Shown here piece by piece: positions 1 to 64,000 of a DNA stretch of 64,000 nucleotides. Both the position numbers and the translations under genes were made by a program. Source of the stretch: Mesorhizobium sp. M3A.F.Ca.ET.080.04.2.1 (GTDB taxonomy: Bacteria; Pseudomonadota; Alphaproteobacteria; Rhizobiales; Rhizobiaceae); the NCBI RefSeq assembly GCF_003952525.1, contig NZ_CP034451.1:992001-1056000 (forward strand), written 5' to 3'. The first letter of the stretch is position 1, and the number at the start of each line of letters is the position of its first letter. Below the pieces are notes generated by a model. That model made no database searches. It had not been told where the DNA came from and saw only the letters and a list, made by a program, of their open reading frames with translations.

Positions 1-1250
1 TCGGGCCACTCCTCGACGTCCTTGACATTGCCGCCGGTGGCGAGCGTCGAGCCATACATGTTGGCCATGTCCTCCTGTTTGTCGCGGGCAAAGATCATCG
101 AGCGGACATAGCGGGTCTTGGCCCGCTCCAGTTCGTCCTCGCTGACGCCGTCCTTGACGATGCGGCCGATCTCCGTATCCACGGCAGCCTCGATATCGCT
201 GAGCCTGGCGTCACCGCGCGGCGCGCCATAGACGGTGAAGTTGGTGGCGTCGAGCATGGTGCCCTGAAAGAAGGCGCCGGCCTCGGCGGCGATGCCCTGC
301 TTGACCACCAATTGCTGGTAGAGGCGGCTGCGGTTGTCGCCGCCCAGGATCTCGGCCAGCAGGTCGAGCGCCTCGGCCTCGCCGGGCTTGGCTGTATGAT
401 AGGACGGCACCACCCATTGGGTGGAAAAGCTCGGCACCGAGACGCGCGCATCGGTCAGCGTCACGGTGCGCTTGGTGTTCTGCTCAGGCTCGACCGGGCG
501 GATGCGGGGTCGCAGGTCCGGACCGCGCGCCACCTTGCCATAGGTCCGCTCGGCCATTGCCTTCACCGCGTCCGGATCGACGTCGCCGGCCACCACCAGC
601 ACGGCATTGTTCGGCCGGTAGTAGGTGTCGTAAAATGCCTTGCCATCCTCGCGGTTGAGCTGTTCCATCTCATGCATCCAGCCGATCACCGGGATGCGAT
701 AGGGTTGGTTCTGCCACAGCGTGGCGTCGACCTCCTCGTCGAGCACCGCCTGCGGATTGCTGTCGATGCGCGAACGGCGCTCCTCCAGGATGACGTCGCG
801 CTCGGTCTTGATGACGTCGTCGGTGAGGATGAGGTTGCGCATGCGGTCGGCCTCGAACCCCATCATCTGCTCGAGCGCCGAAGGCGGCACCGTCTCGTGG
901 AAGGCGGTGTAGTCATAAGAGGTGAAGGCGTTGTTCGAGCCGCCGATCTCGGACACGGCGCGGTCGAACTCGCCAGCGGCGTGATTGCTCGTCGCCTTGA
1001 ACATCAGATGCTCGAAGAAATGCGCGATACCGGATTTGCCGGGCGGCTCGTCGGCGCTGCCGATCTTGTACCAGACCATATGGGTGACGATCGGGGCGCG
1101 GTGGTCAGGAATGACGACCACTTCCATGCCGTTGTCGAGCAGGAAATCCTTGACCGCGGCCTCGTTCCCGGCGGCGATCGCCGGAACTGTCGCGAGCGCC
1201 AGAGCGCCGGTGAGAAGGGCCGCGCGCAGCCGTCTGGTGCCTGATTTCAT
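1..1250 (-). CDS. M16 family zinc metallopeptidase, C-terminus beyond window
   Basis: Secreted or periplasmic M16 (pitrilysin/insulinase-like) peptidase. The first ~27 residues form a signal peptide (basic start, hydrophobic core, AIAA-type cleavage site). The inverted zinc motif HFFEH is at residues 77-81, and the downstream Glu lies in an acidic-basic stretch (VILEERR) about 75 residues later, as expected for a catalytically active M16 subunit. The gene runs off the left edge after ~416 codons, so the C-terminal half is not visible. The ATG at 1250 follows GGAG with 6 bases spacing. In rhizobia two M16 genes often sit in tandem, one active and one inactive partner; the second would lie to the left of the window. 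It is codirectional with rsmD upstream, separated by a short palindromic repeat. Confidence 0.9.
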
Positions 1251-1335
1251 CAAATGCTCCGATTTCGGTGCGCGACGATAGAAAAGGTTGGATGGGAGAC
1301 AAAGTGAATTGTTCGTCATTTTCGAGGCGCTGGCC

Positions 1336-1378
1336 TTACCTTCCCCCTCGTGGGGCCCTTGTGGGAGAAGGGGAAGCC
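1336..1378. repeat. Short extragenic palindrome between rsmD and the M16 peptidase gene
   Basis: The arms CTTCCCC (1340-1346) and GGGGAAG (1370-1376) are perfectly complementary and enclose a G/C-rich loop that contains CTCGTGGGG. The core resembles the CTCCCCC/GGGGGAG palindromes at 18.5, 19.7 and 47.6 kb. There is no T-run, so it is not a standard rho-independent terminator. Confidence 0.45.
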
Positions 1379-1933
1379 TCACCTAACCTCGACAAACCGG
1401 ATGACCGTGTCGCCATAGCCGCGCTCGTCCACCACGGAAAAGCCTGGCCCCGGCTCGAACGGCGCCGAGGCCGCCTCCTCGATGACGCAGAGCGCGCCGG
1501 GAGAAAGCCAGCCTCCGGCCTCGGCCGAGCGCAAGGCGCGCTCGCCAAGCCCCTTGCCATAGGGCGGATCGGCAAACACCAGGCCGAAGGACGAAAGCGT
1601 GCCGGCCTCGCCCAGTTGGGTGGCGTCGCGACGGAAGATCTTGGTGCGGCCGGTAAGGCCAAACGCCTCGACATTGTCGCGGATCAGGCCGCGCCCTTCC
1701 GCCGATTCCTCGATGAAGACGCAGTAGGAAGCGCCGCGCGACAGCGCCTCGAGCCCGAGCGCGCCGGTGCCGGCGAAGAGATCGAGCACGCGGCCGCCTT
1801 GGAGCTTTTCGGCGTAGCGATGCGCCAGCACGTTGAACACCGCCTCGCGCGTGCGGTCGGTGGTTGGGCGAATTGCATTCGAACGGGGCGTCGCCAGCGG
1901 ACGCCCGCGAAACTCACCGCCGACGATCCGCAT
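1379..1933 (-). CDS. rsmD: 16S rRNA (guanine(966)-N(2))-methyltransferase RsmD
   Basis: Methylates N2 of G966 in 16S rRNA of the assembled small subunit, using S-adenosylmethionine. The 184-residue protein matches the usual family length. It starts [11 protein letters not shown], typical of RsmD; the SAM-binding motif [10 protein letters not shown] is at residues 51-60 and the catalytic DPPY motif at 122-125. The open frame extends upstream to 2140, but that part lies inside the neighbouring pseudouridine synthase gene and has its low-complexity composition, so the ATG at 1933 is chosen. This start overlaps the last 20 bases of the upstream gene, which suggests translational coupling of two ribosomal RNA modification enzymes. 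Confidence 0.95.
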
Positions 1934-3875
1934 TGCCACCCCTCGGACCCTTGGGGCCGCCACGCGGCCGATCCCCGCTGCCTTCGGGACGCTCGCCGCG
2001 CGGCTTGCCGAAAGGCTTGCCCTGCGGCTTTCCCCCAGGCTTGAACGAGGCCTTGCGGGCCTTGGCCTCGGCGGCCTTGGCGGCATCTGCCTCCGCCCTG
2101 CCCTTGCCGATCGGCCGCGCGCCCGGCGCCATCCAGACATTGGCCTTGCGCTGGCCGGGCGGCTCGATCGGCTGCTGCTCGCGCTCGGATTTCCTGCCGC
2201 CGGGCTTGCCGCCGAAGCCGCGCTCGGATTTGCCGAAGCCAGACTGGGGTCCGCGCTCGCCGAATGTCCGTTCGGGCCTGGTCGAGAGCTTGCTCAGCGC
2301 CTCGTCACGACTGCCTTCGCGGCGCTTGCGGGCCTTGATCAGGCCGCCTTCGCCGATCGGCCGGCGATCGCCCTCGCGCGCGACTTTCGGCCGCTCGGCC
2401 TCTTCGCGGCGCGGCTCGCTGCGCCGCACCGGCTTGTTGGAGAAGGGTGTGGCGATCTCGGCGTCGAAATTGGCGCCGGACTCCTCGATCAGACGCTCGC
2501 CGAGCTGGTCGCGCAGCATGCGGCCCTTGATCTCCAGCACATGGCCTTCCGGCAGATCGTTGAGCTGGAACGGGCCGTAGGAGATGCGGATCAGCCGCGT
2601 CACCTCCAGGCCCAACGCGCCGAGGATGTTCTTCACCTCGCGGTTCTTGCCCTCGCGCAAGCCGATCGTCAGCCAGGCATTGGTGCCCTGCTCGCGGTCG
2701 AGCGAGGCCTCGACCGCGCCGTAGAAGACGCCGTCGACGGCAATGCCGTCGCGCAGGCCCTTGAGCGCGCTTTCCTCGACCTTGCCGTGGACGCGCACGC
2801 GATAGCGCCTCAGCCAGCCGGTGGCCGGCAATTCGAGCACCCGCGACAGCCCCCCATCGTTGGTGAGCAGAAGCAACCCTTCCGTGTTGATGTCGAGCCG
2901 GCCGATGGTCATCAGCCGCGGCAGATCGGCCGGCAGTACGTCGAACACGGTCTTGCGGCCTTCGGGGTCGCGGTTTGTGGTGACCACGCCAGCCGGCTTG
3001 TTAAACAGGAAGAGCCGGGTGCGCTCGATCGGCGGGATCTCGGTGCCGTCGAGATGGATGACATCGTCGGCCATGACGTTGAAGGCCGGCGAGGTCAGCA
3101 CCTTGCCGTTGACCTTGACGCGGCCTGCGGCGATCAACTCCTCGGCGTCGCGGCGCGAGGCAATGCCGGCACGTGCCAGCCGCTTGGCGATGCGTTCGCC
3201 GGCCTCCGGCGCCGCCCCGGAGGGACGCGGGCGCGGCTTGAAGCCGCCTTCCGATTTTCGGTCGGCGCCGTCACGCGACCGACGATCGCTGAAGTCGCGC
3301 TTCGGACGGTCAACGAAGTCTCGCTTCGGACGGTCGAAGCGTCGCTCGCCGCGCTCGCCTTCGGCGGCCATCGGCCGATCGCCGCGCGGTGTGTAGGGTT
3401 TGCGCGGCCCCTCGCGCTTCTCGAAGGGCTTGCCCTCAGGGCGCGGCCCTTTGCGGAACGGCTTTTCGCCATGTTCGCCGCTCTCACCGATCTCGCGCGG
3501 CTTATAGCTGTGCTTAAAATCGCGTCGCTCGCCCCCGGCAGCCGCCGGCCTGTCGCCGCGCGACCCAAAAGACATGCGCGGCCCCTTGCGCTCCTCGAAC
3601 GGCCTGCCTTCGGGCCCCTTGCGGAACGCCTTGTCGCCGCGCTGCGCACCCTCACTCATCTCGCGCGGTTTGTAGCTGCGCTTGAAATCGCGCGCCGGAC
3701 GCTCGCCCTCCGCTGCCATCGGCCGGTCGCGCTTGGCGAACGGCTTCTTGGCGCCGAAAGACGGCTTGCCGCTCTTGCCGCTCTTGCCTACGGCGCCGTC
3801 GCGGCCGCGCGGGCCCGCCGGTTTCGATCCGCCCTTCCGCGGGCCGCGCGAAGATTTCTTGTCGTCGTCGTCCAT
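1914..3875 (-). CDS. RluB/RsuA-family pseudouridine synthase with long basic disordered tails
   Basis: Converts uridine to pseudouridine in rRNA, probably 23S (RluB-like); the exact target cannot be read from the sequence. Residues ~228-275 form an S4 RNA-binding domain and ~288-465 the synthase domain, with catalytic Asp328 in GRLDINTEG. At 653 residues it is more than twice the size of enterobacterial RluB. The extra length is a ~225-residue N-terminal and a ~180-residue C-terminal tail, both rich in Arg, Lys, Gly, Pro and Glu. The N-terminal tail contains two imperfect copies of a ~55-residue block with SYKPRE, FRKGP and RGDRP, followed by RPKRDF repeats. The ATG at 3875 gives the acidic start MDDDDKK. 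Transcribed first in the pair with rsmD. Confidence 0.9.
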   Translation of the reverse strand: MDDDDKKSSRGPRKGGSKPAGPRGRDGAVGKSGKSGKPSFGAKKPFAKRDRPMAAEGERPARDFKRSYKPREMSEGAQRGDKAFRKGPEGRPFEERKGPRMSFGSRGDRPAAAGGERRDFKHSYKPREIGESGEHGEKPFRKGPRPEGKPFEKREGPRKPYTPRGDRPMAAEGERGERRFDRPKRDFVDRPKRDFSDRRSRDGADRKSEGGFKPRPRPSGAAPEAGERIAKRLARAGIASRRDAEELIAAGRVKVNGKVLTSPAFNVMADDVIHLDGTEIPPIERTRLFLFNKPAGVVTTNRDPEGRKTVFDVLPADLPRLMTIGRLDINTEGLLLLTNDGGLSRVLELPATGWLRRYRVRVHGKVEESALKGLRDGIAVDGVFYGAVEASLDREQGTNAWLTIGLREGKNREVKNILGALGLEVTRLIRISYGPFQLNDLPEGHVLEIKGRMLRDQLGERLIEESGANFDAEIATPFSNKPVRRSEPRREEAERPKVAREGDRRPIGEGGLIKARKRREGSRDEALSKLSTRPERTFGERGPQSGFGKSERGFGGKPGGRKSEREQQPIEPPGQRKANVWMAPGARPIGKGRAEADAAKAAEAKARKASFKPGGKPQGKPFGKPRGERPEGSGDRPRGGPKGPRGGNADRRR

Positions 3876-3975
3876 TTCTCTTGGCTCTTCGTAAGCTGCT
3901 GCAGCGCCATGCGCCCTCCCGGACGCTCAACGCTGGCAGTGTCGTCTTGATTTTCGCGCGTCGATCAGCGCGGTA

Positions 3976-3993
3976 AAAACCGATTCCGGTTTT
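3976..3993. repeat. Small inverted repeat in the rluB-tadA divergent intergenic region
   Basis: AAAACCG (3976-3982) and CGGTTTT (3987-3993) form a 7-bp stem with a 4-base loop. The AAAACCG half resembles the inner part of the palindrome at 8654-8702. It lies between divergent start codons, so it may be a repeat remnant or a regulatory palindrome. Nothing else distinctive was seen in the 183-base gap. Confidence 0.35.
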
Positions 3994-4058
3994 CAGGGTC
4001 ACGCGGTAGATAACAGGATCACCGTCGGGTGGCGAGGAGTAATCGGAATGGAAACTGC

Positions 4059-4523
4059 GTGAAGCGGCCGGATTTCATGGCTTTGGCGCTCGAGGAGGCC
4101 GAGGCGGCGGCCAGCCGCGGCGAAGTGCCGGTCGGCGCGGTGATCGCCAGCGGCAACATCGTGGTGGCAAAAGCCGGCAACCGCACGCGCGAGCTTGCCG
4201 ACCCGACCGCACATGCCGAGATGCTGGCGATCCGCGAAGCCTGCCGGAAACTCGCCAGCGAGCGGCTCACCGGCCACGACCTTTATGTGACGCTGGAGCC
4301 CTGCGCGATGTGCGCCGGGGCCATCTCGTTCGCAAGGCTGCGGCGGCTCTATTTCGGTGCCGGCGACGTCAAAGGCGGCGCTGTGATCAACGGCGTGCGC
4401 TTCTTCGCCTCACCCACCTGCCATCACACCCCCGATATCTATTCGGGCTTGAGCGAAAGCGAAGCCGCCCTCATCCTGAGGGAGTTCTTTCATGAGAGAC
4501 GGAATGGCGGGGAAGGTGAATGA
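4059..4523 (+). CDS. tadA: tRNA-specific adenosine deaminase TadA
   Basis: Deaminates adenosine 34 to inosine in the anticodon of tRNA-Arg(ACG). The cytidine-deaminase zinc site is complete: HAE carries the first zinc ligand and the catalytic glutamate, and PCAMC supplies two cysteines. A C-terminal FFHERR segment matches the tRNA-binding helix of TadA. The GTG at 4059 is chosen because it gives MKRPDFMALAL, the N-terminal length of other rhizobial TadA proteins, with a GGA seven to nine bases upstream; a GTG at 4029 in the same frame is an alternative. It is divergent from the rluB-like gene. Its last codons run into a block of 7-base repeats shared, in inverted form, with the convergent lipoprotein gene. 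Confidence 0.95.
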   Translation: MKRPDFMALALEEAEAAASRGEVPVGAVIASGNIVVAKAGNRTRELADPTAHAEMLAIREACRKLASERLTGHDLYVTLEPCAMCAGAISFARLRRLYFGAGDVKGGAVINGVRFFASPTCHHTPDIYSGLSESEAALILREFFHERRNGGEGE

Positions 4524-4622
4524 TGAATGGTGAATGGTGAATAATTGAAGCAAACAGTGAGTAGATGAAAACCAGCTTGTGAGTAGTGGATATCTATTCA
4601 CTATTCACTATTCACTATTCAC
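4516..4622. repeat. Mirrored 7-base tandem repeats spanning two converging gene ends
   Basis: Four tandem 7-mers (GTGAATG, ATGAATG, GTGAATG, GTGAATA) occupy 4516-4543 and include the tadA stop codon. Four copies of TATTCAC, the complement of GTGAATA, occupy 4595-4622 and include the stop codon of the convergent lipoprotein gene. RNA from either strand could fold a ~28-bp imperfect stem around a ~51-base loop, so the element may end transcription from both sides. Confidence 0.7.
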
Positions 4623-5296
4623 AGGCCGAGCCAGTCGAACCAGCCGCCGCCCTTCTTGCCCTGCGCCTCGGCCTTGAGGCGGCGCTCCTTCTTGTACTCG
4701 TCCTCGCCGAGCTCGTTCTGCGGCGCGGTGTCGGCGGCCTGGCGATAGGCGAGAGGCGGCTCGCTCAGATACTTGCGCTGGGTGGGGCTGCCCTGCTTGC
4801 CCTCGGCAAGGCGACGCTGGATCTCGGCGGCGCGGGACTTGCTGGAATCTTCCGGCGACCAGCGCGGCGGGTGGCTGGAAGCCGAATCGGCCATCGCCTT
4901 CTTCACCGCTGCCGGATCGGTCTGCACGTCTTCGACCGCCTCGGGCTGGTAATTCGGATCGTTCTGATGGGCGGTGGCGTCGGCGCGGATGCGGGCGCGG
5001 CGCTGCTCGGGCGATTCCGGCCAATCGGCGCTCGCCGTCTGGATGCTTTCCTGCGGCGGCGGCAGGGTTTCCTTCTGGCCCGGCGCGGGCTTCACCAGAT
5101 CGGGGCGCGGTTTGTAGTCGATCGGATCGCGATGTTTCGGCGTGATCGCAATGGCGCCAGAAACGTCGTCGGCGAGCTGTTCGGCGGCGGTCTTATCCGT
5201 TCCGTAGGTCGGAGAGCCGACACAGCCGGACAGAGCGATGGCCGACACCACGAGCGGCGCCAGCAGCGCGGCGCGCGCAAAAGTCTTTTCGGTCAT
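4619..5296 (-). CDS. Hypothetical lipoprotein
   Basis: Function unknown. The N-terminus MTEKTFARAALL is followed by a hydrophobic stretch ending in the lipobox LSGC, so the mature protein should be acylated and membrane anchored, probably in the outer membrane. The remainder (~200 residues) is hydrophilic, rich in Pro, Ala, Lys and Asp, with no recognisable catalytic motif; it ends in GGGWFDWLGL, a short aromatic tail. The ATG at 5296 has GGGA upstream; a GTG at 5311 is in frame. It lies downstream of ileS on the same strand, with a 332-base gap that contains two palindromic repeats and no gene. Confidence 0.8.
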   Translation of the reverse strand: MTEKTFARAALLAPLVVSAIALSGCVGSPTYGTDKTAAEQLADDVSGAIAITPKHRDPIDYKPRPDLVKPAPGQKETLPPPQESIQTASADWPESPEQRRARIRADATAHQNDPNYQPEAVEDVQTDPAAVKKAMADSASSHPPRWSPEDSSKSRAAEIQRRLAEGKQGSPTQRKYLSEPPLAYRQAADTAPQNELGEDEYKKERRLKAEAQGKKGGGWFDWLGL

Positions 5297-5505
5297 GCCA
5301 TAAAGTCCCACTCTAGCTGCCTCTGATCGCTACCGGCCATCGGCGCGGTCCCCGTCAATCCCCGCACTTGCGATGGAAATCCGGCGAGAATTTGTCTGCC
5401 GGAATGTCGCGTGTTTACCTCAAGCACCCGTCAAGGGCAACGCACGGGCGGGTTTGCACTTCCCGGCGTGGCACTTTTGCACCGGCTTATGAACAATCGC
5501 GTCCA

Positions 5506-5544
5506 AAGCGCGTCGCGTTGAAACGGGATTCAGGCGCCGCGCTT
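5506..5544. repeat. Extragenic palindrome downstream of ileS (first of two)
   Basis: AAGCGCGTCGC (5506-5516) pairs with GCGCCGCGCTT (5534-5544) with one mismatch in 11, around a loop containing GTTGAAACGGGATTC. The form is that of the repetitive palindromes spread through rhizobial intergenic regions. It and the next repeat are the only structures seen in 5297-5628. Confidence 0.6.
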
Positions 5545-5581
5545 CAGTCCTTGTTGCGCATGTCGTCGTCCCAGAACCGCT

Positions 5582-5612
5582 GCACACCCTCGGGTCAAGC
5601 TCGAGGGTGTGC
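5582..5612. repeat. Extragenic palindrome just downstream of ileS
   Basis: A perfect 11-bp inverted repeat, GCACACCCTCG (5582-5592) and CGAGGGTGTGC (5602-5612), encloses a 9-base loop GGTCAAGCT. The CTCGGGTCAAGC core resembles the CCTCGGGTCAAGCCCGAGG-type repeats of alphaproteobacteria. It starts 17 bases past the ileS stop but has no T-run, so it is more likely a mobile palindrome or an mRNA 3' stabiliser than an intrinsic terminator. Confidence 0.65.
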
Positions 5613-5628
5613 TTCCGGGCGACATGCA

Positions 5629-8595
5629 CTAGAAACGCCCCAGAGCCTTCAACTCGTGCAGCACGGCGGCGTCGCGGGCCGAAACGTCGGGGAAAGCCGC
5701 ATCCTGGCCGACATCGGCGGTGTAGCGCCACGACCGCGCGCATTTAGCGAGGCCGCGGTCTTGCGCCTTCTCGACCACCACCGCGACGCTTTTGACGTCG
5801 TCGAGGGTGAATGCGCCTTGCGGCGCCTGGCCATGCACGATGACGAGATCGCTGGTGATCGCCATCTCGGCCATGTCGACATCGGCGATCGCGGCTTCGA
5901 GCGCGGCGTCATCGATGGTGACGACCGGCACGGCTTCCAGCGACGAGCCGATCAGCTTTTCGGCGCGCGCGATCTCCAGCGCGCCGGTGACGACGCGCCG
6001 CACCTGCCGGACCTTGCGCCACTTTTCCGCCAGCGCCTCGTTCCGCCAGTTTTCCGGGATGACCGGGAACTGGTCGAGATGCAGCGAGACGGCATCCGGA
6101 TGGCGATCGAGCCAGGCTTCTTCCATGGTGAAGGGCAGCATCGGGGCCAGCCACTTGACCAGGCAGTCGAAGAGATGGCGCACCACCTGCACGGCGGCCT
6201 TGCGCCGCAAGCTGGACGGCGCGTCGCAGTAGAGCGCGTCCTTGCGGATGTCGAAATAGAAGGCCGACAGCTCGACCACCATGAAGTCGAGCAGCGCGCG
6301 CGTGATGCGCTTGAACTCGAAGGCGTCGTAGCCCTGGCGCACCACCTCGTCGAGTTCGGCGAGCCGGTGCAGCATCAGCCGCTCCAGCTCGGGCATCTTT
6401 TCCAGCGGGACGTCCTCGCCGTCGTCATGGGCCAGCGTGCCCAGCATCCAGCGGATGGTGTTTCTCAGCTTGCGGTAGGCGTCGATATTGGTCTGCAGCA
6501 CGTTCTTGCCGAGCCGCTGATCTTCCCAATAATCGGTCGTCACCACCCAGAGCCGCAGGATATCGGCGCCCGACTGCTTGATGACGTCCTGCGGCACGAC
6601 GGTGTTGCCGAGCGACTTCGACATCTTGCGGCCTTCCTCGTCCATGGTGAAACCATGGGTGATGACCGTATCGTAAGGCGCCCTGCCCCTGGTGCCGCAG
6701 CTTTCGAGCAGCGAGGAATGGAACCAGCCGCGGTGCTGGTCGGAGCCCTCGAGATAGACGTCGGCCGGCCATTTGAGGTCGGGACGATCTTCCAGCGTGA
6801 AGACATGCGTGGAGCCGGAATCGAACCAGACGTCGAGAATGTCCGTCACCTGATGCCATCTCGAGGCGTCGTGATTGCCGAGGAAGCGCTCCTTGGCGTC
6901 TTCGGCGAACCAGGCGTCGGCGCCCTCCTTCTCGAAGGCGTCCATGATGCGCCGGTTGACCGCCTCGTCCTTCAGCACATTGCCGTCCTCGTCGGCGAAG
7001 ACGGCGATCGGCACGCCCCAGGCGCGCTGGCGCGACAGCACCCAGTCGGGGCGCTCCTCGATCATGGCGCGGATGCGGTTCTGGCCGGCTCCCGGCACGA
7101 AGCGGGTGTCGTCGATGGCCTTCAGCGCACGGCTGCGCAAAGTGGTGCCGTCGTCGAGGTCCTTGTCCATATAGACGAACCATTGCGGCGTGTTGCGGAA
7201 AATGACCGGCTTCTTCGAGCGCCAGGAATGCGGATAGCTGTGCTTCAGCCGGCCGCGCGCGAACAGCGCGTTGCGCTTGATCAATTCCTCGATCACCGTC
7301 TGGTTGGCGTTGCCCTTCTTGCCGTTGTCGTCGATGACGCGCGCCGCACCGCCTTCGCGGTCCGGGCCGAAGCCTGGCGCGTCCTTGGTGAAGAAGCCGG
7401 CATCGTCGACGGGGAACGGGATCGCGGTATCGACGCCGCGCTTGAGCAATTCGGCCACCGCGTCCGTCCAGGCGTCGAAGTCCTCACGGCCGTGGCTCGG
7501 CGCCGTATGCACGAAGCCTGTGCCGGCATCGTCGGTGACATGCTCGCCGGCAATCATGGGCACTGGAAACTGATAGCCGTCCGCCAGACCCCTGAACGGA
7601 TGCGAAAGCGTCAGGCTCGCAAGCTGTTCGGCCGAAACATTGTGAAGCCGGTCCAACGTGACCTTGGCCTTGGCCGCGGCGTCCTCGGCCAGCGCGTCGG
7701 CGAAGATCAGCTTCTCGCCGGGCTGCGGGCCGAAGGCGTTCTCGGCCGCCGTCACCTCGTAGAGGCCATAGGCGACGCGCGGCGAATAGCTGACGGCGCG
7801 GTTGCCGGGCAGCGTCCAGGGCGTCGTCGTCCAGATGACGACATGCGCCTCGAGCAGATCGAGCGAGGATTGGGAGAGCGCCGCATCCTCGGCGCCGGCA
7901 ACCGCGCGCGCGAGGCTGGCGACGGGGAACTTCACCCAGATCGTGTCGCTCTCATAATCCTGGTATTCGACCTCGGCTTCGGCAAGCGCCGTGCGCTCGA
8001 CCACGCTCCACATCACCGGCTTGGAGCCGCGATAGAGCTGGCCCGACATGGCGAACTTCAGAAGCTCGCCGGCGATGCGCGCCTCTGCGTGAAAGGCCAT
8101 GGTGGTGTAGGGATTGTCGAAATCGCCGATCACGCCAAGACGCTGGAACTCGTCGCCCTGCACCTTGATCCAGTGGGCGGCGAAATCGCGGCATTCCTTG
8201 CGGAACTCGTTGACCGGCACCTCGTCCTTGTTCTTGCCCTTGGCGCGGTATTGCTCCTCGATCTTCCATTCGATCGGCAGGCCGTGGCAGTCCCAGCCGG
8301 GCACATAGTTGGCGTCGTAGCCGCGCATCTGGAAGGAACGGTTGATGACGTCCTTGAGGATCTTGTTCAGCGCATGGCCGATATGGATGTTGCCGTTGGC
8401 ATAGGGCGGGCCGTCATGCAGCACGAATTTCTCGCGGCCGGCGGCCTCCTCGCGCAGCTTGCAGTAAAGGTCCATGTCCTGCCAGCGCTTGACCAGCACC
8501 GGCTCCTTCTCCGGCAGCCCGGCGCGCATCGGGAAATCCGTCTGCGGCAGATAGAGCGTCTTGGAATAGTCGATCGTTTCAACAGTGTCGGTCAT
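5629..8595 (-). CDS. ileS: Isoleucine--tRNA ligase IleS
   Basis: Class I aminoacyl-tRNA synthetase that charges tRNA-Ile in the cytoplasm. The 988-residue protein has the HIGH motif at residues 71-74 ([10 protein letters not shown]), the editing domain with TTPWTLPGN, and KMSKS at 657-661 ([10 protein letters not shown]). The C-terminal region keeps the outline of the zinc-ribbon domain found in E. coli IleRS ([13 protein letters not shown]), but only one of the four expected cysteines remains, so it probably binds no zinc there. The ATG at 8595 gives [14 protein letters not shown] 49-base palindromic repeat lies ~60 bases upstream of the start. Confidence 0.97.
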
Positions 8596-8653
8596 TGATC
8601 TGCCATCTGCGTTGCCCGGCGGCGGAAAAGCCCGGGCGTTGAAGTCTTAGCTG

Positions 8654-8702
8654 ACGCATATCGTTTTCCCAAAACCGGAGCCCACTTTTGGGCGATATGC
8701 GT
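8654..8702. repeat. Nested extragenic palindrome upstream of ileS
   Basis: The outer arms ACGCATATCG (8654-8663) and CGATATGCGT (8693-8702) are perfectly complementary. The inner arms CCCAAAA (8668-8674) and TTTTGGG (8686-8692) enclose CCGGAGCCCAC. This architecture is that of a widespread rhizobial palindromic unit. The remaining bases up to 8902 show no gene. Confidence 0.7.
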
Positions 8703-8902
8703 TGATGTTCTTGAAAAAGCGCGAGGCGCGCGCACGAAACCCCCGGCGGCTCCGGCGGCGCTCAGGCCACCCGGAACACCGGGCCTGTAATTCGTATCGC
8801 AATCGCAAAAAGGCGCGAAAAGCTCGTCATGGCGTGGCTTTTAGCGGATGCCGCGACAGGAATAAAGCGGGGATTTTCAGGCCCCAAAGCGGGGGCGTTG
8901 CC

Positions 8903-9700
8903 CTACATAGAGAAATCGAAGCGATAGCTGGTCGAGACACCGACGGTGAACTGGTTGCGGTCGCCGCGCTCCTGGACCAGGCTGGAATCGGCCGCCGGTC
9001 CCATCAGGCGCGAATATTCGCCGAACAGGCTCGCCGTCACCGGGTCGCTCACCTTCCAGGTGATCGCGCCGCCGAGACCGGTCGACTTCAAGCCGCCGCC
9101 GGGATCGTACTCGCTCAAGCCGGAGGCGGCCGCTTCCGCAGCGTTGACGCCGTAATAGGCGTCGAAATAATCAGCCGAAGCGAAGGAGATGCGCGGACCG
9201 CCGGAGATGCGCACCGTCGGCGTGATGTCGTAGAAGGCATCCGCCGCGATGTCGGCGACGAAGCCATCGTGGGCGCGGATGCCATGGCGCAGTTCGGCGC
9301 GCGCCCGTACCCAGTCCAGCGGATAGAATTCGAAGAAGCCGCCGACCTCGCCGCCCCAGCGCACCGGGTCGAGGCCTGCCAGTTCATCCTTGCTGTCGCG
9401 CGCGAACAGGAGCTTGCCGGTCAGGCCGGCGCGCACGCTGCCGTCATCGATCAGCGCCAGCGAGATGTTGTCGTTGCGCGAGGTGAAGCGGGCCTCGGGA
9501 CCGGCCTTGCCGAGAGAGATGATGGGCTGGGCGCTCAGCATATAGCGCTTGCCGCCCTCGAAATTCGGCGCGACCAGGCCGGTGGCGCCGAGCGTCAGGT
9601 ACCAGTCGCCGGAAATCCAGCTCCCCTCGCCCGCCTGGGCGGCCGACATGGCCATCAGGCCAGAGGCGACAAACAGCGGAATCGTCCCGACAATACGCAT
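8903..9700 (-). CDS. MipA/OmpV family outer-membrane protein
   Basis: Predicted outer-membrane beta-barrel. The N-terminus has a signal peptide ending in SAAQA, and the ~245-residue mature part is built of alternating hydrophobic strands with Gly and aromatic residues (GDWYLTLGATGLVAPNFEGG, FFEFYPLDWVRARAEL). The C-terminus is SYRFDFSM, with an aromatic near the end as in BAM-inserted barrels. The N-terminal DWYLTLGATG and GGAITW-type strands fit the MipA/OmpV family, which in E. coli is associated with a murein-synthesising complex; the role here is unknown. The ATG at 9700 has AGGGG six bases upstream; a GTG at 9706 is an alternative. Confidence 0.8.
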   Translation of the reverse strand: MRIVGTIPLFVASGLMAMSAAQAGEGSWISGDWYLTLGATGLVAPNFEGGKRYMLSAQPIISLGKAGPEARFTSRNDNISLALIDDGSVRAGLTGKLLFARDSKDELAGLDPVRWGGEVGGFFEFYPLDWVRARAELRHGIRAHDGFVADIAADAFYDITPTVRISGGPRISFASADYFDAYYGVNAAEAAASGLSEYDPGGGLKSTGLGGAITWKVSDPVTASLFGEYSRLMGPAADSSLVQERGDRNQFTVGVSTSYRFDFSM

Positions 9701-9818
9701 CGTCACCCCTTACGCGAAACAGGCCGGCGGCAACACCCGGCTCGGCTTCAGCCATGGCGCCAGTTCGGTAAAATTTGGCTTAAGGTCGGTAACAGAGGCG
9801 GCGAGGCAGCCGCACGGA

Positions 9819-10031
9819 TCAGGTGCTGCGCCGCGCAGGCGGCAGGTCCAGCAGCCTGGCCACGGCCCTCGCACCCTTGCCGGCAGCCCGGGCGGATCCG
9901 TCGTCCCCCACCTCCACGGTGGCACCGTTTGAGAAGCTAAGGGACCAGCCATTGCCCTCGGCGTTGCGCCGGCGATCGGTGAGTTCGATGCCGGCAGCGG
10001 TGATCAGGGCGATGGCCCTGTCGACGTCCAT
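9819..10031 (-). CDS. Small hypothetical protein (70 residues)
   Basis: Unknown function. It begins MDVDRAIALITAAG and continues with alternating strand-like segments (WSLSFSNGATVEVGDDG) and a helical C-terminal ARAVARLLDLP, suggesting a small alpha/beta fold. The ATG at 10031 has a strong GGAGG six bases upstream. A TTG at 10058, overlapping the stop of the preceding phosphoesterase gene, is in frame but less likely. It lies 23 bases downstream of that gene and is probably cotranscribed. No signal peptide or membrane segment. Confidence 0.65.
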   Translation of the reverse strand: MDVDRAIALITAAGIELTDRRRNAEGNGWSLSFSNGATVEVGDDGSARAAGKGARAVARLLDLPPARRST

Positions 10032-10054
10032 CCTCGTCCTCCGCACACGGGCCT

Positions 10055-11605
10055 TCAATTCAGGTCGAGCCCGCCGGTAAGATCGCCGAGCGGCGGCTCG
10101 CCATGCGCGGCCACCGCCTTGTCGCGAACCACGATGCCATGCAGGACCGGCAGTTCGAAGCGCTCGGTGATGAAGCGCAGAATCGAGGTCGTGTCATAGG
10201 GCGTATGGTCGACATAGCCGTGTTTGGCGAAGGGCGAAACGATGATCGCGGGGACGCGCGAGCCCGGTCCCCAGCGATCGCCCTTGGGCGGAGCGACGTG
10301 ATCCCAGATGCCGCCGTTCTCGTCATAGGTGACGACGACCAGCATATGCGGCCATTGTGGGCTTTTCTCCAGATGGGCGACGACATCGGCGATATGGCGG
10401 TCGCCGGCCTGGATGTCGGCATAGCCGGAATGCTCGTTGAGATTGCCCTGCGGCTTGTAGAAGGAGACCTGCGGCAGGACGCCGTCGTCGATCGCCTGGA
10501 TGAAGCTCACGCCGGCCAGCCCGGCGTCGCGTATATGCTCGCGCCTGGCTTCGGTGCCCGGCGCGTAGTTGGCGTAATAGTTGAACGGCTGGTGGTGGTA
10601 CTGGAAATTCGGGATCGGCTCGTGGTTGCCATGGTCGAGCGTGTACTGCCAGGCGCCTGAATACCATGCCCAGCTGATATGCTTGAGGCTGAGCATGTCG
10701 CCGATGGTCGGCTCGGTCTGCGGCGGCAGCGTCGTGGCCTTGGCCGGATCGGCCAGGCGCGGATCGCCGCCCGGCGCCGGATCGTTGCCGCTCGGCTGGT
10801 AGGGCGGCTGCATCGTATTTACTGCGTGGAAATCCGGCGTCAGATTGCCGTCGGAGACGAATTTCGGGATGCCGTCCAGCGCTGATTTCGGCGAATTGTC
10901 GGCGAGCTTCAGCGCCGTGCCGCTGTCGTCCGTCACCGCGATCGACGGCTTGGCCGGGCTCTTGTCGGCGTTGGCGTAGTAAGGCGCGCAGGCGCAGATC
11001 AGCCATTGGTGATTGAAGAAAGAGCCGCCGAAGCCGCCCATGAAGAAATGGTCGGCCAGCACGTACTTCTGGGCGAGCGCCCACATGTCGGTCTTGGAGG
11101 CGTCCCAGTTGCTCATCGGCATGGCGCCTGAATCGGCCCAGGCGACGAACATGTCGTTCTTGCCGCCGTTGATCTGCATCTGATTCTGGTAGTAGCGGTG
11201 CCAGAGATCGTGCGTGGCGACGCTGAGCGGAACGTTGAAACCCTTCGGGTCGTTGACGGTGAACGGCTCGTTCGGAAGGTGCTCGGTCATCGCCTGCGTC
11301 ACCGGCGGCGTGACGCCCTTGGCGGTCAGCCCGTCCCAGACCGGCGGCAGTTGGGACAGAACCGAACCGTCACGGTCACGCTGCTGAAGGCTCTCCTTGC
11401 TCGCCTTGTCGATGCCGTCGGCACCCGGAAAACGGCCATAGAGATTGTCGAAGGCGCGGTTCTCGGCGAAGATGACGACCACCGTCTCGATCTTTGCCAT
11501 CCCCTCCGGCGGATCGCCGGGCTGCGCCGCCGGCGCGGGAGGCGAAGCGGCAGCACACAGGGCGAGAGTTGAGGAAAACAGGGCGAGTCCATAGGATCGC
11601 TTCAT
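10055..11605 (-). CDS. Secreted phosphoesterase (acid phosphatase / phospholipase C family)
   Basis: Exported enzyme of the alkaline-phosphatase superfamily, phosphoesterase family (bacterial phospholipase C and AcpA-type acid phosphatase). After a signal peptide the mature part opens with IETVVVIFAENRAFDNLYG, the usual family start with metal-binding Glu/Asn. Further signatures are the QNQMQINGGKNDMFV segment, FFMGGFGGSFFNHQWLICA, and VVTYDENGGIWDHVAPPKGD, whose Asp, Glu and His are typical metal ligands. About 516 residues, close to AcpA proteins. The ATG at 11605 has GAGG seven bases upstream; ATGs at 11611 and 11626 are less well placed. Substrate cannot be decided between phosphomonoesters and phospholipids. 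Confidence 0.85.
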   Translation of the reverse strand: MKRSYGLALFSSTLALCAAASPPAPAAQPGDPPEGMAKIETVVVIFAENRAFDNLYGRFPGADGIDKASKESLQQRDRDGSVLSQLPPVWDGLTAKGVTPPVTQAMTEHLPNEPFTVNDPKGFNVPLSVATHDLWHRYYQNQMQINGGKNDMFVAWADSGAMPMSNWDASKTDMWALAQKYVLADHFFMGGFGGSFFNHQWLICACAPYYANADKSPAKPSIAVTDDSGTALKLADNSPKSALDGIPKFVSDGNLTPDFHAVNTMQPPYQPSGNDPAPGGDPRLADPAKATTLPPQTEPTIGDMLSLKHISWAWYSGAWQYTLDHGNHEPIPNFQYHHQPFNYYANYAPGTEARREHIRDAGLAGVSFIQAIDDGVLPQVSFYKPQGNLNEHSGYADIQAGDRHIADVVAHLEKSPQWPHMLVVVTYDENGGIWDHVAPPKGDRWGPGSRVPAIIVSPFAKHGYVDHTPYDTTSILRFITERFELPVLHGIVVRDKAVAAHGEPPLGDLTGGLDLN

Positions 11606-11745
11606 CGCCATACCTCTCCGGTGCAAAGGCTGATGACACCAGCTTCGCTGCGCCTTTGCAATAGCCGCTCCGCTGGACGGACAATCACATCGGGTTTACC
11701 TTCTTTCAACCGCAGGATGCGGCGAAATCGGAAGGGAGATGTGCC

Positions 11746-12300
11746 ATGACTTTGCAAGGCAATGCCCTGGAAGACGCGATCGGCCGGACGCGCGACAAAT
11801 GGGGATGGTTCGTGGCTCTCGGCGTGCTGCTGCTCATCTTCGGCGGCATCGCCTTCGGCAATCTGTTCATCGCCACCGTCGCCTCGGTCTATGTTGTCGG
11901 CTGGCTCATGCTGATGGCCGGCGCCATCGAGATCGTTCACGCGTTCGGGGTCAAGACCTGGAGCCGGTTCTTCTATTGGCTGCTCAGCGGCCTGCTCTAT
12001 GCCATTGCCGGCTTCTTCGCCTTCGACAATCCGGCGCTCGCGTCGGCAGTGCTGACCCTGCTGCTGGCGATCGCCCTCATCGCCTCGGGACTGCTCAGGG
12101 CCTGGGTCGGCTTGCACCACCGGCCGGAGCAAGGCTGGGGGTGGCTGGTCGCGGCCGGCGCCATCACAGCCCTTGCCGGCCTTGTCATCGCCATGGGCTG
12201 GCCGGTCAACAGCCTGTGGGTGCTCGGCATGTTCCTGGCCATCGACCTGATCTTCCAGGGCTGGAGCTTCATCGCCATCGGTCTGGCGCTGAAAAGGTAG
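11746..12300 (+). CDS. HdeD family membrane protein (DUF308)
   Basis: Inner-membrane protein of 184 residues with six predicted membrane helices in three DUF308 repeats, as in E. coli HdeD, which is linked to acid resistance; its role in alphaproteobacteria is unclear. Each repeat has the pattern of a long Ala/Leu-rich helix followed by a Gly- and Trp-containing turn (WGWFVALGVLLLIFGGIAF, WLMLMAGAIEIVHAF, WGWLVAAGAITALAGL). GGGAGA precedes the ATG. It is divergent from the phosphoesterase gene across 140 bases and converges on ribF with only 19 bases between stop codons. Confidence 0.85.
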   Translation: MTLQGNALEDAIGRTRDKWGWFVALGVLLLIFGGIAFGNLFIATVASVYVVGWLMLMAGAIEIVHAFGVKTWSRFFYWLLSGLLYAIAGFFAFDNPALASAVLTLLLAIALIASGLLRAWVGLHHRPEQGWGWLVAAGAITALAGLVIAMGWPVNSLWVLGMFLAIDLIFQGWSFIAIGLALKR

Positions 12301-12319
12301 CGTCCTGCCGGACCGGCGG

Positions 12320-13303
12320 TCAGAATGCGATCGCGGCGTCGAGCTCCGACAGCGGCCGCACGCCTGCGAGCAACGCCCTCGCCTCGGCTTCGTCGCGCTT
12401 CATCTGGGCCACCAGCGCCTCGAGCCCGTCGAACTTCAACTCGGGACGCAAATAGCCAAAGAACGACACCTGGCAGACCTCACCGTAGAGATCGCCGGAG
12501 AAGTCGAACACGAAGGTCTCGAGCAGCGGCGCGCCATTGTCGTCGACGGTGGGGCGGCGGCCGAAGCTGGCGACACCGTCATGGAGCGCGCCATTGGCGC
12601 GACGGAAGCGAACGGCATAGACCCCTTCCCTCAGCGCGGCCTCCCGCGACAGCTTCATGTTCGCGGTCGGGAAGCCCAGCGTACGGCCGAGCTGCTGGCC
12701 GCCGATCACCTCGCTCTCGACCGTGAAGCGGTAGCCGAGCAGACTGGCGGCCTCAGCCACGTCACCTTCGCAGAGCAAGGCCCGGATGCGGCTCGACGAC
12801 ACGACCTCGGCGCCCTCGTCGCGGAAAGCGTCGACCAGCGTCACGCCAAAGCCGTGGCGCTCGCCGGCGGCCATCAGGAACGCCGGACCGCCCTGCCGGT
12901 CCTTGCCGAAGTGGAAGTCGAAGCCGGTGACGGCGTGGCTGATGCCGAGGTTCTTCTCCAGCACGTCGGTCACGAAGGCTTCGGCCGAGAGCGCGGCGAA
13001 ATCACGCGTGAACGGCTGTTCGACCAGCGCAGCGAAGCCCAGGCGCGACAGCAGCCGGGCCTTCATCGGCGGCGGCGTCAGCACGAAGAGCGGCAGGTCG
13101 GGCCTGAACACCTTGCGCGGATGCGGCTCGAATGTGAGCACCAGGGCGGGCACGCCGCGGCGGCGGGCCTCGGCCAGGGCGCGCTCCAGCACCGATTGAT
13201 GACCGCGATGAACGCCATCGAAATTGCCGATCGCCACGACGCCGCCGCGCAGATGAGACGGCAGCGGCGAGACGGCGGAAATGCGTTCGAACGATTCAGT
13301 CAT
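12320..13303 (-). CDS. ribF: Bifunctional riboflavin kinase / FAD synthetase RibF
   Basis: Phosphorylates riboflavin to FMN and adenylylates FMN to FAD. The N-terminal nucleotidyltransferase domain has AIGNFDGVHRGH with the HxGH signature at residues 32-35. The C-terminal flavokinase domain (~185-310) has GQQLGRTLGFPTANM and later GVASFGRRPTVDDNG, with the catalytic Glu in LLETFVFDF. At 327 residues it is full length. It lies 8 bases downstream of the HAD hydrolase gene on the same strand, an arrangement common in rhizobia near ileS. Confidence 0.95.
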   Translation of the reverse strand: MTESFERISAVSPLPSHLRGGVVAIGNFDGVHRGHQSVLERALAEARRRGVPALVLTFEPHPRKVFRPDLPLFVLTPPPMKARLLSRLGFAALVEQPFTRDFAALSAEAFVTDVLEKNLGISHAVTGFDFHFGKDRQGGPAFLMAAGERHGFGVTLVDAFRDEGAEVVSSSRIRALLCEGDVAEAASLLGYRFTVESEVIGGQQLGRTLGFPTANMKLSREAALREGVYAVRFRRANGALHDGVASFGRRPTVDDNGAPLLETFVFDFSGDLYGEVCQVSFFGYLRPELKFDGLEALVAQMKRDEAEARALLAGVRPLSELDAAIAF

Positions 13304-13311
13304 GGAGAGGC

Positions 13312-14172
13312 CTATTGCAGGCGCGGGATGACGGCGACCGGCCGGTAGCCGTGCTTTTCGAGAAAGCCCGCCAGCCTTGCCGGATCGGGCCGCAGCGCAT
13401 CGCCATAGTCGCGGGCATGGATGCCGCCCGAGACATAGAGCACGTCGAAGCCGTTGTCGGCCGCGCCCTTGACATCGGTCATCATGCCGTCGCCGATGGC
13501 CAGAACACTTGAGCGCTCCACGCTACGGCCGAGCAGTCCGGCGACCTCTTTCATGGCCAGATTGTAGATCGGCGCGAAGGGCTTGCCGGCAATCAGCGTA
13601 CGGCCGCCAAGCTGCGCATAATCGCGGGCGATGGCGCCGGCGCACCAGATGATGCGCTCGCCACGCTCCACCAATATGTCGGGATTGGCGCAGATGAACG
13701 GCAGGTTGCGGGCGCGCAGCCGCAGAAGCAGCTCGGCATAATCCTCGGGCTTGTCCACCTCGTCGTCGAACGGCCCGGTACAGACGATCCCGGAGGCCTC
13801 GAATTCCTCGACCAGCTCGACGTCCAGTCCGTCATACAGGTTGAAGTCGCGATCGGGGCCGATGTGGAAGATCTTCCTCGGGCCTTCGGCGATCAGGTCG
13901 CGAGTGACGTCGCCGGAGGTAACGACGCGGTCATAGGCGGTGGCGGGAACGCCGATGGCGTCCATCTGCGCGATGACGTCGGCGCTGCGGCGCGGCGAAT
14001 TGGTGATCAGCACCACCGGGACATTTGCGGCGCGCGCGTTCGCCAATGCCTCGGCGGAGGCCGGGAAATGCCACTCGCCGTTATGCACCACGCCCCAGAC
14101 GTCGCACAGTATGGCCGCATAGCCGCCGGTCAGGCCGTCCAGTGAAGCGATGATGTCAGGCGAATCCGGCAT
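13312..14172 (-). CDS. HAD-IIA family hydrolase (TIGR01459 type)
   Basis: Member of the haloacid-dehalogenase superfamily, subclass IIA, in the group found mainly in alphaproteobacteria. Motif I is ILCDVWGVVHNG (nucleophile Asp24 in the usual hydrophobic-DxxG setting), motif II is VLITNSPR, and the C-terminal motif is AIGDGMMTDVKGA. The physiological substrate is unknown; relatives act on sugar or nucleoside phosphates. The ATG at 14172 is chosen because AGGA lies seven bases upstream, over an in-frame start at 14226. It is the first gene of a pair with ribF. The 290 bases to the next gene contain a small palindrome, ACAACG-ATG-CGTTGT, at 14343-14357 and no other gene. Confidence 0.85.
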   Translation of the reverse strand: MPDSPDIIASLDGLTGGYAAILCDVWGVVHNGEWHFPASAEALANARAANVPVVLITNSPRRSADVIAQMDAIGVPATAYDRVVTSGDVTRDLIAEGPRKIFHIGPDRDFNLYDGLDVELVEEFEASGIVCTGPFDDEVDKPEDYAELLLRLRARNLPFICANPDILVERGERIIWCAGAIARDYAQLGGRTLIAGKPFAPIYNLAMKEVAGLLGRSVERSSVLAIGDGMMTDVKGAADNGFDVLYVSGGIHARDYGDALRPDPARLAGFLEKHGYRPVAVIPRLQ

Positions 14173-14462
14173 GCCGTTGTCCTGTTCGTGATCTTTGGCA
14201 AAGCCGTGGCCGCCGCCATCCTTCAATCCGAGGCCGCCGCGGCCGGTCTCGCATAGCCGAACCGCTCGATCCTGTCACCAGCTTTCGCCCGGGCCAGCAC
14301 GCAGGCGCGCGATCGCGCAGGCCGGGTTAATGCGCCGTCAACACAACGATGCGTTGTTGATGCATTGGCGAAATCTGAAATTTATGCGTCTGTGACCATA
14401 GTTGCAGCCAGTTACGACCATGGTCCTATACACCATGGATCTTTTGGCAGGGGCTGAGCGCA

Positions 14463-16427
14463 ATGATCCGCAGATTCCTACGCGACAGGCGGGGCAACTA
14501 TGCCCTGATTACGGCCATCTCCATGGTGCCGCTGATGGGCGCCGTGGCGCTTGCGATCGATTACTCCGAGCTGGTGCGGCAGAAGCAGGAGACGCTGAAC
14601 GCGCTCGACGCCGCCGGCATCGCAACGGCGCAGCAGATCGTGTCCGGCGCGAGCGACGATGCGGTGAAGGCTTATGCCAAGGACTTCTTCGAGGCCAATC
14701 TCCGGCACGTCCTTCCGGCCAACACGACTTTGACGGTGACCTTGCCCAACAGCAATACGGGGGGCGGCACGCTGAAGATGCAGGCGACGCTGACCTACCA
14801 TCCCTATTTCAGGCCAGCGGCAGCCATGCTGCTCGGCAGTACCGTCGGTTCGACGGACGTCAACATCGTCGCCACGTCCGAGGTCCGGCTCAAGAACACG
14901 CTGGAAGTGGCGCTGGTGCTCGACAATTCGGGCTCGATGTCCACCCTCGGCTCGGGAACCGGCGAGAAGCGCATCGACCTGCTCAAGGAAGCAGCCAAGC
15001 AGTTGGTCGACACTCTGGCGCTGCAGGCGCAGCAGATGAAGCAGATCTCCAAGCCGGTGCAGTTCTCGCTGGTGCCGTTCTCGGCCTCGGTCAATGTCGG
15101 TCCGACCCATGACGGCGACGACTGGATGGACCAGCTTGGCATCTCGCCGATCCAGCACGAGGATTTCGACTGGACGACGATGAACGCCACCAACAATCCG
15201 AACAAGTATGCCGAGAAGACCAACGGCGTCTGGTACAAGCGCGGGGCCGACTGGGGCGACACAGTGGGCCAGCCGCTGACCCGCTTCAGCCTCTATGCCG
15301 ACATGACAGTCGAATCGGGCCGTGAAGAGGTTCCCAATTCGAAGCAATACATCTGCGACAAGTATAAGAGGAACAGCAGCAAGTGCGACGAGGGCCACTG
15401 GAGCGACCCACAATACGTCTACACGACAAGCCGCTATGCGAGTTGGCAGGGCTGCGTCGAGGCCAGACCCTACCCCTACAACAATGACGATACCACGCCG
15501 GATACCGCCAACCCGGCCACACTGTTCGTGCCGATGTTCGCGCCGGACGAAGCCGGCACGCTATGGCGCGACTTCAACCACGACGGCACCAACGACGTCA
15601 CCAGCGCGAGTTACGGCTACGGCAACAACTGGTGGGCTGATTGGCCCAACTCGTCCAACCCGACAGCCAGCCAGCGGCAGTCGGACATGCGGAAATACTT
15701 CCTGGTGAAACCCTACGGTTCGGCCTCGGCAAGTGCCGGCGACGGCCCGAACTCGGCCTGCACAACCAACCCGATCACGCCGCTCAAGGACGTCACGGTG
15801 ACGGCCCAGAAACAGCAACTGGACGATGCCATCGACGCCATGGCGCCGACCGGCAACACCAACGTGCCGGAGGGCCTTGCCTGGGGCTGGCGAACGGTTT
15901 CCAGCAACGAGCCGTTCACTGAAGGCAGACCGAATTCGGAAAAGGGCAACGACAAGGTGGTCATCGTGCTGACCGACGGCGCCAACACCTACAGCGCGAT
16001 CAGCGACGCCAGCTATGCCAACAACCGCTCCACCTATGCCGCGTATGGCTACACCGGCCTGACCTATCCTGGGTCGGGCAGCGTGACGCGCCTGTTCATG
16101 AACACGACCAGTTCGGTGCCGAAGACCACCTACACCGACAGCAACTACACCGCCGCGCTCGACGAACAGATGCAAACGCTCTGCACCAACGCCAAGGCGG
16201 CCGGGATCATGGTGATGACGGTTTCGCTCGACCTGGTCGAGAGCAAGGCAGCCGAGAAGAAGGCGATGACGGCGCTCAAGGCCTGCGCCTCGGATTCGCG
16301 TTTCCGCAAGGATCCTTCGGATCCGAGCAAGCCGGCCAAGCTCTACTGGAATGCGACCGGCGCGACGCTCTCCGACAATTTCAAGGAAATCGCCAACGAA
16401 CTGTCGAACCTGCGCATCGTCGGCTGA
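14463..16427 (+). CDS. TadG-like von Willebrand factor A protein, copy 1
   Basis: Probably an exported, membrane-anchored protein. Residues 1-45 are a TadE/TadG-type N-terminus: basic (RRFLRDRRGNY) then a hydrophobic helix (ALITAISMVPLMGAVALAID). A von Willebrand factor A domain begins with the MIDAS motif DNSGSMS at 154-160 and continues to a distant VLTDG. Between these lies a large insertion (~230 residues) with aromatic, Asn and Gly-rich segments and several cysteines, so the domain is much longer than a minimal VWA. TadG proteins belong to tight-adherence pilus systems, but no other tad genes lie here. It is 654 residues and is followed at once by a second copy with the same layout. Confidence 0.85.
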   Translation: MIRRFLRDRRGNYALITAISMVPLMGAVALAIDYSELVRQKQETLNALDAAGIATAQQIVSGASDDAVKAYAKDFFEANLRHVLPANTTLTVTLPNSNTGGGTLKMQATLTYHPYFRPAAAMLLGSTVGSTDVNIVATSEVRLKNTLEVALVLDNSGSMSTLGSGTGEKRIDLLKEAAKQLVDTLALQAQQMKQISKPVQFSLVPFSASVNVGPTHDGDDWMDQLGISPIQHEDFDWTTMNATNNPNKYAEKTNGVWYKRGADWGDTVGQPLTRFSLYADMTVESGREEVPNSKQYICDKYKRNSSKCDEGHWSDPQYVYTTSRYASWQGCVEARPYPYNNDDTTPDTANPATLFVPMFAPDEAGTLWRDFNHDGTNDVTSASYGYGNNWWADWPNSSNPTASQRQSDMRKYFLVKPYGSASASAGDGPNSACTTNPITPLKDVTVTAQKQQLDDAIDAMAPTGNTNVPEGLAWGWRTVSSNEPFTEGRPNSEKGNDKVVIVLTDGANTYSAISDASYANNRSTYAAYGYTGLTYPGSGSVTRLFMNTTSSVPKTTYTDSNYTAALDEQMQTLCTNAKAAGIMVMTVSLDLVESKAAEKKAMTALKACASDSRFRKDPSDPSKPAKLYWNATGATLSDNFKEIANELSNLRIVG

Positions 16428-16470
16428 TCGGCATTGTGAACAAATGACAGTGATAGAGCCTGGGAGCCGC

Positions 16471-18453
16471 ATGCCACGGATGCGCGAAATCCTGCGTCGG
16501 TTCTGCCGCGACCGGGGCGGCAACTATGCACTCGTGACGGCGCTCGCCATGGCGCCGCTGATGGGCGCGGTGGCAATCGGTGTCGATTTTACCGAGCTCA
16601 ATCGCGAAAAGCAGATGGTGCTCAATGCGCTCGACGCCGCCAACTTCGCCGCGGCGCGGCGGCTGTCGGAGGGCGCCACGGACGATCAGATCAAGGCCTA
16701 TGCGGTCGACTTCTTCAATGCCAATCTCAACAATGTCGATCCCGCCGATGTGACGCTCGACATCACCCTGCCCACCAACACATCCGGCGGCGGGCTGCTG
16801 ACGCTCAGCGCCACGCTGAAGTACCGTCCGTATTTCTATCCGGCGGCGGCACTGCTCGCTGGCGCGTCGGACGCAGACGCGAAAAAGCAGATCGACATCG
16901 CCCTCAGATCGCAGGTGCGGCTGAAGAACACGCTGGAAGTAGCCATGGTGCTCGACAATTCGGGCTCGATGAGCAACCTCGGCACCGGCGCTGGCCAGAA
17001 GCGCATCGACCTGCTCAAGCAAGCCGCCAAGCAGCTCGTCGACACGCTGGCCCAGCAAGCGGCGCAGATCAAGCAAATCGACAAGCCGGTGCAGTTCAGC
17101 CTGGTGCCCTTCGCGGCCTCGGTCAATGTCGGGCCGCAGAACGACAATGCCTCGTGGATGGATACCTATGGGCTGTCGCCGGTCCACAACGAGAATTTCG
17201 ACTGGTCGACACTCAACGCGGCCGGCAAATCGGCCGAGAGGCTCAACGGCATCTGGTACAAGAGAGGAACGGGCTGGGGCGAAGAGGAAGGCCAGATGCT
17301 GACCCGCTTCTCGCTCTATCGCGACATGAAGGTGGTGACCAGCCACGAACGGGTGGCGGGCAGCAAGCGCGTCGTCTGCGACGAATACCGCTCCAACCAT
17401 ACCTGCAGGCGCAGCCACAACGAATACGACTATGTCGACACCTACGGCCCGTTCGCCAGCTGGCAGGGCTGCGTGGAAGTGCGTCCCTACCCCTACAATG
17501 TCGACGACACACCGGCCTCCGGCGGCCCCACCAACACGGGCATCGGCATTGGCGACCCCGCCACCATGTTCGTGCCGATGTTTGCCCCGGACGAGCCTGG
17601 GAACCATTGGAAGCTGACGCAGGATCCGGACGAGCCGGATCCGGTGACCTATGGCGCGGCGAACAGCTGGTGGAACGACGATCCGTCGAGCACCACCGGC
17701 AAGAGCCGGCAGTCGAACATGGCCAAATATTTCCAGCCGCGGCCGATCGATGCGCCTGTGCTGTCCAAGGGCGCCGGCCCGAACTACAGCTGCACCACGA
17801 CGCCGATCACGCCGCTGACCGACGTCACCAACGCGGATGGGCTTGCGGCAATCAAGGCGGCGATCGACCTGATGACGCCCAACGGCAACACCAACGTGCC
17901 CGAAGGCATGGCCTGGGGCTGGCGCACCGTGTCGAGCGCCGAGCCCTTCACCGAAGGGCGGCCGGAAAGCGAGCGCGGCAACGACAAGGTCGTCATCGTG
18001 CTGACCGACGGCGAGAACACCTATTCGACCGTGGGGCACGACCCGGCGGGCAACAAGTCGACCTACGCCGCCTATGGCTACACCGGTCTGGGCTACAACG
18101 GCACCTCGATCACGCGCCTGTTCGGCGGCACGTCGGACGCCATCGGCCAGTTCAACTATTCCTCCAGCAACTACACCGCCGCGCTCAACGAACAGATGGC
18201 GACGCTGTGCAACAACGCCAAGGCGGCCAACATCATGGTGATGACGGTGGCGCTCGACATGTCGTCGGCAGATTCCGGCGACGTGAAGGCGATGGATGCG
18301 CTGAAGACCTGCTCGTCCGACTCGCGCTTCCGCAAGGATCCCACCGACCCCAGCAAGCCGGCCAAGCTGTTCTGGAACGCGACCGGCGCGACGCTGTCCG
18401 ACAATTTCAAGGAGATCGCCAACGAATTGTCGAATTTGCGCGTGGTGGGGTGA
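16471..18453 (+). CDS. TadG-like von Willebrand factor A protein, copy 2
   Basis: Paralogue of the preceding gene, starting 43 bases after its stop. It shares the basic N-terminus and membrane helix (RGGNYALVTALAMAPLMGAV), the MIDAS motif DNSGSMS from residue 162, the long central insertion with NWWNDD-like and ASWQGCVEVRPYPYN segments, the VIVLTDGENTYS strand, and the C-terminal GATLSDNFKEIANELSNLR that is almost identical in both. The ATG at 16471 follows GGGAG; an ATG at 16444 in frame lacks a ribosome-binding site. The two copies differ throughout by many substitutions, so this is an old duplication. The insertion sequence begins 53 bases downstream. Confidence 0.85.
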   Translation: MPRMREILRRFCRDRGGNYALVTALAMAPLMGAVAIGVDFTELNREKQMVLNALDAANFAAARRLSEGATDDQIKAYAVDFFNANLNNVDPADVTLDITLPTNTSGGGLLTLSATLKYRPYFYPAAALLAGASDADAKKQIDIALRSQVRLKNTLEVAMVLDNSGSMSNLGTGAGQKRIDLLKQAAKQLVDTLAQQAAQIKQIDKPVQFSLVPFAASVNVGPQNDNASWMDTYGLSPVHNENFDWSTLNAAGKSAERLNGIWYKRGTGWGEEEGQMLTRFSLYRDMKVVTSHERVAGSKRVVCDEYRSNHTCRRSHNEYDYVDTYGPFASWQGCVEVRPYPYNVDDTPASGGPTNTGIGIGDPATMFVPMFAPDEPGNHWKLTQDPDEPDPVTYGAANSWWNDDPSSTTGKSRQSNMAKYFQPRPIDAPVLSKGAGPNYSCTTTPITPLTDVTNADGLAAIKAAIDLMTPNGNTNVPEGMAWGWRTVSSAEPFTEGRPESERGNDKVVIVLTDGENTYSTVGHDPAGNKSTYAAYGYTGLGYNGTSITRLFGGTSDAIGQFNYSSSNYTAALNEQMATLCNNAKAANIMVMTVALDMSSADSGDVKAMDALKTCSSDSRFRKDPTDPSKPAKLFWNATGATLSDNFKEIANELSNLRVVG

Positions 18454-18505
18454 GCCTTCGAGGAGCAGCGCTGGCGCGGAAGTCGCCAATCTCCCCCCTT
18501 GCGGG

Positions 18506-19662
18506 CAGGGGAATCGCATATGGCTTTTTGGGACTTGAAGTTGGCCTGAGAAGGGATTCTTTGGGCAGGCAGTCGAACGAAGGAGAGACTGCCATTTCCA
18601 GCCTTGAGAGCTATTTTGGCGCGCTGCCCGATCCGCGCGCCGGCAATGCCACGCATCGGCTTGGCGATTTGATCGTGATGATGATCGCGGCGAGCCTGTG
18701 CGGGGCGAGCAATGCGACGGAGTTCTCGTTGTTCGCGCAAGAGCGCAAGCAGGCGCTGTCGCGGTTGATCGAATATGAGGTGGCGCCCAGCCACGACACC
18801 TTCTCGCGGCTGTTGCGGCTGCTGGATCCAGAGGCGTTCGGCCGTGCTTTCGCCGCCTTTGCCGCGGGCTTCGCGCGTGCCTGCGAGGAGGTGGTCTCGC
18901 TCGACGGCAAGGCGCTGCGGCGAGCCTATGAGAAGGGCCTTGCGGCCAGTCCGCCGCTGACGGTGTCAGCCTTCGCCGCCGAGACGCGGCTGTGTCTGGC
19001 GGCGGTATCGCCCGGCGCCGGAGAGAACGAGGTCGAGGCAGCCCTCAGGGTCGTCGAACTCATTGATCTTACTGGCAGAATGGTCACCGCCGATGCGCTC
19101 CACTGTCACACGCGCATGGCAAAGGCCATCACCGAACGCGGCGGCGACTACCTGCTCGCGCTTAAAGGAAACCGCCGGCACTGGGTTGCTCACGCCAAGC
19201 AACAACTGACCGAGATCACCCCCCGCTGTCGCGGAGCGGACTGAAACCAGCCATGGCCGCAGCGAATGGCGGCAGGCCGAGGTCGTGGCGGCGGCCGAAC
19301 CGCTGATGCCCGGTCACAAAGCCTTCATCCGCATCACCAGCCGGCGCGACCAGACCAAGCCGCTGACGCGCCTGTTCATGGCTTCCACATTGCTATCACC
19401 GCAACAGGCGCTCGAACTCACAAGAGCCCATTGGCAGATCGAGAATGGGCTGCATTGGATGCTCGACGTCCATCTGGACGAGGATCAATCCCGCGCCCGC
19501 AAGGACAATGCTCCCGCCAACACCGCGCTCCTCAACCGCATCGCCAGAAACATCCTTCAGGGCGCCGATGTCGACAAAGTCCCCATTAGCCACCGCATCA
19601 AGAAATGCGCCTGGAATGACGACTACCTCATCCAGGCGCTTACTCATATGCGATAGCCCTGG
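18506..19662 (+). mobile_element. ISAs1-family insertion sequence
   Basis: A ~1.16-kb element with terminal inverted repeats: left end CAGGGGAATCGCATATG (18506-18522), right end CATATGCGATAGCCCTG (19645-19661), matching at 15 of 17 positions. The 10-base sequence CCCTTGCGGG occurs directly before the left end (18496-18505) and directly after the right end (19663-19672), consistent with a target duplication of the length known for this family. Joining the flanks rebuilds an extragenic palindrome of the kind seen nearby, so the element landed in such a repeat. Its single gene encodes an ISAs1-type DDE transposase in two frames. Confidence 0.88.
18561..19656 (+). pseudogene. ISAs1-family transposase, frameshifted
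   Basis: Encodes a DDE transposase of the ISAs1 group: N-terminal DDE-associated region (SLESYFGALPDPRAGN, HRLGDLIVMMIAASLCGA), first catalytic Asp in SLDGKALRRA, second in VTADALHCHTRMA, and the C-terminal HWQIENGLHWMLDVHLDED with the catalytic Glu. The reading frame breaks in a run of six C at 19219-19224. With five C the frame would continue ITPAVAERTETSHGRSEW into the downstream part, which is intact to its stop at 19656. No ATG opens the N-terminal frame; the TTG at 18561, or an ATT at 18594 preceded by AAGGAG, is the likely start. Inactive unless the ribosome slips at the C-run. Confidence 0.8.
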
Positions 19663-19830
19663 CCCTTGCGGGGGAGATGTCCGGCAGGACAGAGAGGGGT
19701 GTGCGGGAACACAGACCTAGGCGTGGTCTATTTTTACAACCAGCGTGCATGGGTAGGGCGAAAGGCTGGCGGGACAGCACCCCCTCTGCCTTGCCAGGCA
19801 TCTCCCCCGCAAGGGGGGAGATTGGCAGCT
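19663..19830. repeat. Extragenic palindrome half-copy and an inverted full copy
   Basis: The sequence just right of the insertion sequence (GGGGAGATGTCCGGCAGGAC, from 19671) continues the palindrome interrupted at 18505. A second copy in the opposite orientation occupies ~19768-19830, containing CACCCCCTCTGCC, CATCTCCCCCGC and AAGGGGGGAGATTGGCAG. Related copies are at 47591-47748. The rest of the gap to 19934 shows no gene. Confidence 0.65.
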
Positions 19831-19934
19831 ACGCCGCTTTCGCCAATTGTCAGCGGTGGCGCAAACACTCCTCGTCTGAAGCTCTTGCGGATGCGGCACA
19901 GTTGGGGAATGTTCCGGCATCGCTGGAGACCCCG

Positions 19935-20567
19935 ATGCCCGACGCCGCCAACCATTTCACCTTCGCGCTGATCTGCCTCGGCATGGTGCTGACGCCGGGA
20001 CCGAACATGATCTACCTGATCTCGCGCGCGCTGTCGCAGGGGCCGAAGGCCGGGCTGATCTCGCTCGGCGGCGTGGCGCTGGGGTTCCTGTTCTATGTGC
20101 TGTCGGCTGCGTTCGGCATCACGGCGCTGCTGTTCGCCGTGCCTTTTGCCTATGACGCGTTGCGCTTCGCCGGCGCGCTCTATCTGCTGTGGCTGGCCTG
20201 GCAGGCGCTCAGGCCCGGCGGCCGCTCGCCATTCCAGGTCCGCGAGTTGCCGAAGGACAGGCCGCGCAAGCTGTTCGTCATGGGGCTGATGACCAACCTG
20301 CTCAACCCGAAGGTAGCGGTGCTTTATCTTTCGCTGCTGCCGCAGTTCATCAACCCGGCGAAGGGCCATGTTCTGTCACAGCTTCTGGTGCTGGGCGTGA
20401 CGCAGATCTCGATCAGCCTCACCGTCAACGCCATCATCGCGGTGACCGCCGGCTCGATCGCCACCTTCCTTGCCGGACGGCCGTTCTGGCTGGTCATCCA
20501 GCGCTGGATGATGGGCACTGTGCTGGCCGCGCTGGCGCTGAGGATGGCGACCGAGGCGCAACGGTAG
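19935..20567 (+). CDS. LysE/RhtB family amino-acid exporter, copy 1
   Basis: Inner-membrane exporter of the LysE superfamily (amino acids or related metabolites), 210 residues with about six membrane helices. The N-terminal helix contains the family signature LGMVLTPGPNMIYLISRALSQGPKAG with the invariant PGPN, and the middle carries MGLMTNLLNPKVAVLYLSLLPQF. The ATG at 19935 has GGAG six bases upstream; the open frame extends 258 bases further but crosses the repeat region. It converges on the DUF2189 gene across a repeat hairpin. A second, diverged LysE-type gene lies at 56.4-57 kb. The exported substrate cannot be inferred. Confidence 0.9.
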   Translation: MPDAANHFTFALICLGMVLTPGPNMIYLISRALSQGPKAGLISLGGVALGFLFYVLSAAFGITALLFAVPFAYDALRFAGALYLLWLAWQALRPGGRSPFQVRELPKDRPRKLFVMGLMTNLLNPKVAVLYLSLLPQFINPAKGHVLSQLLVLGVTQISISLTVNAIIAVTAGSIATFLAGRPFWLVIQRWMMGTVLAALALRMATEAQR

Positions 20568-20574
20568 AGCAATT

Positions 20575-20690
20575 CCAGCAAGAGTATGAAACGGTTGGGC
20601 TCGGCGACTTCGCCGTAGCCTTCCGTCCGGAATTTGCGTCAAAACAAAGAGATAGAGCGGCTTGCCGTTTGAAACGGTGAGCCGCTCCAG
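20575..20690. repeat. Extragenic repeat with hairpin between convergent genes
   Basis: An AGAGCAATTCCAGCAAGAGT-like start and an AAAACAAAGAGATAGAGCGG stretch resemble a frequent mesorhizobial repeat. It ends in a strong hairpin: GAGCGGCT (20655-20662) with AGCCGCTC (20680-20687), inner CCGTT (20665-20669) with AACGG (20673-20677), and a 3-base loop. Its place between converging stops suggests it could end transcription, though there is no T-run. Confidence 0.6.
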
Positions 20691-20749
20691 CCGGGCCGGC
20701 GATATTCAGGCCCGGCCCGAGCTGAATCTCAGCGCGCCCAGGTTTTGCT

Positions 20750-21574
20750 CTACATCGGCCGGCGCACCGGCCGGCTCTTCTCCGGCTCCACAACCCTGCG
20801 GTAAAGATGCCAGGTCGCATGACCGAGGACCGGCACCACGACGGCAAGGCCGGCAAACAGCGGGATCGAGCCGATCACCAGCAGCACGGCCACAGTCAGG
20901 CCCCAGAGCGCCATCTGCAGCGGGTTGGCCATCACTGCGCGCGCCGACGTCTCGATGGCCGAGACGGCGCCGACATCGCGATCGAGCAGCAGCGGGAAGG
21001 CCACGACCGTCGTCGCCAGCACGATGACGGCGAAGACGAAGCCGGCGGCGTTGCCGAGCAGGATCAGCGTCCAGCCCTTGCCGGTCGTCAGCACCTCGCG
21101 CAGGAAGGTGCCCACGGAAGCCGGCGGCTCGGCGCCGAACAGGCTGGTGTAGATCGACTGCGCAGTGAACAGCCACAGAAGGAAGAGGGCGAAGAGCAGG
21201 ATGCCGATCACCGCGATCGAGGGCAGCGCTGGTGAATGGCGTACGTCGAGCGCATGGTGCCAGCGGCTGCTCATGCCCAGCTCGCGCCGGCGGCTGATCT
21301 CATAGAGGCCGATCGCCGCGAAGGGGCCGATCAGCGCGAAGCCCGACATCAGCGGATAGACAAGCTGGATGGCGTTGGAGCCGGAGGTCCATCGCGTCAG
21401 GATCAGGCCGACGATCGGATAGATCAGGCACAGGAACACGTAGTGGGACGGCTTGGCCCAGAAGTCCTCGGCGCCGAGCCGCAGCGCATCCCAAAGATCC
21501 GACGTGGTGATGTGGCGCACCGTGGGCTGCACATGCATCCCTTGCGCGTCCGCCATGACATGAAAACCGGCCAT
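20750..21574 (-). CDS. DUF2189 domain-containing membrane protein
   Basis: Multi-spanning inner-membrane protein of 274 residues, function unknown. It opens with a soluble segment (VRHITTSDLWDALRLGAEDFWAKPSHYVF) typical of DUF2189, followed by about six hydrophobic helices in pairs (FLCLIYPIVGLIL; LMSGFALIGPFAAIGLYEISRRRE; AVIGILLFALFLLWLF) and a basic C-terminus. The ATG at 21574 has GGAGG six bases upstream. It stands alone, convergent with the LysE gene and divergent from the CAP-domain lipoprotein gene across 167 bases. Confidence 0.85.
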   Translation of the reverse strand: MAGFHVMADAQGMHVQPTVRHITTSDLWDALRLGAEDFWAKPSHYVFLCLIYPIVGLILTRWTSGSNAIQLVYPLMSGFALIGPFAAIGLYEISRRRELGMSSRWHHALDVRHSPALPSIAVIGILLFALFLLWLFTAQSIYTSLFGAEPPASVGTFLREVLTTGKGWTLILLGNAAGFVFAVIVLATTVVAFPLLLDRDVGAVSAIETSARAVMANPLQMALWGLTVAVLLVIGSIPLFAGLAVVVPVLGHATWHLYRRVVEPEKSRPVRRPM

Positions 21575-21741
21575 AACCGTCCTCCGTTGATGTCGGGGCG
21601 GTCACCTCCTGGGGGGTGGCCGCCCAAGGCTGCCACTTCTAAACGCTGCGACCATAACCGATACTGGACCAAGAGTCGCCGCTTCAGGCGATTTTTGTCA
21701 TCTGCCCGGCAAAAGCCATGATCGCCGGTATCAGAGGCGAT

Positions 21742-22248
21742 ATGACCATCTCCACCACCGAATCTTCCCTCCTCAATCGTCGCATGCTGCTCGGGGCCGC
21801 CGGGCTGGCAGCACTCGGCGCTGTCGCCGCCTGCAGCACCACCTCGCTGCCGACCGGCGAAGGCGCCGGCGTTTCGTCCTCCGCCACAACCACGCTGGCC
21901 AGCATCCGTTCGTCTGCCGGTCTGCCGGCGCTGGTTCCGGATACGCAGCTCGAGCAGGCGGCGCTCCAACAGGCCGGTTACATGGCGTCGGGCGCACGCA
22001 TGAGCCATACCACCGGCTGGGGCAAGGATTTCGCCTCGCGCATGAAGGACAACGGCGTCCGGGGCGCCGCGGGAGAGAACATCGCCGAGGGAACTTTCGA
22101 CCAGCGGGAACTGTTCGACAGGTGGATGCATTCGGACGGCCATCGCCGCAACATGCTCGATCCTGACTTCAGCCGCTTCGGACTCGCTTATGTGCGCGAC
22201 GGCCGTGATCCCAATCTGCGCTACTGGGCGCTGGTGCTCGGCAGGTAG
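21742..22248 (+). CDS. CAP (SCP-like) domain lipoprotein
   Basis: Predicted exported lipoprotein: basic N-terminus, hydrophobic core and the lipobox AVAAC, which would be acylated at Cys after a twin-Arg-like LNRRMLLGAAG stretch. The remaining ~130 residues are a CAP/SCP domain, with the pattern of an N-terminal AALQQAGYMA helix, the HTTGWGKDFASRM segment, GENIAEG, and WMHSDGHRRNMLDPDFSRFGLAY. The latter two are the CAP motifs holding the conserved Glu and His. The ATG at 21742 follows AGAGG; an ATG at 21718 is in frame. Function of bacterial CAP proteins is mostly unknown, probably cell-envelope related. Confidence 0.88.
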   Translation: MTISTTESSLLNRRMLLGAAGLAALGAVAACSTTSLPTGEGAGVSSSATTTLASIRSSAGLPALVPDTQLEQAALQQAGYMASGARMSHTTGWGKDFASRMKDNGVRGAAGENIAEGTFDQRELFDRWMHSDGHRRNMLDPDFSRFGLAYVRDGRDPNLRYWALVLGR

Positions 22249-22268
22249 GAGCCGTCACGCGGGCGCGG

Positions 22269-24953
22269 TCATTCCTTGCGCCCGCCGCCGAGCATCTTCT
22301 CGATCTCGAGCGCGCCGATCGGCTTGCTGAAATGATAACCCTGCATCTCGTCGCAATTGTTCTTGCGCAGGAAGGCCACCTGGTCGTCGGTTTCGACGCC
22401 TTCCGCGATGACCCTCAGGTTGAGCTTCTGCCCCAGTGAGATAACGGCGCTGGCAACAGCCTGGTCGTTCTCGTCCGCGGCGAGATCGTTGATGAACGAC
22501 TTGTCGATCTTCAAGCGTGCGACGGGAAAAGTCTTCAGCGAGCTCAGGCTGGAATAGCCGGTGCCGAAGTCGTCGATCGATATCTGCACGCCCAGGGCCT
22601 GGAGTTCGTTCATCGTGGAGACCGCCAGATCGACATCCTGCATGATCAGGCTTTCGGTGACCTCGAGCTCGAGATAGCGGGCCTCGAGGCCGCTGTCCGC
22701 CAAGGCTTTGACGACACGAGCGACAAGGTTCTTCTCGCGGAATTGCCGCGCGGACACATTCACGCAGACGGCGATCGGCGGCAGTCCGGCATTCTGCCAG
22801 GCCTTGTTCTGCCGGCACGCCTCCTGCAGCACCCAGTCGCCGATCTGCACGATCAGGCCCGATTCCTCGGCGGTCGGAATGAACGTCCTGGGCGACACCA
22901 TGCCTCGTGTCGGATGCTTCCAGCGGACCAGCGCCTCGACCGCGAAGATGCGCCCCGTCCGGAGATCGAGTTGCGGCTGATAGAGAAGCATGAATTCCGA
23001 ACGCGCCAAGGCGTTTCGCAACTCCTCCCGGAGCACGAATTTCTCATGCGCCCTGATGTTGAACTCGGGAGCATAGAACTGGAAATTGTCGCGGCCGAAC
23101 TCCTTCGCGCTGTACATGGCCGCATCGGCATTGGCCAGCAGCGCGTCCAGGCTGGTTCCGTCCTTCGGGTAGTTTGCCACGCCGATGCTGGCGGTGGTCC
23201 TCAGCCGGTGCCCTCCCAATTGAATTGGAGCCGCGATCGCAACCTGGATCCTGCGCACCATCTCGGAGGCGTGATCGAGGTTCGTCGGCTGGTCGGACAA
23301 CACGACGACGAATTCGTCGCCGCCGAGCCGCACGACGGTGTCCGACGGCGTGACGCACTGGACCATCCGGCTGGCGACGGTCTTCAGCAGCTCGTCTCCG
23401 GCGTTGTGACCGAGCGTGTCGTTGACCAGCTTGAAGTTGTCCAGATCGATGAACAGGATCGTTATCCACCGGCCGTAACGCTGGGCGTAGAGGATCGACT
23501 GCGATAGACGATCCTCCAGCAGCGCGCGGTTGGGAAGCCCGGTCAGCGCATCGTGGTTGGCCATGAAATGGATCTGCTCCACGGAAAGCTTGCGCTCGAT
23601 GGCGATCCCGGCGATGTGCGTGGTGAATTCGATGAGCTTCCTTTCGGCGGCCGTCGGTTCGCGTGCGGTCATCGAGTACATGGCGAAGACGCCAAGCACC
23701 GCGCCCTGATGGGAAAGGATCGGCGTCGACCAGCACGAACGATAGCCATAGGGCGCGACCAGATGGCGATAGCCTTCCCAAAGCGGATCCTGCGTGATGT
23801 CGGTGACGAACACCGGCTCCCGGCGGTAGGCGGCGGTTCCGCACGATCCCGCCTTCGGACCGATGGCGCTGCCGTCGATGGCGCTCGTATAGTCTTTCGC
23901 CAGGCTGGGCGCCGAGCCGTGCCGCAGGCGGCCGCTCTTGTCGAGCAGGAGCACCGATCCAAATATCGCGTGGAGCTGGGATTCGACCAGCAGCATCAGC
24001 TTATCAAGAACGTCCTCCAGCGGCGCGCCCGTCGCGATCATTTCCAGAATGTGAGCCTGCCCGTCGCGGAGGACGTCGGCCCGCTTGCGGGCGGTGATAT
24101 CGTGGGCGATGCCGAGCAGGCCGAGAGTCTCGCCGTCCGAATTGCGAAGGGGAACCTTTGTCGAGGACACCCATTTGCCGGCGCCGGAGGCATCGACAAC
24201 GAATTCCTCCTCGTCGATCATCGGTTCTCCGCTGCGCAGTATTCTCTGTTCGCTATCGTGAAAACTGCGCGCCATCTCCGGGGCATGGAGATCGAAATCG
24301 GACAGGCCGATCATGTCGCTGGTCTTTTCCCGCCCGCTGTCGGTGGCAAGCGCCTTGTTGGCGACCACGAAGCGGCCATCGGCGCTCTTGATCCATAGAT
24401 AATCCGGCACCCAGTCGATCAGCGCCTGCAGCGAGATCCGCTCGTCGGCGAACTGCCGGCTGGCGATGAGTTCCGTGATGTCCTCATGCGTGGCCACCCA
24501 GCCGCCGTCGGGCATCGGCTGGTGGCGGACCTCGATCGTGCGGCCATCGCTTAGTCTGGCGTTCCATGTTCTGGGCTCACCCGCTTTGTTCACCGACCGG
24601 GCCGCCTCGAGATAGGCGTCGGTCGGCATGACCGAGGTGCCGGCAGCCACGCGCAGTTCAATGATTTCGCGCAGCGTCATGCCCGGCTGCAATGCGCCTG
24701 GCGCAATGCCGTAGATCTCCGCATATCGGCGGTTGCACAGAATGATCCGTTCGTCGACGCCGAAGAAGCAAATGCCGAGCGAGATGTTGTCGATGGCCGT
24801 CTCGAACCGCAGCGCCTGGCTTTCGAGCGCAGTGATCCTGGCGCGAAGCTCCCGCTCGAGCGTTTCGTAGGAAGCTGTTGCCAACTTTGCCAGTGCGGCC
24901 AGTTCGGCCCTCTCTGGCGCTTCGTTGGCCCCTCTTGATGGTTTGGTGGCCAA
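22269..24953 (-). CDS. PAS/GAF-GGDEF-EAL cyclic-di-GMP protein
   Basis: Signalling protein predicted to make and/or degrade cyclic di-GMP. Domains in order: a short coiled N-terminus, two PAS domains (~50-165 and ~185-300; ICFFGVDERIILCNRRYAEI and DYLWIKSADGRFVVANKALA), a GAF domain (~320-450), a GGDEF domain with an intact GGDEF at 544-548, and an EAL domain with EAL at 673-675 (EALVRWKHP) and DDFGTGYSSL. Both catalytic signatures look intact, so it may be bifunctional. No membrane helices, so sensing is cytoplasmic. The TTG at 24953 is chosen because AAGGA lies upstream and the frame before it is Cys-rich and unlike this family; an ATG at 25082 is in frame. Confidence 0.9.
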   Translation of the reverse strand: MATKPSRGANEAPERAELAALAKLATASYETLERELRARITALESQALRFETAIDNISLGICFFGVDERIILCNRRYAEIYGIAPGALQPGMTLREIIELRVAAGTSVMPTDAYLEAARSVNKAGEPRTWNARLSDGRTIEVRHQPMPDGGWVATHEDITELIASRQFADERISLQALIDWVPDYLWIKSADGRFVVANKALATDSGREKTSDMIGLSDFDLHAPEMARSFHDSEQRILRSGEPMIDEEEFVVDASGAGKWVSSTKVPLRNSDGETLGLLGIAHDITARKRADVLRDGQAHILEMIATGAPLEDVLDKLMLLVESQLHAIFGSVLLLDKSGRLRHGSAPSLAKDYTSAIDGSAIGPKAGSCGTAAYRREPVFVTDITQDPLWEGYRHLVAPYGYRSCWSTPILSHQGAVLGVFAMYSMTAREPTAAERKLIEFTTHIAGIAIERKLSVEQIHFMANHDALTGLPNRALLEDRLSQSILYAQRYGRWITILFIDLDNFKLVNDTLGHNAGDELLKTVASRMVQCVTPSDTVVRLGGDEFVVVLSDQPTNLDHASEMVRRIQVAIAAPIQLGGHRLRTTASIGVANYPKDGTSLDALLANADAAMYSAKEFGRDNFQFYAPEFNIRAHEKFVLREELRNALARSEFMLLYQPQLDLRTGRIFAVEALVRWKHPTRGMVSPRTFIPTAEESGLIVQIGDWVLQEACRQNKAWQNAGLPPIAVCVNVSARQFREKNLVARVVKALADSGLEARYLELEVTESLIMQDVDLAVSTMNELQALGVQISIDDFGTGYSSLSSLKTFPVARLKIDKSFINDLAADENDQAVASAVISLGQKLNLRVIAEGVETDDQVAFLRKNNCDEMQGYHFSKPIGALEIEKMLGGGRKE

Positions 24954-25293
24954 GCAGAGTTCCTTCGTCCCAATGCCGGGAAAACAACAAGGCGGTCCGC
25001 GGCAGCTAAAGGCTGCGATATCTTGCCCATTACATACTAATGGTAGGTGAACGCACGCGGGAGACAGCTGGAAGCTGCACAACGTGACCGGCTGTGGTCT
25101 GGGTTCTCAAGATAACAAGCCTGCATGGATGGCCAGCGGATTGCAGACGACCGGCTCTGCTAGGCGCCGCGCAGGCGCGAGACTTGCTCGAATTCTTTGG
25201 GCTGGCGGCCCATTGTTAGGAACCGGGCGGATCAACTATTGCTAATGCAGTCGCGCAAAATATGGATGCTTTGGCTGAGGCTACTTTCCACAC
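24954..25293. other. Intergenic region with no recognised gene
   Basis: About 340 bases between the start of the cyclic-di-GMP gene and the stop of the EmrB-type gene. Base composition is less GC-rich than the surroundings, no frame shows codon bias or a family motif, and no strong hairpin was seen. It presumably holds the promoter of the cyclic-di-GMP gene. Confidence 0.5.
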
Positions 25294-26826
25294 TCAGTCC
25301 ATATGGGCCGCCGGCGCGGCACCGGCCGGCGCCGCCTTGGGCTTGCGCAGCAGGAACACGAACGGGATCGCCAGCAGCGTCATCACCATCAGGATTTTGA
25401 AATCGTTGACGTAGGAGATCATCATCGCCTGCAGGTTCACCGCCCTGTCCACTTGTGAAAGCGCCATCGGATCGCCGCTGGCCGCCGCCGGGGAAGCGGC
25501 CCAGAGGTTCGGATTATAGGGATTGATGAAGGCCGCGAGCTCGCCGTGATTGATCTGCGTGTTGCGCACCATGAGCGCCGCGACAACCGACACGCCGATC
25601 GAGGAGCCGAGATTGCGCACCAGGCTGAACAGCGAGGTGGCGTCGGTGCGGTAGCGCTCGTCGAGCGTGGCGAAGGCAACCGTCGACAGCGGCACGAACA
25701 CCATGCCCATGCCCAGGCCCTGGACGATGCCCGACGTGATGATCAGCCAGTTGTCCATCTGCGGCGTGAAGCTCGCCATCGTGTAGAGCGATTGCGCGGT
25801 GAGCAGAAAGCCGATGACGACGAGGATGCGCGCGTCGATCCTGTGCATGATGCGGCCGACCAGCAGCATCGAAATCATCGTGCCGACACCGCGGGGGCCC
25901 AACACGACGCCGATGGTCATGGTCGGATAGCCGAAGATGGTCGCCAGCATCGGCGGCAGCAGCGACATCGAGGCCAGGATCAACACTCCCATGACGAAAA
26001 TGAAGGCCAGTCCGGTCACGAAATTGCGGTCAAGGAAGATCTTGGGATCGATGAAGGGATGCTCGGCCGTCACCGTGTGAATGATGAACACCCAGAAGCC
26101 GGTGAGCGACAGGCCAAGCTCGATCCAGATCTCGGCCGAGGAGAACCAATCGACCTCGCCGCCGCGGTCGAGCAGGAGCTGCAGCGCACCGACGCCGAGC
26201 GAGATCATGGCGAAGCCGAAGAAATCGAAGCCGCGCAAGCGCCGGGCAACGGCGGGCAGATAGGCGGCCATGCCAAGGAAGGCGAGGATGCCGACCGGCA
26301 GGTTGATGAAGAACACCCAGCGCCAGTTGAAATTCTCGGTCAGCCAGCCGCCGAGCGTGGGTCCGAGGATCGGCCCCAGCATGATGCCGGCGCCCCAGAT
26401 GGCCATCGCCTGGCCATGGCGCTCCTTCGGGTTGATGTCGAGCAGGAAAGTCTGCGACAGCGGCACGATCGCGGCGCCGAACACGCCCTGCAGCAGCCGG
26501 AACAGCACCATGGTCTCGAGGCTCCAGGCGAGGCCGCAGAGCATGGAAAAGATGGTGAAGCCGACGACGGCGGTGAGAAACAGCTGCTTGCGGCCGAGGC
26601 GGTCGGCAAGCCAGCCGGTGACCGGCGTCATGATCGCGGCCGCGACGATGTAGGAGGTCAGCACCCAGTTGATGTTGTCGGGCGAGGCGCCGAGATCACC
26701 GGTCATGGTCGGCAGCGCGACATTGGCGATCGTGGTGTCGAGCGCCTGCATGATCGTGGCCAGCATGAGCGCGACCGTGATCAGGCCGCGGTGGGGCACT
26801 TCCTTGAAAGGTTCCGGCGTGCTCAT
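25294..26826 (-). CDS. DHA2-family MFS drug efflux transporter (EmrB-like)
   Basis: Proton-driven exporter of the 14-helix DHA2 family, 510 residues. Family signatures are ALDTTIANVALPTM in helix 1, WVLTSYIVAAAIMTPVTGWLAD with GRKQLF in loop 2-3, and GAGIMLGPILGPTLGGWL (motif C of exporters) in helix 5. It is the third gene after a MarR regulator and an EmrA-like adaptor on the same strand, the standard emrRAB layout, so it probably forms a tripartite pump with the adaptor and an unlinked outer-membrane channel. The 122-base gap to the adaptor holds no obvious terminator. Substrates are likely hydrophobic toxins or phenolics. Confidence 0.93.
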   Translation of the reverse strand: MSTPEPFKEVPHRGLITVALMLATIMQALDTTIANVALPTMTGDLGASPDNINWVLTSYIVAAAIMTPVTGWLADRLGRKQLFLTAVVGFTIFSMLCGLAWSLETMVLFRLLQGVFGAAIVPLSQTFLLDINPKERHGQAMAIWGAGIMLGPILGPTLGGWLTENFNWRWVFFINLPVGILAFLGMAAYLPAVARRLRGFDFFGFAMISLGVGALQLLLDRGGEVDWFSSAEIWIELGLSLTGFWVFIIHTVTAEHPFIDPKIFLDRNFVTGLAFIFVMGVLILASMSLLPPMLATIFGYPTMTIGVVLGPRGVGTMISMLLVGRIMHRIDARILVVIGFLLTAQSLYTMASFTPQMDNWLIITSGIVQGLGMGMVFVPLSTVAFATLDERYRTDATSLFSLVRNLGSSIGVSVVAALMVRNTQINHGELAAFINPYNPNLWAASPAAASGDPMALSQVDRAVNLQAMMISYVNDFKILMVMTLLAIPFVFLLRKPKAAPAGAAPAAHMD

Positions 26827-26948
26827 GATGCGAAATTTCCGTGTCGGAAGCGCTTCAGCTTCGATCGAGCCGCTTGGCGGCTCGGCTCAAATGCCGATCC
26901 TTCCCACTCAAACAATCAGATCCCTGTTCACCGCGCGCTTCGCCGTCC

Positions 26949-28124
26949 TTACTGGTCGTGCTCGCTGGCGGTGGCGTGACCGAAAATCCAAGGCAGCCCG
27001 CGCGCCACGCCCGTGTCGACAGTAACCGTCGCGCTCATGCCGGTGCGCAGCGCCATCTTGGCGTCGGGGTCGGTCAGTTCGAGGCGCACCGGAATGCGCT
27101 GGGTGACCTTGACCCAGTTGCCGGTGGCGTTCTGGGCGGGCAGCAGCGAGAACTCGGCACCGGTGCCGGCGCCGATCGCCTTGACGGTCGCCTCGAAGGT
27201 CTTGCCCGGATAGGTGTCGACCACGATCTCGGCCTTCTGGCCCGGCTTCATGTTGGTGAGCTGGGTCTCCTTGAAATTGGCGTCGATCCAGGTGTCGCCG
27301 GTCTCGACCAGCGCAAACAGCGGCGTGCCGACGCCGACATACTGGCCGACCTTGAAGGACGACGCCTGATACACCACGCCGTCGGCCGGCGCCTTCACCG
27401 TGGTCTGCGCAAGGTCATAGGCGGCCTTGTCGCGCGCGGCCAGCGCCGACATCACGGTCGGATGCCTGTCGGTCTCGATATCCGGATTGCCGCCGAGCGC
27501 CGCCTTGGCGCTGACGATGCCCTGCTGGGCCACGGCCAGCTGCTGCTTGGCCTTGTCGAGGTCGTTGCGGGCCTCGTCGAGCGAAGACTTGGCGTTGATG
27601 CCCTTCTGGGCGAGATCGGCAGCGCGGTCATATTGCGACTGCGCGTAGTCGACCTCGCTGCTGGCCGATTTTTCCTGCGCCATCGCCTGGCTGTAGGCGG
27701 CGCGCAGCTGCTCGACATTGAGCCGCGCGGCGGCGACCGCCGCATCGGCCTCGGCCAGCGCGATCCGATAGGGCTCGGGATCGATGACGAAGAGAAGGTC
27801 GCCCTGCTTGACCGTCTGGTTGTCGCTGATGCCGACCTGAACGATGCGTCCCGCCGTATCGGAGGCGACGGAAATCCTGGCCTGCTCCAAATTGGCGTTC
27901 TCGGTTTCCTGGTAGCGGCCGCCCGTCACCCAGACATAGACGCCGCCGGCAAGCAGCGCCAGCGGCAGCGCGATCATCAGCAGGAAGCGGCCGGTGCGTT
28001 TCTTCTGCGGCGCCACGGGCGCCGGCTGCGGCGCGGGCGCCACGGAGGCAGGCGCCGCCGGTCTTGCCGGCGCTTCCAGTTCAAGCTTGGTCACGTTCTC
28101 GTCCATCTTGGCTGCCGCGTTCAT
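26949..28124 (-). CDS. HlyD/EmrA-family membrane fusion protein
   Basis: Periplasmic adaptor of the EmrA type (391 residues). A Pro/Ala-rich cytoplasmic start is followed by one membrane helix near residues 45-65 (GRFLLMIALPLALLAGGVYV), the first lipoyl half, a long alpha-helical hairpin (~110-215; many Ala, Gln and Leu), and the second lipoyl half with GVVYQASSFKVGQYVGVGTP. The C-terminal beta-barrel contains WIDANFKETQL, typical of EmrA. Its ATG overlaps the stop of the marR gene (ATGA), so the two are translationally coupled. It should link the EmrB-like exporter to an outer-membrane channel. Confidence 0.93.
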   Translation of the reverse strand: MNAAAKMDENVTKLELEAPARPAAPASVAPAPQPAPVAPQKKRTGRFLLMIALPLALLAGGVYVWVTGGRYQETENANLEQARISVASDTAGRIVQVGISDNQTVKQGDLLFVIDPEPYRIALAEADAAVAAARLNVEQLRAAYSQAMAQEKSASSEVDYAQSQYDRAADLAQKGINAKSSLDEARNDLDKAKQQLAVAQQGIVSAKAALGGNPDIETDRHPTVMSALAARDKAAYDLAQTTVKAPADGVVYQASSFKVGQYVGVGTPLFALVETGDTWIDANFKETQLTNMKPGQKAEIVVDTYPGKTFEATVKAIGAGTGAEFSLLPAQNATGNWVKVTQRIPVRLELTDPDAKMALRTGMSATVTVDTGVARGLPWIFGHATASEHDQ

Positions 28125-28609
28125 GCTGCTCGCCCTTCCGTGTTCTTCATCTTTTCCAACGACGACGCTTCGCCGTCCGTCAAATTCTGCACGATCGCAT
28201 CCAGGACCCGGATCAGAATCCGGCGATCTTCCGGCGACACGCCGGCCAGCGATTCCTCATAGACTTCGCCGGCGAGGCTCTTCACCTCGGCATAGGCCGC
28301 GTTTGCCTTCTCCGTCGGGAAGATCATGCGCACCCGACGGTCGGTGGCGTCGGGGCGGCGCTCGATCCAGCCACCCTCCTCCATTCGGTCGACCAGACGC
28401 GAGACGCTGATCGGCTCGATTTCGAGAAGCTCTGCGAGGCGCGCCTGGGCGACGCCCGCTTCCTTGGCGACGCGCACCAGGAGCCGCCATTGTGCCGACG
28501 ACAGGCCGAGCCCACTGGCGCGCGCCTCGAAGCGCTTGCGCATGAGGCGCTGTACGTCGTGGATCAGAAATCCCAATCTTTCAATGCGTTCGGAAACCAT
28601 GAGCGGCAT
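28121..28609 (-). CDS. MarR-family transcriptional regulator
   Basis: Winged-helix repressor of 162 residues. The wHTH region runs from AQWRLLVRVAKEAGVAQARLAELLEIEPISVSRLVDRMEEGG to the wing (RRPDATDRRVRMIF), the classical MarR pattern with DxRxxR. It heads the emrRAB-like operon and very likely represses it, releasing on binding an aromatic or phenolic inducer. A small palindrome, TAAGC-GT-GCTTA, lies 7 bases before the start codon and is a plausible operator. No clear ribosome-binding site precedes the ATG at 28609; an ATG at 28600 is also in frame. Confidence 0.92.
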   Translation of the reverse strand: MPLMVSERIERLGFLIHDVQRLMRKRFEARASGLGLSSAQWRLLVRVAKEAGVAQARLAELLEIEPISVSRLVDRMEEGGWIERRPDATDRRVRMIFPTEKANAAYAEVKSLAGEVYEESLAGVSPEDRRILIRVLDAIVQNLTDGEASSLEKMKNTEGRAA

Positions 28610-28615
28610 ATATAA

Positions 28616-28627
28616 TAAGCGTGCTTA
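28616..28627. promoter_or_regulatory. Candidate MarR operator
   Basis: TAAGC (28616-28620) and GCTTA (28623-28627) form an inverted repeat with a two-base spacer, embedded in an AT-rich stretch (ATATATAATAAGC) directly upstream of the marR start. Its place in the likely promoter suits autorepression of the efflux operon. Short arms make this tentative. Confidence 0.5.
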
Positions 28628-28860
28628 CTATTCAAGAGGGATGCGCCGCTCCAAAAGCCGGAAAATGGGCATGATGGCGATGTATCACCATCGTGGTTAG
28701 CGACCGGTGAAGACTGGCGGTCCGCGGTGCCGCACCTTGAGGCGATGCATTCATGACAGGGCCTCAACTGTCTGAAACTTCACCCTGTTTTTCGCCGCAC
28801 GCTAGCGCCGGTCGGCATGTTCATGATACAGCTGATGACAAGGATCGGGGGATCTATGCA

Positions 28861-29469
28861 ATGCCGACGCTCTATGCGCTGAAGCCGGCTTTCCAGGACA
28901 GGCTGCGGCCGTTGACGGACAGGCTGGCTGTCATGGGGGTGACAGCCAACGGCATAACGCTGCTGGCCGCGCTCCTCTCCATATCGGCTGGCGCAATTAT
29001 TGCGGCCTTCCCGGGCTGGGGCGCGCTGCTTTTTCTGATCCCCATCGTGCTTTTCGTACGGATGGCGCTCAACGCCATCGACGGCATGCTGGCGCGAGAG
29101 CATGGCCAGGCCTCGACGCTTGGGATGTATCTCAATGAAATCTGCGATGTCGCGTCGGACCTGGCGCTCATCCTGCCGTTCGCCGCCTTCGGGCAATTTG
29201 GCGCCGGCGCTGTCGTGGCCTTCGCCATCACGGCCATGCTGACGGAGTTCGCCGGGGTGCTCGGCATCGCCGCCGGGATCGGGCGTAATTATGCCGGGCC
29301 GCTCGGCAAGAGCGACAGGGCGCTGGCGCTGGGCATCGTCGCGGTGCTGTTTGGCGCCGGACTTTGGCCGGCAGTGATCACGCCCTTCGTGTTTCCAGCC
29401 ATGGCAACGCTTTCGCTGCTGACCGCCATAAACCGGATACGAGCCGGCCTTATTGGCCGCATTGGCTGA
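28861..29469 (+). CDS. CDP-alcohol phosphatidyltransferase, YnbA-like
   Basis: Integral membrane enzyme expected to transfer an alcohol to the phosphatidyl group of CDP-diacylglycerol, releasing CMP; the alcohol is unknown. The 202-residue protein has five to six helices and the family motif as NAIDGMLAREHGQ...LGMYLNEICD. Two of the four usual metal-binding aspartates (first and third) are Asn, while the second and fourth are kept. E. coli YnbA, as I recall its sequence, has the same two Asn, so this appears to be a subfamily trait. The ATG at 28861 follows GGGGG by 11 bases. It is the first gene of a six-gene operon of lipid enzymes; the 251 bases upstream show no other gene. Confidence 0.85.
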   Translation: MPTLYALKPAFQDRLRPLTDRLAVMGVTANGITLLAALLSISAGAIIAAFPGWGALLFLIPIVLFVRMALNAIDGMLAREHGQASTLGMYLNEICDVASDLALILPFAAFGQFGAGAVVAFAITAMLTEFAGVLGIAAGIGRNYAGPLGKSDRALALGIVAVLFGAGLWPAVITPFVFPAMATLSLLTAINRIRAGLIGRIG

Positions 29470-29505
29470 GCATTGAAGCCGGCCATGCCGCCCGAGGGGA
29501 AGACA

Positions 29506-31293
29506 ATGTTGCACGAACAAATCGCCGCCGGGGCTGCGGAAACCCTTCCGCGGCAACCGCAGGAGCGCGTCTTCCACAGCCATGACGGCACCGAGATTTT
29601 CTATCGCTACTGGCCGGCCGTATCGGCCCAGGCCAAGGGCGCGATCGTGCTCTTCCATCGCGGCCATGAGCATGGCGGACGCATGGCGCACCTCGTCGAC
29701 GAATTGCGAATGCCGGATTATGCCTTCTACGCCTGGGATGCCCGCGGCAACGGCCGCTCCCAAGGCGAGCGCGGCTATGCGCCGTCCTTCGCAGCGCTGG
29801 TACGCGACATCGACTGCCTGATGCGCGAGATCGCGGCCAGGGACGGCTTTGCCACGCAGGACACAGCGCTCATCGCGCAGTCCTTCGGTGCCGTGCTGGC
29901 CGCCGCCTGGGTGCACGATTATGCCCCGAAACTGCGCGCCATGGTGCTCGCCTCGCCTGCCTTTTCGGTCAAGCTATACGTGCCGTTCGCGAAGGAGGGC
30001 ATCGCGCTCTGGCAGCAGATCAAGGGGCGGTTCTTCGTCAATTCCTACGTCAAGGCGAAGTACCTCACGCACGATCCGGTTCGCATCGCCTCCTTCGACA
30101 GCGACCCGCTGATCACGCGGCCGATCGCCTCCAACATCCTCGTCGAGCTCTATCAACATGCGGCGCGCATCGTTGCCGATGCCCGCGCCATCACCGTGCC
30201 GACACAGCTGCTGTTGTCGGGCAGCGACTGGGTGGTGCGCCACGCCCCGCAGCACGAATTCTTCGTCAACCTCGGCAGCCGCGCCAAGGAGCGCCACGTG
30301 CTGCCGGGCTTCTTCCACGATACGCTCGGCGAGCGCGACCGGGCCAAGGCGCTCGACCTGGTCCGCCCATTCCTCGAAGGGCAGTTCGCGAAGCCCGTCG
30401 ACACCGTCGACCTTAAGCAGGCGGACATTGCCGGCTACACGCGCGACGAGGCGGATCTGCTGGCCTCGCCGCTCGGCCGGCTGTCGCCCAAAGGCCTCTA
30501 TTGGGCGTTGAGCCGGGCCTCCATCCGGATCGGCAGCTGGTTCTCGCGAGGCATGAAGGTCGGCGTCGGCACCGGCTTCGATTCCGGTTCGACGCTGGAC
30601 TATGTCTACGAGAACGAGGCACGCGGTCTCGGCCCGATCGGCCGCGCTGTCGATCGCGTTTTCCTCGACGCCATCGGCTGGCGCGGCATCCGTCAGCGCA
30701 AGCTCAACCTCGAGGAGCTGATCGACTCGTCGCTTCGAACGCTCAAAGCGGCCGGGCGGCCGGCGCACATTCTCGACATCGCGGCCGGACACGGCCGCTA
30801 TGTTCTCGACGCGATCGCCAAGAGCCCGGACCACCCGGCCAGCGTGCGCCTGCAGGACTATTCCGAACTCAACGTCGAGTTGGGGCGCAACCTGATAGCC
30901 GAACGGCAATTGCCGCCAAGCGTTTCGTTCCACCTGGCCGATGCCTTCGATGGCGACGGGCTCGCCGCGCTCGATCCCGCGCCCGATCTCGCCATCGTCT
31001 CGGGCCTCTATGAGCTCTTCTCCGACAACGCGCTGATTGCCCGTTCGCTCAGCGGTCTCGCCCGTGCCATGCAGCCGGGGAGCCTGCTCATCTACACCAA
31101 CCAGCCTTGGCATCCGCAGCTCGAAATGATCGCGCGCAGCCTGACCTCGCATCGCGGCGGACAGGCCTGGGTGATGCGGCGGCGCACGCAGAGCGAAATG
31201 GACCAACTCGTCGAGGCTGCCGGCTTCGAAAAGCTCGACCAGCGCATCGACCAGTGGGGGATCTTCACCGTCTCGCTCGCAAGGCGGGTTTAG
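29506..31293 (+). CDS. Alpha/beta hydrolase - methyltransferase fusion, YnbC-like
   Basis: Two enzymes in one 595-residue chain. Residues ~20-310 are an alpha/beta hydrolase: HRGHEHGGR with an oxyanion-hole-like start, the nucleophile elbow AQSFGA (Ser126), and a late His in LPGFFHDTLGERD. This half resembles monoglyceride lipases. Residues ~400-595 are a class I SAM methyltransferase with ILDIAAGHGR at 422-431. The same fusion occurs in E. coli YnbC (585 residues, from memory), whose function is unknown. The ATG at 29506 follows GAGGGG; the frame opens at 29473. It lies 36 bases after the YnbA-like gene. Likely substrates are acyl or phosphoglycerol lipid intermediates. Confidence 0.85.
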   Translation: MLHEQIAAGAAETLPRQPQERVFHSHDGTEIFYRYWPAVSAQAKGAIVLFHRGHEHGGRMAHLVDELRMPDYAFYAWDARGNGRSQGERGYAPSFAALVRDIDCLMREIAARDGFATQDTALIAQSFGAVLAAAWVHDYAPKLRAMVLASPAFSVKLYVPFAKEGIALWQQIKGRFFVNSYVKAKYLTHDPVRIASFDSDPLITRPIASNILVELYQHAARIVADARAITVPTQLLLSGSDWVVRHAPQHEFFVNLGSRAKERHVLPGFFHDTLGERDRAKALDLVRPFLEGQFAKPVDTVDLKQADIAGYTRDEADLLASPLGRLSPKGLYWALSRASIRIGSWFSRGMKVGVGTGFDSGSTLDYVYENEARGLGPIGRAVDRVFLDAIGWRGIRQRKLNLEELIDSSLRTLKAAGRPAHILDIAAGHGRYVLDAIAKSPDHPASVRLQDYSELNVELGRNLIAERQLPPSVSFHLADAFDGDGLAALDPAPDLAIVSGLYELFSDNALIARSLSGLARAMQPGSLLIYTNQPWHPQLEMIARSLTSHRGGQAWVMRRRTQSEMDQLVEAAGFEKLDQRIDQWGIFTVSLARRV

Positions 31294-31305
31294 GACGGTC
31301 CAGGC

Positions 31306-32646
31306 ATGCCAACCGGTACCGAGGCGCAGCGCCTTCAAGCCTCCACAGCAACTCCCGAGCCCTACAGCCGGATCGTCGTCCGAGCAGCGCTCTGGCTCGC
31401 CTTCCTGGCGCCGTTCTTCTATTCGACCTACGGCTTCGCAAACTGGCTGGCCTCGACGCGCGACCATGTCGGCAGCATCGTCTTCTCCTGGGAGCACGCG
31501 GTGCCGTTCCTCGCCTGGACCATCGTGCCCTACTGGTCGATCAACCTGTTCTACGGGCTGTCGCTCCTGCTCAACGGGAGCAGGCAGGGTGTCGACCGGC
31601 TGGCCGGCCGCTACCTGGCCGCGCAGATCGTCGCCGTCGGCTGCTTCATCCTGTTTCCGCTGACTGCGACCTTCGTGCGCCCGGCAACGAGCGGAGTGCC
31701 AGGTTTCCTGTTTGCCGTGCTCGGCGGCTTCGACAAGCCCTTCAACCAGGCCCCTTCCCTGCACATTGCGCTTCTGGTGATCATCTGGGATCACTGGCGC
31801 CAGCGCCTCGGCGGGATCCTCCTGCCGATCTGGCACGGCTGGTGCTTCCTGATCGGCGCCTCGGTGCTGACGACGTGGCAGCACCATTTCATCGACATCC
31901 CGACCGGCGCGTTGCTCGGGTTCCTTGCGCTGTGGCTGTTTCCGGCCAAGGGCGAGCTGCCGCTTGCCGGTTTCCGCCTGACCGCCGATGCCAAGGCGCG
32001 GCGGCTTTCCCTGTATTACGCGACGGGTGCTGCCCTCGCTCTGGCCGGCGCCGCCATCGGCGTCTTTTTTTGCGCTGTCGCGCTTGTCCTTTTGTGGCCG
32101 GCGCTGGCGCTGGCGATCGTCGCCTTCGGCTATGCCGGAGCCGGCGCCAAGGTGTTCCAGAAGACAGCGGACGGCCATGTGTCGCTGGCAAGCCGTGTCG
32201 TGCTTTGGCCCTATCGCCTGGGCGCCAGACTCAACGTTCTGGCATGGACACGCAAGCTGCCGCCGGTAGTGGCAGTCAGCGACGGCGTCTTCCTCGGACG
32301 TTTTCCCGCAGCCGGCGAAGCCAACCGCTTCGGCACGGTGATCGATCTTGCCGCCGAGTTGGAGCGGCCGCGTGGGGCCGTGGGCCGCTGGATCAGCCTC
32401 CCCATGCTCGACCTGCTGCCGCCGCCCGCAGACAGGCTCGACCAGGCGGCGGGTGCGATCGAGCCGGCGCGCAGGGAAGGCACGGTGCTCGTCTGCTGCG
32501 CGCTCGGCTTCCAGCGCAGCGCCACCGTCGTCGCCGCATGGCTGGTCGCCACCGGCCGCTCGCGTACGCCGGCGCAGGCGCGCAGGCAACTCGCCGCGTC
32601 CGGTCGTCCGGTGCATCTTCAGATCGGACTGGACGAGCCGGCATGA
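31306..32646 (+). CDS. PAP2 phosphatase - dual-specificity phosphatase fusion, YnbD-like
   Basis: Membrane protein of 446 residues. The N-terminal ~280 residues have six helices of the PAP2 type; the family pattern is seen as FNQAPSLHIALLV and QHHFIDIPTGALLGFLALW, holding the catalytic His residues. The C-terminal ~150 residues form a cytoplasmic tyrosine/dual-specificity phosphatase with the P-loop CALGFQRS (Cys398 to Arg404, the CX5R motif). E. coli YnbD has the same two-part build. Both halves are phosphatases that in other proteins act on lipid phosphates such as phosphatidylglycerophosphate. It starts 12 bases after the YnbC-like gene and its stop overlaps the next start. Confidence 0.87.
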   Translation: MPTGTEAQRLQASTATPEPYSRIVVRAALWLAFLAPFFYSTYGFANWLASTRDHVGSIVFSWEHAVPFLAWTIVPYWSINLFYGLSLLLNGSRQGVDRLAGRYLAAQIVAVGCFILFPLTATFVRPATSGVPGFLFAVLGGFDKPFNQAPSLHIALLVIIWDHWRQRLGGILLPIWHGWCFLIGASVLTTWQHHFIDIPTGALLGFLALWLFPAKGELPLAGFRLTADAKARRLSLYYATGAALALAGAAIGVFFCAVALVLLWPALALAIVAFGYAGAGAKVFQKTADGHVSLASRVVLWPYRLGARLNVLAWTRKLPPVVAVSDGVFLGRFPAAGEANRFGTVIDLAAELERPRGAVGRWISLPMLDLLPPPADRLDQAAGAIEPARREGTVLVCCALGFQRSATVVAAWLVATGRSRTPAQARRQLAASGRPVHLQIGLDEPA

Positions 32647-33086
32647 CGGACGGCGCCTATCGGGAACGGACCGGCCGGTTTGCGGCCATGCTGGTGAAGC
32701 AGGCAGCATGGCCGGCTGCCGTCGTGATCGCCTGCGACAGTGTCGCGCCGCTGGTCGCCTCGGCGCGCGGCGCGTTCCAGGCACCGCTCGCGGTGCTGGC
32801 GCTTTTGGTGGCCTCGGCGAGTGCCGTCGTGGTGCTGGGGCTTTCCGCGCTTCTCGTCTTCGACGCGCTGCTGTTCCGGCTGATGGCAACTCATGACGAC
32901 GAGGTTTCCGGAGGCGCCGCCGTCGACGACCTTCTGGCGCGCATGCGGCTGAAGCCCGCTCCGGCCAACAAGCGCCCCCTCGACGACCGTATCGCCGGCA
33001 CGCGCCGCCTGCTCACCCGGCAGCGGATCGCCTTTGCGATCTTCGTCGTTGCGTTCCTGACGGCCGGTTTCTGGATGCCGCGATGA
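32643..33086 (+). CDS. Unknown membrane protein within the lipid operon
   Basis: 147 residues with no recognised family. A hydrophobic helix pair lies near residues 20-80 (PAAVVIACDSVAPLVASA; PLAVLALLVASASAVVVLGL), followed by a hydrophilic, Arg/Lys-rich loop (~85-125) and a C-terminal helix (IAFAIFVVAFLTAGFWM) that ends in PR. Both ends overlap neighbours by four bases (ATGA at 32643 and at 33083), so it is tightly coupled to the phosphatase and acyltransferase genes and should act with them. It has no obvious counterpart in the four-gene E. coli set. Confidence 0.8.
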   Translation: MTDGAYRERTGRFAAMLVKQAAWPAAVVIACDSVAPLVASARGAFQAPLAVLALLVASASAVVVLGLSALLVFDALLFRLMATHDDEVSGGAAVDDLLARMRLKPAPANKRPLDDRIAGTRRLLTRQRIAFAIFVVAFLTAGFWMPR

Positions 33087-33742
33087 GCAGGCTCTCGCTC
33101 AGGACATTCACCTTGTTGCAGACGGCGACCTCCGTCGGCCTGTCGGCGCTGGCCTGGGCGGTGACCGGCGTGCGCCCGATCTGGAGCGGCAGCCAGCCGT
33201 CGGAGCGGCAGCGCATCTATTTCGCCAACCACACCAGCCATGGCGATTTCATCCTGCTGTCGGCCTGCCTCAGCGAGAAGGAGCGGGCCATCACGCACGC
33301 CATCGCCGCGGCCGAATATTGGGGCAAGTCGCGGCTGCGCCGCTTCATCGCTGAGGACATGCTGTCCTCCGTGCTGATCAGCAGGCAATGGACCAGTCCG
33401 GAAGAGAACCCGATCTCGGTCATGCTCTCGGTGCTCGACCAGGGCCACTCGCTGATCATCTTCCCGGAAGGCACCCGCAACATGAGCGACGAGCTGCTGC
33501 CGTTCCGCTCCGGGCTCTACAATCTGTCGATGGCGCGCCCGGACGTCGAGCTCATCCCCTGCTGGATCGAGAACATGTCGCGCGTGCTGCCCAAGGGCCA
33601 GTTCCTGCCGGTGCCGCTGCTCTGCCGCGTCGTCTTCGGCGCGCCGGTGTCGGTGGCGCCGGGCGAGGAGCGCCGCGCCTTTCTCGAGCGCGCCCGGGCC
33701 GAACTTCTGGCGCTCAATCCGCGCCCCGAACGAGACGATTGA
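33083..33742 (+). CDS. 1-acyl-sn-glycerol-3-phosphate acyltransferase (PlsC family)
   Basis: Transfers an acyl chain to lysophosphatidic acid or a related acceptor, giving phosphatidic acid. The catalytic motif HTSHGD (H50 to D55, HX4D) and the acceptor-binding FPEGTR (127-132) are intact, and a hydrophobic N-terminus could anchor it to the membrane. At 219 residues it is slightly short for PlsC but complete. Its product is the substrate of the CdsA-type enzyme encoded next. Overlaps both neighbours: ATGA with the unknown membrane gene, TGATG with the cytidylyltransferase gene. Confidence 0.93.
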   Translation: MSRLSLRTFTLLQTATSVGLSALAWAVTGVRPIWSGSQPSERQRIYFANHTSHGDFILLSACLSEKERAITHAIAAAEYWGKSRLRRFIAEDMLSSVLISRQWTSPEENPISVMLSVLDQGHSLIIFPEGTRNMSDELLPFRSGLYNLSMARPDVELIPCWIENMSRVLPKGQFLPVPLLCRVVFGAPVSVAPGEERRAFLERARAELLALNPRPERDD

Positions 33743-34677
33743 TGCGCCACGAAATCAGCATACTGATCATCGGCCTTTTCGTGGTGCTGAGCACCGCCAG
33801 CGTCACCTCCGGCATCCTTTCGATGCGCGCGCCGAAGCCGCTCAGCGCGACGCTCGTCAACCTCACCCAGCGCATCAACGCCTGGTGGGTGATGGTGGCG
33901 CTGATGACGGTCGCCTTCTTCTTCGGCCGTTACGGCATGACGATCCTGTTCGCGCTGATCTCGTTCGCGGCGCTGCGCGAATTCGTGACGCTGACGCACA
34001 GCCGCCGTAGCGACCATTGGGTGCTGCTCGGCATGTTCGGCATCGTCATACCGGTCCAGTACTGGCTGGTGTGGACCGCCTGGTATGGGCTCTTCGTCAT
34101 CTTCATCCCGGTCTATTGCTTCCTTTTGATGCCGGCGATCACGGCGCTGCATGGCGACACCGAACGCTTCCTGGAACGCGTCTCGGCTCAGCAATGGGCG
34201 ATCATGATCTCGGTCTACTGCGTCAGCCACGTCCCTGCCCTGCTGACGCTCAACGTGCCGGGTTTCGAAGGCCGCAACCTTCTGCTGATCGCCTTCCTGA
34301 TCATCGTCGTGCAGGGCAGCGACGTGCTGCAGTACATCTTCGGCAAGCTGTTCGGGAAACACCGCTTCTCGCCGACGGTCTCGCCGTCGAAGACCTGGGA
34401 AGGCCTGATCGGCGGACTGGTCGCGTCGAGCCTGCTCGGCGCGCTGCTCGCCTTCATCACGCCGTTCTCACCGCTGCAGGCCTCGGCCGTCGCCTTCATC
34501 GCCTGCGCGATGGGATTCCTCGGCGGGCTCGTCGCCTCCGCGATCAAACGCGACCAGGGCGTCAAGGACTGGGGCCACCTGATCGAGGGCCATGGCGGCA
34601 TGCTGGACCGCACCGACAGCCTGGTCTTCGCCGCACCGATCTTCTTCCACATCGTGCGCTATTTCTGGACGGTTTGA
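33742..34677 (+). CDS. Phosphatidate cytidylyltransferase, YnbB-like
   Basis: Makes CDP-diacylglycerol from phosphatidic acid and CTP in the inner membrane. The 311-residue protein has about eight helices and the CdsA signature near the C-terminus: ASAIKRDQGVKDWG followed by EGHGGMLDRTDSL, with the acidic and basic residues needed for catalysis, plus SPSKTWEGLIGG. A housekeeping cdsA is expected elsewhere next to uppS, so this is probably a second, dedicated enzyme feeding the YnbA-like transferase. It ends the operon and converges with the ABC permease gene with only 8 bases between stops. Confidence 0.93.
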   Translation: MRHEISILIIGLFVVLSTASVTSGILSMRAPKPLSATLVNLTQRINAWWVMVALMTVAFFFGRYGMTILFALISFAALREFVTLTHSRRSDHWVLLGMFGIVIPVQYWLVWTAWYGLFVIFIPVYCFLLMPAITALHGDTERFLERVSAQQWAIMISVYCVSHVPALLTLNVPGFEGRNLLLIAFLIIVVQGSDVLQYIFGKLFGKHRFSPTVSPSKTWEGLIGGLVASSLLGALLAFITPFSPLQASAVAFIACAMGFLGGLVASAIKRDQGVKDWGHLIEGHGGMLDRTDSLVFAAPIFFHIVRYFWTV

Positions 34678-34685
34678 TCCGCCGG

Positions 34686-35705
34686 CTAGATCCGCCTGCG
34701 CATCAGGAGCGTGACGACGAAGAAGGCGCCGAGCGAGCTGGTGATGATGCCGATCGGCAATTCCTGCGGCGGCAGCAGCGTGCGGGCGAGCAGATCGCTG
34801 GCCAGCAGCAGGATCGCGCCGAACAGCGCGCAGACTGCAATCAGCGGCCGATGCAGCGGACCAGCCAGCGGCCGGCCGAGATGCGGGATCATCAGCCCGA
34901 CGAAGCCGATGACACCGGCGACCGCGACGAGGATGGCAGTGGCCAAGGCGGCGACAAGGAACGTCGTCCGGCGCATGCGCGCCACCGGCACGCCGAGGCT
35001 TTCGGCAGCGCTTTCGCCGGCGAGGAAGGCGTCCAAGCGGCGGTGGTTCCAGAGGCCGTAGGCGAGGATGATTCCGGCGCCCAGCGCCGCCAGCCCGATA
35101 TTGTCCCAGCGGGCAAGCCCAAGCCCGCCCATGGTCCAGAACAGCACCGAATGGGCGGCGCGCTGGTCGCCGGCGAAGACGAGATAGTTGGTAAGCGCGG
35201 TGAACATGAAGGATACGGCGAGCCCGGCAAGGATCAGCCGCTCGGGGCCCTGCCCCCTCACCCGTGAGACCAGGAGCAGCACGATTGTCGCCGCCAATAT
35301 GCCGCCGGTGAACGCCGCCACCGGCAAGGTCCATATTCCAAACCTGTCGCCGAAGGCGGTGATGACCGAAACGGCGCCGGCAGCGGCGCCGGAGGAGAGG
35401 CCGAACAGGAACGGATCGGCTAGGTCGTTGCGGCTGACGGTCTGCAGCAGCGCACCGACGGCGCCAAGGCCGGCGCCGACCGCGATCGCCAGCAGGGTGC
35501 GCGGCAGCCTGAGGTCGACGACGATGCTGCCCACGGGTCCGGGAACGGCGGGGCCATCCAGCCCGGCGGTATGCGCCAGCGCGCCGAGGACCTCGCGCAA
35601 AGGTATCAATGTCGAGCCATAGGCGATCGACAGCAGGGCGAGCGCGACCAGGAGAGCCGCGCCCAGGGCTATCGACAAGACGAACGATCGGTGGTGTAGA
35701 TTCAC
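34686..35705 (-). CDS. btuC: FecCD-type ABC transporter permease, probably cobalamin importer BtuC
   Basis: Inner-membrane permease of the FecCD/BtuC family, 339 residues with ~10 helices. Signatures: RLPRTLLAIAVGAGLGAVGALLQTVSRNDLADPFLFGLSSGA near the N-terminus and GFVGLMIPHLGRPL in the ATPase-contact loop. It is the last gene of a three-gene ABC importer; the riboswitch upstream of the operon identifies the substrate as cobalamin rather than an iron chelate, which the protein family alone could not decide. It begins with GTG at 35705, 48 bases after the stop of the binding-protein gene. Confidence 0.88.
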   Translation of the reverse strand: MNLHHRSFVLSIALGAALLVALALLSIAYGSTLIPLREVLGALAHTAGLDGPAVPGPVGSIVVDLRLPRTLLAIAVGAGLGAVGALLQTVSRNDLADPFLFGLSSGAAAGAVSVITAFGDRFGIWTLPVAAFTGGILAATIVLLLVSRVRGQGPERLILAGLAVSFMFTALTNYLVFAGDQRAAHSVLFWTMGGLGLARWDNIGLAALGAGIILAYGLWNHRRLDAFLAGESAAESLGVPVARMRRTTFLVAALATAILVAVAGVIGFVGLMIPHLGRPLAGPLHRPLIAVCALFGAILLLASDLLARTLLPPQELPIGIITSSLGAFFVVTLLMRRRI

Positions 35706-35753
35706 GTCGTCAGGCGATCCGTCAACAATAACACTCCCAGCTCAGCTCAAGAC

Positions 35754-36701
35754 CTAAAACGCTTCCGGATGCATGGCCCTGGCGATCTTGCCGATCGCTT
35801 CGATATTGGCGGGACCGGGCGTCAGCTCGGCGTAGCGCAGTGCCACGAAGCGCTCGTTCTTGACGGCGTCGGTCTCTTTCATCGCTGGATGGGCCTTGAG
35901 GAAATCGAGCAGTTTCTTGTAGCCGCCGCCGTCCTGGTAATCGAGCAGGATGAGGAATTGCGGATTGCGCGAGGCGACCGTCTCCCAGTCGGTGTTGCCC
36001 CAGCTCGTCTCCATGTCGGCCATGATGTTCTCGCCGCCGGCGGCTGCGATCATGGCATTCGGGATGGCGAACCTGCCGGCGGTGAAAGGCTTGTCCTCGC
36101 CGGAATCATAGAGGAAGACGCGGGTGCCCTTGGCGTTGCCAATTTTCGCCGTGATGTCGGCGAGCTCGGCCTTCCAGCCAGCGACGAGCTTTTGAGCATC
36201 GGCCTCCTTGCCGAAGATCTTGCCCAGCTTCTCGACGTCGCCATAGAGCAGGTCCATCGAGGCGGCAGGTCGGTCCTTGTCGAGGTGGACGCAGCTTTCG
36301 GTCAGCACCAGCGTCTTGATGCCGTGCGGGGCGAGTGTGTCCGGCGTTACCTCGCCGCCCGGCTTCATGCCGTAGTACCAGCCGGCGAAGAAGAAATCGG
36401 GCTGCACGGCGATCAGATTCTCGAGCGTCGGATATTTCGGCGCGAGTTCCGGGATCGAGCCCTGCGCGGCCTTGAACTCCGGCCCGACCTTGTACCAGCC
36501 GGTGATGCCGGTGAGACCGACGATCGAGGACTGCAGCTTCAGCGCGAAGGCCATCTCGGCCATGTTGAGGTCGTGAATGACGGCACGCTTTGGCGGCGCC
36601 TCGAAGGTCAGCGGCTTGCCGCAGCTGTCGATGGTGACCGGAAAAGCGAAGGCCGGCGAGGCGGCGAGCAAAAAGGCAAACGACAGCGCGATGCGTTTCA
36701 A
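35754..36701 (-). CDS. btuF: ABC transporter substrate-binding protein, probably cobalamin-binding BtuF
   Basis: Periplasmic binding protein of the FecB/BtuF class (315 residues) with a signal peptide (LSFAFLLAASPAFA) and two lobes joined by a rigid helix. The N-lobe opens with RAVIHDLNMAEMAFAL, and Trp/Tyr-rich stretches (GWYYGMKPGG) may contact the ligand. It begins with TTG at 36701, preceded by AAGGAG at ten bases. Middle gene of the importer operon, 29 bases after the ATPase gene. The name rests on the operon's cobalamin riboswitch; sequence alone would allow an iron-siderophore binder. Confidence 0.82.
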   Translation of the reverse strand: MKRIALSFAFLLAASPAFAFPVTIDSCGKPLTFEAPPKRAVIHDLNMAEMAFALKLQSSIVGLTGITGWYKVGPEFKAAQGSIPELAPKYPTLENLIAVQPDFFFAGWYYGMKPGGEVTPDTLAPHGIKTLVLTESCVHLDKDRPAASMDLLYGDVEKLGKIFGKEADAQKLVAGWKAELADITAKIGNAKGTRVFLYDSGEDKPFTAGRFAIPNAMIAAAGGENIMADMETSWGNTDWETVASRNPQFLILLDYQDGGGYKKLLDFLKAHPAMKETDAVKNERFVALRYAELTPGPANIEAIGKIARAMHPEAF

Positions 36702-36730
36702 GGGACAGGTGCTCCTTTGTTTGGACAGGT

Positions 36731-37516
36731 TCAGGATGGCGAGGATGCGCCGTTGGCAAGGTCGAAGACGGTGAGCTCGCGGTCTTCTGTCGGATGCGGC
36801 AGACGCAGCACATCGATGCCGAAGACCTGGCGCACGAGCTGGGCGTCAAGCGCCTCGCGCGGCGGCGCCAGCGCATGCAGCCGGGCATTGTTCATCACCG
36901 CCACCGTGGTGGCGAAGGGCGCCACCAGCGACAGGTCGTGCAGCACGGCAACGACGGTCATGCCGAAGTCCGCGACAAGGTCGAGAAGGTCGCCGCGGGC
37001 GCGCGGATCGAGATGGTTGGTCGGTTCGTCGAGGAACAGGATTTTTGGCTCCTGCGCCATGGCACGGGCGAGTTGCGCACGTTCCCGTTCGCCACCGGAC
37101 AGCGAGCCGATCGTGCGGCAAAGCAGCGGCAAGAGTCCGGTCCGGCGCAGCGCATCCACGACGATATCGCGATCCTCGCGCTTGCGCCTGATGCCGATAT
37201 GCGGGACGCGGCCAAGCTCGACATAGTCGATGAGAGTAACCCGCGGATCAGGCTGGTCGGCCTGGCCGACGACGGCCATGCTGAGTGCACGCTCGCCCTG
37301 CGTGATCCTATCCAGCCGGCGTCCGGCCAGGCGCACCTCGCCGCTGGCCGGCCGCAGAGCACCACACAGCATGCGCAAGAGCGTGGTTTTGCCGGCACCG
37401 TTAGGCCCGACGATGGCCAGCCGTTCGCCCGGAGTGAGCGACAGGCTGACGCCATCGACCAGGAGCTTGCCGCCTGCCACGGCCGTCAGGCTGCGAGCTT
37501 CGAGAAGCTCAGTCAT
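36731..37516 (-). CDS. btuD: ABC transporter ATPase, probably cobalamin importer BtuD
   Basis: Cytoplasmic ATPase of the FecE/BtuD type, 261 residues. Walker A is GPNGAGKTT at 37-45, the ABC signature is SLSGGERERAQLARAMA, and Walker B is ILFLDEPTNHLD, all intact. GGGAGA lies upstream of the ATG at 37516. It is the first gene of the operon and is preceded by a ~200-base leader and the cobalamin riboswitch, so its expression should fall when adenosylcobalamin is plentiful. Confidence 0.9.
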   Translation of the reverse strand: MTELLEARSLTAVAGGKLLVDGVSLSLTPGERLAIVGPNGAGKTTLLRMLCGALRPASGEVRLAGRRLDRITQGERALSMAVVGQADQPDPRVTLIDYVELGRVPHIGIRRKREDRDIVVDALRRTGLLPLLCRTIGSLSGGERERAQLARAMAQEPKILFLDEPTNHLDPRARGDLLDLVADFGMTVVAVLHDLSLVAPFATTVAVMNNARLHALAPPREALDAQLVRQVFGIDVLRLPHPTEDRELTVFDLANGASSPS

Positions 37517-37714
37517 GGAGCTTCTCCCGAACGGCTTTTCGAATCAGGCCGGCTGATCCGAGCAAATAGCTTCGGCAGGGCGCGCACTCGTGGCGATCGA
37601 TGGAGCCGTCCAACATTCCGTCACTCTCCAAATGGCGACGGAAGGATGCTGGACGGCCGGCTGACAGACCGGCGCCGCGTCTCCTCCCGGCACACCCCGT
37701 CCGGTCAACTCGTG

Positions 37715-37878
37715 TCGATGGCAGGTCTCCTGGCTCGCGGGTCGCCGCGCCATCCGCCTTCCCAGCCTTGTCGGCCAGTGGTTTTCAGATGGAGCTCGCC
37801 GCTCACAGTTGCGGGGGCAGCCACGGCATCGACCCGAGGCGGATCTCACCGTGTTCCCTTTTCACCCTTCGCCTTGCG
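37715..37878 (-). ncRNA. Cobalamin riboswitch
   Basis: Read on the minus strand, the conserved blocks appear in the canonical order: GGGAACACGGTGAGATCCG, GCTGCCCCCGCAACTGTGAG, ACCACTGG, GGGAAGGCGG and finally AGCCAGGAGACCTGCC. Together they match the B12-box architecture of cobalamin riboswitches. It ends ~200 bases before btuD and should lower expression of the importer when the cofactor is abundant. No standard terminator was seen between it and btuD, so control may act on translation. Confidence 0.95.
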
Positions 37879-38151
37879 GCTCGGGACCATGACGCAGCCA
37901 TCCTAGGTCGCCCGCGCACGAGTCGCAACTGGCTTCCGTGCAATCTCGCCGGCTTGCGAAAATCCCGATTTCCGGCACTGCCTCAGCCAAACATCGGAAA
38001 AACTTCAGAAAGCGTTCGGGATTTCGCGGGCCCGAAAACGCAAAAAGATCGGGCTGGCGAAAGACCGGCCAAAACGCCGATCGCTCCCAGCCAACATTTT
38101 CCGGTCGCAGCATCCTCCCGGCGCGACCGCAACCTTGGTCACGGAGACAAC

Positions 38152-39291
38152 ATGATTGCCGCACTTTTCCATAACAGGCCGCTGAGGCGCCGCCTTGTCG
38201 CCGGCTCGATCGCCATCCTCGCCTGCGGCGCCGCCATGGTTTGGCACGGCGCACGCAGCGAGGCCTCGAACGCAAAGCCCGCCGCGCCGGAGATGAAACT
38301 GGTCAAGGCCATGGCGGTCGCCCCGACCCGCAGCGCCGACACCCGCACGGCCGTCGGTGAGATACGGCCGCGGCTCGAAAGCGACCTCGGCTTCCGCGTA
38401 TCCGGCAAGCTGCTCGAACGCATCGCCGAGATCGGCTCGACGGTGAAGAAGGGTGAGGTGCTCGCCCGCATCGAAGACCAGGATTATCGCAACCGGCTCG
38501 CCAGCGCCGAGGCCGATGTCGCGGCGGCGCAAGCCGTGCTCGTCGAAGCAAGCGCCGCCGAGGTCCGCATCGGCGCGCTGCTCGCCAAAGGGTTCACCAC
38601 GCGCGCCACTTACGACGCGACGCTGAAGAATTTGCGCTCGGCGCAGGCCAAGCTCAAATCGGCGAACATCGCCTTCGAGATGGCCAAGGACCAGGTCGCC
38701 TATACCGAACTGCATGCTGAATTCGACGGCATCGTCACCGCCACCGGTGCCGAGGCCGGACAGTCGGTCGCTGTCGGCCAGATGGTGGTGCGCGTTGCCG
38801 ATCCGAGCGGGCGCGACGCGGTGTTCTCGATCGCGGAAGCCGCCTTCGCCAACACGCCCGACACGAAGCGGCCACCGCAGGTCACTGTCTCGCTGCTCAG
38901 CAATCCGGCGATCACCGCGATCGGCACCGTCCGCGAGATCGCGCCGATGGCCGATGCCGCGACCCGCACTTTCCAGGTCAAGGTTTCGCTCGAGAACGCT
39001 CCGCAAGAAATGCGCTTCGGTGCCAGCGTTTCCGGCCGCGCCGAGGTGGCCGGCACGCCGGTCGTGGTGCTGCCGGGCAGCGCGCTGTTCGACAAGGACG
39101 GCAAGCCGGCCGTCTGGGTGGTCACCGCCGCGTCGGGGGTGGAACTGAGGCCCATCACCGTCGCTCGCTACGAGACCGATCGGGTCGTCGTCAGCGACGG
39201 GCTTGGCCAGGGCGATGTGGTCGTCACCGCCGGCGTAAACCGGCTGCGGGAACACGAAAAAGTTCGTATCGTTGAGGGAGAAGGACAATGA
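38152..39291 (+). CDS. RND efflux periplasmic adaptor subunit
   Basis: Membrane fusion protein of the AcrA/MdtA class, 379 residues, with an N-terminal signal or anchor (VAGSIAILACGAAMVWHGA). Lipoyl halves flank an alpha-hairpin (~105-170): ESDLGFRVSGKLLERIAEIG, then VKKGEVLARIEDQDY and later HAEFDGIVTATGAEAGQSV. GGAG precedes the ATG at 38152; the open frame extends into the riboswitch region on the other strand and is not used. Its stop overlaps the FAD monooxygenase start (ATGA). It should connect the RND pump at 41-44 kb to an outer-membrane channel encoded elsewhere. The 270 bases between it and the riboswitch hold the promoter region and no other gene. Confidence 0.92.
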   Translation: MIAALFHNRPLRRRLVAGSIAILACGAAMVWHGARSEASNAKPAAPEMKLVKAMAVAPTRSADTRTAVGEIRPRLESDLGFRVSGKLLERIAEIGSTVKKGEVLARIEDQDYRNRLASAEADVAAAQAVLVEASAAEVRIGALLAKGFTTRATYDATLKNLRSAQAKLKSANIAFEMAKDQVAYTELHAEFDGIVTATGAEAGQSVAVGQMVVRVADPSGRDAVFSIAEAAFANTPDTKRPPQVTVSLLSNPAITAIGTVREIAPMADAATRTFQVKVSLENAPQEMRFGASVSGRAEVAGTPVVVLPGSALFDKDGKPAVWVVTAASGVELRPITVARYETDRVVVSDGLGQGDVVVTAGVNRLREHEKVRIVEGEGQ

Positions 39292-40862
39292 CCATGTCCA
39301 AGACAAAGGTCCTCATCGCCGGCGCCGGCCCGACCGGGCTGACGCTCGCACTTTGGCTGACCAGGCTCGGCGTGCCGGTGCGCATCTTCGACAAGGCGGC
39401 GGCTCCCGGCGAAACGTCGCGGGCGCTGGCCGTCCAGGCGCGCACGCTGGAGTTCCATCGCCAGATCGGCATCGTCGAGGATGTCCTTGCCGAGGGCGTT
39501 AGACTGGAGCAGCTAACGATACACACGCCGTCCGGCGTCGCCGCGAGGCTGCCGCTCTCCGATTTCGGCCGCGGCATCAGTCCTTATTCCTTCGCCTTCG
39601 CGCTGCCGCAGCATATCCACGAGCGCGTGCTGATCACGCATCTGGAGCGTGCCGGCGTCGAGGTCGAGCGCGGCACGGAGCTCGTCGCCTTCCAGGACAA
39701 GGGCGAAGCGGTCATCGCGACCCTTTTGCGGAACGGCAAGACCGAGACCGTGAGCGCCGCCTATCTCGCCGGTTGCGACGGCTCCCGCAGTGCCGTGCGC
39801 CATGGGCTGAACATCGGCTTCCCCGGCGGCACGTACGAGCAGTCCTTCTACGTCGCCGACGTCAAAGGCAGCGGCGAGATCACCCGCAACGGCATGGACA
39901 CGACGATCAGCACCTATGGTTTCGCGATCGTCATGCCGGTCCGGCAGTCCGGCTCGGCGAGGCTGATCGGCATCGTGCCGAAGGCACATGAGGCCGACGA
40001 GACGATCACCTTCGAGGCGATCCGTGCAGACATCGAGCGCGACACCGGCGTCAAGGTCCATGAAGTCAACTGGTTCTCGACGTACCGCGTCCACCACCGG
40101 GTCGCGGAACGCTTCCGCGTCGGCCGCGTCTTCCTGGTCGGCGATGCCGGCCACATCCACAGCCCGGCCGGCGGCCAGGGCATGAACACCGGCATGGGCG
40201 ACGCGGTGAACCTCGCCTGGAAGCTCGCCGCGGTCGTGCAGGGGCGAGCCGATCCGCGCCTGCTCTACAGCTACGAGCCGGAACGCATCGCCTTTGCGAA
40301 GAAGCTGATCGAGAGCACCGATACCGCTTTCCGGTTCATCACCAGCCGCTCGCGGCTGATCGGGCTGTTCCGGCGCTATCTGATGCCGAAGTTCCTGAAC
40401 GCGCTGCTCCACACATCGTTCGGCTCGCGCGCCTTCTTCGGCTTGATCTCGCAGGCAGCGATCCAGTATCGCGCCGGGCCGATCAGCTCGGGCACGGCAG
40501 GCAAGGTGAGCGGCGGGGATCGCCTGCCTTATGTCGTCCACGGCAGCAGCGACAATTTCCAGCCGCTGCGGTCGCTGGATTGGCAGGTCCATGTCTATGG
40601 CGAGGTCAATGCCGAGTTCCGGGCGATGCTGGCATCGACCGGGATCCCGGTCCACGCGTTCGCATGGTCGGAGGCGGCCGGGAAAGCCGGCCTGCAGCGC
40701 GACGCCGCCTATCTGGTGCGGCCGGACGGCCATGTCGGACTCGCCTCGCCAGTTCAAGAAGCAGCCAGCTTCCAGCGCTATCTCGCCAGCCTCGCCATCA
40801 GGCCGCGGCTAGCCGAGCGGGCGCCCTACCGCGTGCCGGGTACGATGCACAGCCTGGCCTGA
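39288..40862 (+). CDS. FAD-dependent aromatic monooxygenase
   Basis: Flavoprotein hydroxylase of the PheA/TfdB group (524 residues). The N-terminal dinucleotide site is VLIAGAGPTGLTLAL, the middle carries AGCDGSRSAVRHGL (DG motif), and the second FAD motif is VFLVGDAGHIHSPAGGQGMNTGMGDAVNLAWKL. The C-terminal ~130 residues form the thioredoxin-like domain of this family. It uses NAD(P)H and oxygen to hydroxylate phenolics, polyketides or antibiotics. Its start overlaps the adaptor gene by four bases and it precedes the RND pump by 116 bases, which implies that it modifies a compound the pump handles. Substrate unknown. Confidence 0.88.
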   Translation: MTMSKTKVLIAGAGPTGLTLALWLTRLGVPVRIFDKAAAPGETSRALAVQARTLEFHRQIGIVEDVLAEGVRLEQLTIHTPSGVAARLPLSDFGRGISPYSFAFALPQHIHERVLITHLERAGVEVERGTELVAFQDKGEAVIATLLRNGKTETVSAAYLAGCDGSRSAVRHGLNIGFPGGTYEQSFYVADVKGSGEITRNGMDTTISTYGFAIVMPVRQSGSARLIGIVPKAHEADETITFEAIRADIERDTGVKVHEVNWFSTYRVHHRVAERFRVGRVFLVGDAGHIHSPAGGQGMNTGMGDAVNLAWKLAAVVQGRADPRLLYSYEPERIAFAKKLIESTDTAFRFITSRSRLIGLFRRYLMPKFLNALLHTSFGSRAFFGLISQAAIQYRAGPISSGTAGKVSGGDRLPYVVHGSSDNFQPLRSLDWQVHVYGEVNAEFRAMLASTGIPVHAFAWSEAAGKAGLQRDAAYLVRPDGHVGLASPVQEAASFQRYLASLAIRPRLAERAPYRVPGTMHSLA

Positions 40863-40978
40863 ACTTCCACGGCTCCCGCCCGAGGGCGGGTGCCGACCGA
40901 ACCCAACCGTCAGTTGTTTTCGCCAGCCGGCAGCCGCCGGCGGAACGCGCTTTTGTGCGCCTGAGAAGGAACCGCATC

Positions 40979-43900
40979 ATGACCAGCTTCAATCTTTCCG
41001 AATGGGCGCTGCGCCACCGGAGCTTCGTCGTCTATCTGATGATCGCGGCGGCGCTTGCCGGGCTCTACGCCTATGGCGGCCTCGGCCGCGAGGAGGACCC
41101 GCCTTTCACCATCAAGACCATGGTGGTGAAGACGATGTGGCCCGGCGCCACCACCAGCGACACGGTGGAGCAGATCACGGATCGCATCGAGAAGAAGCTC
41201 GAGGAGCTGCCCGACCTCGACTACGTCAAGAGCTATACCAAGCCTGGCGAGTCGGTCGTCTTCGTTAATTTGAAGGACACGGTCGCGGGCGACCAGGTGC
41301 AGCCGCTTTGGTACCAGGTGCGCAAGAAGCTCGACGACATCAAGCCGACCTTGCCGTCCGGCGTCCAGGGGCCGTTCTACAATGACGAGTTCGGCGACAC
41401 CTATTCGCTGATCTATGCGCTCACCTCCGACGGCCTCAGCCATCGCGAGCTGAAGGACCTGGCCAGCAGCCTGCGCGCCGGACTGCTCACCGTGAAGGAC
41501 GTCGCCAAGGTCGACCTGGTCGGCCAGCAGGACGAGAAGATCTATCTCGAATTCTCGACTCAGAAGGTGGCGGCGCTCGGCCTCGACGTCGGCACGCTGT
41601 CGCAGGCGCTGCAGGCGCAGAACGCGCTGACCCCGAGCGGCACGGTCGATGCCGGACCCGAGCGCATCGCCATCCGCGTTTCCGGCAGCTTCACCTCCGA
41701 GGAGAGCCTGAAGGCGATCAACTTCTACGCCAACGGCCACTATTTCCGGCTGGGCGACGTCGCCGAGGTCAAGCGCGCCTATTCCGACCCGCCGCAACCG
41801 ATGTTCCGCTTCAACGGCAAGCCGGCGGTCGGCATCGCCATTTCGATGACCTCGGGCGGCGACGCGCTGGCGCTGGGCGAGAACGTCAAGGAAAAGATGC
41901 ATGAGATGGAGGCCGAACTGCCGCTCGGCGCCGAACTCGGCCTGGTCGCCGACCAGTCGCATGTGGTCGAGGAATCCGTCGGCGAGTTCACCAAGAGCCT
42001 CGGCGAGGCGATCGCCATCGTGCTCGCCGTCTCGCTGCTGGCGCTTGGCTGGCGGCCCGGCGTCGTGGTGGCAGTCGCCATCCCGCTGGTGCTGGCGATC
42101 ACCTTTGTCACCATGGAGTATTTCGGCATCTCGCTGCAGCGCATCTCGCTCGGCGCGCTGATCATCGCGCTCGGCCTGCTGGTCGACGATGCCATGATCG
42201 CGGTCGAGATGATGATCTCGCGCATGGAGGAAGGCTACGACAAGATCTCGGCAGCCACCTACGCCTATACGTCCACCGCCTTCCCGATGCTCACCGGCAC
42301 GGTGGTGACGATCGCCGGCTTCGTGCCGGTCGGCTTCGCCAAGAGTGGCGCCGGGGAATACTGCTTCTCGCTGTTCGCCGTCGTTGCCATCGCGCTGGTC
42401 GTCTCCTGGGTGGTGGCGGTGCTGTTCACGCCGCTCACCGGCGTCTTCCTTCTGCCGGACCGCATCAAGGGCCATGGTGGCAGCCATCAGCCCTCGCGCA
42501 TTGCCCGCGGCTTCCAGGCGCTGCTCGAGACGGCGATGCGGGCGAAGTGGCTGGTGCTGTCGGCAACCGCCGGGCTGTTCGCGCTGTCGGTCGTGGCGAT
42601 GGGCTTTGTGGGGCAGGAGTTCTTCCCGAAGTCGGACCGGCCCGAGGTCATGGTCGACCTCACTTTGCCGCGTACCGCTTCGATCAAGTCGACGGATGCG
42701 GTTGTGGAGCGGGTCGAGAAGCTGCTTGCCACCGATCCCGACATCGACCACTGGAGCTTCTATGTCGGGCAAGGCGCGGTGCGCTTCTACCTGCCGCTCG
42801 ACGCACAGCTTGCCAACGACTTCTTCGCCCAGGCGGTCGTAGTGACCAAGGGCCACGCCGTGCGCCAGGCGGTCATCGACCGGCTGGAGAAGCAGTTGTC
42901 GACCGGCTTCGACGACGTCATGGCCCGCGTCACGCCGCTGGAGCTCGGCCCGCCTGTCGGCTGGCCGCTGAAGTTCCGCGTCTCGGGTCCGGACCCGGAC
43001 AAGACCAGGAGCCTGGCGCAGCAGTTCGCGCAGGTGCTGGGCAGCGATGCTTCGGTGCGCAACATCAACTACGACTGGAACGAGCCGGCCAAGGTCATCA
43101 AGGTCGAGGTCGACCAGGATAGGGCGCGGGCGCTGGGCATCTCCTCGCAGCAGCTGTCGGAGACGATCAACGCTGTGCTGTCGGGCTCGAAGATCACCCA
43201 GATGCGCGACGATACCTATCTCGTCGACATCGTCGCCCGCGCCGTCGAATCGGAGCGCGCCAGCATCGACACGCTGCGTGGCCTGACGATCAGCGCCTCG
43301 GGCGGACGCCGCGTGCCGCTCGAACAGGTGGCGAAGCTCAGCTATCAGACCGAGCCGCCGCTGATCTGGCGCCGTGGCCGCCTGCCGACCGTGACGGTGC
43401 AGGCCGACGTCGCGCCGGGCGAGAACGCCACCTCCGTGTCGCGGCGGCTGGAGAGCGCCATCACCGCCTTCAAGGCGGAGCTGCCGGCGCGCTACAGCGT
43501 CGAGCAGGGCGGCGTGATCGAGGACAGCGCCAAGGCGCAGGCCAGCATCTTCGTGGTCTTCCCGCTGATGCTGTTCATCATGGCGACGGTGCTGATGATC
43601 CAGCTGATGAGCTTCCAGCGCCTGGTGCTGGTGCTGCTCACCGCTCCGCTTGCGATCATCGGCGTCGCCGGCGCGCTGCTCTTGTCGGGCGCACCGATGG
43701 GCTTCGTCGCGATCCTCGGCGTGATGTCGCTGATCGGCATGGTGATCCGCAACTCGGTCATTCTGATCGCGCAGATCGACCAGCATATCGCCGCCGGCGA
43801 AGAGCCTTGGGCCGCGGTGATCAGCGCCACCACGCACCGGCTGCGGCCGATCCTGCTCACGGCCGCGGCCGCCATCCTGGGCATGATCCCGATCGCGCCG

Positions 43901-44077
43901 ACCGTGTTCTGGGGACCGATGGCCTATGCGGTGATGGGCGGCCTGATGGTGGCGACCGTGCTGACGCTGGTCTTCCTGCCGACGCTCTACGTCACCTGGT
44001 TCCGCATCAAGGCGCCAGAGACCAACAAGACCACCGGCCGGGTGACGACCGCCGAGCCGCAGCCGCTGGCCGCCTGA
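40979..44077 (+). CDS. RND-family efflux transporter permease
   Basis: Proton-driven inner-membrane pump, 1032 residues, of the AcrB/MdtB-like group. It has 12 helices with two large periplasmic loops; helix 4 carries the proton-relay pair in GLLVDDAMIAVEM, and helix 10-12 has GFVAILGVMSLIGMVIRNSVILI. The N-terminal FNLSEWALRHRSFVVYLM is typical of the hydrophobe/amphiphile exporters. AGAAGGA precedes the ATG at 40979. A small CCCGCCC/GGGCGGG palindrome lies in the 116-base gap after the monooxygenase gene. No outer-membrane channel gene is linked. Confidence 0.95.
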   Translation: MTSFNLSEWALRHRSFVVYLMIAAALAGLYAYGGLGREEDPPFTIKTMVVKTMWPGATTSDTVEQITDRIEKKLEELPDLDYVKSYTKPGESVVFVNLKDTVAGDQVQPLWYQVRKKLDDIKPTLPSGVQGPFYNDEFGDTYSLIYALTSDGLSHRELKDLASSLRAGLLTVKDVAKVDLVGQQDEKIYLEFSTQKVAALGLDVGTLSQALQAQNALTPSGTVDAGPERIAIRVSGSFTSEESLKAINFYANGHYFRLGDVAEVKRAYSDPPQPMFRFNGKPAVGIAISMTSGGDALALGENVKEKMHEMEAELPLGAELGLVADQSHVVEESVGEFTKSLGEAIAIVLAVSLLALGWRPGVVVAVAIPLVLAITFVTMEYFGISLQRISLGALIIALGLLVDDAMIAVEMMISRMEEGYDKISAATYAYTSTAFPMLTGTVVTIAGFVPVGFAKSGAGEYCFSLFAVVAIALVVSWVVAVLFTPLTGVFLLPDRIKGHGGSHQPSRIARGFQALLETAMRAKWLVLSATAGLFALSVVAMGFVGQEFFPKSDRPEVMVDLTLPRTASIKSTDAVVERVEKLLATDPDIDHWSFYVGQGAVRFYLPLDAQLANDFFAQAVVVTKGHAVRQAVIDRLEKQLSTGFDDVMARVTPLELGPPVGWPLKFRVSGPDPDKTRSLAQQFAQVLGSDASVRNINYDWNEPAKVIKVEVDQDRARALGISSQQLSETINAVLSGSKITQMRDDTYLVDIVARAVESERASIDTLRGLTISASGGRRVPLEQVAKLSYQTEPPLIWRRGRLPTVTVQADVAPGENATSVSRRLESAITAFKAELPARYSVEQGGVIEDSAKAQASIFVVFPLMLFIMATVLMIQLMSFQRLVLVLLTAPLAIIGVAGALLLSGAPMGFVAILGVMSLIGMVIRNSVILIAQIDQHIAAGEEPWAAVISATTHRLRPILLTAAAAILGMIPIAPTVFWGPMAYAVMGGLMVATVLTLVFLPTLYVTWFRIKAPETNKTTGRVTTAEPQPLAA

Positions 44078-44094
44078 ACGGCACATCCTCCCAA

Positions 44095-44118
44095 GCCACG
44101 GCGGAAAGCCGCCGTGGC
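44095..44118 (+). other. Hairpin between RND pump and downstream genes
   Basis: GCCACGGCGG (44095-44104) and CCGCCGTGGC (44109-44118) form a perfect 10-bp stem with a four-base AAAG loop, 18 bases after the pump's stop codon. No T-run follows, so it may stabilise the 3' end of the long upstream message or reduce read-through into the two small downstream genes. Confidence 0.6.
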
Positions 44119-44144
44119 AGCCAATCAAACGGAAAGGAACGACC

Positions 44145-44558
44145 ATGACCCTCTTCTACGGAAATCTTCTCGTTCGCTTCAATGCCGGGTTCCTGATCCT
44201 CGCATCGGCGGGCGGGCTCGTCACCGACATTGCCGGTTCCTTCTTCGGGCGCGGCGCCGAAGCCGGCCTGCTCGGCGACGCGCCCGGCGCCGGCATCGGT
44301 TTCATCGAGGCGCATGGGCTTGCCCTGATCATCGGCGTGACGCTCTGGCGCATCGCCTATTCGCGCAACTGGCACGCCGTGCTGGCGGCCGTGCACGTGC
44401 TGCTCGGAACCGCGAACCTTCTGTTCTGGCAGTTCTTCATCGCCGCCGACGTGCTCGTCGTCGGCTACGTCACGACCGCGGCGCACTGGCTGTTCGTGGT
44501 TGCTCACCTGGCGGCACTGAGGGGCTCGACCCGGGTTGCCGTTTCATCTTCCCACTAG
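44145..44558 (+). CDS. Four-helix membrane protein, unknown
   Basis: 137 residues with four hydrophobic helices (LLVRFNAGFLILASAGGLV; ALIIGVTLWRIAYS; AVLAAVHVLLGTANLLFW; VVGYVTTAAHWLFVVAHLA). Several His residues lie in or near helices 3 and 4. No family is recognised. AAAGGA precedes the ATG. It follows the RND pump by 67 bases, on the same strand, and could be a small accessory of the efflux operon. A transporter or regulator role cannot be told from sequence. Confidence 0.8.
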   Translation: MTLFYGNLLVRFNAGFLILASAGGLVTDIAGSFFGRGAEAGLLGDAPGAGIGFIEAHGLALIIGVTLWRIAYSRNWHAVLAAVHVLLGTANLLFWQFFIAADVLVVGYVTTAAHWLFVVAHLAALRGSTRVAVSSSH

Positions 44559-44575
44559 ACTTAGGAGAAACGCCA

Positions 44576-44908
44576 ATGCCTTTGAAATCCGTGAAGAAAT
44601 TCCGCTCGGCCGCCGCCTTGCTCGCACTCGGCCTCGCCGCCGTCGAGATCGTCGGCAGCGCCGTGCCGGCCCTGTCGCTGGTCGGCACGGCTGAAGCCCG
44701 TTTCGGCCACCCCTGGACGCCGCATAGCGCGGCGGGCGTCGCGCGCCGGACCACGACCTGGCGCGTGCTGAGGCACACCACCGCCTGGGTGGCCACGCTG
44801 CCGGCCGGCTGCGTGCGCACCAAGGTCAACGGCTTCGAGGTCTGGCGCTGCGGCGGCACCTATTACCGGGCCTATCAGGGCCGCTACATCGTGGTCGTCG
44901 TCGATTGA
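44576..44908 (+). CDS. Small secreted protein, DUF6515-like
   Basis: 110 residues with a long signal peptide (basic start, then SAAALLALGLAAVEIVGSAV, cleavage likely near AEA). The mature part ends in CVRTKVNGFEVWRCGGTYYRA and a short hydrophobic tail. The two Cys and the GTYYR segment fit a small family seen in envelope proteins; function unknown. TAGGAG precedes the ATG. It lies 17 bases after the four-helix protein gene and ends the operon, converging with a regulator gene on the other strand. Confidence 0.75.
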   Translation: MPLKSVKKFRSAAALLALGLAAVEIVGSAVPALSLVGTAEARFGHPWTPHSAAGVARRTTTWRVLRHTTAWVATLPAGCVRTKVNGFEVWRCGGTYYRAYQGRYIVVVVD

Positions 44909-44929
44909 GGCGTTCAGGCACAACCCAAA

Positions 44930-46423
44930 TTAGCCGAGGGCAAGTCTGACGCCCTCGGCGAGATGCTCGGCATCCGCCCGGTTCTCGAACGGTACGCCGC
45001 GCAGCGCATAGTCGAGCGGCGAGAAAGGCTCACCCTCCTCGATGAGGACGATCTGCCGCCGCGCCTTCTCCATGTCGCCCATCTGGGCGTAGCAGGCGGC
45101 CAGCCGCGTCCGGATCCACGGCGCCGGTCGCGTGGCCAGTTCCAGCGCGTCGGCCGCCTGTCGATATTCCCCCATCATATAAAGCGCCAGCGCGCGGTCG
45201 AATTGGTACCAGTGCGGGTGCAAGGGGTCGATGCGAATGCCGCGCGCCAGCCAGGTCAGCGCTTCCAGCGGCCGGCCGCGCATCGTCAGCAGCATGCCCA
45301 TCTGCTCGATGCTGTCGGCGTCATAAGGGTTGAGCTGCAGCGCGATGCGCATGTGATGCTCGGCCGCTTCGTGGTCGCGCATGTAGAGGCGGATCAGCGA
45401 CTGCACGCGATGGCCGGTCGGCTGGTCCGGGGACAAGGCCAGGCCCTTGTCGGCGAGATCGCGCGCATTTTCCAGCACTGAGTCGCTGGCGCGGCCGAAC
45501 TCGCCATCCAGCGCCCGTGCCAAAGCGAGATAGGTATAAGCCAATCCGTAGTTCGGATCCTTGGCGACGGCCGCCTCGAACAGAGCTTCGGCGCCGCGCT
45601 GATCGGTCTGCGCCGGATCGCGCAGCAGCGCGAAGCCGCGCAGCGCCAACTCGTAGGCGGCAAGGCTGGTGACCGGCTTGCGTGAGGCCTGCTCCAGTCC
45701 GGCATTGGTGACCCGCGTGACCAGGCGGCTGACGATCTGCTCGACAATCTCGCGCTCGATCGCGAACAGCCCCTCGCCATGCGACTGGTAGCGGTCACCC
45801 CAGAGCTGGCTGGCGGTGGCGATGTCGACGAGACTGACGGCGACCACGACATGCTCGCCCTGGCGGCGCAGCGACCCTTCGACCAGATAGTCGGCGCCGA
45901 TGCGGGCGCGGATCTGGGGCCATTCGGCGCGGCCGAAGGAGGCGAACGAAAAGCTCGAATTGCGGGCCAGCACCGTAATTGTGCCGAAGCGCGCCACGCC
46001 ATTGATCAGGTCCTCGGCAAAGCCGTCGACCATCGCTTCGTCGGCCGGGTCGCCGCTCTCATTGCGGAAGCGCACGACGGCCACGATCGGATGGGTGCTG
46101 ATCTCCGGTGCCGCCTCGGCCTCGGCAGCCAGCATGTAGCCGCGCTTGGAGACGGTGCGCACCATCTCCTCGCCCAGCACCTTGCGGATCTCGCGCACCG
46201 ACTGGGTCAGCGAATCCTCGGTCACATAGACGCCCGGCCAGACGACATCCATCAGCTCCGATTTCGGCACGACACGGCCCATGTTGCGGGCGAGATGCGA
46301 AAGCACCGCATAGGCCTTCGGCCGCAGGAACAGCGGCTCGTTGACGCCGCGCAGCGTTCCCATGGCGAGGTCGAGCGTGAACCCGCCAAACCGGAAAACC
46401 TGATCGGCCGTCGCGACCGTCAT
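44930..46423 (-). CDS. Winged-helix regulator with TolB-like and TPR regions (CadC-like)
   Basis: 497-residue cytoplasmic regulator. Residues ~5-105 form an OmpR/PhoB-type winged helix (FRFGGFTLDLAMGTLRG ... LFLRPKAYAVLSHLARNMGRVVPKSELMDVVWPGVYVTEDSLTQSVREIRKVLG). Residues ~115-230 match the TolB-like nucleotide-binding segment of adenylate-cyclase-like regulators (PIVAVVRFRNESGD), and the rest is a chain of TPR helices. No receiver domain or membrane helix is present, so the signal is unknown. The ATG at 46423 follows GGGG; the frame opens 270 bases earlier without a ribosome-binding site. Such proteins occur in many copies in rhizobia. Confidence 0.87.
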   Translation of the reverse strand: MTVATADQVFRFGGFTLDLAMGTLRGVNEPLFLRPKAYAVLSHLARNMGRVVPKSELMDVVWPGVYVTEDSLTQSVREIRKVLGEEMVRTVSKRGYMLAAEAEAAPEISTHPIVAVVRFRNESGDPADEAMVDGFAEDLINGVARFGTITVLARNSSFSFASFGRAEWPQIRARIGADYLVEGSLRRQGEHVVVAVSLVDIATASQLWGDRYQSHGEGLFAIEREIVEQIVSRLVTRVTNAGLEQASRKPVTSLAAYELALRGFALLRDPAQTDQRGAEALFEAAVAKDPNYGLAYTYLALARALDGEFGRASDSVLENARDLADKGLALSPDQPTGHRVQSLIRLYMRDHEAAEHHMRIALQLNPYDADSIEQMGMLLTMRGRPLEALTWLARGIRIDPLHPHWYQFDRALALYMMGEYRQAADALELATRPAPWIRTRLAACYAQMGDMEKARRQIVLIEEGEPFSPLDYALRGVPFENRADAEHLAEGVRLALG

Positions 46424-46563
46424 CGGGACACCCCTTCCCCATCCGCGCATCATACCGGTCGATCCCACGCGACCCGGCACACGCCGCGCTATTATTGCCC
46501 AGCGCGCAATTTGGATCAAACTGGCTGGCCTTCCCCTCCTCCCCTCGTGGGAAGCAAAGCGCG

Positions 46564-47499
46564 CTAAAGCTGCAGGTTCCAGGTCTGGCCGACCAAGTCC
46601 TTGCCGAAGGAATGGTGGCGTTCCTCTTCGGCCAGCTTGAATCCAGCCGCCTGGTAGATGCGGCGGGCCGAGCCAAGGATGTCGTTGGTCCACAGCGTCA
46701 GTGTCTTATAGCCCGTGGCGCGCGAGAAGGCGATGCACTCGTCGACCAGCCGCCGGCCGATGCCGAGGCCCCGGGCCGAGTGCTCGACATAGAGCAATCG
46801 CAGCTTCGCCACCTCCGGCGACTTGCGCATGACGAAGACCGAACCGACCACCTCGCCTTCCCGTTCGGCGATCCAGCTGCGCTCCCATTTCGGATCGTAG
46901 TTCTTGACGAAGGCAGCGAGGATCTCCGCGACGAGGGCCTCGTAGGTTTCGTCCCAGCCATAATCCTGCGCGTAGATGAGACCCTGGCGATGCGTGATCC
47001 AGCCGATATCACCGACCTGCAACGGCCGCAGGACATATGGCACCTTGGGTTCGGGACGATCGCCGAGGAGATCCTGCACGAGGCGCATCGCTTTGACCAA
47101 TCGGTCCTGGTCCGCCGGGGCGAGACGGCCGAGCAGCGCACGCACCTGGTCATGCGAATCCCGGTTCAAAGGGGCGAAGGCTTCCCTGCCCGCCGGCGTC
47201 AGCGCGATCGAGGAGCGTCGCGCATCGGCCTCGGTGGCGGCGCGCGCGACCAGGCCGCGCTCCTCGAATTTTTTCAGCAGGCGGCTGACATAGCCGGGGT
47301 CGAGGCCGAGGTCGCGCACCAGATCGCTGGCGACCAGTCCGTCATGATGGGCCAGTTCGTAAAGCACCCGCGCTTCCGTGAGCGAAAACGGGCTCTTCAG
47401 CAGACCCTCGTCGAGCAGGCCGATCTGGCGGGTGTAGAAGCGGTTGAAGGCGCGGACGACGTCGATGCGATCCTTACCGGCGCGATTGTGGATTGTCAT
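46564..47499 (-). CDS. MarR regulator - GNAT acetyltransferase fusion
   Basis: 311 residues. The N-terminal ~150 are a MarR winged helix (FSLTEARVLYELAHHDGLVASDLVRDLGLDPGYVSRLLKKFEERGLV) and the C-terminal ~150 a GNAT N-acetyltransferase with the acetyl-CoA loop ARGLGIGRRLVDE. This fusion is widespread; the acetyltransferase may modify the compound that induces release from DNA. The ATG at 47499 follows GGAGG with six bases spacing. A perfect 11-bp inverted repeat lies 32 bases upstream and is the probable autoregulatory operator. The gene is monocistronic; the neighbouring operon ends ~280 bases away on the same strand. Confidence 0.92.
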   Translation of the reverse strand: MTIHNRAGKDRIDVVRAFNRFYTRQIGLLDEGLLKSPFSLTEARVLYELAHHDGLVASDLVRDLGLDPGYVSRLLKKFEERGLVARAATEADARRSSIALTPAGREAFAPLNRDSHDQVRALLGRLAPADQDRLVKAMRLVQDLLGDRPEPKVPYVLRPLQVGDIGWITHRQGLIYAQDYGWDETYEALVAEILAAFVKNYDPKWERSWIAEREGEVVGSVFVMRKSPEVAKLRLLYVEHSARGLGIGRRLVDECIAFSRATGYKTLTLWTNDILGSARRIYQAAGFKLAEEERHHSFGKDLVGQTWNLQL

Positions 47500-47530
47500 G
47501 GGAGTCCTCCTGTCCTGGACAGGATCAATC

Positions 47531-47555
47531 ATTTAGTTGACTGAGTCAACTAAAT
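47531..47555. promoter_or_regulatory. Operator palindrome upstream of the MarR-GNAT gene
   Basis: ATTTAGTTGAC (47531-47541) and GTCAACTAAAT (47545-47555) are perfect complements of 11 bp separated by TGA. It lies 32 bases upstream of the start codon. The length, symmetry and AT-rich ends fit a MarR-type dimer site. Confidence 0.85.
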
Positions 47556-47590
47556 ATGCACGCATTGGATGATCAACGTTGGCGGGACAG

Positions 47591-47748
47591 CGCCCCCCTC
47601 TGTCCTGCCGGACATCTCCCCCACTTGGGGGAAGATCAGACGTCACGCTGGCCTCCGCCAATTCTCCAACGTCGCAACAAGAGCGAGGCGCCGAAGCTTC
47701 CAATCTCCCCCCTCGTGGGGGAAATGGCCGGCAGGCCAGAGGGGGCGC
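47591..47748. repeat. Inverted pair of extragenic palindromes
   Basis: Copy A (47591-47640) contains GTCCTGCCGGACATCTCCCC followed by CACTTGGGGGAAG; copy B (47702-47748) runs the other way, with AATCTCCCCCCTCGTGGGGG and GGCCGGCAGGCCAGAGGGG. These are the same family as the palindromes around the insertion sequence at 18.5-19.8 kb. The pair lies between the MarR-GNAT operator and the downstream end of the aldolase gene; no gene was seen. Confidence 0.65.
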
Positions 47749-47777
47749 GAAGGATCACTGCGAGGGCTGTTACGCCC

Positions 47778-48914
47778 TCACCCCATCGGCAGCACCGGCC
47801 AGAACTCCACGATCCGCCCACCGGCAAACACCGCAATCGGGCCGAAATGCTGCAGCACCGCCTCGCTCTGCGTCGGCCGCAGGAAGGCGTAATCGCTCGG
47901 CCTCACGTCCGCGCCAGCGGGCAAGCCCATGAACTGCTGGTTGGAGGAGAAGCCCATGAAGCCGTTCGGCTTCATGCCTTCGGGGAACACCGGCTCGGCC
48001 ATCCATTTGCCGCCATAGAGATAGCAGCCCCAGCGCGGGAAAAGGCCCAGTGCCTGCAGGGTCTTGGACAGCCACGCCGGACCGGGCAGCACCGGATCGA
48101 CCACTTTCAGGATCGGCGTCGCGATGAAAGCCGCCGGCTGGAAACCGTCGAGGCCGGGCGTGTCGAAATCGCCGGGCAGCATGAAGGCCGAGCCGATCGA
48201 CACTTCATTGGCCACCGCGGCACCATGCAGCAGCGCCGTCTTCGAGCCGCCGATGTTGAGAATGCTGCGCTGGCCGAGATCGAGAGCGGACACGAACTCG
48301 GCCGCTTTGGCACAGGCCTGCTTCAGCGCCTTTTCCGCGCCGCCGAACAGGCCTGGGATCTCCGGCGCATGCGCCTCATAGGCCATGATGCCTGCGCAGC
48401 GCAGTCTCTTCGGGATGGTCACCGCTTTGATCTCCGACGGGCTGGCAAACCCGCCGCGATGCAGGCCGATATCGACCTCGAAGGCGAAGCGCAGTTCGGT
48501 GCTCAGCTCGGCCGCGAGCGATGCGTATTCAGCCAGCCGCTCGGGCGTGTCGATCAGCCAGCAGACGCGCGATCCCCAGCCGGCGCCGCCGCTGGCGAGC
48601 GCGGCCCGCGCCGCGCCGGCCGGCATCGGCTTGCCGTAGAGCAGATCGCCTTCGGGAAAGGCATCCAGCACGGCCTGGGTGATTGGCGGATGGAAGGTCA
48701 TGAAGCGGCTGGTGCCGAGCGCGCTGGCGATATGCGCCAGAAGCGGCAGGCATGGCAGCGACTTGTCGACCAGCCGCACGGCAAGGCCGGGCGCAAGCCT
48801 TCGCTTCACAAGCGCAATATTGGCGTCCAGCCGGTCACGGTCGAGCACCAGGCATGGCCGAAAAATATCGGCCGCTTTCAATGCCTTCGATAGTTCGGTG
48901 AAATAGGCGCTCAT
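47778..48914 (-). CDS. PLP-dependent D-amino acid aldolase/dehydratase-like protein (DSD1 family)
   Basis: Fold-type III pyridoxal-phosphate enzyme related to D-threonine aldolase and D-serine dehydratase, 378 residues. The N-terminal alanine-racemase-like barrel contains TPCLVLD-type FRPCLVLDRDRLDANI, the PLP lysine in RLVDKSLPC (Lys51) and a later FEVDIGLHRGGF. The C-terminal domain contains NGFMGFSSNQQFM and DYAFLRPTQSEA, near the usual metal-binding residues. Its start overlaps the upstream oxidase gene by ATGA. It is the last gene of a three-gene operon with an MFS transporter and a lactone oxidase. The substrate is probably a beta-hydroxy D-amino acid or a relative, but this is not settled. 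Confidence 0.82.
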   Translation of the reverse strand: MSAYFTELSKALKAADIFRPCLVLDRDRLDANIALVKRRLAPGLAVRLVDKSLPCLPLLAHIASALGTSRFMTFHPPITQAVLDAFPEGDLLYGKPMPAGAARAALASGGAGWGSRVCWLIDTPERLAEYASLAAELSTELRFAFEVDIGLHRGGFASPSEIKAVTIPKRLRCAGIMAYEAHAPEIPGLFGGAEKALKQACAKAAEFVSALDLGQRSILNIGGSKTALLHGAAVANEVSIGSAFMLPGDFDTPGLDGFQPAAFIATPILKVVDPVLPGPAWLSKTLQALGLFPRWGCYLYGGKWMAEPVFPEGMKPNGFMGFSSNQQFMGLPAGADVRPSDYAFLRPTQSEAVLQHFGPIAVFAGGRIVEFWPVLPMG

Positions 48915-50194
48915 TGCTCAATGCCGAACAGGCCGGCCATGTAGGGCGAGACAAAACGGTTTCCCGGGTCGATGTCACGGCGCACCGCCATCGCGTCGTC
49001 CCAGCGCGGATAGAGCTTTCTGAAGTCCGCCGCCTTCAGGCTGTGAATCTTCCCCCAATGCGGCCGGCCGCCATATTTGCGGAAAATGGGTTCGGCCGCG
49101 CGCATGAAGGGCAGCGGATCGTTCGCCGCATCGTGGTGGATAGCGATCGAGCAGGTGAGCCTCTTGTGGAAGGGCGAGAGCCAGAACGCGTCTGGCGCCA
49201 CGGAACGCACCTCCATCGGGAAATAGACCTCCGGAAAGTGCTTTTCCGTCAGCTCGATGATCTCGGCCAGTGCCTTCGGCCCTTCCTCGAAAGGCAGGTG
49301 ATATTCCATCTCGTTGAACTTTGTCTGCCGGTCGCTGGCGTAGACGTTGAGCCAATCCTGGACATAGTCCTCGGATGGCACCTTCTTGACCGCGCCCTTG
49401 ATCAGCGCCCGGCGCAGTGCAGGCAGCCTTCGCAGCAGAGTGCGCAGCTTGCGCAGGGTGGCCAATCCCTCTTCGTCGTCTTCCGTCGGCCGGGTCGTCG
49501 TCGGCTGATCGCTCAGATCGCTGGCGATGAACTGGGCGTAGCCGGAAAACGGGATGTAGTAGAATTCGGCCGAACGGTGCGCGGCCATCATCGCCTCGAA
49601 CTCGCGCAGCATGTCGCCAATCGGCAGCACCCATTTGCGGCGGCGCAGCCAGTAGGTGGGCATGTTGTTGAGCGTCAATTCCGTGAGCACGCCGAAGGCG
49701 CCGAGCGCCACCCCGGTGGCATGGATCATTTCCTGATCCCCTGCCCGGCTGAACTCGCACAGCTTGCCTTGTCCGTCGACGAACTGCACAGCTTCCAGTT
49801 GTGTGTGATAGGCGCCGAGTGTCGAGCCCGAGCCATGCGTCGCCGTGCCCAGCGCGCCGCCGATCGCCTGGCGGTCGATGTCGCCCATGTTCGGCAGGCC
49901 CTGTCCGATGCCTTGCAGGATGCGCATCAGGGCGCCGAGCCTTGTCCCCGCCCTCACCCGCGCCTGGTGGTGCGCGGCGTCATGCGAGACCAGCCCCTCT
50001 ATCTTCTCCAGGGAGATGATGGTGCCGTCGGACTGGACCAGCGGCGTGAATGAATGGCCCGCGCCGGCAACCCGCAGCGGACCCGGCGCCGTGCGCACGA
50101 GGTCTGCCAGTTCGCCGACGTCGGCGGGTGTGGCGATCAGCTTCGGCGCTGCCTTCACGAGGCCGGACCAGTTGCTCCAGGAGTTTGCCATCAT
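48911..50194 (-). CDS. D-arabinono-1,4-lactone oxidase family FAD oxidoreductase
   Basis: FAD-linked oxidase of 427 residues in the sugar-lactone oxidase group. The PCMH-type FAD domain has LRVAGAGHSFTPLVQSDG and GLPNMGDIDRQAIGGALGTATHGSGSTLG (His for covalent or tight FAD binding), and the C-terminal ALO domain contains the HWGKIHS motif of this family. It should oxidise an aldonolactone or polyol with oxygen or another acceptor. ATGATG at 50194 overlaps the stop of the MFS gene, and its end overlaps the aldolase start, so the three are translated as a unit. Confidence 0.9.
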   Translation of the reverse strand: MMANSWSNWSGLVKAAPKLIATPADVGELADLVRTAPGPLRVAGAGHSFTPLVQSDGTIISLEKIEGLVSHDAAHHQARVRAGTRLGALMRILQGIGQGLPNMGDIDRQAIGGALGTATHGSGSTLGAYHTQLEAVQFVDGQGKLCEFSRAGDQEMIHATGVALGAFGVLTELTLNNMPTYWLRRRKWVLPIGDMLREFEAMMAAHRSAEFYYIPFSGYAQFIASDLSDQPTTTRPTEDDEEGLATLRKLRTLLRRLPALRRALIKGAVKKVPSEDYVQDWLNVYASDRQTKFNEMEYHLPFEEGPKALAEIIELTEKHFPEVYFPMEVRSVAPDAFWLSPFHKRLTCSIAIHHDAANDPLPFMRAAEPIFRKYGGRPHWGKIHSLKAADFRKLYPRWDDAMAVRRDIDPGNRFVSPYMAGLFGIEQ

Positions 50195-51387
50195 CGCGCC
50201 GTTGAAGCCGGGCTGCGACGCCGCGCAACCAGCACGAAGACGCCGAGCAGGGCCACGCTGGCGAGCGCGGTGGCGGCGGCGAATTCCGGGACGGGCCGGA
50301 AATTCTCGCCGTCGATGAGCAGCGAGGCCGCGATCGGGCCGATGGCAAGGCCCAGGAGCTGGGCCGCCGGCACCAGAAGCACGGCGGTGCGACTGTCATC
50401 GGCGGTGATCGCCAGCCGGATCTGGTAGGGCACGATGAAGAGCAGAATGAAACCCATCACCAGCGTCGCTGCCCAGAAGGCATTGAACCCCGGGGCCGAA
50501 GCGAGCAATACCGAGCATGCGACCGCGACCGCGCCGATGATGGTGATGGCGGCGCGATAGTCGAGGCGCGCCTCGAACACGGTTGCGATCATGGCGCCGA
50601 TCACCTGCGCAGCGAGGCTGGCCGACACCATCAGGCCGACGGTGCGTCCATCGATGCCGAACTGCGCTCCAAGCGGCTCCAGGAAGGCCCAGATCGCGCC
50701 GAAGTACATGAAGTAGCACAGAATCGAGAGAAGCGCGGTGATTGCCGGCACAGTGAGCACATTGGCGAAATGCTCCTCCTTCGGCAGGTTGGCATAGTCG
50801 TCCGGCACCGTCCAGGCGACCAGCAGCGAAGCGAGGCAGACCACACCGAGGGCGATGAAGCCTCCGCTCGCGCCCATGGCCGGCACGACATAGAGTGCAA
50901 GCAGCAGCGCCAGAGCGCATTGCACCAGCGTCTGCAGCGTGACGAAATAGCCGCCGATGCGCTCGGCGCGCCGCGAACGGGCGATCAGTTCGGTGGCGAC
51001 CGCGACCAGCCCGCCCTCGGCAAGACCTGCGACAGCGCGCGCGGCGATCAAGGAGCTGGCGGTAATGGCGTAGGCAGTCCAGGAGTTGGCGAGCGCCAGC
51101 AGGAGCAAGAGCAGCGCGCTCTTGCCGCGCATGTTGCGCGCCGGCAAGAGCATGGCCACGACGCCCGAGCCGATGGCGATGGCAATCATCTCGGCGGTGG
51201 CGACGAGCGCCAGCTCGTCACCGGTGACATGGCCTTCCGAGAAAAGCGCGCCGAGCAGCACCGGCTGCAGGCCGAGGATGAGCAGGCCGACGGAGCCGAT
51301 CCACAGCGCCGAAGCAAGCTGCAGGCCGGTCGGATTGCCGACCAGCCAGTCGCCCTCTTCCACCTGTCCGGCATCAGCGACAGTCAC
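50191..51387 (-). CDS. MFS transporter
   Basis: Major facilitator with 12 helices and ~398 residues. It lacks the drug-exporter motif C and shows a short linker between helices 6 and 7 (VPDDYANLPKEEHF). The GTG at 51387 is chosen because GGGAGG lies seven bases upstream; the TTG at 51426 lies within the operator palindrome. It is the first gene of the operon with lactone oxidase and aldolase, and divergent from a tetR gene. Probably an importer of the pathway's substrate, though export is possible. Confidence 0.85.
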   Translation of the reverse strand: MTVADAGQVEEGDWLVGNPTGLQLASALWIGSVGLLILGLQPVLLGALFSEGHVTGDELALVATAEMIAIAIGSGVVAMLLPARNMRGKSALLLLLLALANSWTAYAITASSLIAARAVAGLAEGGLVAVATELIARSRRAERIGGYFVTLQTLVQCALALLLALYVVPAMGASGGFIALGVVCLASLLVAWTVPDDYANLPKEEHFANVLTVPAITALLSILCYFMYFGAIWAFLEPLGAQFGIDGRTVGLMVSASLAAQVIGAMIATVFEARLDYRAAITIIGAVAVACSVLLASAPGFNAFWAATLVMGFILLFIVPYQIRLAITADDSRTAVLLVPAAQLLGLAIGPIAASLLIDGENFRPVPEFAAATALASVALLGVFVLVARRRSPASTAR

Positions 51388-51419
51388 GAGGCGCCCTCCC
51401 TTGCGGCTCGATTGAAAAA

Positions 51420-51434
51420 CTGACAAATTGTCAG
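51420..51434. promoter_or_regulatory. Operator palindrome between MFS operon and tetR
   Basis: CTGACAAATTGTCAG is a 15-base near-perfect palindrome: 7-bp arms CTGACAA and TTGTCAG around one A. It sits in the divergent intergenic region, 33 bases before the MFS start and 75 bases before the tetR start. Its form fits a TetR-dimer site that would repress both directions. Confidence 0.8.
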
Positions 51435-51509
51435 CATTCGTGAAACTGATACTTGATCATGTTTCTTGTCAACCGCGAATTCGCAAGCTCTCACCGAGAG
51501 ATTTGGCGC

Positions 51510-52136
51510 ATGAGGGAAGCAAGGCGAACGGCGACGGAACCGCGGCGCAAGCCCAAGCAGGAGCGCAGCCGCGAGCGGATCGACGCGATCCTTGCGACCA
51601 CCATGCGGCTGATCGGCGAGAAGGGCATCGATGCGGTGACGATGAAGGAAGTCGGCGCGCTGGCCGGCGGGCCGATCGCCACGGTCTACCACTATTTCCC
51701 CAGCAAGTCGGCGATCCTCGCCATGCTCTACGACCGGTTTGCGGAAGAGAGCCGCGCGCGCTTCGCCACGATCATCGCCGAAATCCGCGGGCTGGATGAC
51801 GTGACCACCGCCGCTGACCGTCTGCTCGACGACTATTGCAGCCGTGTCGCGGCTGATCCGGCCATCCAGGACCTGCAGAACGCCATCCAGGCCGACAAGG
51901 CCCTGCAGCATCTCGATATCGCCGAGACGCGGCGGCAGGCGGATATGTTCTGCACAAAGGTCGCGCCGATGCTGCGGGCCGACCAACGCGAGGCGTTTGG
52001 GCGTGTCGTGTTCCTGATCTTCCAGCTTGCCGGCGGCGTCGTGCGGCTGGCGCTGACCCAGGACGAGGCGGAGGGCCGGAGGACGATCGAAGACTATCGC
52101 TCGATCATCCATGCGCAGTTGCGGCTGTTTTTGTAG
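51510..52136 (+). CDS. TetR-family transcriptional regulator
   Basis: 208 residues. The N-terminal helix-turn-helix is ILATTMRLIGEKGIDAVTMKEVGALAGGPIATVYHYFPSKSAIL, with the YHYFPSK signature. The C-terminal ligand domain is helical and typical in length. The ATG at 51510 gives MREARRTATEPRRK; in-frame starts upstream at 51453 are less likely, as they would cover the intergenic region. It is divergent from the MFS-lactone oxidase-aldolase operon, which it probably represses through the palindrome at 51420-51434. Confidence 0.92.
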   Translation: MREARRTATEPRRKPKQERSRERIDAILATTMRLIGEKGIDAVTMKEVGALAGGPIATVYHYFPSKSAILAMLYDRFAEESRARFATIIAEIRGLDDVTTAADRLLDDYCSRVAADPAIQDLQNAIQADKALQHLDIAETRRQADMFCTKVAPMLRADQREAFGRVVFLIFQLAGGVVRLALTQDEAEGRRTIEDYRSIIHAQLRLFL

Positions 52137-52189
52137 GGAAGTCTCGCAGCCCGCAAAAGCGCGGCGCTCACCCCCTCGGGGGACTTGCG

Positions 52190-53041
52190 TTAGACGACCT
52201 TGCGCATCAGGGCCTCGAAGCCGTCGGCCAGATGAGCGGCGCCGGCCGCGAACATCTTCACCAGGTTTTTCGGTCGTCCCGGCGTCTTGTTGGCATCGAG
52301 CAGGACGGCCTTGCCCTCGTGCATGACGAAATCGAATTTTCCGTAGTCGAAGCCGAGCTCGCGTCGCCGCTCACGCATCTCATCGGGGACAGGCACAGGC
52401 TCGCGCCGGATGGTTTCGGATGCCTTGACCAGGCTGTTCGGCGATACATAGCGGGTGCAACGTTCGTGCTCTCCGCAAAAAACCCAGAAACGCGCCGCGA
52501 AGCCGTCGTGTTCTTTCTCCGGAATGAATTTTTCCACGACGAGATCATCGCGCCCGAAGATGCCGTCCGGAACCTCACCCAGGGACGCGTAAACCTCATA
52601 TGCCCGTTGGACCGGCACGTCCGGAAAAGGTGGCGATTTCCCCGCCCGCTTTGCTCGCCGATTCAGCAGCGTCTCCGGAATGCCCTGATTGTTGAGGTTG
52701 CTCTTGACGATCACGGGTCCTTGCCAGACCTCGCCGCTGCTTACCAGCGCCCCGCTGATCTTCCGTTTCGAAATGTCGGCCGCCCCGACATTGAGGCAGA
52801 ACGGAAAACTTCCCGCATAATCGAGGTAGTCCGCGGATGTCGTCGTCGCATCGACATGCAGGACAGCGATATCGGCGTCGTGCCTCTTCGACAGCCCCTG
52901 CTGAATCCGGATCGAATGGCCTCGGCTTTTCAATTGTCCCAGAATATCGAAAAGCAGATAGGGACTTCCCCTGCGCAGCAGGATGTCGCGCTTGCCCAGG
53001 AACTGGTCATGCTCATGCGTTATGACAATGATACGCGCCAC
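52190..53041 (-). CDS. ATP-grasp-like protein, unknown substrate
   Basis: 283 residues. The C-terminal part has ATP-grasp features: VIVKSNLNNQG, DDLVVEKFIPE and FDYGKFDFVMHEGKAVLLDANKTPG, the last with the Asp/Asn pair that binds Mg-ATP. The N-terminal half starts ARIIVITHEHDQFLGKRD and is Rossmann-like. ATP-grasp enzymes ligate a carboxylate to an amine or thiol; here the partners are unknown. The GTG at 53041 follows AGGG by eight bases; a GTG at 53062 is in frame. It is divergent from a methyltransferase gene across 88 bases, so the two may modify the same small molecule or peptide. Confidence 0.75.
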   Translation of the reverse strand: MARIIVITHEHDQFLGKRDILLRRGSPYLLFDILGQLKSRGHSIRIQQGLSKRHDADIAVLHVDATTTSADYLDYAGSFPFCLNVGAADISKRKISGALVSSGEVWQGPVIVKSNLNNQGIPETLLNRRAKRAGKSPPFPDVPVQRAYEVYASLGEVPDGIFGRDDLVVEKFIPEKEHDGFAARFWVFCGEHERCTRYVSPNSLVKASETIRREPVPVPDEMRERRRELGFDYGKFDFVMHEGKAVLLDANKTPGRPKNLVKMFAAGAAHLADGFEALMRKVV

Positions 53042-53129
53042 CAAGCCATCCCTCGTTTCCACCGCATTTACATTAAGCGGCTACTAGCGATTGAATCTAG
53101 AGTTTCCTTCCCGCGTCCGACGGATCTCC

Positions 53130-53933
53130 ATGACAACACACTGGGACAATTATCATCGCCATTGGAACTCGCTCGAAGCGCCCCTGCGGCCGACCCCGGA
53201 GACGGTCGGCATTTTCGAGCGCGAGCTCGACCCGGGCGAAGCGGACGTTCTTCTGCTGGGCGTCACTCCGGAACTGGCCGGCCTCGGCAGGACCATGCTG
53301 GCGGTCGACGGGTCAGCGGCGATGGTTTCGGGCGTATGGCCGGGCGATGACGCCCGCCGCAGGGCGATAACCGGGAATTGGCTGGACCTTCCGATCGCCA
53401 GCGCCAGCGTCGGCGCAGTCATCGGCGATGGGTGCTTGACCGTCGTCGGTTCCGCCCGCGCACGCCATGGCCTTTTCGGCGAAGTCGCCCGGGTGCTGAA
53501 GCCCGGCGGGCGGGCAGCGATCCGTGTTTTCGCCGGTCCAGAGACATTCGAGGATTTGCCAAGCATCAAGGCCCAGGCGCTCGCCGGCGAGATCGGGAAT
53601 TTCCACGCACTCAAATGGCGCATAGCGATGGCATGTGCAACGGACGATTGCGATCGCGCCATAGGTGTGCAGGCGATCCGTGACGCTTTCGACAATAACT
53701 TCCCGGACCGAGCAGCCCTTGCCGCGGCGTCGGGATGGAGCCTGTGCTCCATCGAAACAATCGATGTCTATGCGGGATCCGAAACGACCTATTGCTTCGC
53801 GACGCTGGCCATGCTGGTCGATGAGGCAAGAGACTGGTTCAGCGATGTGCGCGTCGTGCCGAGCGGCTCCTATCCGCTGGCCGAGCGTTGCCCGCTGCTG
53901 GTGCTGGGATCACCTTGCCAGGCGCTGCGATAG
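53130..53933 (+). CDS. Class I SAM-dependent methyltransferase
   Basis: 267 residues. Motif I is diverged (VLLLGVTPELAGLG instead of a Gly-rich loop), followed by the acidic residue in MLAVDGSAAMV, NWLDLPIASASVGAVIGDG and LFGEVARVLKPGGRAAIRVF, which are standard motif II-IV. The start MTTHWDNYHRHWNSLEAPLRP matches small methyltransferases often found near ATP-grasp genes. The ATG at 53130 has ATCTCC rather than a clear ribosome-binding site before it. It is divergent from the ATP-grasp-like gene. Target unknown. Confidence 0.78.
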   Translation: MTTHWDNYHRHWNSLEAPLRPTPETVGIFERELDPGEADVLLLGVTPELAGLGRTMLAVDGSAAMVSGVWPGDDARRRAITGNWLDLPIASASVGAVIGDGCLTVVGSARARHGLFGEVARVLKPGGRAAIRVFAGPETFEDLPSIKAQALAGEIGNFHALKWRIAMACATDDCDRAIGVQAIRDAFDNNFPDRAALAAASGWSLCSIETIDVYAGSETTYCFATLAMLVDEARDWFSDVRVVPSGSYPLAERCPLLVLGSPCQALR

Positions 53934-54020
53934 ACGGCGATGCGGCAGGGCGGACGGCACATTCCGCAGCCGGACGAGCGGACGGGAAAAATTTCGCGCG
54001 ATTGCCCCCTCCCGCGCGCC

Positions 54021-54049
54021 TTGACTCTGGCAGGCGGCCAGCCTATTTC
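54021..54049 (+). promoter_or_regulatory. Vegetative promoter of groESL
   Basis: TTGACT (54021-54026) and TATTTC (54044-54049) are 17 bases apart, matching housekeeping sigma-factor elements. The expected start of transcription falls next to the CIRCE element, as usual for HrcA-controlled groE operons. Confidence 0.75.
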
Positions 54050-54058
54050 AGCGCCACG

Positions 54059-54085
54059 TTAGCACTCGCCTTAGGTGAGTGCTAA
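54059..54085 (+). promoter_or_regulatory. CIRCE element (HrcA operator)
   Basis: TTAGCACTC (54059-54067), nine bases, then GAGTGCTAA (54077-54085): the exact consensus of the CIRCE inverted repeat bound by HrcA. It lies at the predicted transcription start of groESL and 62 bases before the groES start codon. Confidence 0.97.
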
Positions 54086-54147
54086 CTTATATCCGGCCTC
54101 GCCGGATGGAGGAACAGTTCTCACCGTTCTCATTCGAGGAAGAAAAC

Positions 54148-54444
54148 ATGGCAAAGTCCAAGTTCCGCCCGCTTCATGACCGCGTGGTCGTTCGCCGGGT
54201 CGAATCCGAATCCAAGACCGCCGGCGGGATCATCATCCCGGATACGGCGAAGGAGAAGCCGCAGGAAGGCGAGATCATCGCCGTGGGCTCCGGCGCCCGC
54301 GACGAAAGCGGCAAGCTCGTCCCGCTGGACGTCAAGGCCGGCGACCGCATCCTGTTCGGCAAGTGGTCGGGCACTGAAGTCAAGCTCAATGGCGAAGACC
54401 TTCTGATCATGAAGGAATCCGACATCATGGGCATCATCGGCTGA
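54148..54444 (+). CDS. groES: Co-chaperonin GroES
   Basis: Heptameric lid of the GroEL chaperonin, 98 residues. It has the GroES start [15 protein letters not shown], the mobile loop [21 protein letters not shown] and the roof-loop [31 protein letters not shown]. The ATG at 54148 follows GAGGAAGAAAAC. It is the first gene of the CIRCE-controlled operon, 69 bases before groEL. Confidence 0.98.
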
Positions 54445-54474
54445 GCATCGGCCACACCATCAACTGAATCTTGA

Positions 54475-56317
<1,843 letters not shown>

Positions 56318-56343
56318 GGAAGTCCAACCCGCTGCGGATACGG

Positions 56344-56370
56344 AAGGGCGGCAGAGATGCCGCCCTTTTT
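56344..56370 (+). terminator. Rho-independent terminator of groESL
   Basis: AAGGGCGGCA (56344-56353) and TGCCGCCCTT (56358-56367) form a perfect 10-bp stem with a GAGA loop, followed by a run of T. It is 178 bases past the groEL stop, beyond the tandem repeats, and just before the convergent LysE gene. Confidence 0.93.
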
Positions 56371-56391
56371 CGTGCCGCCCGGACAGCCCGC

Positions 56392-57003
56392 TTACCTGTC
56401 GGTCAGTGCCAGCTTGGCGCCAAGCATGACGAAGGCGCCGGCGAAGGTCCGGCGCATCCAGGTCAGCACCTTCGGGCGCGACACGACATGGCTGCGGACC
56501 GCAGCGGCGAACACGCCGTAGCCGGCAAAGACCAGGAAGGTCATCAGCATGAAGACGCCGCTGAGCTCCAGCATCTTCGCAAAAGCGTGCGGCTCGGTGG
56601 TGCTGACGAATTGCGGCAGGAAAGCAAAGAAGAAGATCGACAGCTTCGGGTTCAGGATGTTGATCAAGATGCCGGAGGTAATCACCTTGCCCGATGAGCG
56701 CGGCGCGGCCCTTTCGTCAACGCTCAAGCCGCCCTTCTCCTTCAGCGTGTTCCAGGCTATGTAGAGCAGATAGGCGACACCCAGATATTTCAGCGTCTCG
56801 AAGGCGACGGCGCTTGTGTGCAGCACGGCGGCGAGACCGGTGATGGCTGCGGCCATATGCGGAATGATGCCCAGCGTGCAGGCGAAGGCGGCGATGATCG
56901 AGGCTCGCGCGCCGCGCGAGAGACCGGCGCTGAGCGTGTAAAGAACGCCGGTACCGGGCGAAGCCACGATAATCAGCGACGTCAACAGGAATTCGATGCT
57001 CAA
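56392..57003 (-). CDS. LysE/RhtB family amino-acid exporter, copy 2
   Basis: Inner-membrane exporter, 203 residues with about six helices. It contains the LysE signature as IIVASPGTGVLYTLSAGLSRGARAS, in which the usual PGPN is PGTG, and ILINILNPKLSIFFFAFLPQFV in the middle. The TTG at 57003 is chosen because GGAGG lies five bases upstream and the length fits the family; the frame opens at 57060. It converges on groESL. It is only distantly similar to the LysE gene at 19.9-20.6 kb. Confidence 0.87.
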   Translation of the reverse strand: MSIEFLLTSLIIVASPGTGVLYTLSAGLSRGARASIIAAFACTLGIIPHMAAAITGLAAVLHTSAVAFETLKYLGVAYLLYIAWNTLKEKGGLSVDERAAPRSSGKVITSGILINILNPKLSIFFFAFLPQFVSTTEPHAFAKMLELSGVFMLMTFLVFAGYGVFAAAVRSHVVSRPKVLTWMRRTFAGAFVMLGAKLALTDR

Positions 57004-57211
57004 AGTATCCTCCACTGCCCTGCCCGCGCGCAACGTATCGGGGCTGATGGCGACGCACAAGCGCGGGCAAGACAGTGCGGCGTAGGAACGGAGAAGCCGA
57101 GCGTCCTACGCTTTCTTGTCGGATTTGATGCGCATGTCGTCGGCGCCGGGAGGCTGCCGGACAAGCGGACAGTCGCGCGAGGTGCAGACCGAAAGTGTCC
57201 GCGCCAGGGAT

Positions 57212-57370
57212 CTAGCCAGCCAAGGCGCGGACGATGGCGAAGCCCGCGCCGATCGCAAGCCCGGTGGCGAGGCCTTCAGCAATGCGAATGGCGAAGGCGC
57301 CGTAACGGCTCCGTAGCGTGGGCCGCGGGGCTTGCAGGAGGCGGGAAAGCTCATCGAGTGCCGTGTCCAT
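57212..57370 (-). CDS. Small membrane protein candidate (52 residues)
   Basis: Short frame starting MDTALDELSRLLQAPRPTLR and ending in a hydrophobic helix (AEGLATGLAIGAGFAIVRAL). Codon use is GC3-rich, as in the neighbours, and the layout of a charged head plus one membrane helix is typical of small rhizobial proteins. There is no strong ribosome-binding site, and the function is unknown. It lies between the second LysE gene and the cysteine-cluster gene on the same strand. Confidence 0.45.
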   Translation of the reverse strand: MDTALDELSRLLQAPRPTLRSRYGAFAIRIAEGLATGLAIGAGFAIVRALAG

Positions 57371-57447
57371 GGTCGGAGTCTAGATCGGAACACGGCCGAT
57401 GTGAATCCCCACCCTCATGGCGTCTTCGCACCAGTTCTTAGCGACTG

Positions 57448-57807
57448 CTAATCCAGGGAGAGGCCGATAGACCGCGGCACTGGCGGAGCTACAAGGGGCA
57501 GCCCATATGCCGCCCTCGCCATCAAGCAGTCGCCGCCACCAGGCATGCAGGCGCGGCAGACATGCGGGCGCGCTTCGTAGACCGTGCAGGCCACCTGCTT
57601 GCCGACATCGCCGCGAAGTGCGGCGCAGCGGCCGCCCTCGCAGCGCATGCCGGACTGGTCGGCGGCGACGAGCTTCTCAGGGATGCGCTCCAATTCGGCG
57701 TCCTCCTCCGTCGAGAAGCGCGGCCAATCGGCAGCATAGGCGCAGCAGGCGCCGCAGCTCCGGCAATCAAAGGCGGCAAAATGGTCGTGCGGCAAGGCAA
57801 TCCTCAT
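57448..57807 (-). CDS. YkgJ family cysteine-cluster protein
   Basis: 119 residues with the N-terminal cluster FDCRSCGACC (Cys 15, 18, 21, 22) and further Cys at 56, 61, 74, 84, 87 and 94, fitting the zinc- or iron-sulphur-binding YkgJ/CxxCxxCC family of unknown function. The ATG at 57807 gives MRIALPHDHFAAFDC. The frame extends to 58284 but that part overlaps the terminator and the next gene. Monocistronic; the bidirectional terminator at 57951-57997 separates it from the SRPBCC gene. Confidence 0.85.
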   Translation of the reverse strand: MRIALPHDHFAAFDCRSCGACCAYAADWPRFSTEEDAELERIPEKLVAADQSGMRCEGGRCAALRGDVGKQVACTVYEARPHVCRACMPGGGDCLMARAAYGLPLVAPPVPRSIGLSLD

Positions 57808-57950
57808 GTTGCGCGTGCCTCTAGCACGACCCGAGGAATGCACCCATGGCGGCCGCACAATTTTTTTCATTTTGCCGGGAACCTTTTCGCCGGCCCGCGA
57901 TTTTATATCGGTCGTCAGCAGTTCATGAGAAATCGAGAAAGGTTGATGAC

Positions 57951-57997
57951 AAAAGACGCCTCCCGCGCCGTAAAAAGCGCGAGAGGCGTTTTCTTTT
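57951..57997. terminator. Bidirectional terminator hairpin
   Basis: ACGCCTC (57956-57962) with GAGGCGT (57983-57989) and GCGC (57965-57968) with GCGC (57977-57980) form a stem with one internal loop. TTTTCTTTT follows on the plus strand and CTTTTG on the minus strand. It lies just past the stop of the SRPBCC-YCII gene (minus strand), whose transcript it should end. Confidence 0.82.
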
Positions 57998-58004
57998 GCA
58001 GCCC

Positions 58005-58784
58005 TCACATGATCACGCTCATCATGGGCAGCACCTCGTAGCGGAAGCCGCGGCCTGACCGAAGGACGGGATCGCCGTCGGTCACAGCTCGCGCCTCGGC
58101 CTCGGTGGCGACACGCAATATGCAGAGCCCCCAGGGACCCGCCGGATCGGCGACGGGGCCGGCAATCATCATCGTGCCGTGGCGCAGCTGACTGCGCAGA
58201 TAGTCGGCGTGGTCGCCCATCAGCGCCCTCTCTTCCTCGGTCATGGTGAAGGCGAAATCCGGCCGCGGCGGGATCAGCCGGCAATGAAACACGGCCGGCG
58301 CATTGCGCCCTGCTTCTGCGGCGAGGAACCCGCCGAGCCAGCCAAGAACGCGCTCCCAGCCGGAACCGTGGCTGCGGCAGGACTCCTGGCGCGGGCCGAA
58401 GCCGTCATGGCGCAGGGTCAGCCGCGTGCCCTCCTCCACCGCCTCCAGCGTGTAGGTGACGGTGGTGACGTTGTCGCCGTCCCACGGCGCCTTCCAGGTC
58501 ATCACCAGCCGGTGCGGCGGCTCGACCTCGAGATATTCGCCTCCAACATGAAAATCCTGGCCGTCGGCGCTCTTGCCTTCCGAGCGCCAGGCGCCGCCCG
58601 GCCGGAGATCGGCGGTGTGCTTCGTCGTGCGGTACATGTCGTCCGCGCCCCACCAGAGCGGGATCTGGTCATCGGCGGTGATCGCGCGGAAGACCCGCTC
58701 GGGCGGCACCGCGATCGTCACGGTGGCAAGAATAGTACCGGCCGAAACGTCGGCGATCGCACGCGGTCTGTCATTGCTGGCCAT
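58005..58784 (-). CDS. SRPBCC (AHSA1) - YCII fusion protein
   Basis: 259 residues. The N-terminal ~155 form an AHSA1/SRPBCC ligand-binding domain (ILATVTIAVPPERVFRAIT, WWGADDMYRT, GGEYLEVEPPHRLVMTWK, TLRHDGFG). The C-terminal ~95 are a YCII-related domain (MGDHADYLRSQLRHGTMMIAGPVADPAGPWGLCILRV), a ferredoxin-like fold with a His/Asp pair. The two occur separately in most genomes; the fusion links them to one ligand. Its ATG overlaps the stop of the arsR gene, so the two are coupled. The function is unknown. Confidence 0.87.
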   Translation of the reverse strand: MASNDRPRAIADVSAGTILATVTIAVPPERVFRAITADDQIPLWWGADDMYRTTKHTADLRPGGAWRSEGKSADGQDFHVGGEYLEVEPPHRLVMTWKAPWDGDNVTTVTYTLEAVEEGTRLTLRHDGFGPRQESCRSHGSGWERVLGWLGGFLAAEAGRNAPAVFHCRLIPPRPDFAFTMTEEERALMGDHADYLRSQLRHGTMMIAGPVADPAGPWGLCILRVATEAEARAVTDGDPVLRSGRGFRYEVLPMMSVIM

Positions 58785-59119
58785 CAGTCGTCCTCCAAAT
58801 CGGCGCGCTCCAGATAGGATTTGAGATTGCCGAGGCTCTGCTGCCAGAAGTCGCGGTAAGGCAGGATCCAGTCGGCAACGTCCTTCAGTTCCGCCGGCTC
58901 CAGCCGGTAGACGCGTTCGCGACCCTGCCGCTGCTCGGAAACGACGTTGAGTTCTCGCAAGATCCTGAGATGCTTGGAAATGGCCGGCCGGCTCTGTGAG
59001 AAGGCGGACGCCAGCTCGTTGACCGGCGCCGGCCCCTTTCGCAAGCGGTCGAGGATGGCGCGCCGCGTCGGATCGGCAATGGCGCGAAAGACGGAACGGT
59101 CGGGATCAGCCTGCGGCAT
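58784..59119 (-). CDS. ArsR-family transcriptional regulator
   Basis: 111-residue winged-helix regulator: RAIADPTRRAILDRLRKGPAPVNELASAFSQSRPAISKHLRILRELNVVSEQRQGRERVYRLEPAEL. It lacks the Cys residues of metal-sensing ArsR proteins and belongs to the group paired with AHSA1 genes, so the inducer is probably an organic ligand. The ATG at 59119 overlaps a 30-base palindrome and no ribosome-binding site precedes it, so the transcript may be leaderless. Stop overlaps the start of the SRPBCC-YCII gene. Confidence 0.9.
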   Translation of the reverse strand: MPQADPDRSVFRAIADPTRRAILDRLRKGPAPVNELASAFSQSRPAISKHLRILRELNVVSEQRQGRERVYRLEPAELKDVADWILPYRDFWQQSLGNLKSYLERADLEDD

Positions 59120-59147
59120 AATGCGTATCCATTTGGTTACGTATTAT
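59118..59147. promoter_or_regulatory. Candidate ArsR operator overlapping the arsR start codon
   Basis: ATAATGCGTATCCAT (59118-59132) and the complement of TTGGTTACGTATTAT (59133-59147) agree at 12 of 15 positions. The left arm includes two bases of the start codon. The position fits autorepression by blocking the promoter of an operon with little or no leader. Confidence 0.65.
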
Positions 59148-59286
59148 GCCGAAAAGTGCCCCCGGTCAATTCTTCCCAGGCGATGATCCAACACACCAGA
59201 ATTCGGCGATTGTCCGGCCCAGCCTTCAGCTAGGCGGCGTGAGGCATGTTCCAGGTTCGTCGCTGGAAGCCTCGCGCGGCCGTTTG

Positions 59287-59946
59287 CTAGTCCTGCTCGT
59301 GCGGCCCGGGCTCCGGCCAAGGCTCCTTGGCCGCCTCGGCATACCAGTGCCGCATCGCCGGCGTTGCCAGCACGGCATCGACGTAGGCCCGGGTGACGGG
59401 CGCGAGCTCGCCGCCATAGGTGTCGAAGCGGGTGACGATCGGAGCGTACATGGCATCGGCCGCTGTGAAATGGCCGAACAGGAACGGACCGTCCTTGCCA
59501 TATTGGTCGCGGCACTCGCGCCAGATCGTCTCGATTCTTGCCCGCTGCACCTCGCCCTCGGCGTCGAGTGGCTTGTGGGATTTCGGCCGGCGCAGGTTCA
59601 TCGGCCAGCCGTAGCGCACCTCGCGAAAGCCGGAATGCATCTCTGTCGCCACCGAACGGGCCAAGGCGCGGGCGCCGAGCTCTTCCGGCCAAAGCCTTTT
59701 CTGCGGAAACAAGTCGGCAAGATATTCAAGTATCGCAAGGGTTTCCCAGACAATCCTGCCATTGTGGTCGAGCACGGGAACCAGCCCGGTCGGCGACACC
59801 TTGGCAAGGTTGGCCGCGGTCTCGGGCGTGCGCAGGCGCACGAAGCTCTCTTGAAAGGGAATCTCCAGATGCCTCATCGCTACCCATGGCCTGAGCGACC
59901 AGGATGAGAAGCACTTGTTGCCGATGTAAAGGGTGAATTCCGCCAA
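59287..59946 (-). CDS. Glutathione S-transferase family protein
   Basis: 219 residues. The N-terminal thioredoxin-like domain has LYIGNKCFSSWSLRPWVAMR, where Ser residues near the start are the usual catalytic type, and SPTGLVPVLDHNGRIVWETLAILEYLAD with the cis-Pro motif VPVL. The C-terminal helical domain contains FGHFTAADAMYAPIVTRFDTY, the N-capping box of the family. Substrate unknown. Monocistronic; the ~140 bases to the CsbD gene on the other strand show no gene. Confidence 0.93.
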   Translation of the reverse strand: MAEFTLYIGNKCFSSWSLRPWVAMRHLEIPFQESFVRLRTPETAANLAKVSPTGLVPVLDHNGRIVWETLAILEYLADLFPQKRLWPEELGARALARSVATEMHSGFREVRYGWPMNLRRPKSHKPLDAEGEVQRARIETIWRECRDQYGKDGPFLFGHFTAADAMYAPIVTRFDTYGGELAPVTRAYVDAVLATPAMRHWYAEAAKEPWPEPGPHEQD

Positions 59947-60087
59947 GATGGTTCCCCGGATTCAGCTTTGTGCGATCGCATAGCGAAGCAGACCAGGATG
60001 CGCCGGCCCGTTGGCCCGGCCCCGGCAGGAACCGCGAACCACACCAGCCCGTTTCTCTCGCGGATTGGATCTCCCGGAGACACGGAG

Positions 60088-60267
60088 ATGGTGAACATAG
60101 ATCAGGTTGCGGGCCTCGCCAAGCAGATCAGAGGCTCCATCCGGCAAGCCGTAGGCAGGGCTACGGGAAATCGCCGGATGCAGATCAAGGGTATGGCGGA
60201 TACGGCCACAGGCAAGGTGCAGAAGGCCTGTGGCGACATGAAGGCCATGTGCAAAAAGGCGATGTGA
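60088..60267 (+). CDS. CsbD-like small stress protein
   Basis: 59 residues, mostly helical and basic, with the CsbD-type pattern of a Gly-rich helix pair: VAGLAKQIRGSIRQAVGRATG and GMADTATGKVQKACG. Unusually it has two Cys and two Met near its end (ACGDMKAMCKKAM), which typical CsbD proteins lack. GGAGACACGGAG precedes the ATG; the open frame starts earlier but without a ribosome-binding site. CsbD proteins are often stress-induced; function unknown. Confidence 0.75.
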   Translation: MVNIDQVAGLAKQIRGSIRQAVGRATGNRRMQIKGMADTATGKVQKACGDMKAMCKKAM

Positions 60268-60284
60268 TTGGCGGCCCGTCGCGG

Positions 60285-61433
60285 TCACGTCTCAAGCGCC
60301 TTCGCAAAGGCATTGGTGAAGACGATCTCGCCGTGATCGCCGGTGGCCTCGCCAAGCACCACGTCCAGATTGTCATTGGTCACCCGAGCCAGCGCGAAGC
60401 CACCCAAATAGGCGGCTTTCGGCTTGACCAGGTTCAGCCCATCGCGCTGGTAGATCATCGGCACCTCGTGCTGATGGCCGTGGAAGACGGCCACGACATT
60501 GTAGCCCTTGAGCACGCCAAGCAGCGCATGGCGGTCGCCGTCGCTCCACCAATGCGGCGCACCGCTTCCCTCATCACTAAAAGTGCGCTTTGCCGGATCC
60601 CAGCGCTCGATCGAGAAGGTGTCCCAGCCATAGTGCTGGAACAGGATCACTGGGCGCCCGTCGGCAGCATAGGTGGCAAGGTCCTGCTTCAGCCAGGGCA
60701 GGCCGCTCGGCGCGCCATGGCCGGTGTCGCCGGCAAAGCGATGCGTCTGGACCAGATGCAGGCCGCCCCAGTCCCAGGAGTAGCAGTCGGTGTCGATATC
60801 ATAGTTCGTCGCCGGCACCGGCGGCTTGAAGAAAACGCCCGGGCGGTGGTTGACCTCGACATAGTCTCGCAATTCGCGCCGATACCAGTCGATATGCGGC
60901 GGCGAGCCGTTCTGGTCGAGATCGTGGTTGCCGAGCCCGACATAGACCGGCATGTGGACGCGATCAGGCCCGATGCCCTGCTGATAGCGCTGGCTGAACT
61001 GGAGAAGCTGCGTGCCCTCGCTGGGCTCCGTGACCTGGCCGCCGCCGTCGTCGGTGATGTCGCCGCCGGTGACGAGGCCGAGCGGCGTGCCGATGCGGGC
61101 GCCGGCCGAATGCAGGCCAGTGGCGACACCGTTGATCTCGGCCGGCCATTGCTTGTCGGCGAGCGCGTTCAACGCGGCGACGTTGCGGAGCAGCGCGGCA
61201 TCGGTCTTGCCTTCCTGCAGGCAATTGGGGCTGAGCCCACTCGCCATGCGGCAGGCGTGGATGTCGGCGATAAACAGGAAGGTGGCATCGATCGGCTGGA
61301 TGGCGCGTCCGGCCTGGCCAAGGGCGGCGCGCGGCGCTGCGCACAGGGCCGCAAGGCTTCCCATCTGTGAGAGGAAAGCGCGGCGCGAGACGGTTGCTGG
61401 CGAGCGGCGGTTCATCGTCGCGCGATTGAACAT
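60285..61433 (-). CDS. Tat-type metallophosphoesterase
   Basis: 382 residues with a twin-arginine signal (SRRAFLSQMGSLAALCAAP) for export of a folded enzyme. The calcineurin-like motifs are in order: ADIHACR, GGDITDDGG, GLGNHDLDQNG, FQHYG and FHGHQHE, giving a dinuclear metal site. It hydrolyses phosphate esters, perhaps nucleotides, in the periplasm. The ATG at 61433 is used; an ATG at 61415 would start MNRRSPATVSRRAFL and is equally plausible. It converges with the CsbD gene with 17 bases between. Confidence 0.88.
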   Translation of the reverse strand: MFNRATMNRRSPATVSRRAFLSQMGSLAALCAAPRAALGQAGRAIQPIDATFLFIADIHACRMASGLSPNCLQEGKTDAALLRNVAALNALADKQWPAEINGVATGLHSAGARIGTPLGLVTGGDITDDGGGQVTEPSEGTQLLQFSQRYQQGIGPDRVHMPVYVGLGNHDLDQNGSPPHIDWYRRELRDYVEVNHRPGVFFKPPVPATNYDIDTDCYSWDWGGLHLVQTHRFAGDTGHGAPSGLPWLKQDLATYAADGRPVILFQHYGWDTFSIERWDPAKRTFSDEGSGAPHWWSDGDRHALLGVLKGYNVVAVFHGHQHEVPMIYQRDGLNLVKPKAAYLGGFALARVTNDNLDVVLGEATGDHGEIVFTNAFAKALET

Positions 61434-61496
61434 TCTCGGCGTCGTTTCGTCTAGTTGCTGCTCGGCAGACTTTTCACGCCGACAAACTGGAGTGGT

Positions 61497-61826
61497 TCAG
61501 TCTGGAGTTTCTCGGAGCTTTCTCAATACCCGCGTGGCTGCGATCACCGTCCCAAATGCCAATGCGGCAATGACAGCAGCAAGTGGCGTCATGCCAATCG
61601 TCAGGTGAGCCAATGCTCCGACAGCAAAGCTGATCGATTTCAGCCAACTGGGCAGGGATTGGCCGACCTGACTTTCGAGGATTACCTCGCCACCGAACAA
61701 CAGGGCCAATTGAATGACAAACAGCCAGAATAGAGCTGCAAAGAATCCAAATTTTCTGCCAAAAAACACTCGTTCAAAGCCATACGGGATGGCGACCGCT
61801 ACAAAAGATACGACCAGAAAGCGCAT
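61497..61826 (-). CDS. Hypothetical three-helix membrane protein
   Basis: 109 residues. The start MRFLVVSFVAVAIPYGFERV is hydrophobic, followed by FGFFAALFWLFVIQLALLFG and a C-terminal pair (LTIGMTPLAAVIAALAFGTV) then a basic end. No family recognised. Composition is lower in GC (about half) than the neighbours and there is no clear ribosome-binding site before the ATG, so it may be of outside origin or not expressed. The ~240 bases upstream to the next gene show nothing further. Confidence 0.55.
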   Translation of the reverse strand: MRFLVVSFVAVAIPYGFERVFFGRKFGFFAALFWLFVIQLALLFGGEVILESQVGQSLPSWLKSISFAVGALAHLTIGMTPLAAVIAALAFGTVIAATRVLRKLRETPD

Positions 61827-62066
61827 ATGAACGAATTAGCATGGCGCGGCCGAATGTCATACCAGACGCGATTGTATTTTCCCCATCGGCGCCTGCCCCT
61901 GCGCGCTCTTGCAAGTTCTTAGGATATTCCCGGGTAGCGGTTCTCTGCTGGGAATTGCACGAATCAGATCAGAGCGGGTCAGCAATCATCGGAAGCTGAA
62001 TCTCCTAGGTCGACAGTCCGGTCGCGCTCTGGCATTGCTCCCACAGCCATGCGGAAAGGGGACGCC

Positions 62067-62660
62067 ATGAAAACCATCACAATCGGCATGACGCTCGCCA
62101 TGCTAAGCCTTGCCGGCGCTGCGCAAGCCGCCGACTGCGTCGATGCAAAGTCGGCGAAGGCGGGTTTCGTGCTCGAAAAGCCCGGCATCCGCAGCGAGTT
62201 CCGGCCGGCGCCTGGCGGCATGGTGGCGGTCGCCAACAACTATCAGTCGCAGTCGCCGCAGACGCAGTACCTCTATGCCGGTCTGATCGAGGTGTTTCGC
62301 GACAGCGACACCGGAAGGCTGTCGATGATCCCGCTCGGCGACATCAAGAAGCTGTTTCCGCTGAAGGCCGGCGCCAAGAGCAAGACGCAGTTCGTGCGGC
62401 TGTCGACGAAGAAGACGCCGAAGGGCACCGAGACGCTGGCGCTCGCCGTGAAGGGCAAGGAAAGCTACAAGCTTGGCGATTGCAAATACACCGTGCTTGC
62501 GGTGAGCGAGACGATCACCGGCGATTCCGGAGCGGTGATCGACACCTTTACCGCACTCTATTCGCCCGACCTGCAGGCAGTGCTGGCGCGGCGCTATGAC
62601 GAAGGCACCAGCGCTCAGAGCCAGGTGGGGTTCGAGACGATCAAGCCGCTGAAGGAGTGA
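62067..62660 (+). CDS. Exported protein of unknown function
   Basis: 197 residues with a clear signal peptide (MKTITIGMTLAMLSLAGAAQAA). The mature part has two Cys (DCVDAKSAK and LGDCKYTVLA) that may form a disulphide, and alternating strand-like segments, suggesting a small beta-rich periplasmic fold. No family recognised. AAGGGG precedes the ATG at 62067; an ATG at 62049 is in frame. It converges with the alpha/beta hydrolase gene over 86 bases that hold no obvious terminator. Confidence 0.8.
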   Translation: MKTITIGMTLAMLSLAGAAQAADCVDAKSAKAGFVLEKPGIRSEFRPAPGGMVAVANNYQSQSPQTQYLYAGLIEVFRDSDTGRLSMIPLGDIKKLFPLKAGAKSKTQFVRLSTKKTPKGTETLALAVKGKESYKLGDCKYTVLAVSETITGDSGAVIDTFTALYSPDLQAVLARRYDEGTSAQSQVGFETIKPLKE

Positions 62661-62746
62661 GGCTCAACCTGGGTCGGTATCGAACCCGCCTTCCCCGCCG
62701 GCCTGACATGCGCCTGCCGTCCATGGCCCGATCGCTGTCGAGGTCG

Positions 62747-63589
62747 TCACGCCTCCGCATTCTGCAACGCCCCGGCGATCGCGCTGGCAATAAGAGCCGG
62801 GTCCTCCCAGTGCGGGTTATGACCGCAATCCTGCGCCCAAATAAGACGTGAACCTGCCAGTGCCACTGCCAGCGCCTGTTGGTGCGTCTCGCTAAAAAGC
62901 GGATCGCAGGCGCCGGCAATGATCAGCGTCGGAGCACGTACGGCCCGGGCTGCCATGGTCAAATCGGTCCGGCGGATTTCTTCGAGAATGGCGCGCCAGC
63001 GCGCCGCCGGCATCGCCGAGGCGTCGTCGGCTAGCCTGCTGAGGAAGGCCGTCGGCACGCCGGGGCGGCAGGCATGCCACCAGTCGTAGAACGGATCGGC
63101 CGACGAGATCGGATCTCGCAGCGCCGCGACGCCAGCGACGAGGGCATGGTCCGGCGCGAAATCGGGCTTCAAAGTCCCGGCCATTACAACCAGCCGGCCG
63201 ACCAGTTCCGAATGATGCGCTGCCAGCGCGATCGACACCATGGCCCCCAGCGAGTGGCCGACAACGATCGGCCGATCCAGCCGCAGGTCGCGGATCAGTC
63301 CGGCAATGTCCTCGGCGAAATCGGCGACGCCGCAGCCGTCGCCGGCCTGCGAGGCGCCATGGCCGCGCAAGTCAGGAATGACCAACCGGCGCCCGGAGAG
63401 ATGCGACGCCAGCAACGAGAAGCTGCGGCTGGTATCGGTGAAGCCGTGGATGAGCAGCAGCGGCGGCTCCGAACCGGCGACCTCGACATAAGCGAGGTCG
63501 AGACCGCCGGCATCGGCGATCTGCTTGCGGGCGGCCCAGGCGCCCTGCTCGGCCTCCTGCTCCTCCAGGTCCAAAGGCGCCGGGCTCAC
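62747..63589 (-). CDS. Alpha/beta hydrolase
   Basis: 280 residues of the alpha/beta-hydrolase fold. The oxyanion strand is LLLIHGFTDTSRSF, the nucleophile elbow VGHSLGAMVS, the acid in IIAGACDPLFS, and the catalytic His in QDCGHNPHWEDP, all complete. The GTG at 63589 overlaps the stop of the upstream choX-like gene (GTGA), so the two are coupled. A role in choline or betaine-ester handling, for example ester cleavage, is suggested by that coupling only. Confidence 0.87.
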   Translation of the reverse strand: MSPAPLDLEEQEAEQGAWAARKQIADAGGLDLAYVEVAGSEPPLLLIHGFTDTSRSFSLLASHLSGRRLVIPDLRGHGASQAGDGCGVADFAEDIAGLIRDLRLDRPIVVGHSLGAMVSIALAAHHSELVGRLVVMAGTLKPDFAPDHALVAGVAALRDPISSADPFYDWWHACRPGVPTAFLSRLADDASAMPAARWRAILEEIRRTDLTMAARAVRAPTLIIAGACDPLFSETHQQALAVALAGSRLIWAQDCGHNPHWEDPALIASAIAGALQNAEA

Positions 63590-64000
63590 AGTCCGAGCTT
63601 CTCCTTGACCGAGGCAAGACCGGGCTTGCCGTCGAAGGTGGTGACGTCTGCGAGCCACGCATCGAGGCGATCCTTGTGCAAGGTGATCGACTTCAACGCC
63701 CCCTCCTCCGGTTTCATCCCCTCATTGATGAGGTAGCCCATGCCGACATTTTCCATGTCGATGTCGAAGACCAGGTTCTTCAGGAACTGGGCGACGTTCG
63801 GGCATTCCTGCAGGTAGCCCTTGCGCACCTGAGTGGTCACCGTCGCGGCACCGAAATTCGGGCCGAAGAACTTGTCGCCACCGGTCAGGTATTTGAAGTC
63901 ATACATGGTGTTCATCGGATGCGGCGCCCAGCCCTGGAAAACGATGAACTGCTTCTCCTTGATCTCGTAGCCGACCTCCGACAGCATGCCGGCTTCGCTG
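63586..64000 (-). CDS. choX: Choline-binding periplasmic protein ChoX-like, C-terminal part
   Basis: Periplasmic binding protein of the glycine-betaine/choline (OpuAC) family; only the last ~137 residues are inside the window. The visible end has VFQGWAPHPMNTMYDFKYLTGG, FFGPNFGAATVTTQVRKGY and LADVTTFDGKPG, which match ChoX of rhizobia, which binds choline with high affinity. The tryptophan and aspartate residues near FVFQGWAPHP are typical of the aromatic binding box. The stop overlaps the GTG of the alpha/beta hydrolase gene downstream. Gene symbol is from family resemblance. Confidence 0.85.
   Translation of the reverse strand, partial: SEAGMLSEVGYEIKEKQFIVFQGWAPHPMNTMYDFKYLTGGDKFFGPNFGAATVTTQVRKGYLQECPNVAQFLKNLVFDIDMENVGMGYLINEGMKPEEGALKSITLHKDRLDAWLADVTTFDGKPGLASVKEKLGL

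Follow-up and report, generated by a model that had tools for sequence, protein, structure and literature searches.

Does the compact gene set described here make a lipid of its own, and if so, to what end? It lies at 28861-34677 on the + strand of the window, i.e. the whole stretch of 64,000 nucleotides of Mesorhizobium DNA that we analysed, and consists of six tightly packed genes of the same direction in the order A-C-D-M-P-B (Table 1). The gaps between A and C (36 bp) and between C and D (12 bp) are short; M overlaps D by 4 bp, P overlaps M by 4 bp and B overlaps P by 1 bp. Pfam matches and catalytic motifs bear out both the coordinates and the gene calls of an earlier sequence-only reading. 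As judged by its position alone, the intergenic region listed last in Table 1 is likely to be the promoter region of the six-gene operon. The marR/emrA neighbour is restricted to one group of Mesorhizobium loci. The source genome of the window comprises 6.17 Mb in a single contig.

Table 1. Positions in the window of the six genes and of the adjoining intergenic region (arc1 names assigned by gene order)
Feature	Position	Strand	Support
A (ynbA-like; arc1A), Asn-variant CDP-alcohol phosphotransferase, 202 aa	28861-29469	+	PF01066 29.3 bits (cut-off 22)
C (ynbC-like; arc1B), N-terminal alpha/beta hydrolase + Methyltransf_20, 595 aa	29506-31293 (ATG at 29506)	+	PF12146 219.8 bits, PF12147 471.8 bits
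D (ynbD-like; arc1C), PAP2_3-type membrane phosphatase + dual-specificity phosphatase, 446 aa	31306-32646	+	Pfam matches below cut-off, catalytic residues
M (arc1D), small membrane protein, helical, 147 aa	32643-33086	+	no Pfam family
P (arc1E), PlsC-type acyltransferase, 219 aa	33083-33742	+	PF01553 65.0 bits, motifs
B (ynbB-like; arc1F), CdsA-like CTP transferase, 311 aa	33742-34677	+	PF01148 229.2 bits, motifs
Intergenic region common to the operon and a divergent marR-type gene; likely operon promoter region	28610-28860	.	position only

The same genes in the identical order A-C-D-M-P-B are found at locus L179, in a genome close to Pseudomonas aeruginosa. Identity between the window and L179 amounts to 48% for A, 58% for C, 49% for D, 48% for P and 56% for B; the two M proteins gave no blastp hit and are connected by an HMM match only (E 3e-7). 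The M protein of L179 shares 94% identity with a protein cluster that bears the name P. aeruginosa, and the elastase domain encoded in this genome (G308) is identical to PDB pro-elastase 8cr7 at 145/145 residues. The window thus holds the six-gene A/C/D/M/P/B cluster of Arc1 in one operon, as compared through the sister genome L179. We take PA2541-36 to correspond gene by gene to A, C, D, M, P and B. From gene content and order, it is well supported that the Mesorhizobium operon belongs to the Arc1 (arc1A-F) family as a rhizobial representative. Its function is better described through Arc1.

In P. aeruginosa, PA2541-36 have been named arc1A-F, antagonism resistance cluster 1 (Ting et al. 2022, PMC8926400). 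Excerpts from this paper state that arc1 genes were hit in transposon screens under T6SS attack by Burkholderia thailandensis and that the cluster is needed for survival, that it is induced by Gac/Rsm and acts mainly in defence, and that it is of no importance under heat, peroxide, salt or detergent stress. According to the same excerpts, no single B. thailandensis effector tested accounts for the arc1 defect, and the loss of arc1 also raised B. thailandensis survival modestly. A second study, likewise cited from excerpts (PMC12663445), reports arc1A mutants in a tssM1 background to be more sensitive to V. cholerae 2740-80, and less so without active lipase TseL, as well as more sensitive to A. 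baylyi with the lipase Tle1 as sole effector; the combined loss of arc1A, arc3A and aas caused no greater sensitivity than the loss of arc3A, and the authors read the role of arc1A as auxiliary beside arc3A. In view of these two reports, the earlier opinion that the ynb family is without established function is outdated. Like the window, P. aeruginosa arc1A-F comprises six genes, in the same order as L179, five of which are described as phospholipid-related (excerpts from PMC8926400); unlike the window, it is under Gac/Rsm control, and the defence phenotype is published for P. aeruginosa only. Since Gac/Rsm is called restricted to gamma-Proteobacteria in a section of PMC8926400, the Mesorhizobium operon would need another regulator.

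The E. coli ynbABCD genes resemble the window in A (42% identity), C (53%), D (38%) and, at the profile level, B, and YnbA carries the same pair of Asn residues that is described below for A; they differ in gene order (A-B-C-D) and in the absence of P and M. At 80% of length or more, ynbABCD is present in 4242/5426 complete E. coli genomes. A transposon mutant of ynbC accumulates polyphosphate, possibly via cell stress or polar effects (excerpt from PMC2435150). Neither "ynb" nor "rhizob" occurs in the main text of PMC8926400, and we found no link between ynb and Arc1 in the openly licensed PMC literature. Our comparison ties together the orphan ynbABCD, the P. aeruginosa Arc1 and the rhizobial operon, which stand unconnected in the papers searched, and this tie would make E. 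coli K-12 a direct test bed for the lipase protection by Arc1. Four of the six arc1 products are described as resembling PG-synthesis enzymes (excerpt from PMC8926400), as they would if the operon were a redundant spare copy of the housekeeping pathway from PA via CDP-DAG to PG. However, in the cited parts of the E. coli studies YnbB is unable to replace CdsA (PMC6362211), and YnbD, to which no function is ascribed, supplies neither PGP nor C55-PP phosphatase activity (PMC7413402). These negative results argue against a simple duplication of housekeeping steps, A differs from the housekeeping enzymes at the catalytic metal site, and we regard a spare copy as scarcely credible.

How firmly the six genes belong together was surveyed in an even sample of 299 Pseudomonadota genomes, in which genomes with PF12147 (the methyltransferase of C) were counted as carriers. 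PF12147 occurs in 22/299 genomes, in 10/180 genera and in 3/9 genomes of the window's own genus, a patchy spread that fits an accessory cassette. At the 22 carrier loci we found A in 22, D in 20, P in 19, B in 19 and M in 18; P and B are missing in 3, and M is undetected by HMM in 4. All six genes are present at 16 of them; a rarity of joint occurrence, which would have refuted the sequence-only reading, was thus looked for and is not borne out. At two loci with undetected M (L118 and L132) an open frame is still present between D and P. A whole-genome search for D was positive in 21/22 carriers, and full-length D was found in 0/277 other genomes. In a wider set of 109 loci, all of them chosen for holding C and some of them ending early at contig ends, A is present in 105, D in 103, B in 89, M in 88 and P in 86, and all six genes lie near C in 75. 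It follows that the description of the operon as an extended ynbABCD set has to be turned round: six genes are the usual state among the carrier loci, E. coli lacks P and M, and four genes are no norm to which the PlsC-type and membrane proteins were added. A minimal set, C-A-B, occurs in Fusobacterium vincentii. E. coli, which manages without P and M, and Fusobacterium, with C-A-B only, count against the route favoured below, as do the 4 carrier loci with undetected M and the 3 without P and B. Viral or phage carriage was rejected, as no relative was found in the viral contigs scanned with C. Neighbouring genes were discarded as clues to function: the flanks of 46 hand-chosen loci (of 129) showed no recurring partner, the biggest outside cluster occurring in 6 loci. 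The gene set was also seen on a Citrobacter IncF plasmid and on plasmids of Shinella and Burkholderia.

The roles of the catalytic residues in C, D, P and B are those generally known for the respective families. In the window, motif inspection shows the triad of the N-terminal hydrolase of C to be in place (S126, D241, H271). The profile search matches this half with monoacylglycerol lipases (E 3.5e-21) and weakly with lysophospholipase L2 (32.6 of 362 bits); among solved structures, the relatives of the methyltransferase half are all weak. Both Pfam matches of D are below the thresholds (DSPc 29.1 of 33.5 bits; PAP2_3 20.0 of 27 bits), and the residues of the PAP2 domain (R125, H153, H194, D197) as well as those of the dual-specificity phosphatase (DSP; D369, C398-X5-R404) are present. 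The DSP profile of D matches DSPs including PTPMT1 (3rgo; E 2.7e-10). D thus shares with the PTPMT1-type lipid phosphatases a DSP domain at the profile level and the CX5R motif; it differs from them in that its DSP is fused to PAP2 and that DSPs other than PTPMT1 score higher. A DSP that is profile-related to PTPMT1 would fit the removal of phosphate from a phosphatidyl-alcohol phosphate. P contains H50-X4-D and PEGTR at 128, and the B protein of the window KR-X4-KD and GHGG-X2-DR-X-D, the latter being the CdsA signature that is found in 88/89 B rows. M has four residues that are invariant in 21 sequences (D74, F78, R116, G119); its structure model is of low confidence (pLDDT 75.4, pTM 0.47) and gave no match with Foldseek against the PDB, which leaves room for a known fold.

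The most unusual component is A. The signature of the CDP-alcohol phosphotransferases, D1-x2-D2-G-x2-A-R-x8-G-x3-D3-x3-D4, contains four Asp residues, and A lacks it: its residues at these places are N71, D74, N92 and D96. Asn occupies metal-binding Asp 1 and Asp 3 in 105/105 A copies surveyed, and in 20/20 ordinary PF01066 rows used for comparison both positions are Asp (D,D). Between 103 and 105 of the 105 copies retain D2, D4, the motif Gly and the acceptor-site Arg. Fold comparison places A within the CDP-AP fold, with the PIP synthases nearest; in structural alignments it is 18-20% identical to the bacterial phosphatidylinositol-phosphate synthases RsPIPS and MtPgsA1, from which it differs by the replacement of Asp 1 and Asp 3 with Asn. 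Further residues noted in the window are K150, R153 and R192. R153 and R192 are kept in 31/31 class I rows that cover both positions, and R192 is kept by class I and class II (described below) alike. R192 aligns with MtPIPS R195, which is thought to bind the acceptor phosphate (PMC4634129); the partner of R153 is R152 or R155, according to where the gap is placed. A departs from the textbook CDP-alcohol phosphotransferase and is a distinctive variant. A double Asn fixed in a transferase hints at a lipid or a reaction off the standard map.

The likeness of A to PIP synthases raises the question of whether the operon makes phosphatidylinositol, in which case A would be a PIP synthase and D, through its DSP domain, the missing bacterial PIP phosphatase. 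The best fold match of A is indeed a PIP synthase, its R192 corresponds to an inositol-phosphate Arg, in NCBIfam it scores best against archaetidylinositol-phosphate synthase (71.5 bits) and PIPS (38.9 bits), and inositol-phosphate synthase is present in the window's own genome. However, both scores are far below the cut-offs (180 and 170 bits, respectively), Asn stands in place of two of the four signature Asp, and PF01658 (inositol-phosphate synthase) is found in 3/22 carriers, all of the window's own genus. As the synthase occurs in so few carriers, inositol is unlikely as the general head group; we rejected an inositol lipid as general product on account of the 19/22 carriers without PF01658, and consider phosphatidylinositol synthesis very improbable as an explanation of the operon.

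With Asn at both D1 and D3, A might be no transferase at all. In a canonical CDP-alcohol phosphotransferase, changes of the signature Asp impair the enzyme or abolish its activity, and MjPSS D62N, a change at D3, belongs to the group with little or no rescue by added Mg (PMC8633023). A could then serve B and P as a lipid-binding or regulatory protein, with the operon supplying CDP-DAG elsewhere, e.g. to the glycolipid MPIase, the level of which is raised by over-production of YnbB (excerpt from PMC6362211). Against this, the conservation of D2, D4, the motif Gly and the acceptor-site Arg is unlike that of a decaying enzyme, and a ynbB knockout is described in the same excerpt as having no significant change in MPIase; we think it highly unlikely that A has ceased to be a transferase.

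We lean slightly towards the view that the Arc1-family operon provides a self-contained inner-membrane pathway for making and remodelling phospholipids, which would protect the envelope against phospholipases. The route that we infer, from its reaction steps, acceptor and product to its protective role in Mesorhizobium, might run as follows. P would acylate lysophosphatidate to phosphatidate, B would convert phosphatidate to CDP-diacylglycerol, and A, with its PIP-synthase-like pocket and changed metal site, would join CDP-diacylglycerol to a phosphorylated alcohol. The DSP half of D could take off the extra phosphate, and the PAP2 half of D, C (acyl hydrolase and methyltransferase) and M may finish or remodel the lipid. 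The product would renew or harden the envelope against phospholipases of competing bacteria. A dedicated phospholipid route had been proposed from the sequence alone; it stands in so far as it is the most economical reading and the catalytic residues of C, D, P and B are in place in the window, and it needs correction in so far as A is not the textbook transferase that had been assumed.

The A profile further allows the operon to be viewed within a wider group of Asn-variant proteins. In the 299 genomes it gave 29 strong matches (>170 bits), namely the 22 PF12147 carriers and 7 genomes without PF12147. A adjoins P and B in 5 of the latter; of the remaining two, L142 (G110) retains no more than pieces of A and B that contain an internal stop, whereas in L143 D1 is replaced by Ala and neither P nor B adjoins A. 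Among the weaker matches we distinguished a class II, characterized by R-L-x-(C/A)-N-x2-D-G and (Y/F/W)-N-(E/D)-x-P-D, i.e. with Asn at the places of both Asp 1 and Asp 3 and the Arg of "AR" replaced. Class II A is adjoined by B in 16/16 fetched loci, to which these counts refer, and by P in 14/14 with enough flank (2 of the 16 are too short to judge P). D was found neither beside class II A nor in the Fusobacterium locus, so that the removal of phosphate by the DSP is not a universal step. A tree was built from 68 rows, of which 32 belong to class I (L143 among them), 16 to class II and 20 to the ordinary D,D type, the last with some long branches. One branch with a support of 95/88 splits the 48 class I and II rows from the 20 D,D rows. 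A homologue search with the A profile yielded no outgroup among the 120 matches listed (7999 candidates scored). Rhizobium-type loci (e.g. L050, L051) and L055 have neither B nor P near A, so that the association of the three is not a strict rule. The BvrR/BvrS paper was considered as a match for the gene trio and rejected, the genes there being scattered. A and B, in most cases accompanied by P, seem to form the core of the system, with C, D and M apparently as a further layer. The Asn-variant clade of which the system is part may be new.

These neighbourhoods also bear on lysophospholipid salvage, by which C would deacylate lysophospholipids made by lipases, P would re-acylate lysophosphatidate, and A, B and D would rebuild ordinary phospholipid. 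The monoacylglycerol lipase profile of the C hydrolase, with its weak match to lysophospholipase L2, would suit such a cycle, as would the contribution of arc1A to lipase protection (excerpt from PMC12663445). Yet other genomes have A, P and B side by side and no C with them, the E. coli and Fusobacterium sets have no P next to them, and an Asn-variant transferase that is fixed in 105/105 copies would be needless for ordinary synthesis; in addition, control of lysophospholipids in P. aeruginosa is credited to arc3 and Aas (excerpts from PMC8926400 and PMC12663445). That A, P and B also adjoin where C and D are absent speaks for synthesis as the core function, and salvage seems unlikely to us, if deserving of attention.

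Returning to synthesis of a dedicated lipid, the observations on A and its neighbours can be combined in a tentative reading, about which we retain considerable doubt. The Asn-variant transferases would be a separate clade, apparently of single origin, with CdsA-like and PlsC-like proteins as usual partners; the trio would make an unrecognised phospholipid by changed metal chemistry, and the Arc1/Ynb form would add methylation and phosphate removal, and the lipid so formed would either resist phospholipase attack or serve in its repair. If this is true, the orphan ynbABCD of E. coli would be a defence pathway.

Finally, the T6SS sheath gene VipB is present in 17/22 carriers compared to 60/277 non-carriers (Fisher p 2e-7). 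Counted by genera with any VipB genome, the proportions are 9/10 carrier genera and 39/170 others (p 3e-5). This enrichment lends weak support to T6SS as the defence context of the operon. The carriers have large genomes (median 6.0 Mb), and within the window's own genus VipB is found in all nine genomes and the operon in three of nine; the association is therefore confounded. The window's own genome contains one VipB gene.

A second class of CDP-alcohol phosphotransferase, sister to the A protein of the operon and likewise carrying Asn at signature Asp positions 1 and 3, was found at 16 loci (L144-L156, L174-L176), with the motif 'NxxDGxVAxE...NExPD'. A YnbB-like gene (B) adjoins it in 16/16 of these loci, and a PlsC-like acyltransferase gene (P) in all 14 with enough flank. 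A further strong A homologue (L143) has Ala at position 1, Asn at position 3 and Val for the motif Arg, and both P and B are absent beside it. At L142 (genome G110) the A gene has an internal TAA and B is a short piece; this is a decaying copy.

The six-gene operon has a minimal counterpart, a C-A-B operon of Fusobacterium vincentii (L012:5986-9093; C, hydrolase-methyltransferase) with no D (PAP2-tyrosine phosphatase fusion), M (small membrane protein) or P beside it. Copies are found on plasmids as well: an enteric Citrobacter IncF plasmid (L006) has the order A-B-P-C-D-M, adjoined by a Tn3-family transposase and a recombinase, and three E. coli plasmids (H36-H38) match 73-75% of this set, its A-B-P-C part. 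On a Moraxella plasmid (L007) C adjoins genes annotated as patatin-like phospholipase, SDR, CdsA-like and PAP2. The C homologue on a Kosakonia plasmid (L008) has neither the Ser nor the His motif of the hydrolase, and lies close to genes annotated as acyl-carrier and ketosynthase.

Putative features flanking the six-gene operon in the window, named from reading frames
Feature	Window position	Strand
marR-emrA-emrB type efflux operon	25294-28609	-
FecCD-type permease, periplasmic binding protein and ATPase	34686-37516	-
Large PAS-GAF-GGDEF-EAL type protein	22269-25082	-

The FecCD-type operon, by its reading frames a putative iron or haem/B12 type ABC transporter, is convergent with the six-gene operon. 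The divergent marR-emrA-emrB type operon shares its upstream region with the six genes; a comparison of 62 related loci shows these two neighbours, marR and emrA, next to the operon in just one Mesorhizobium group (L052, L053, L057-L067, L078, L116).
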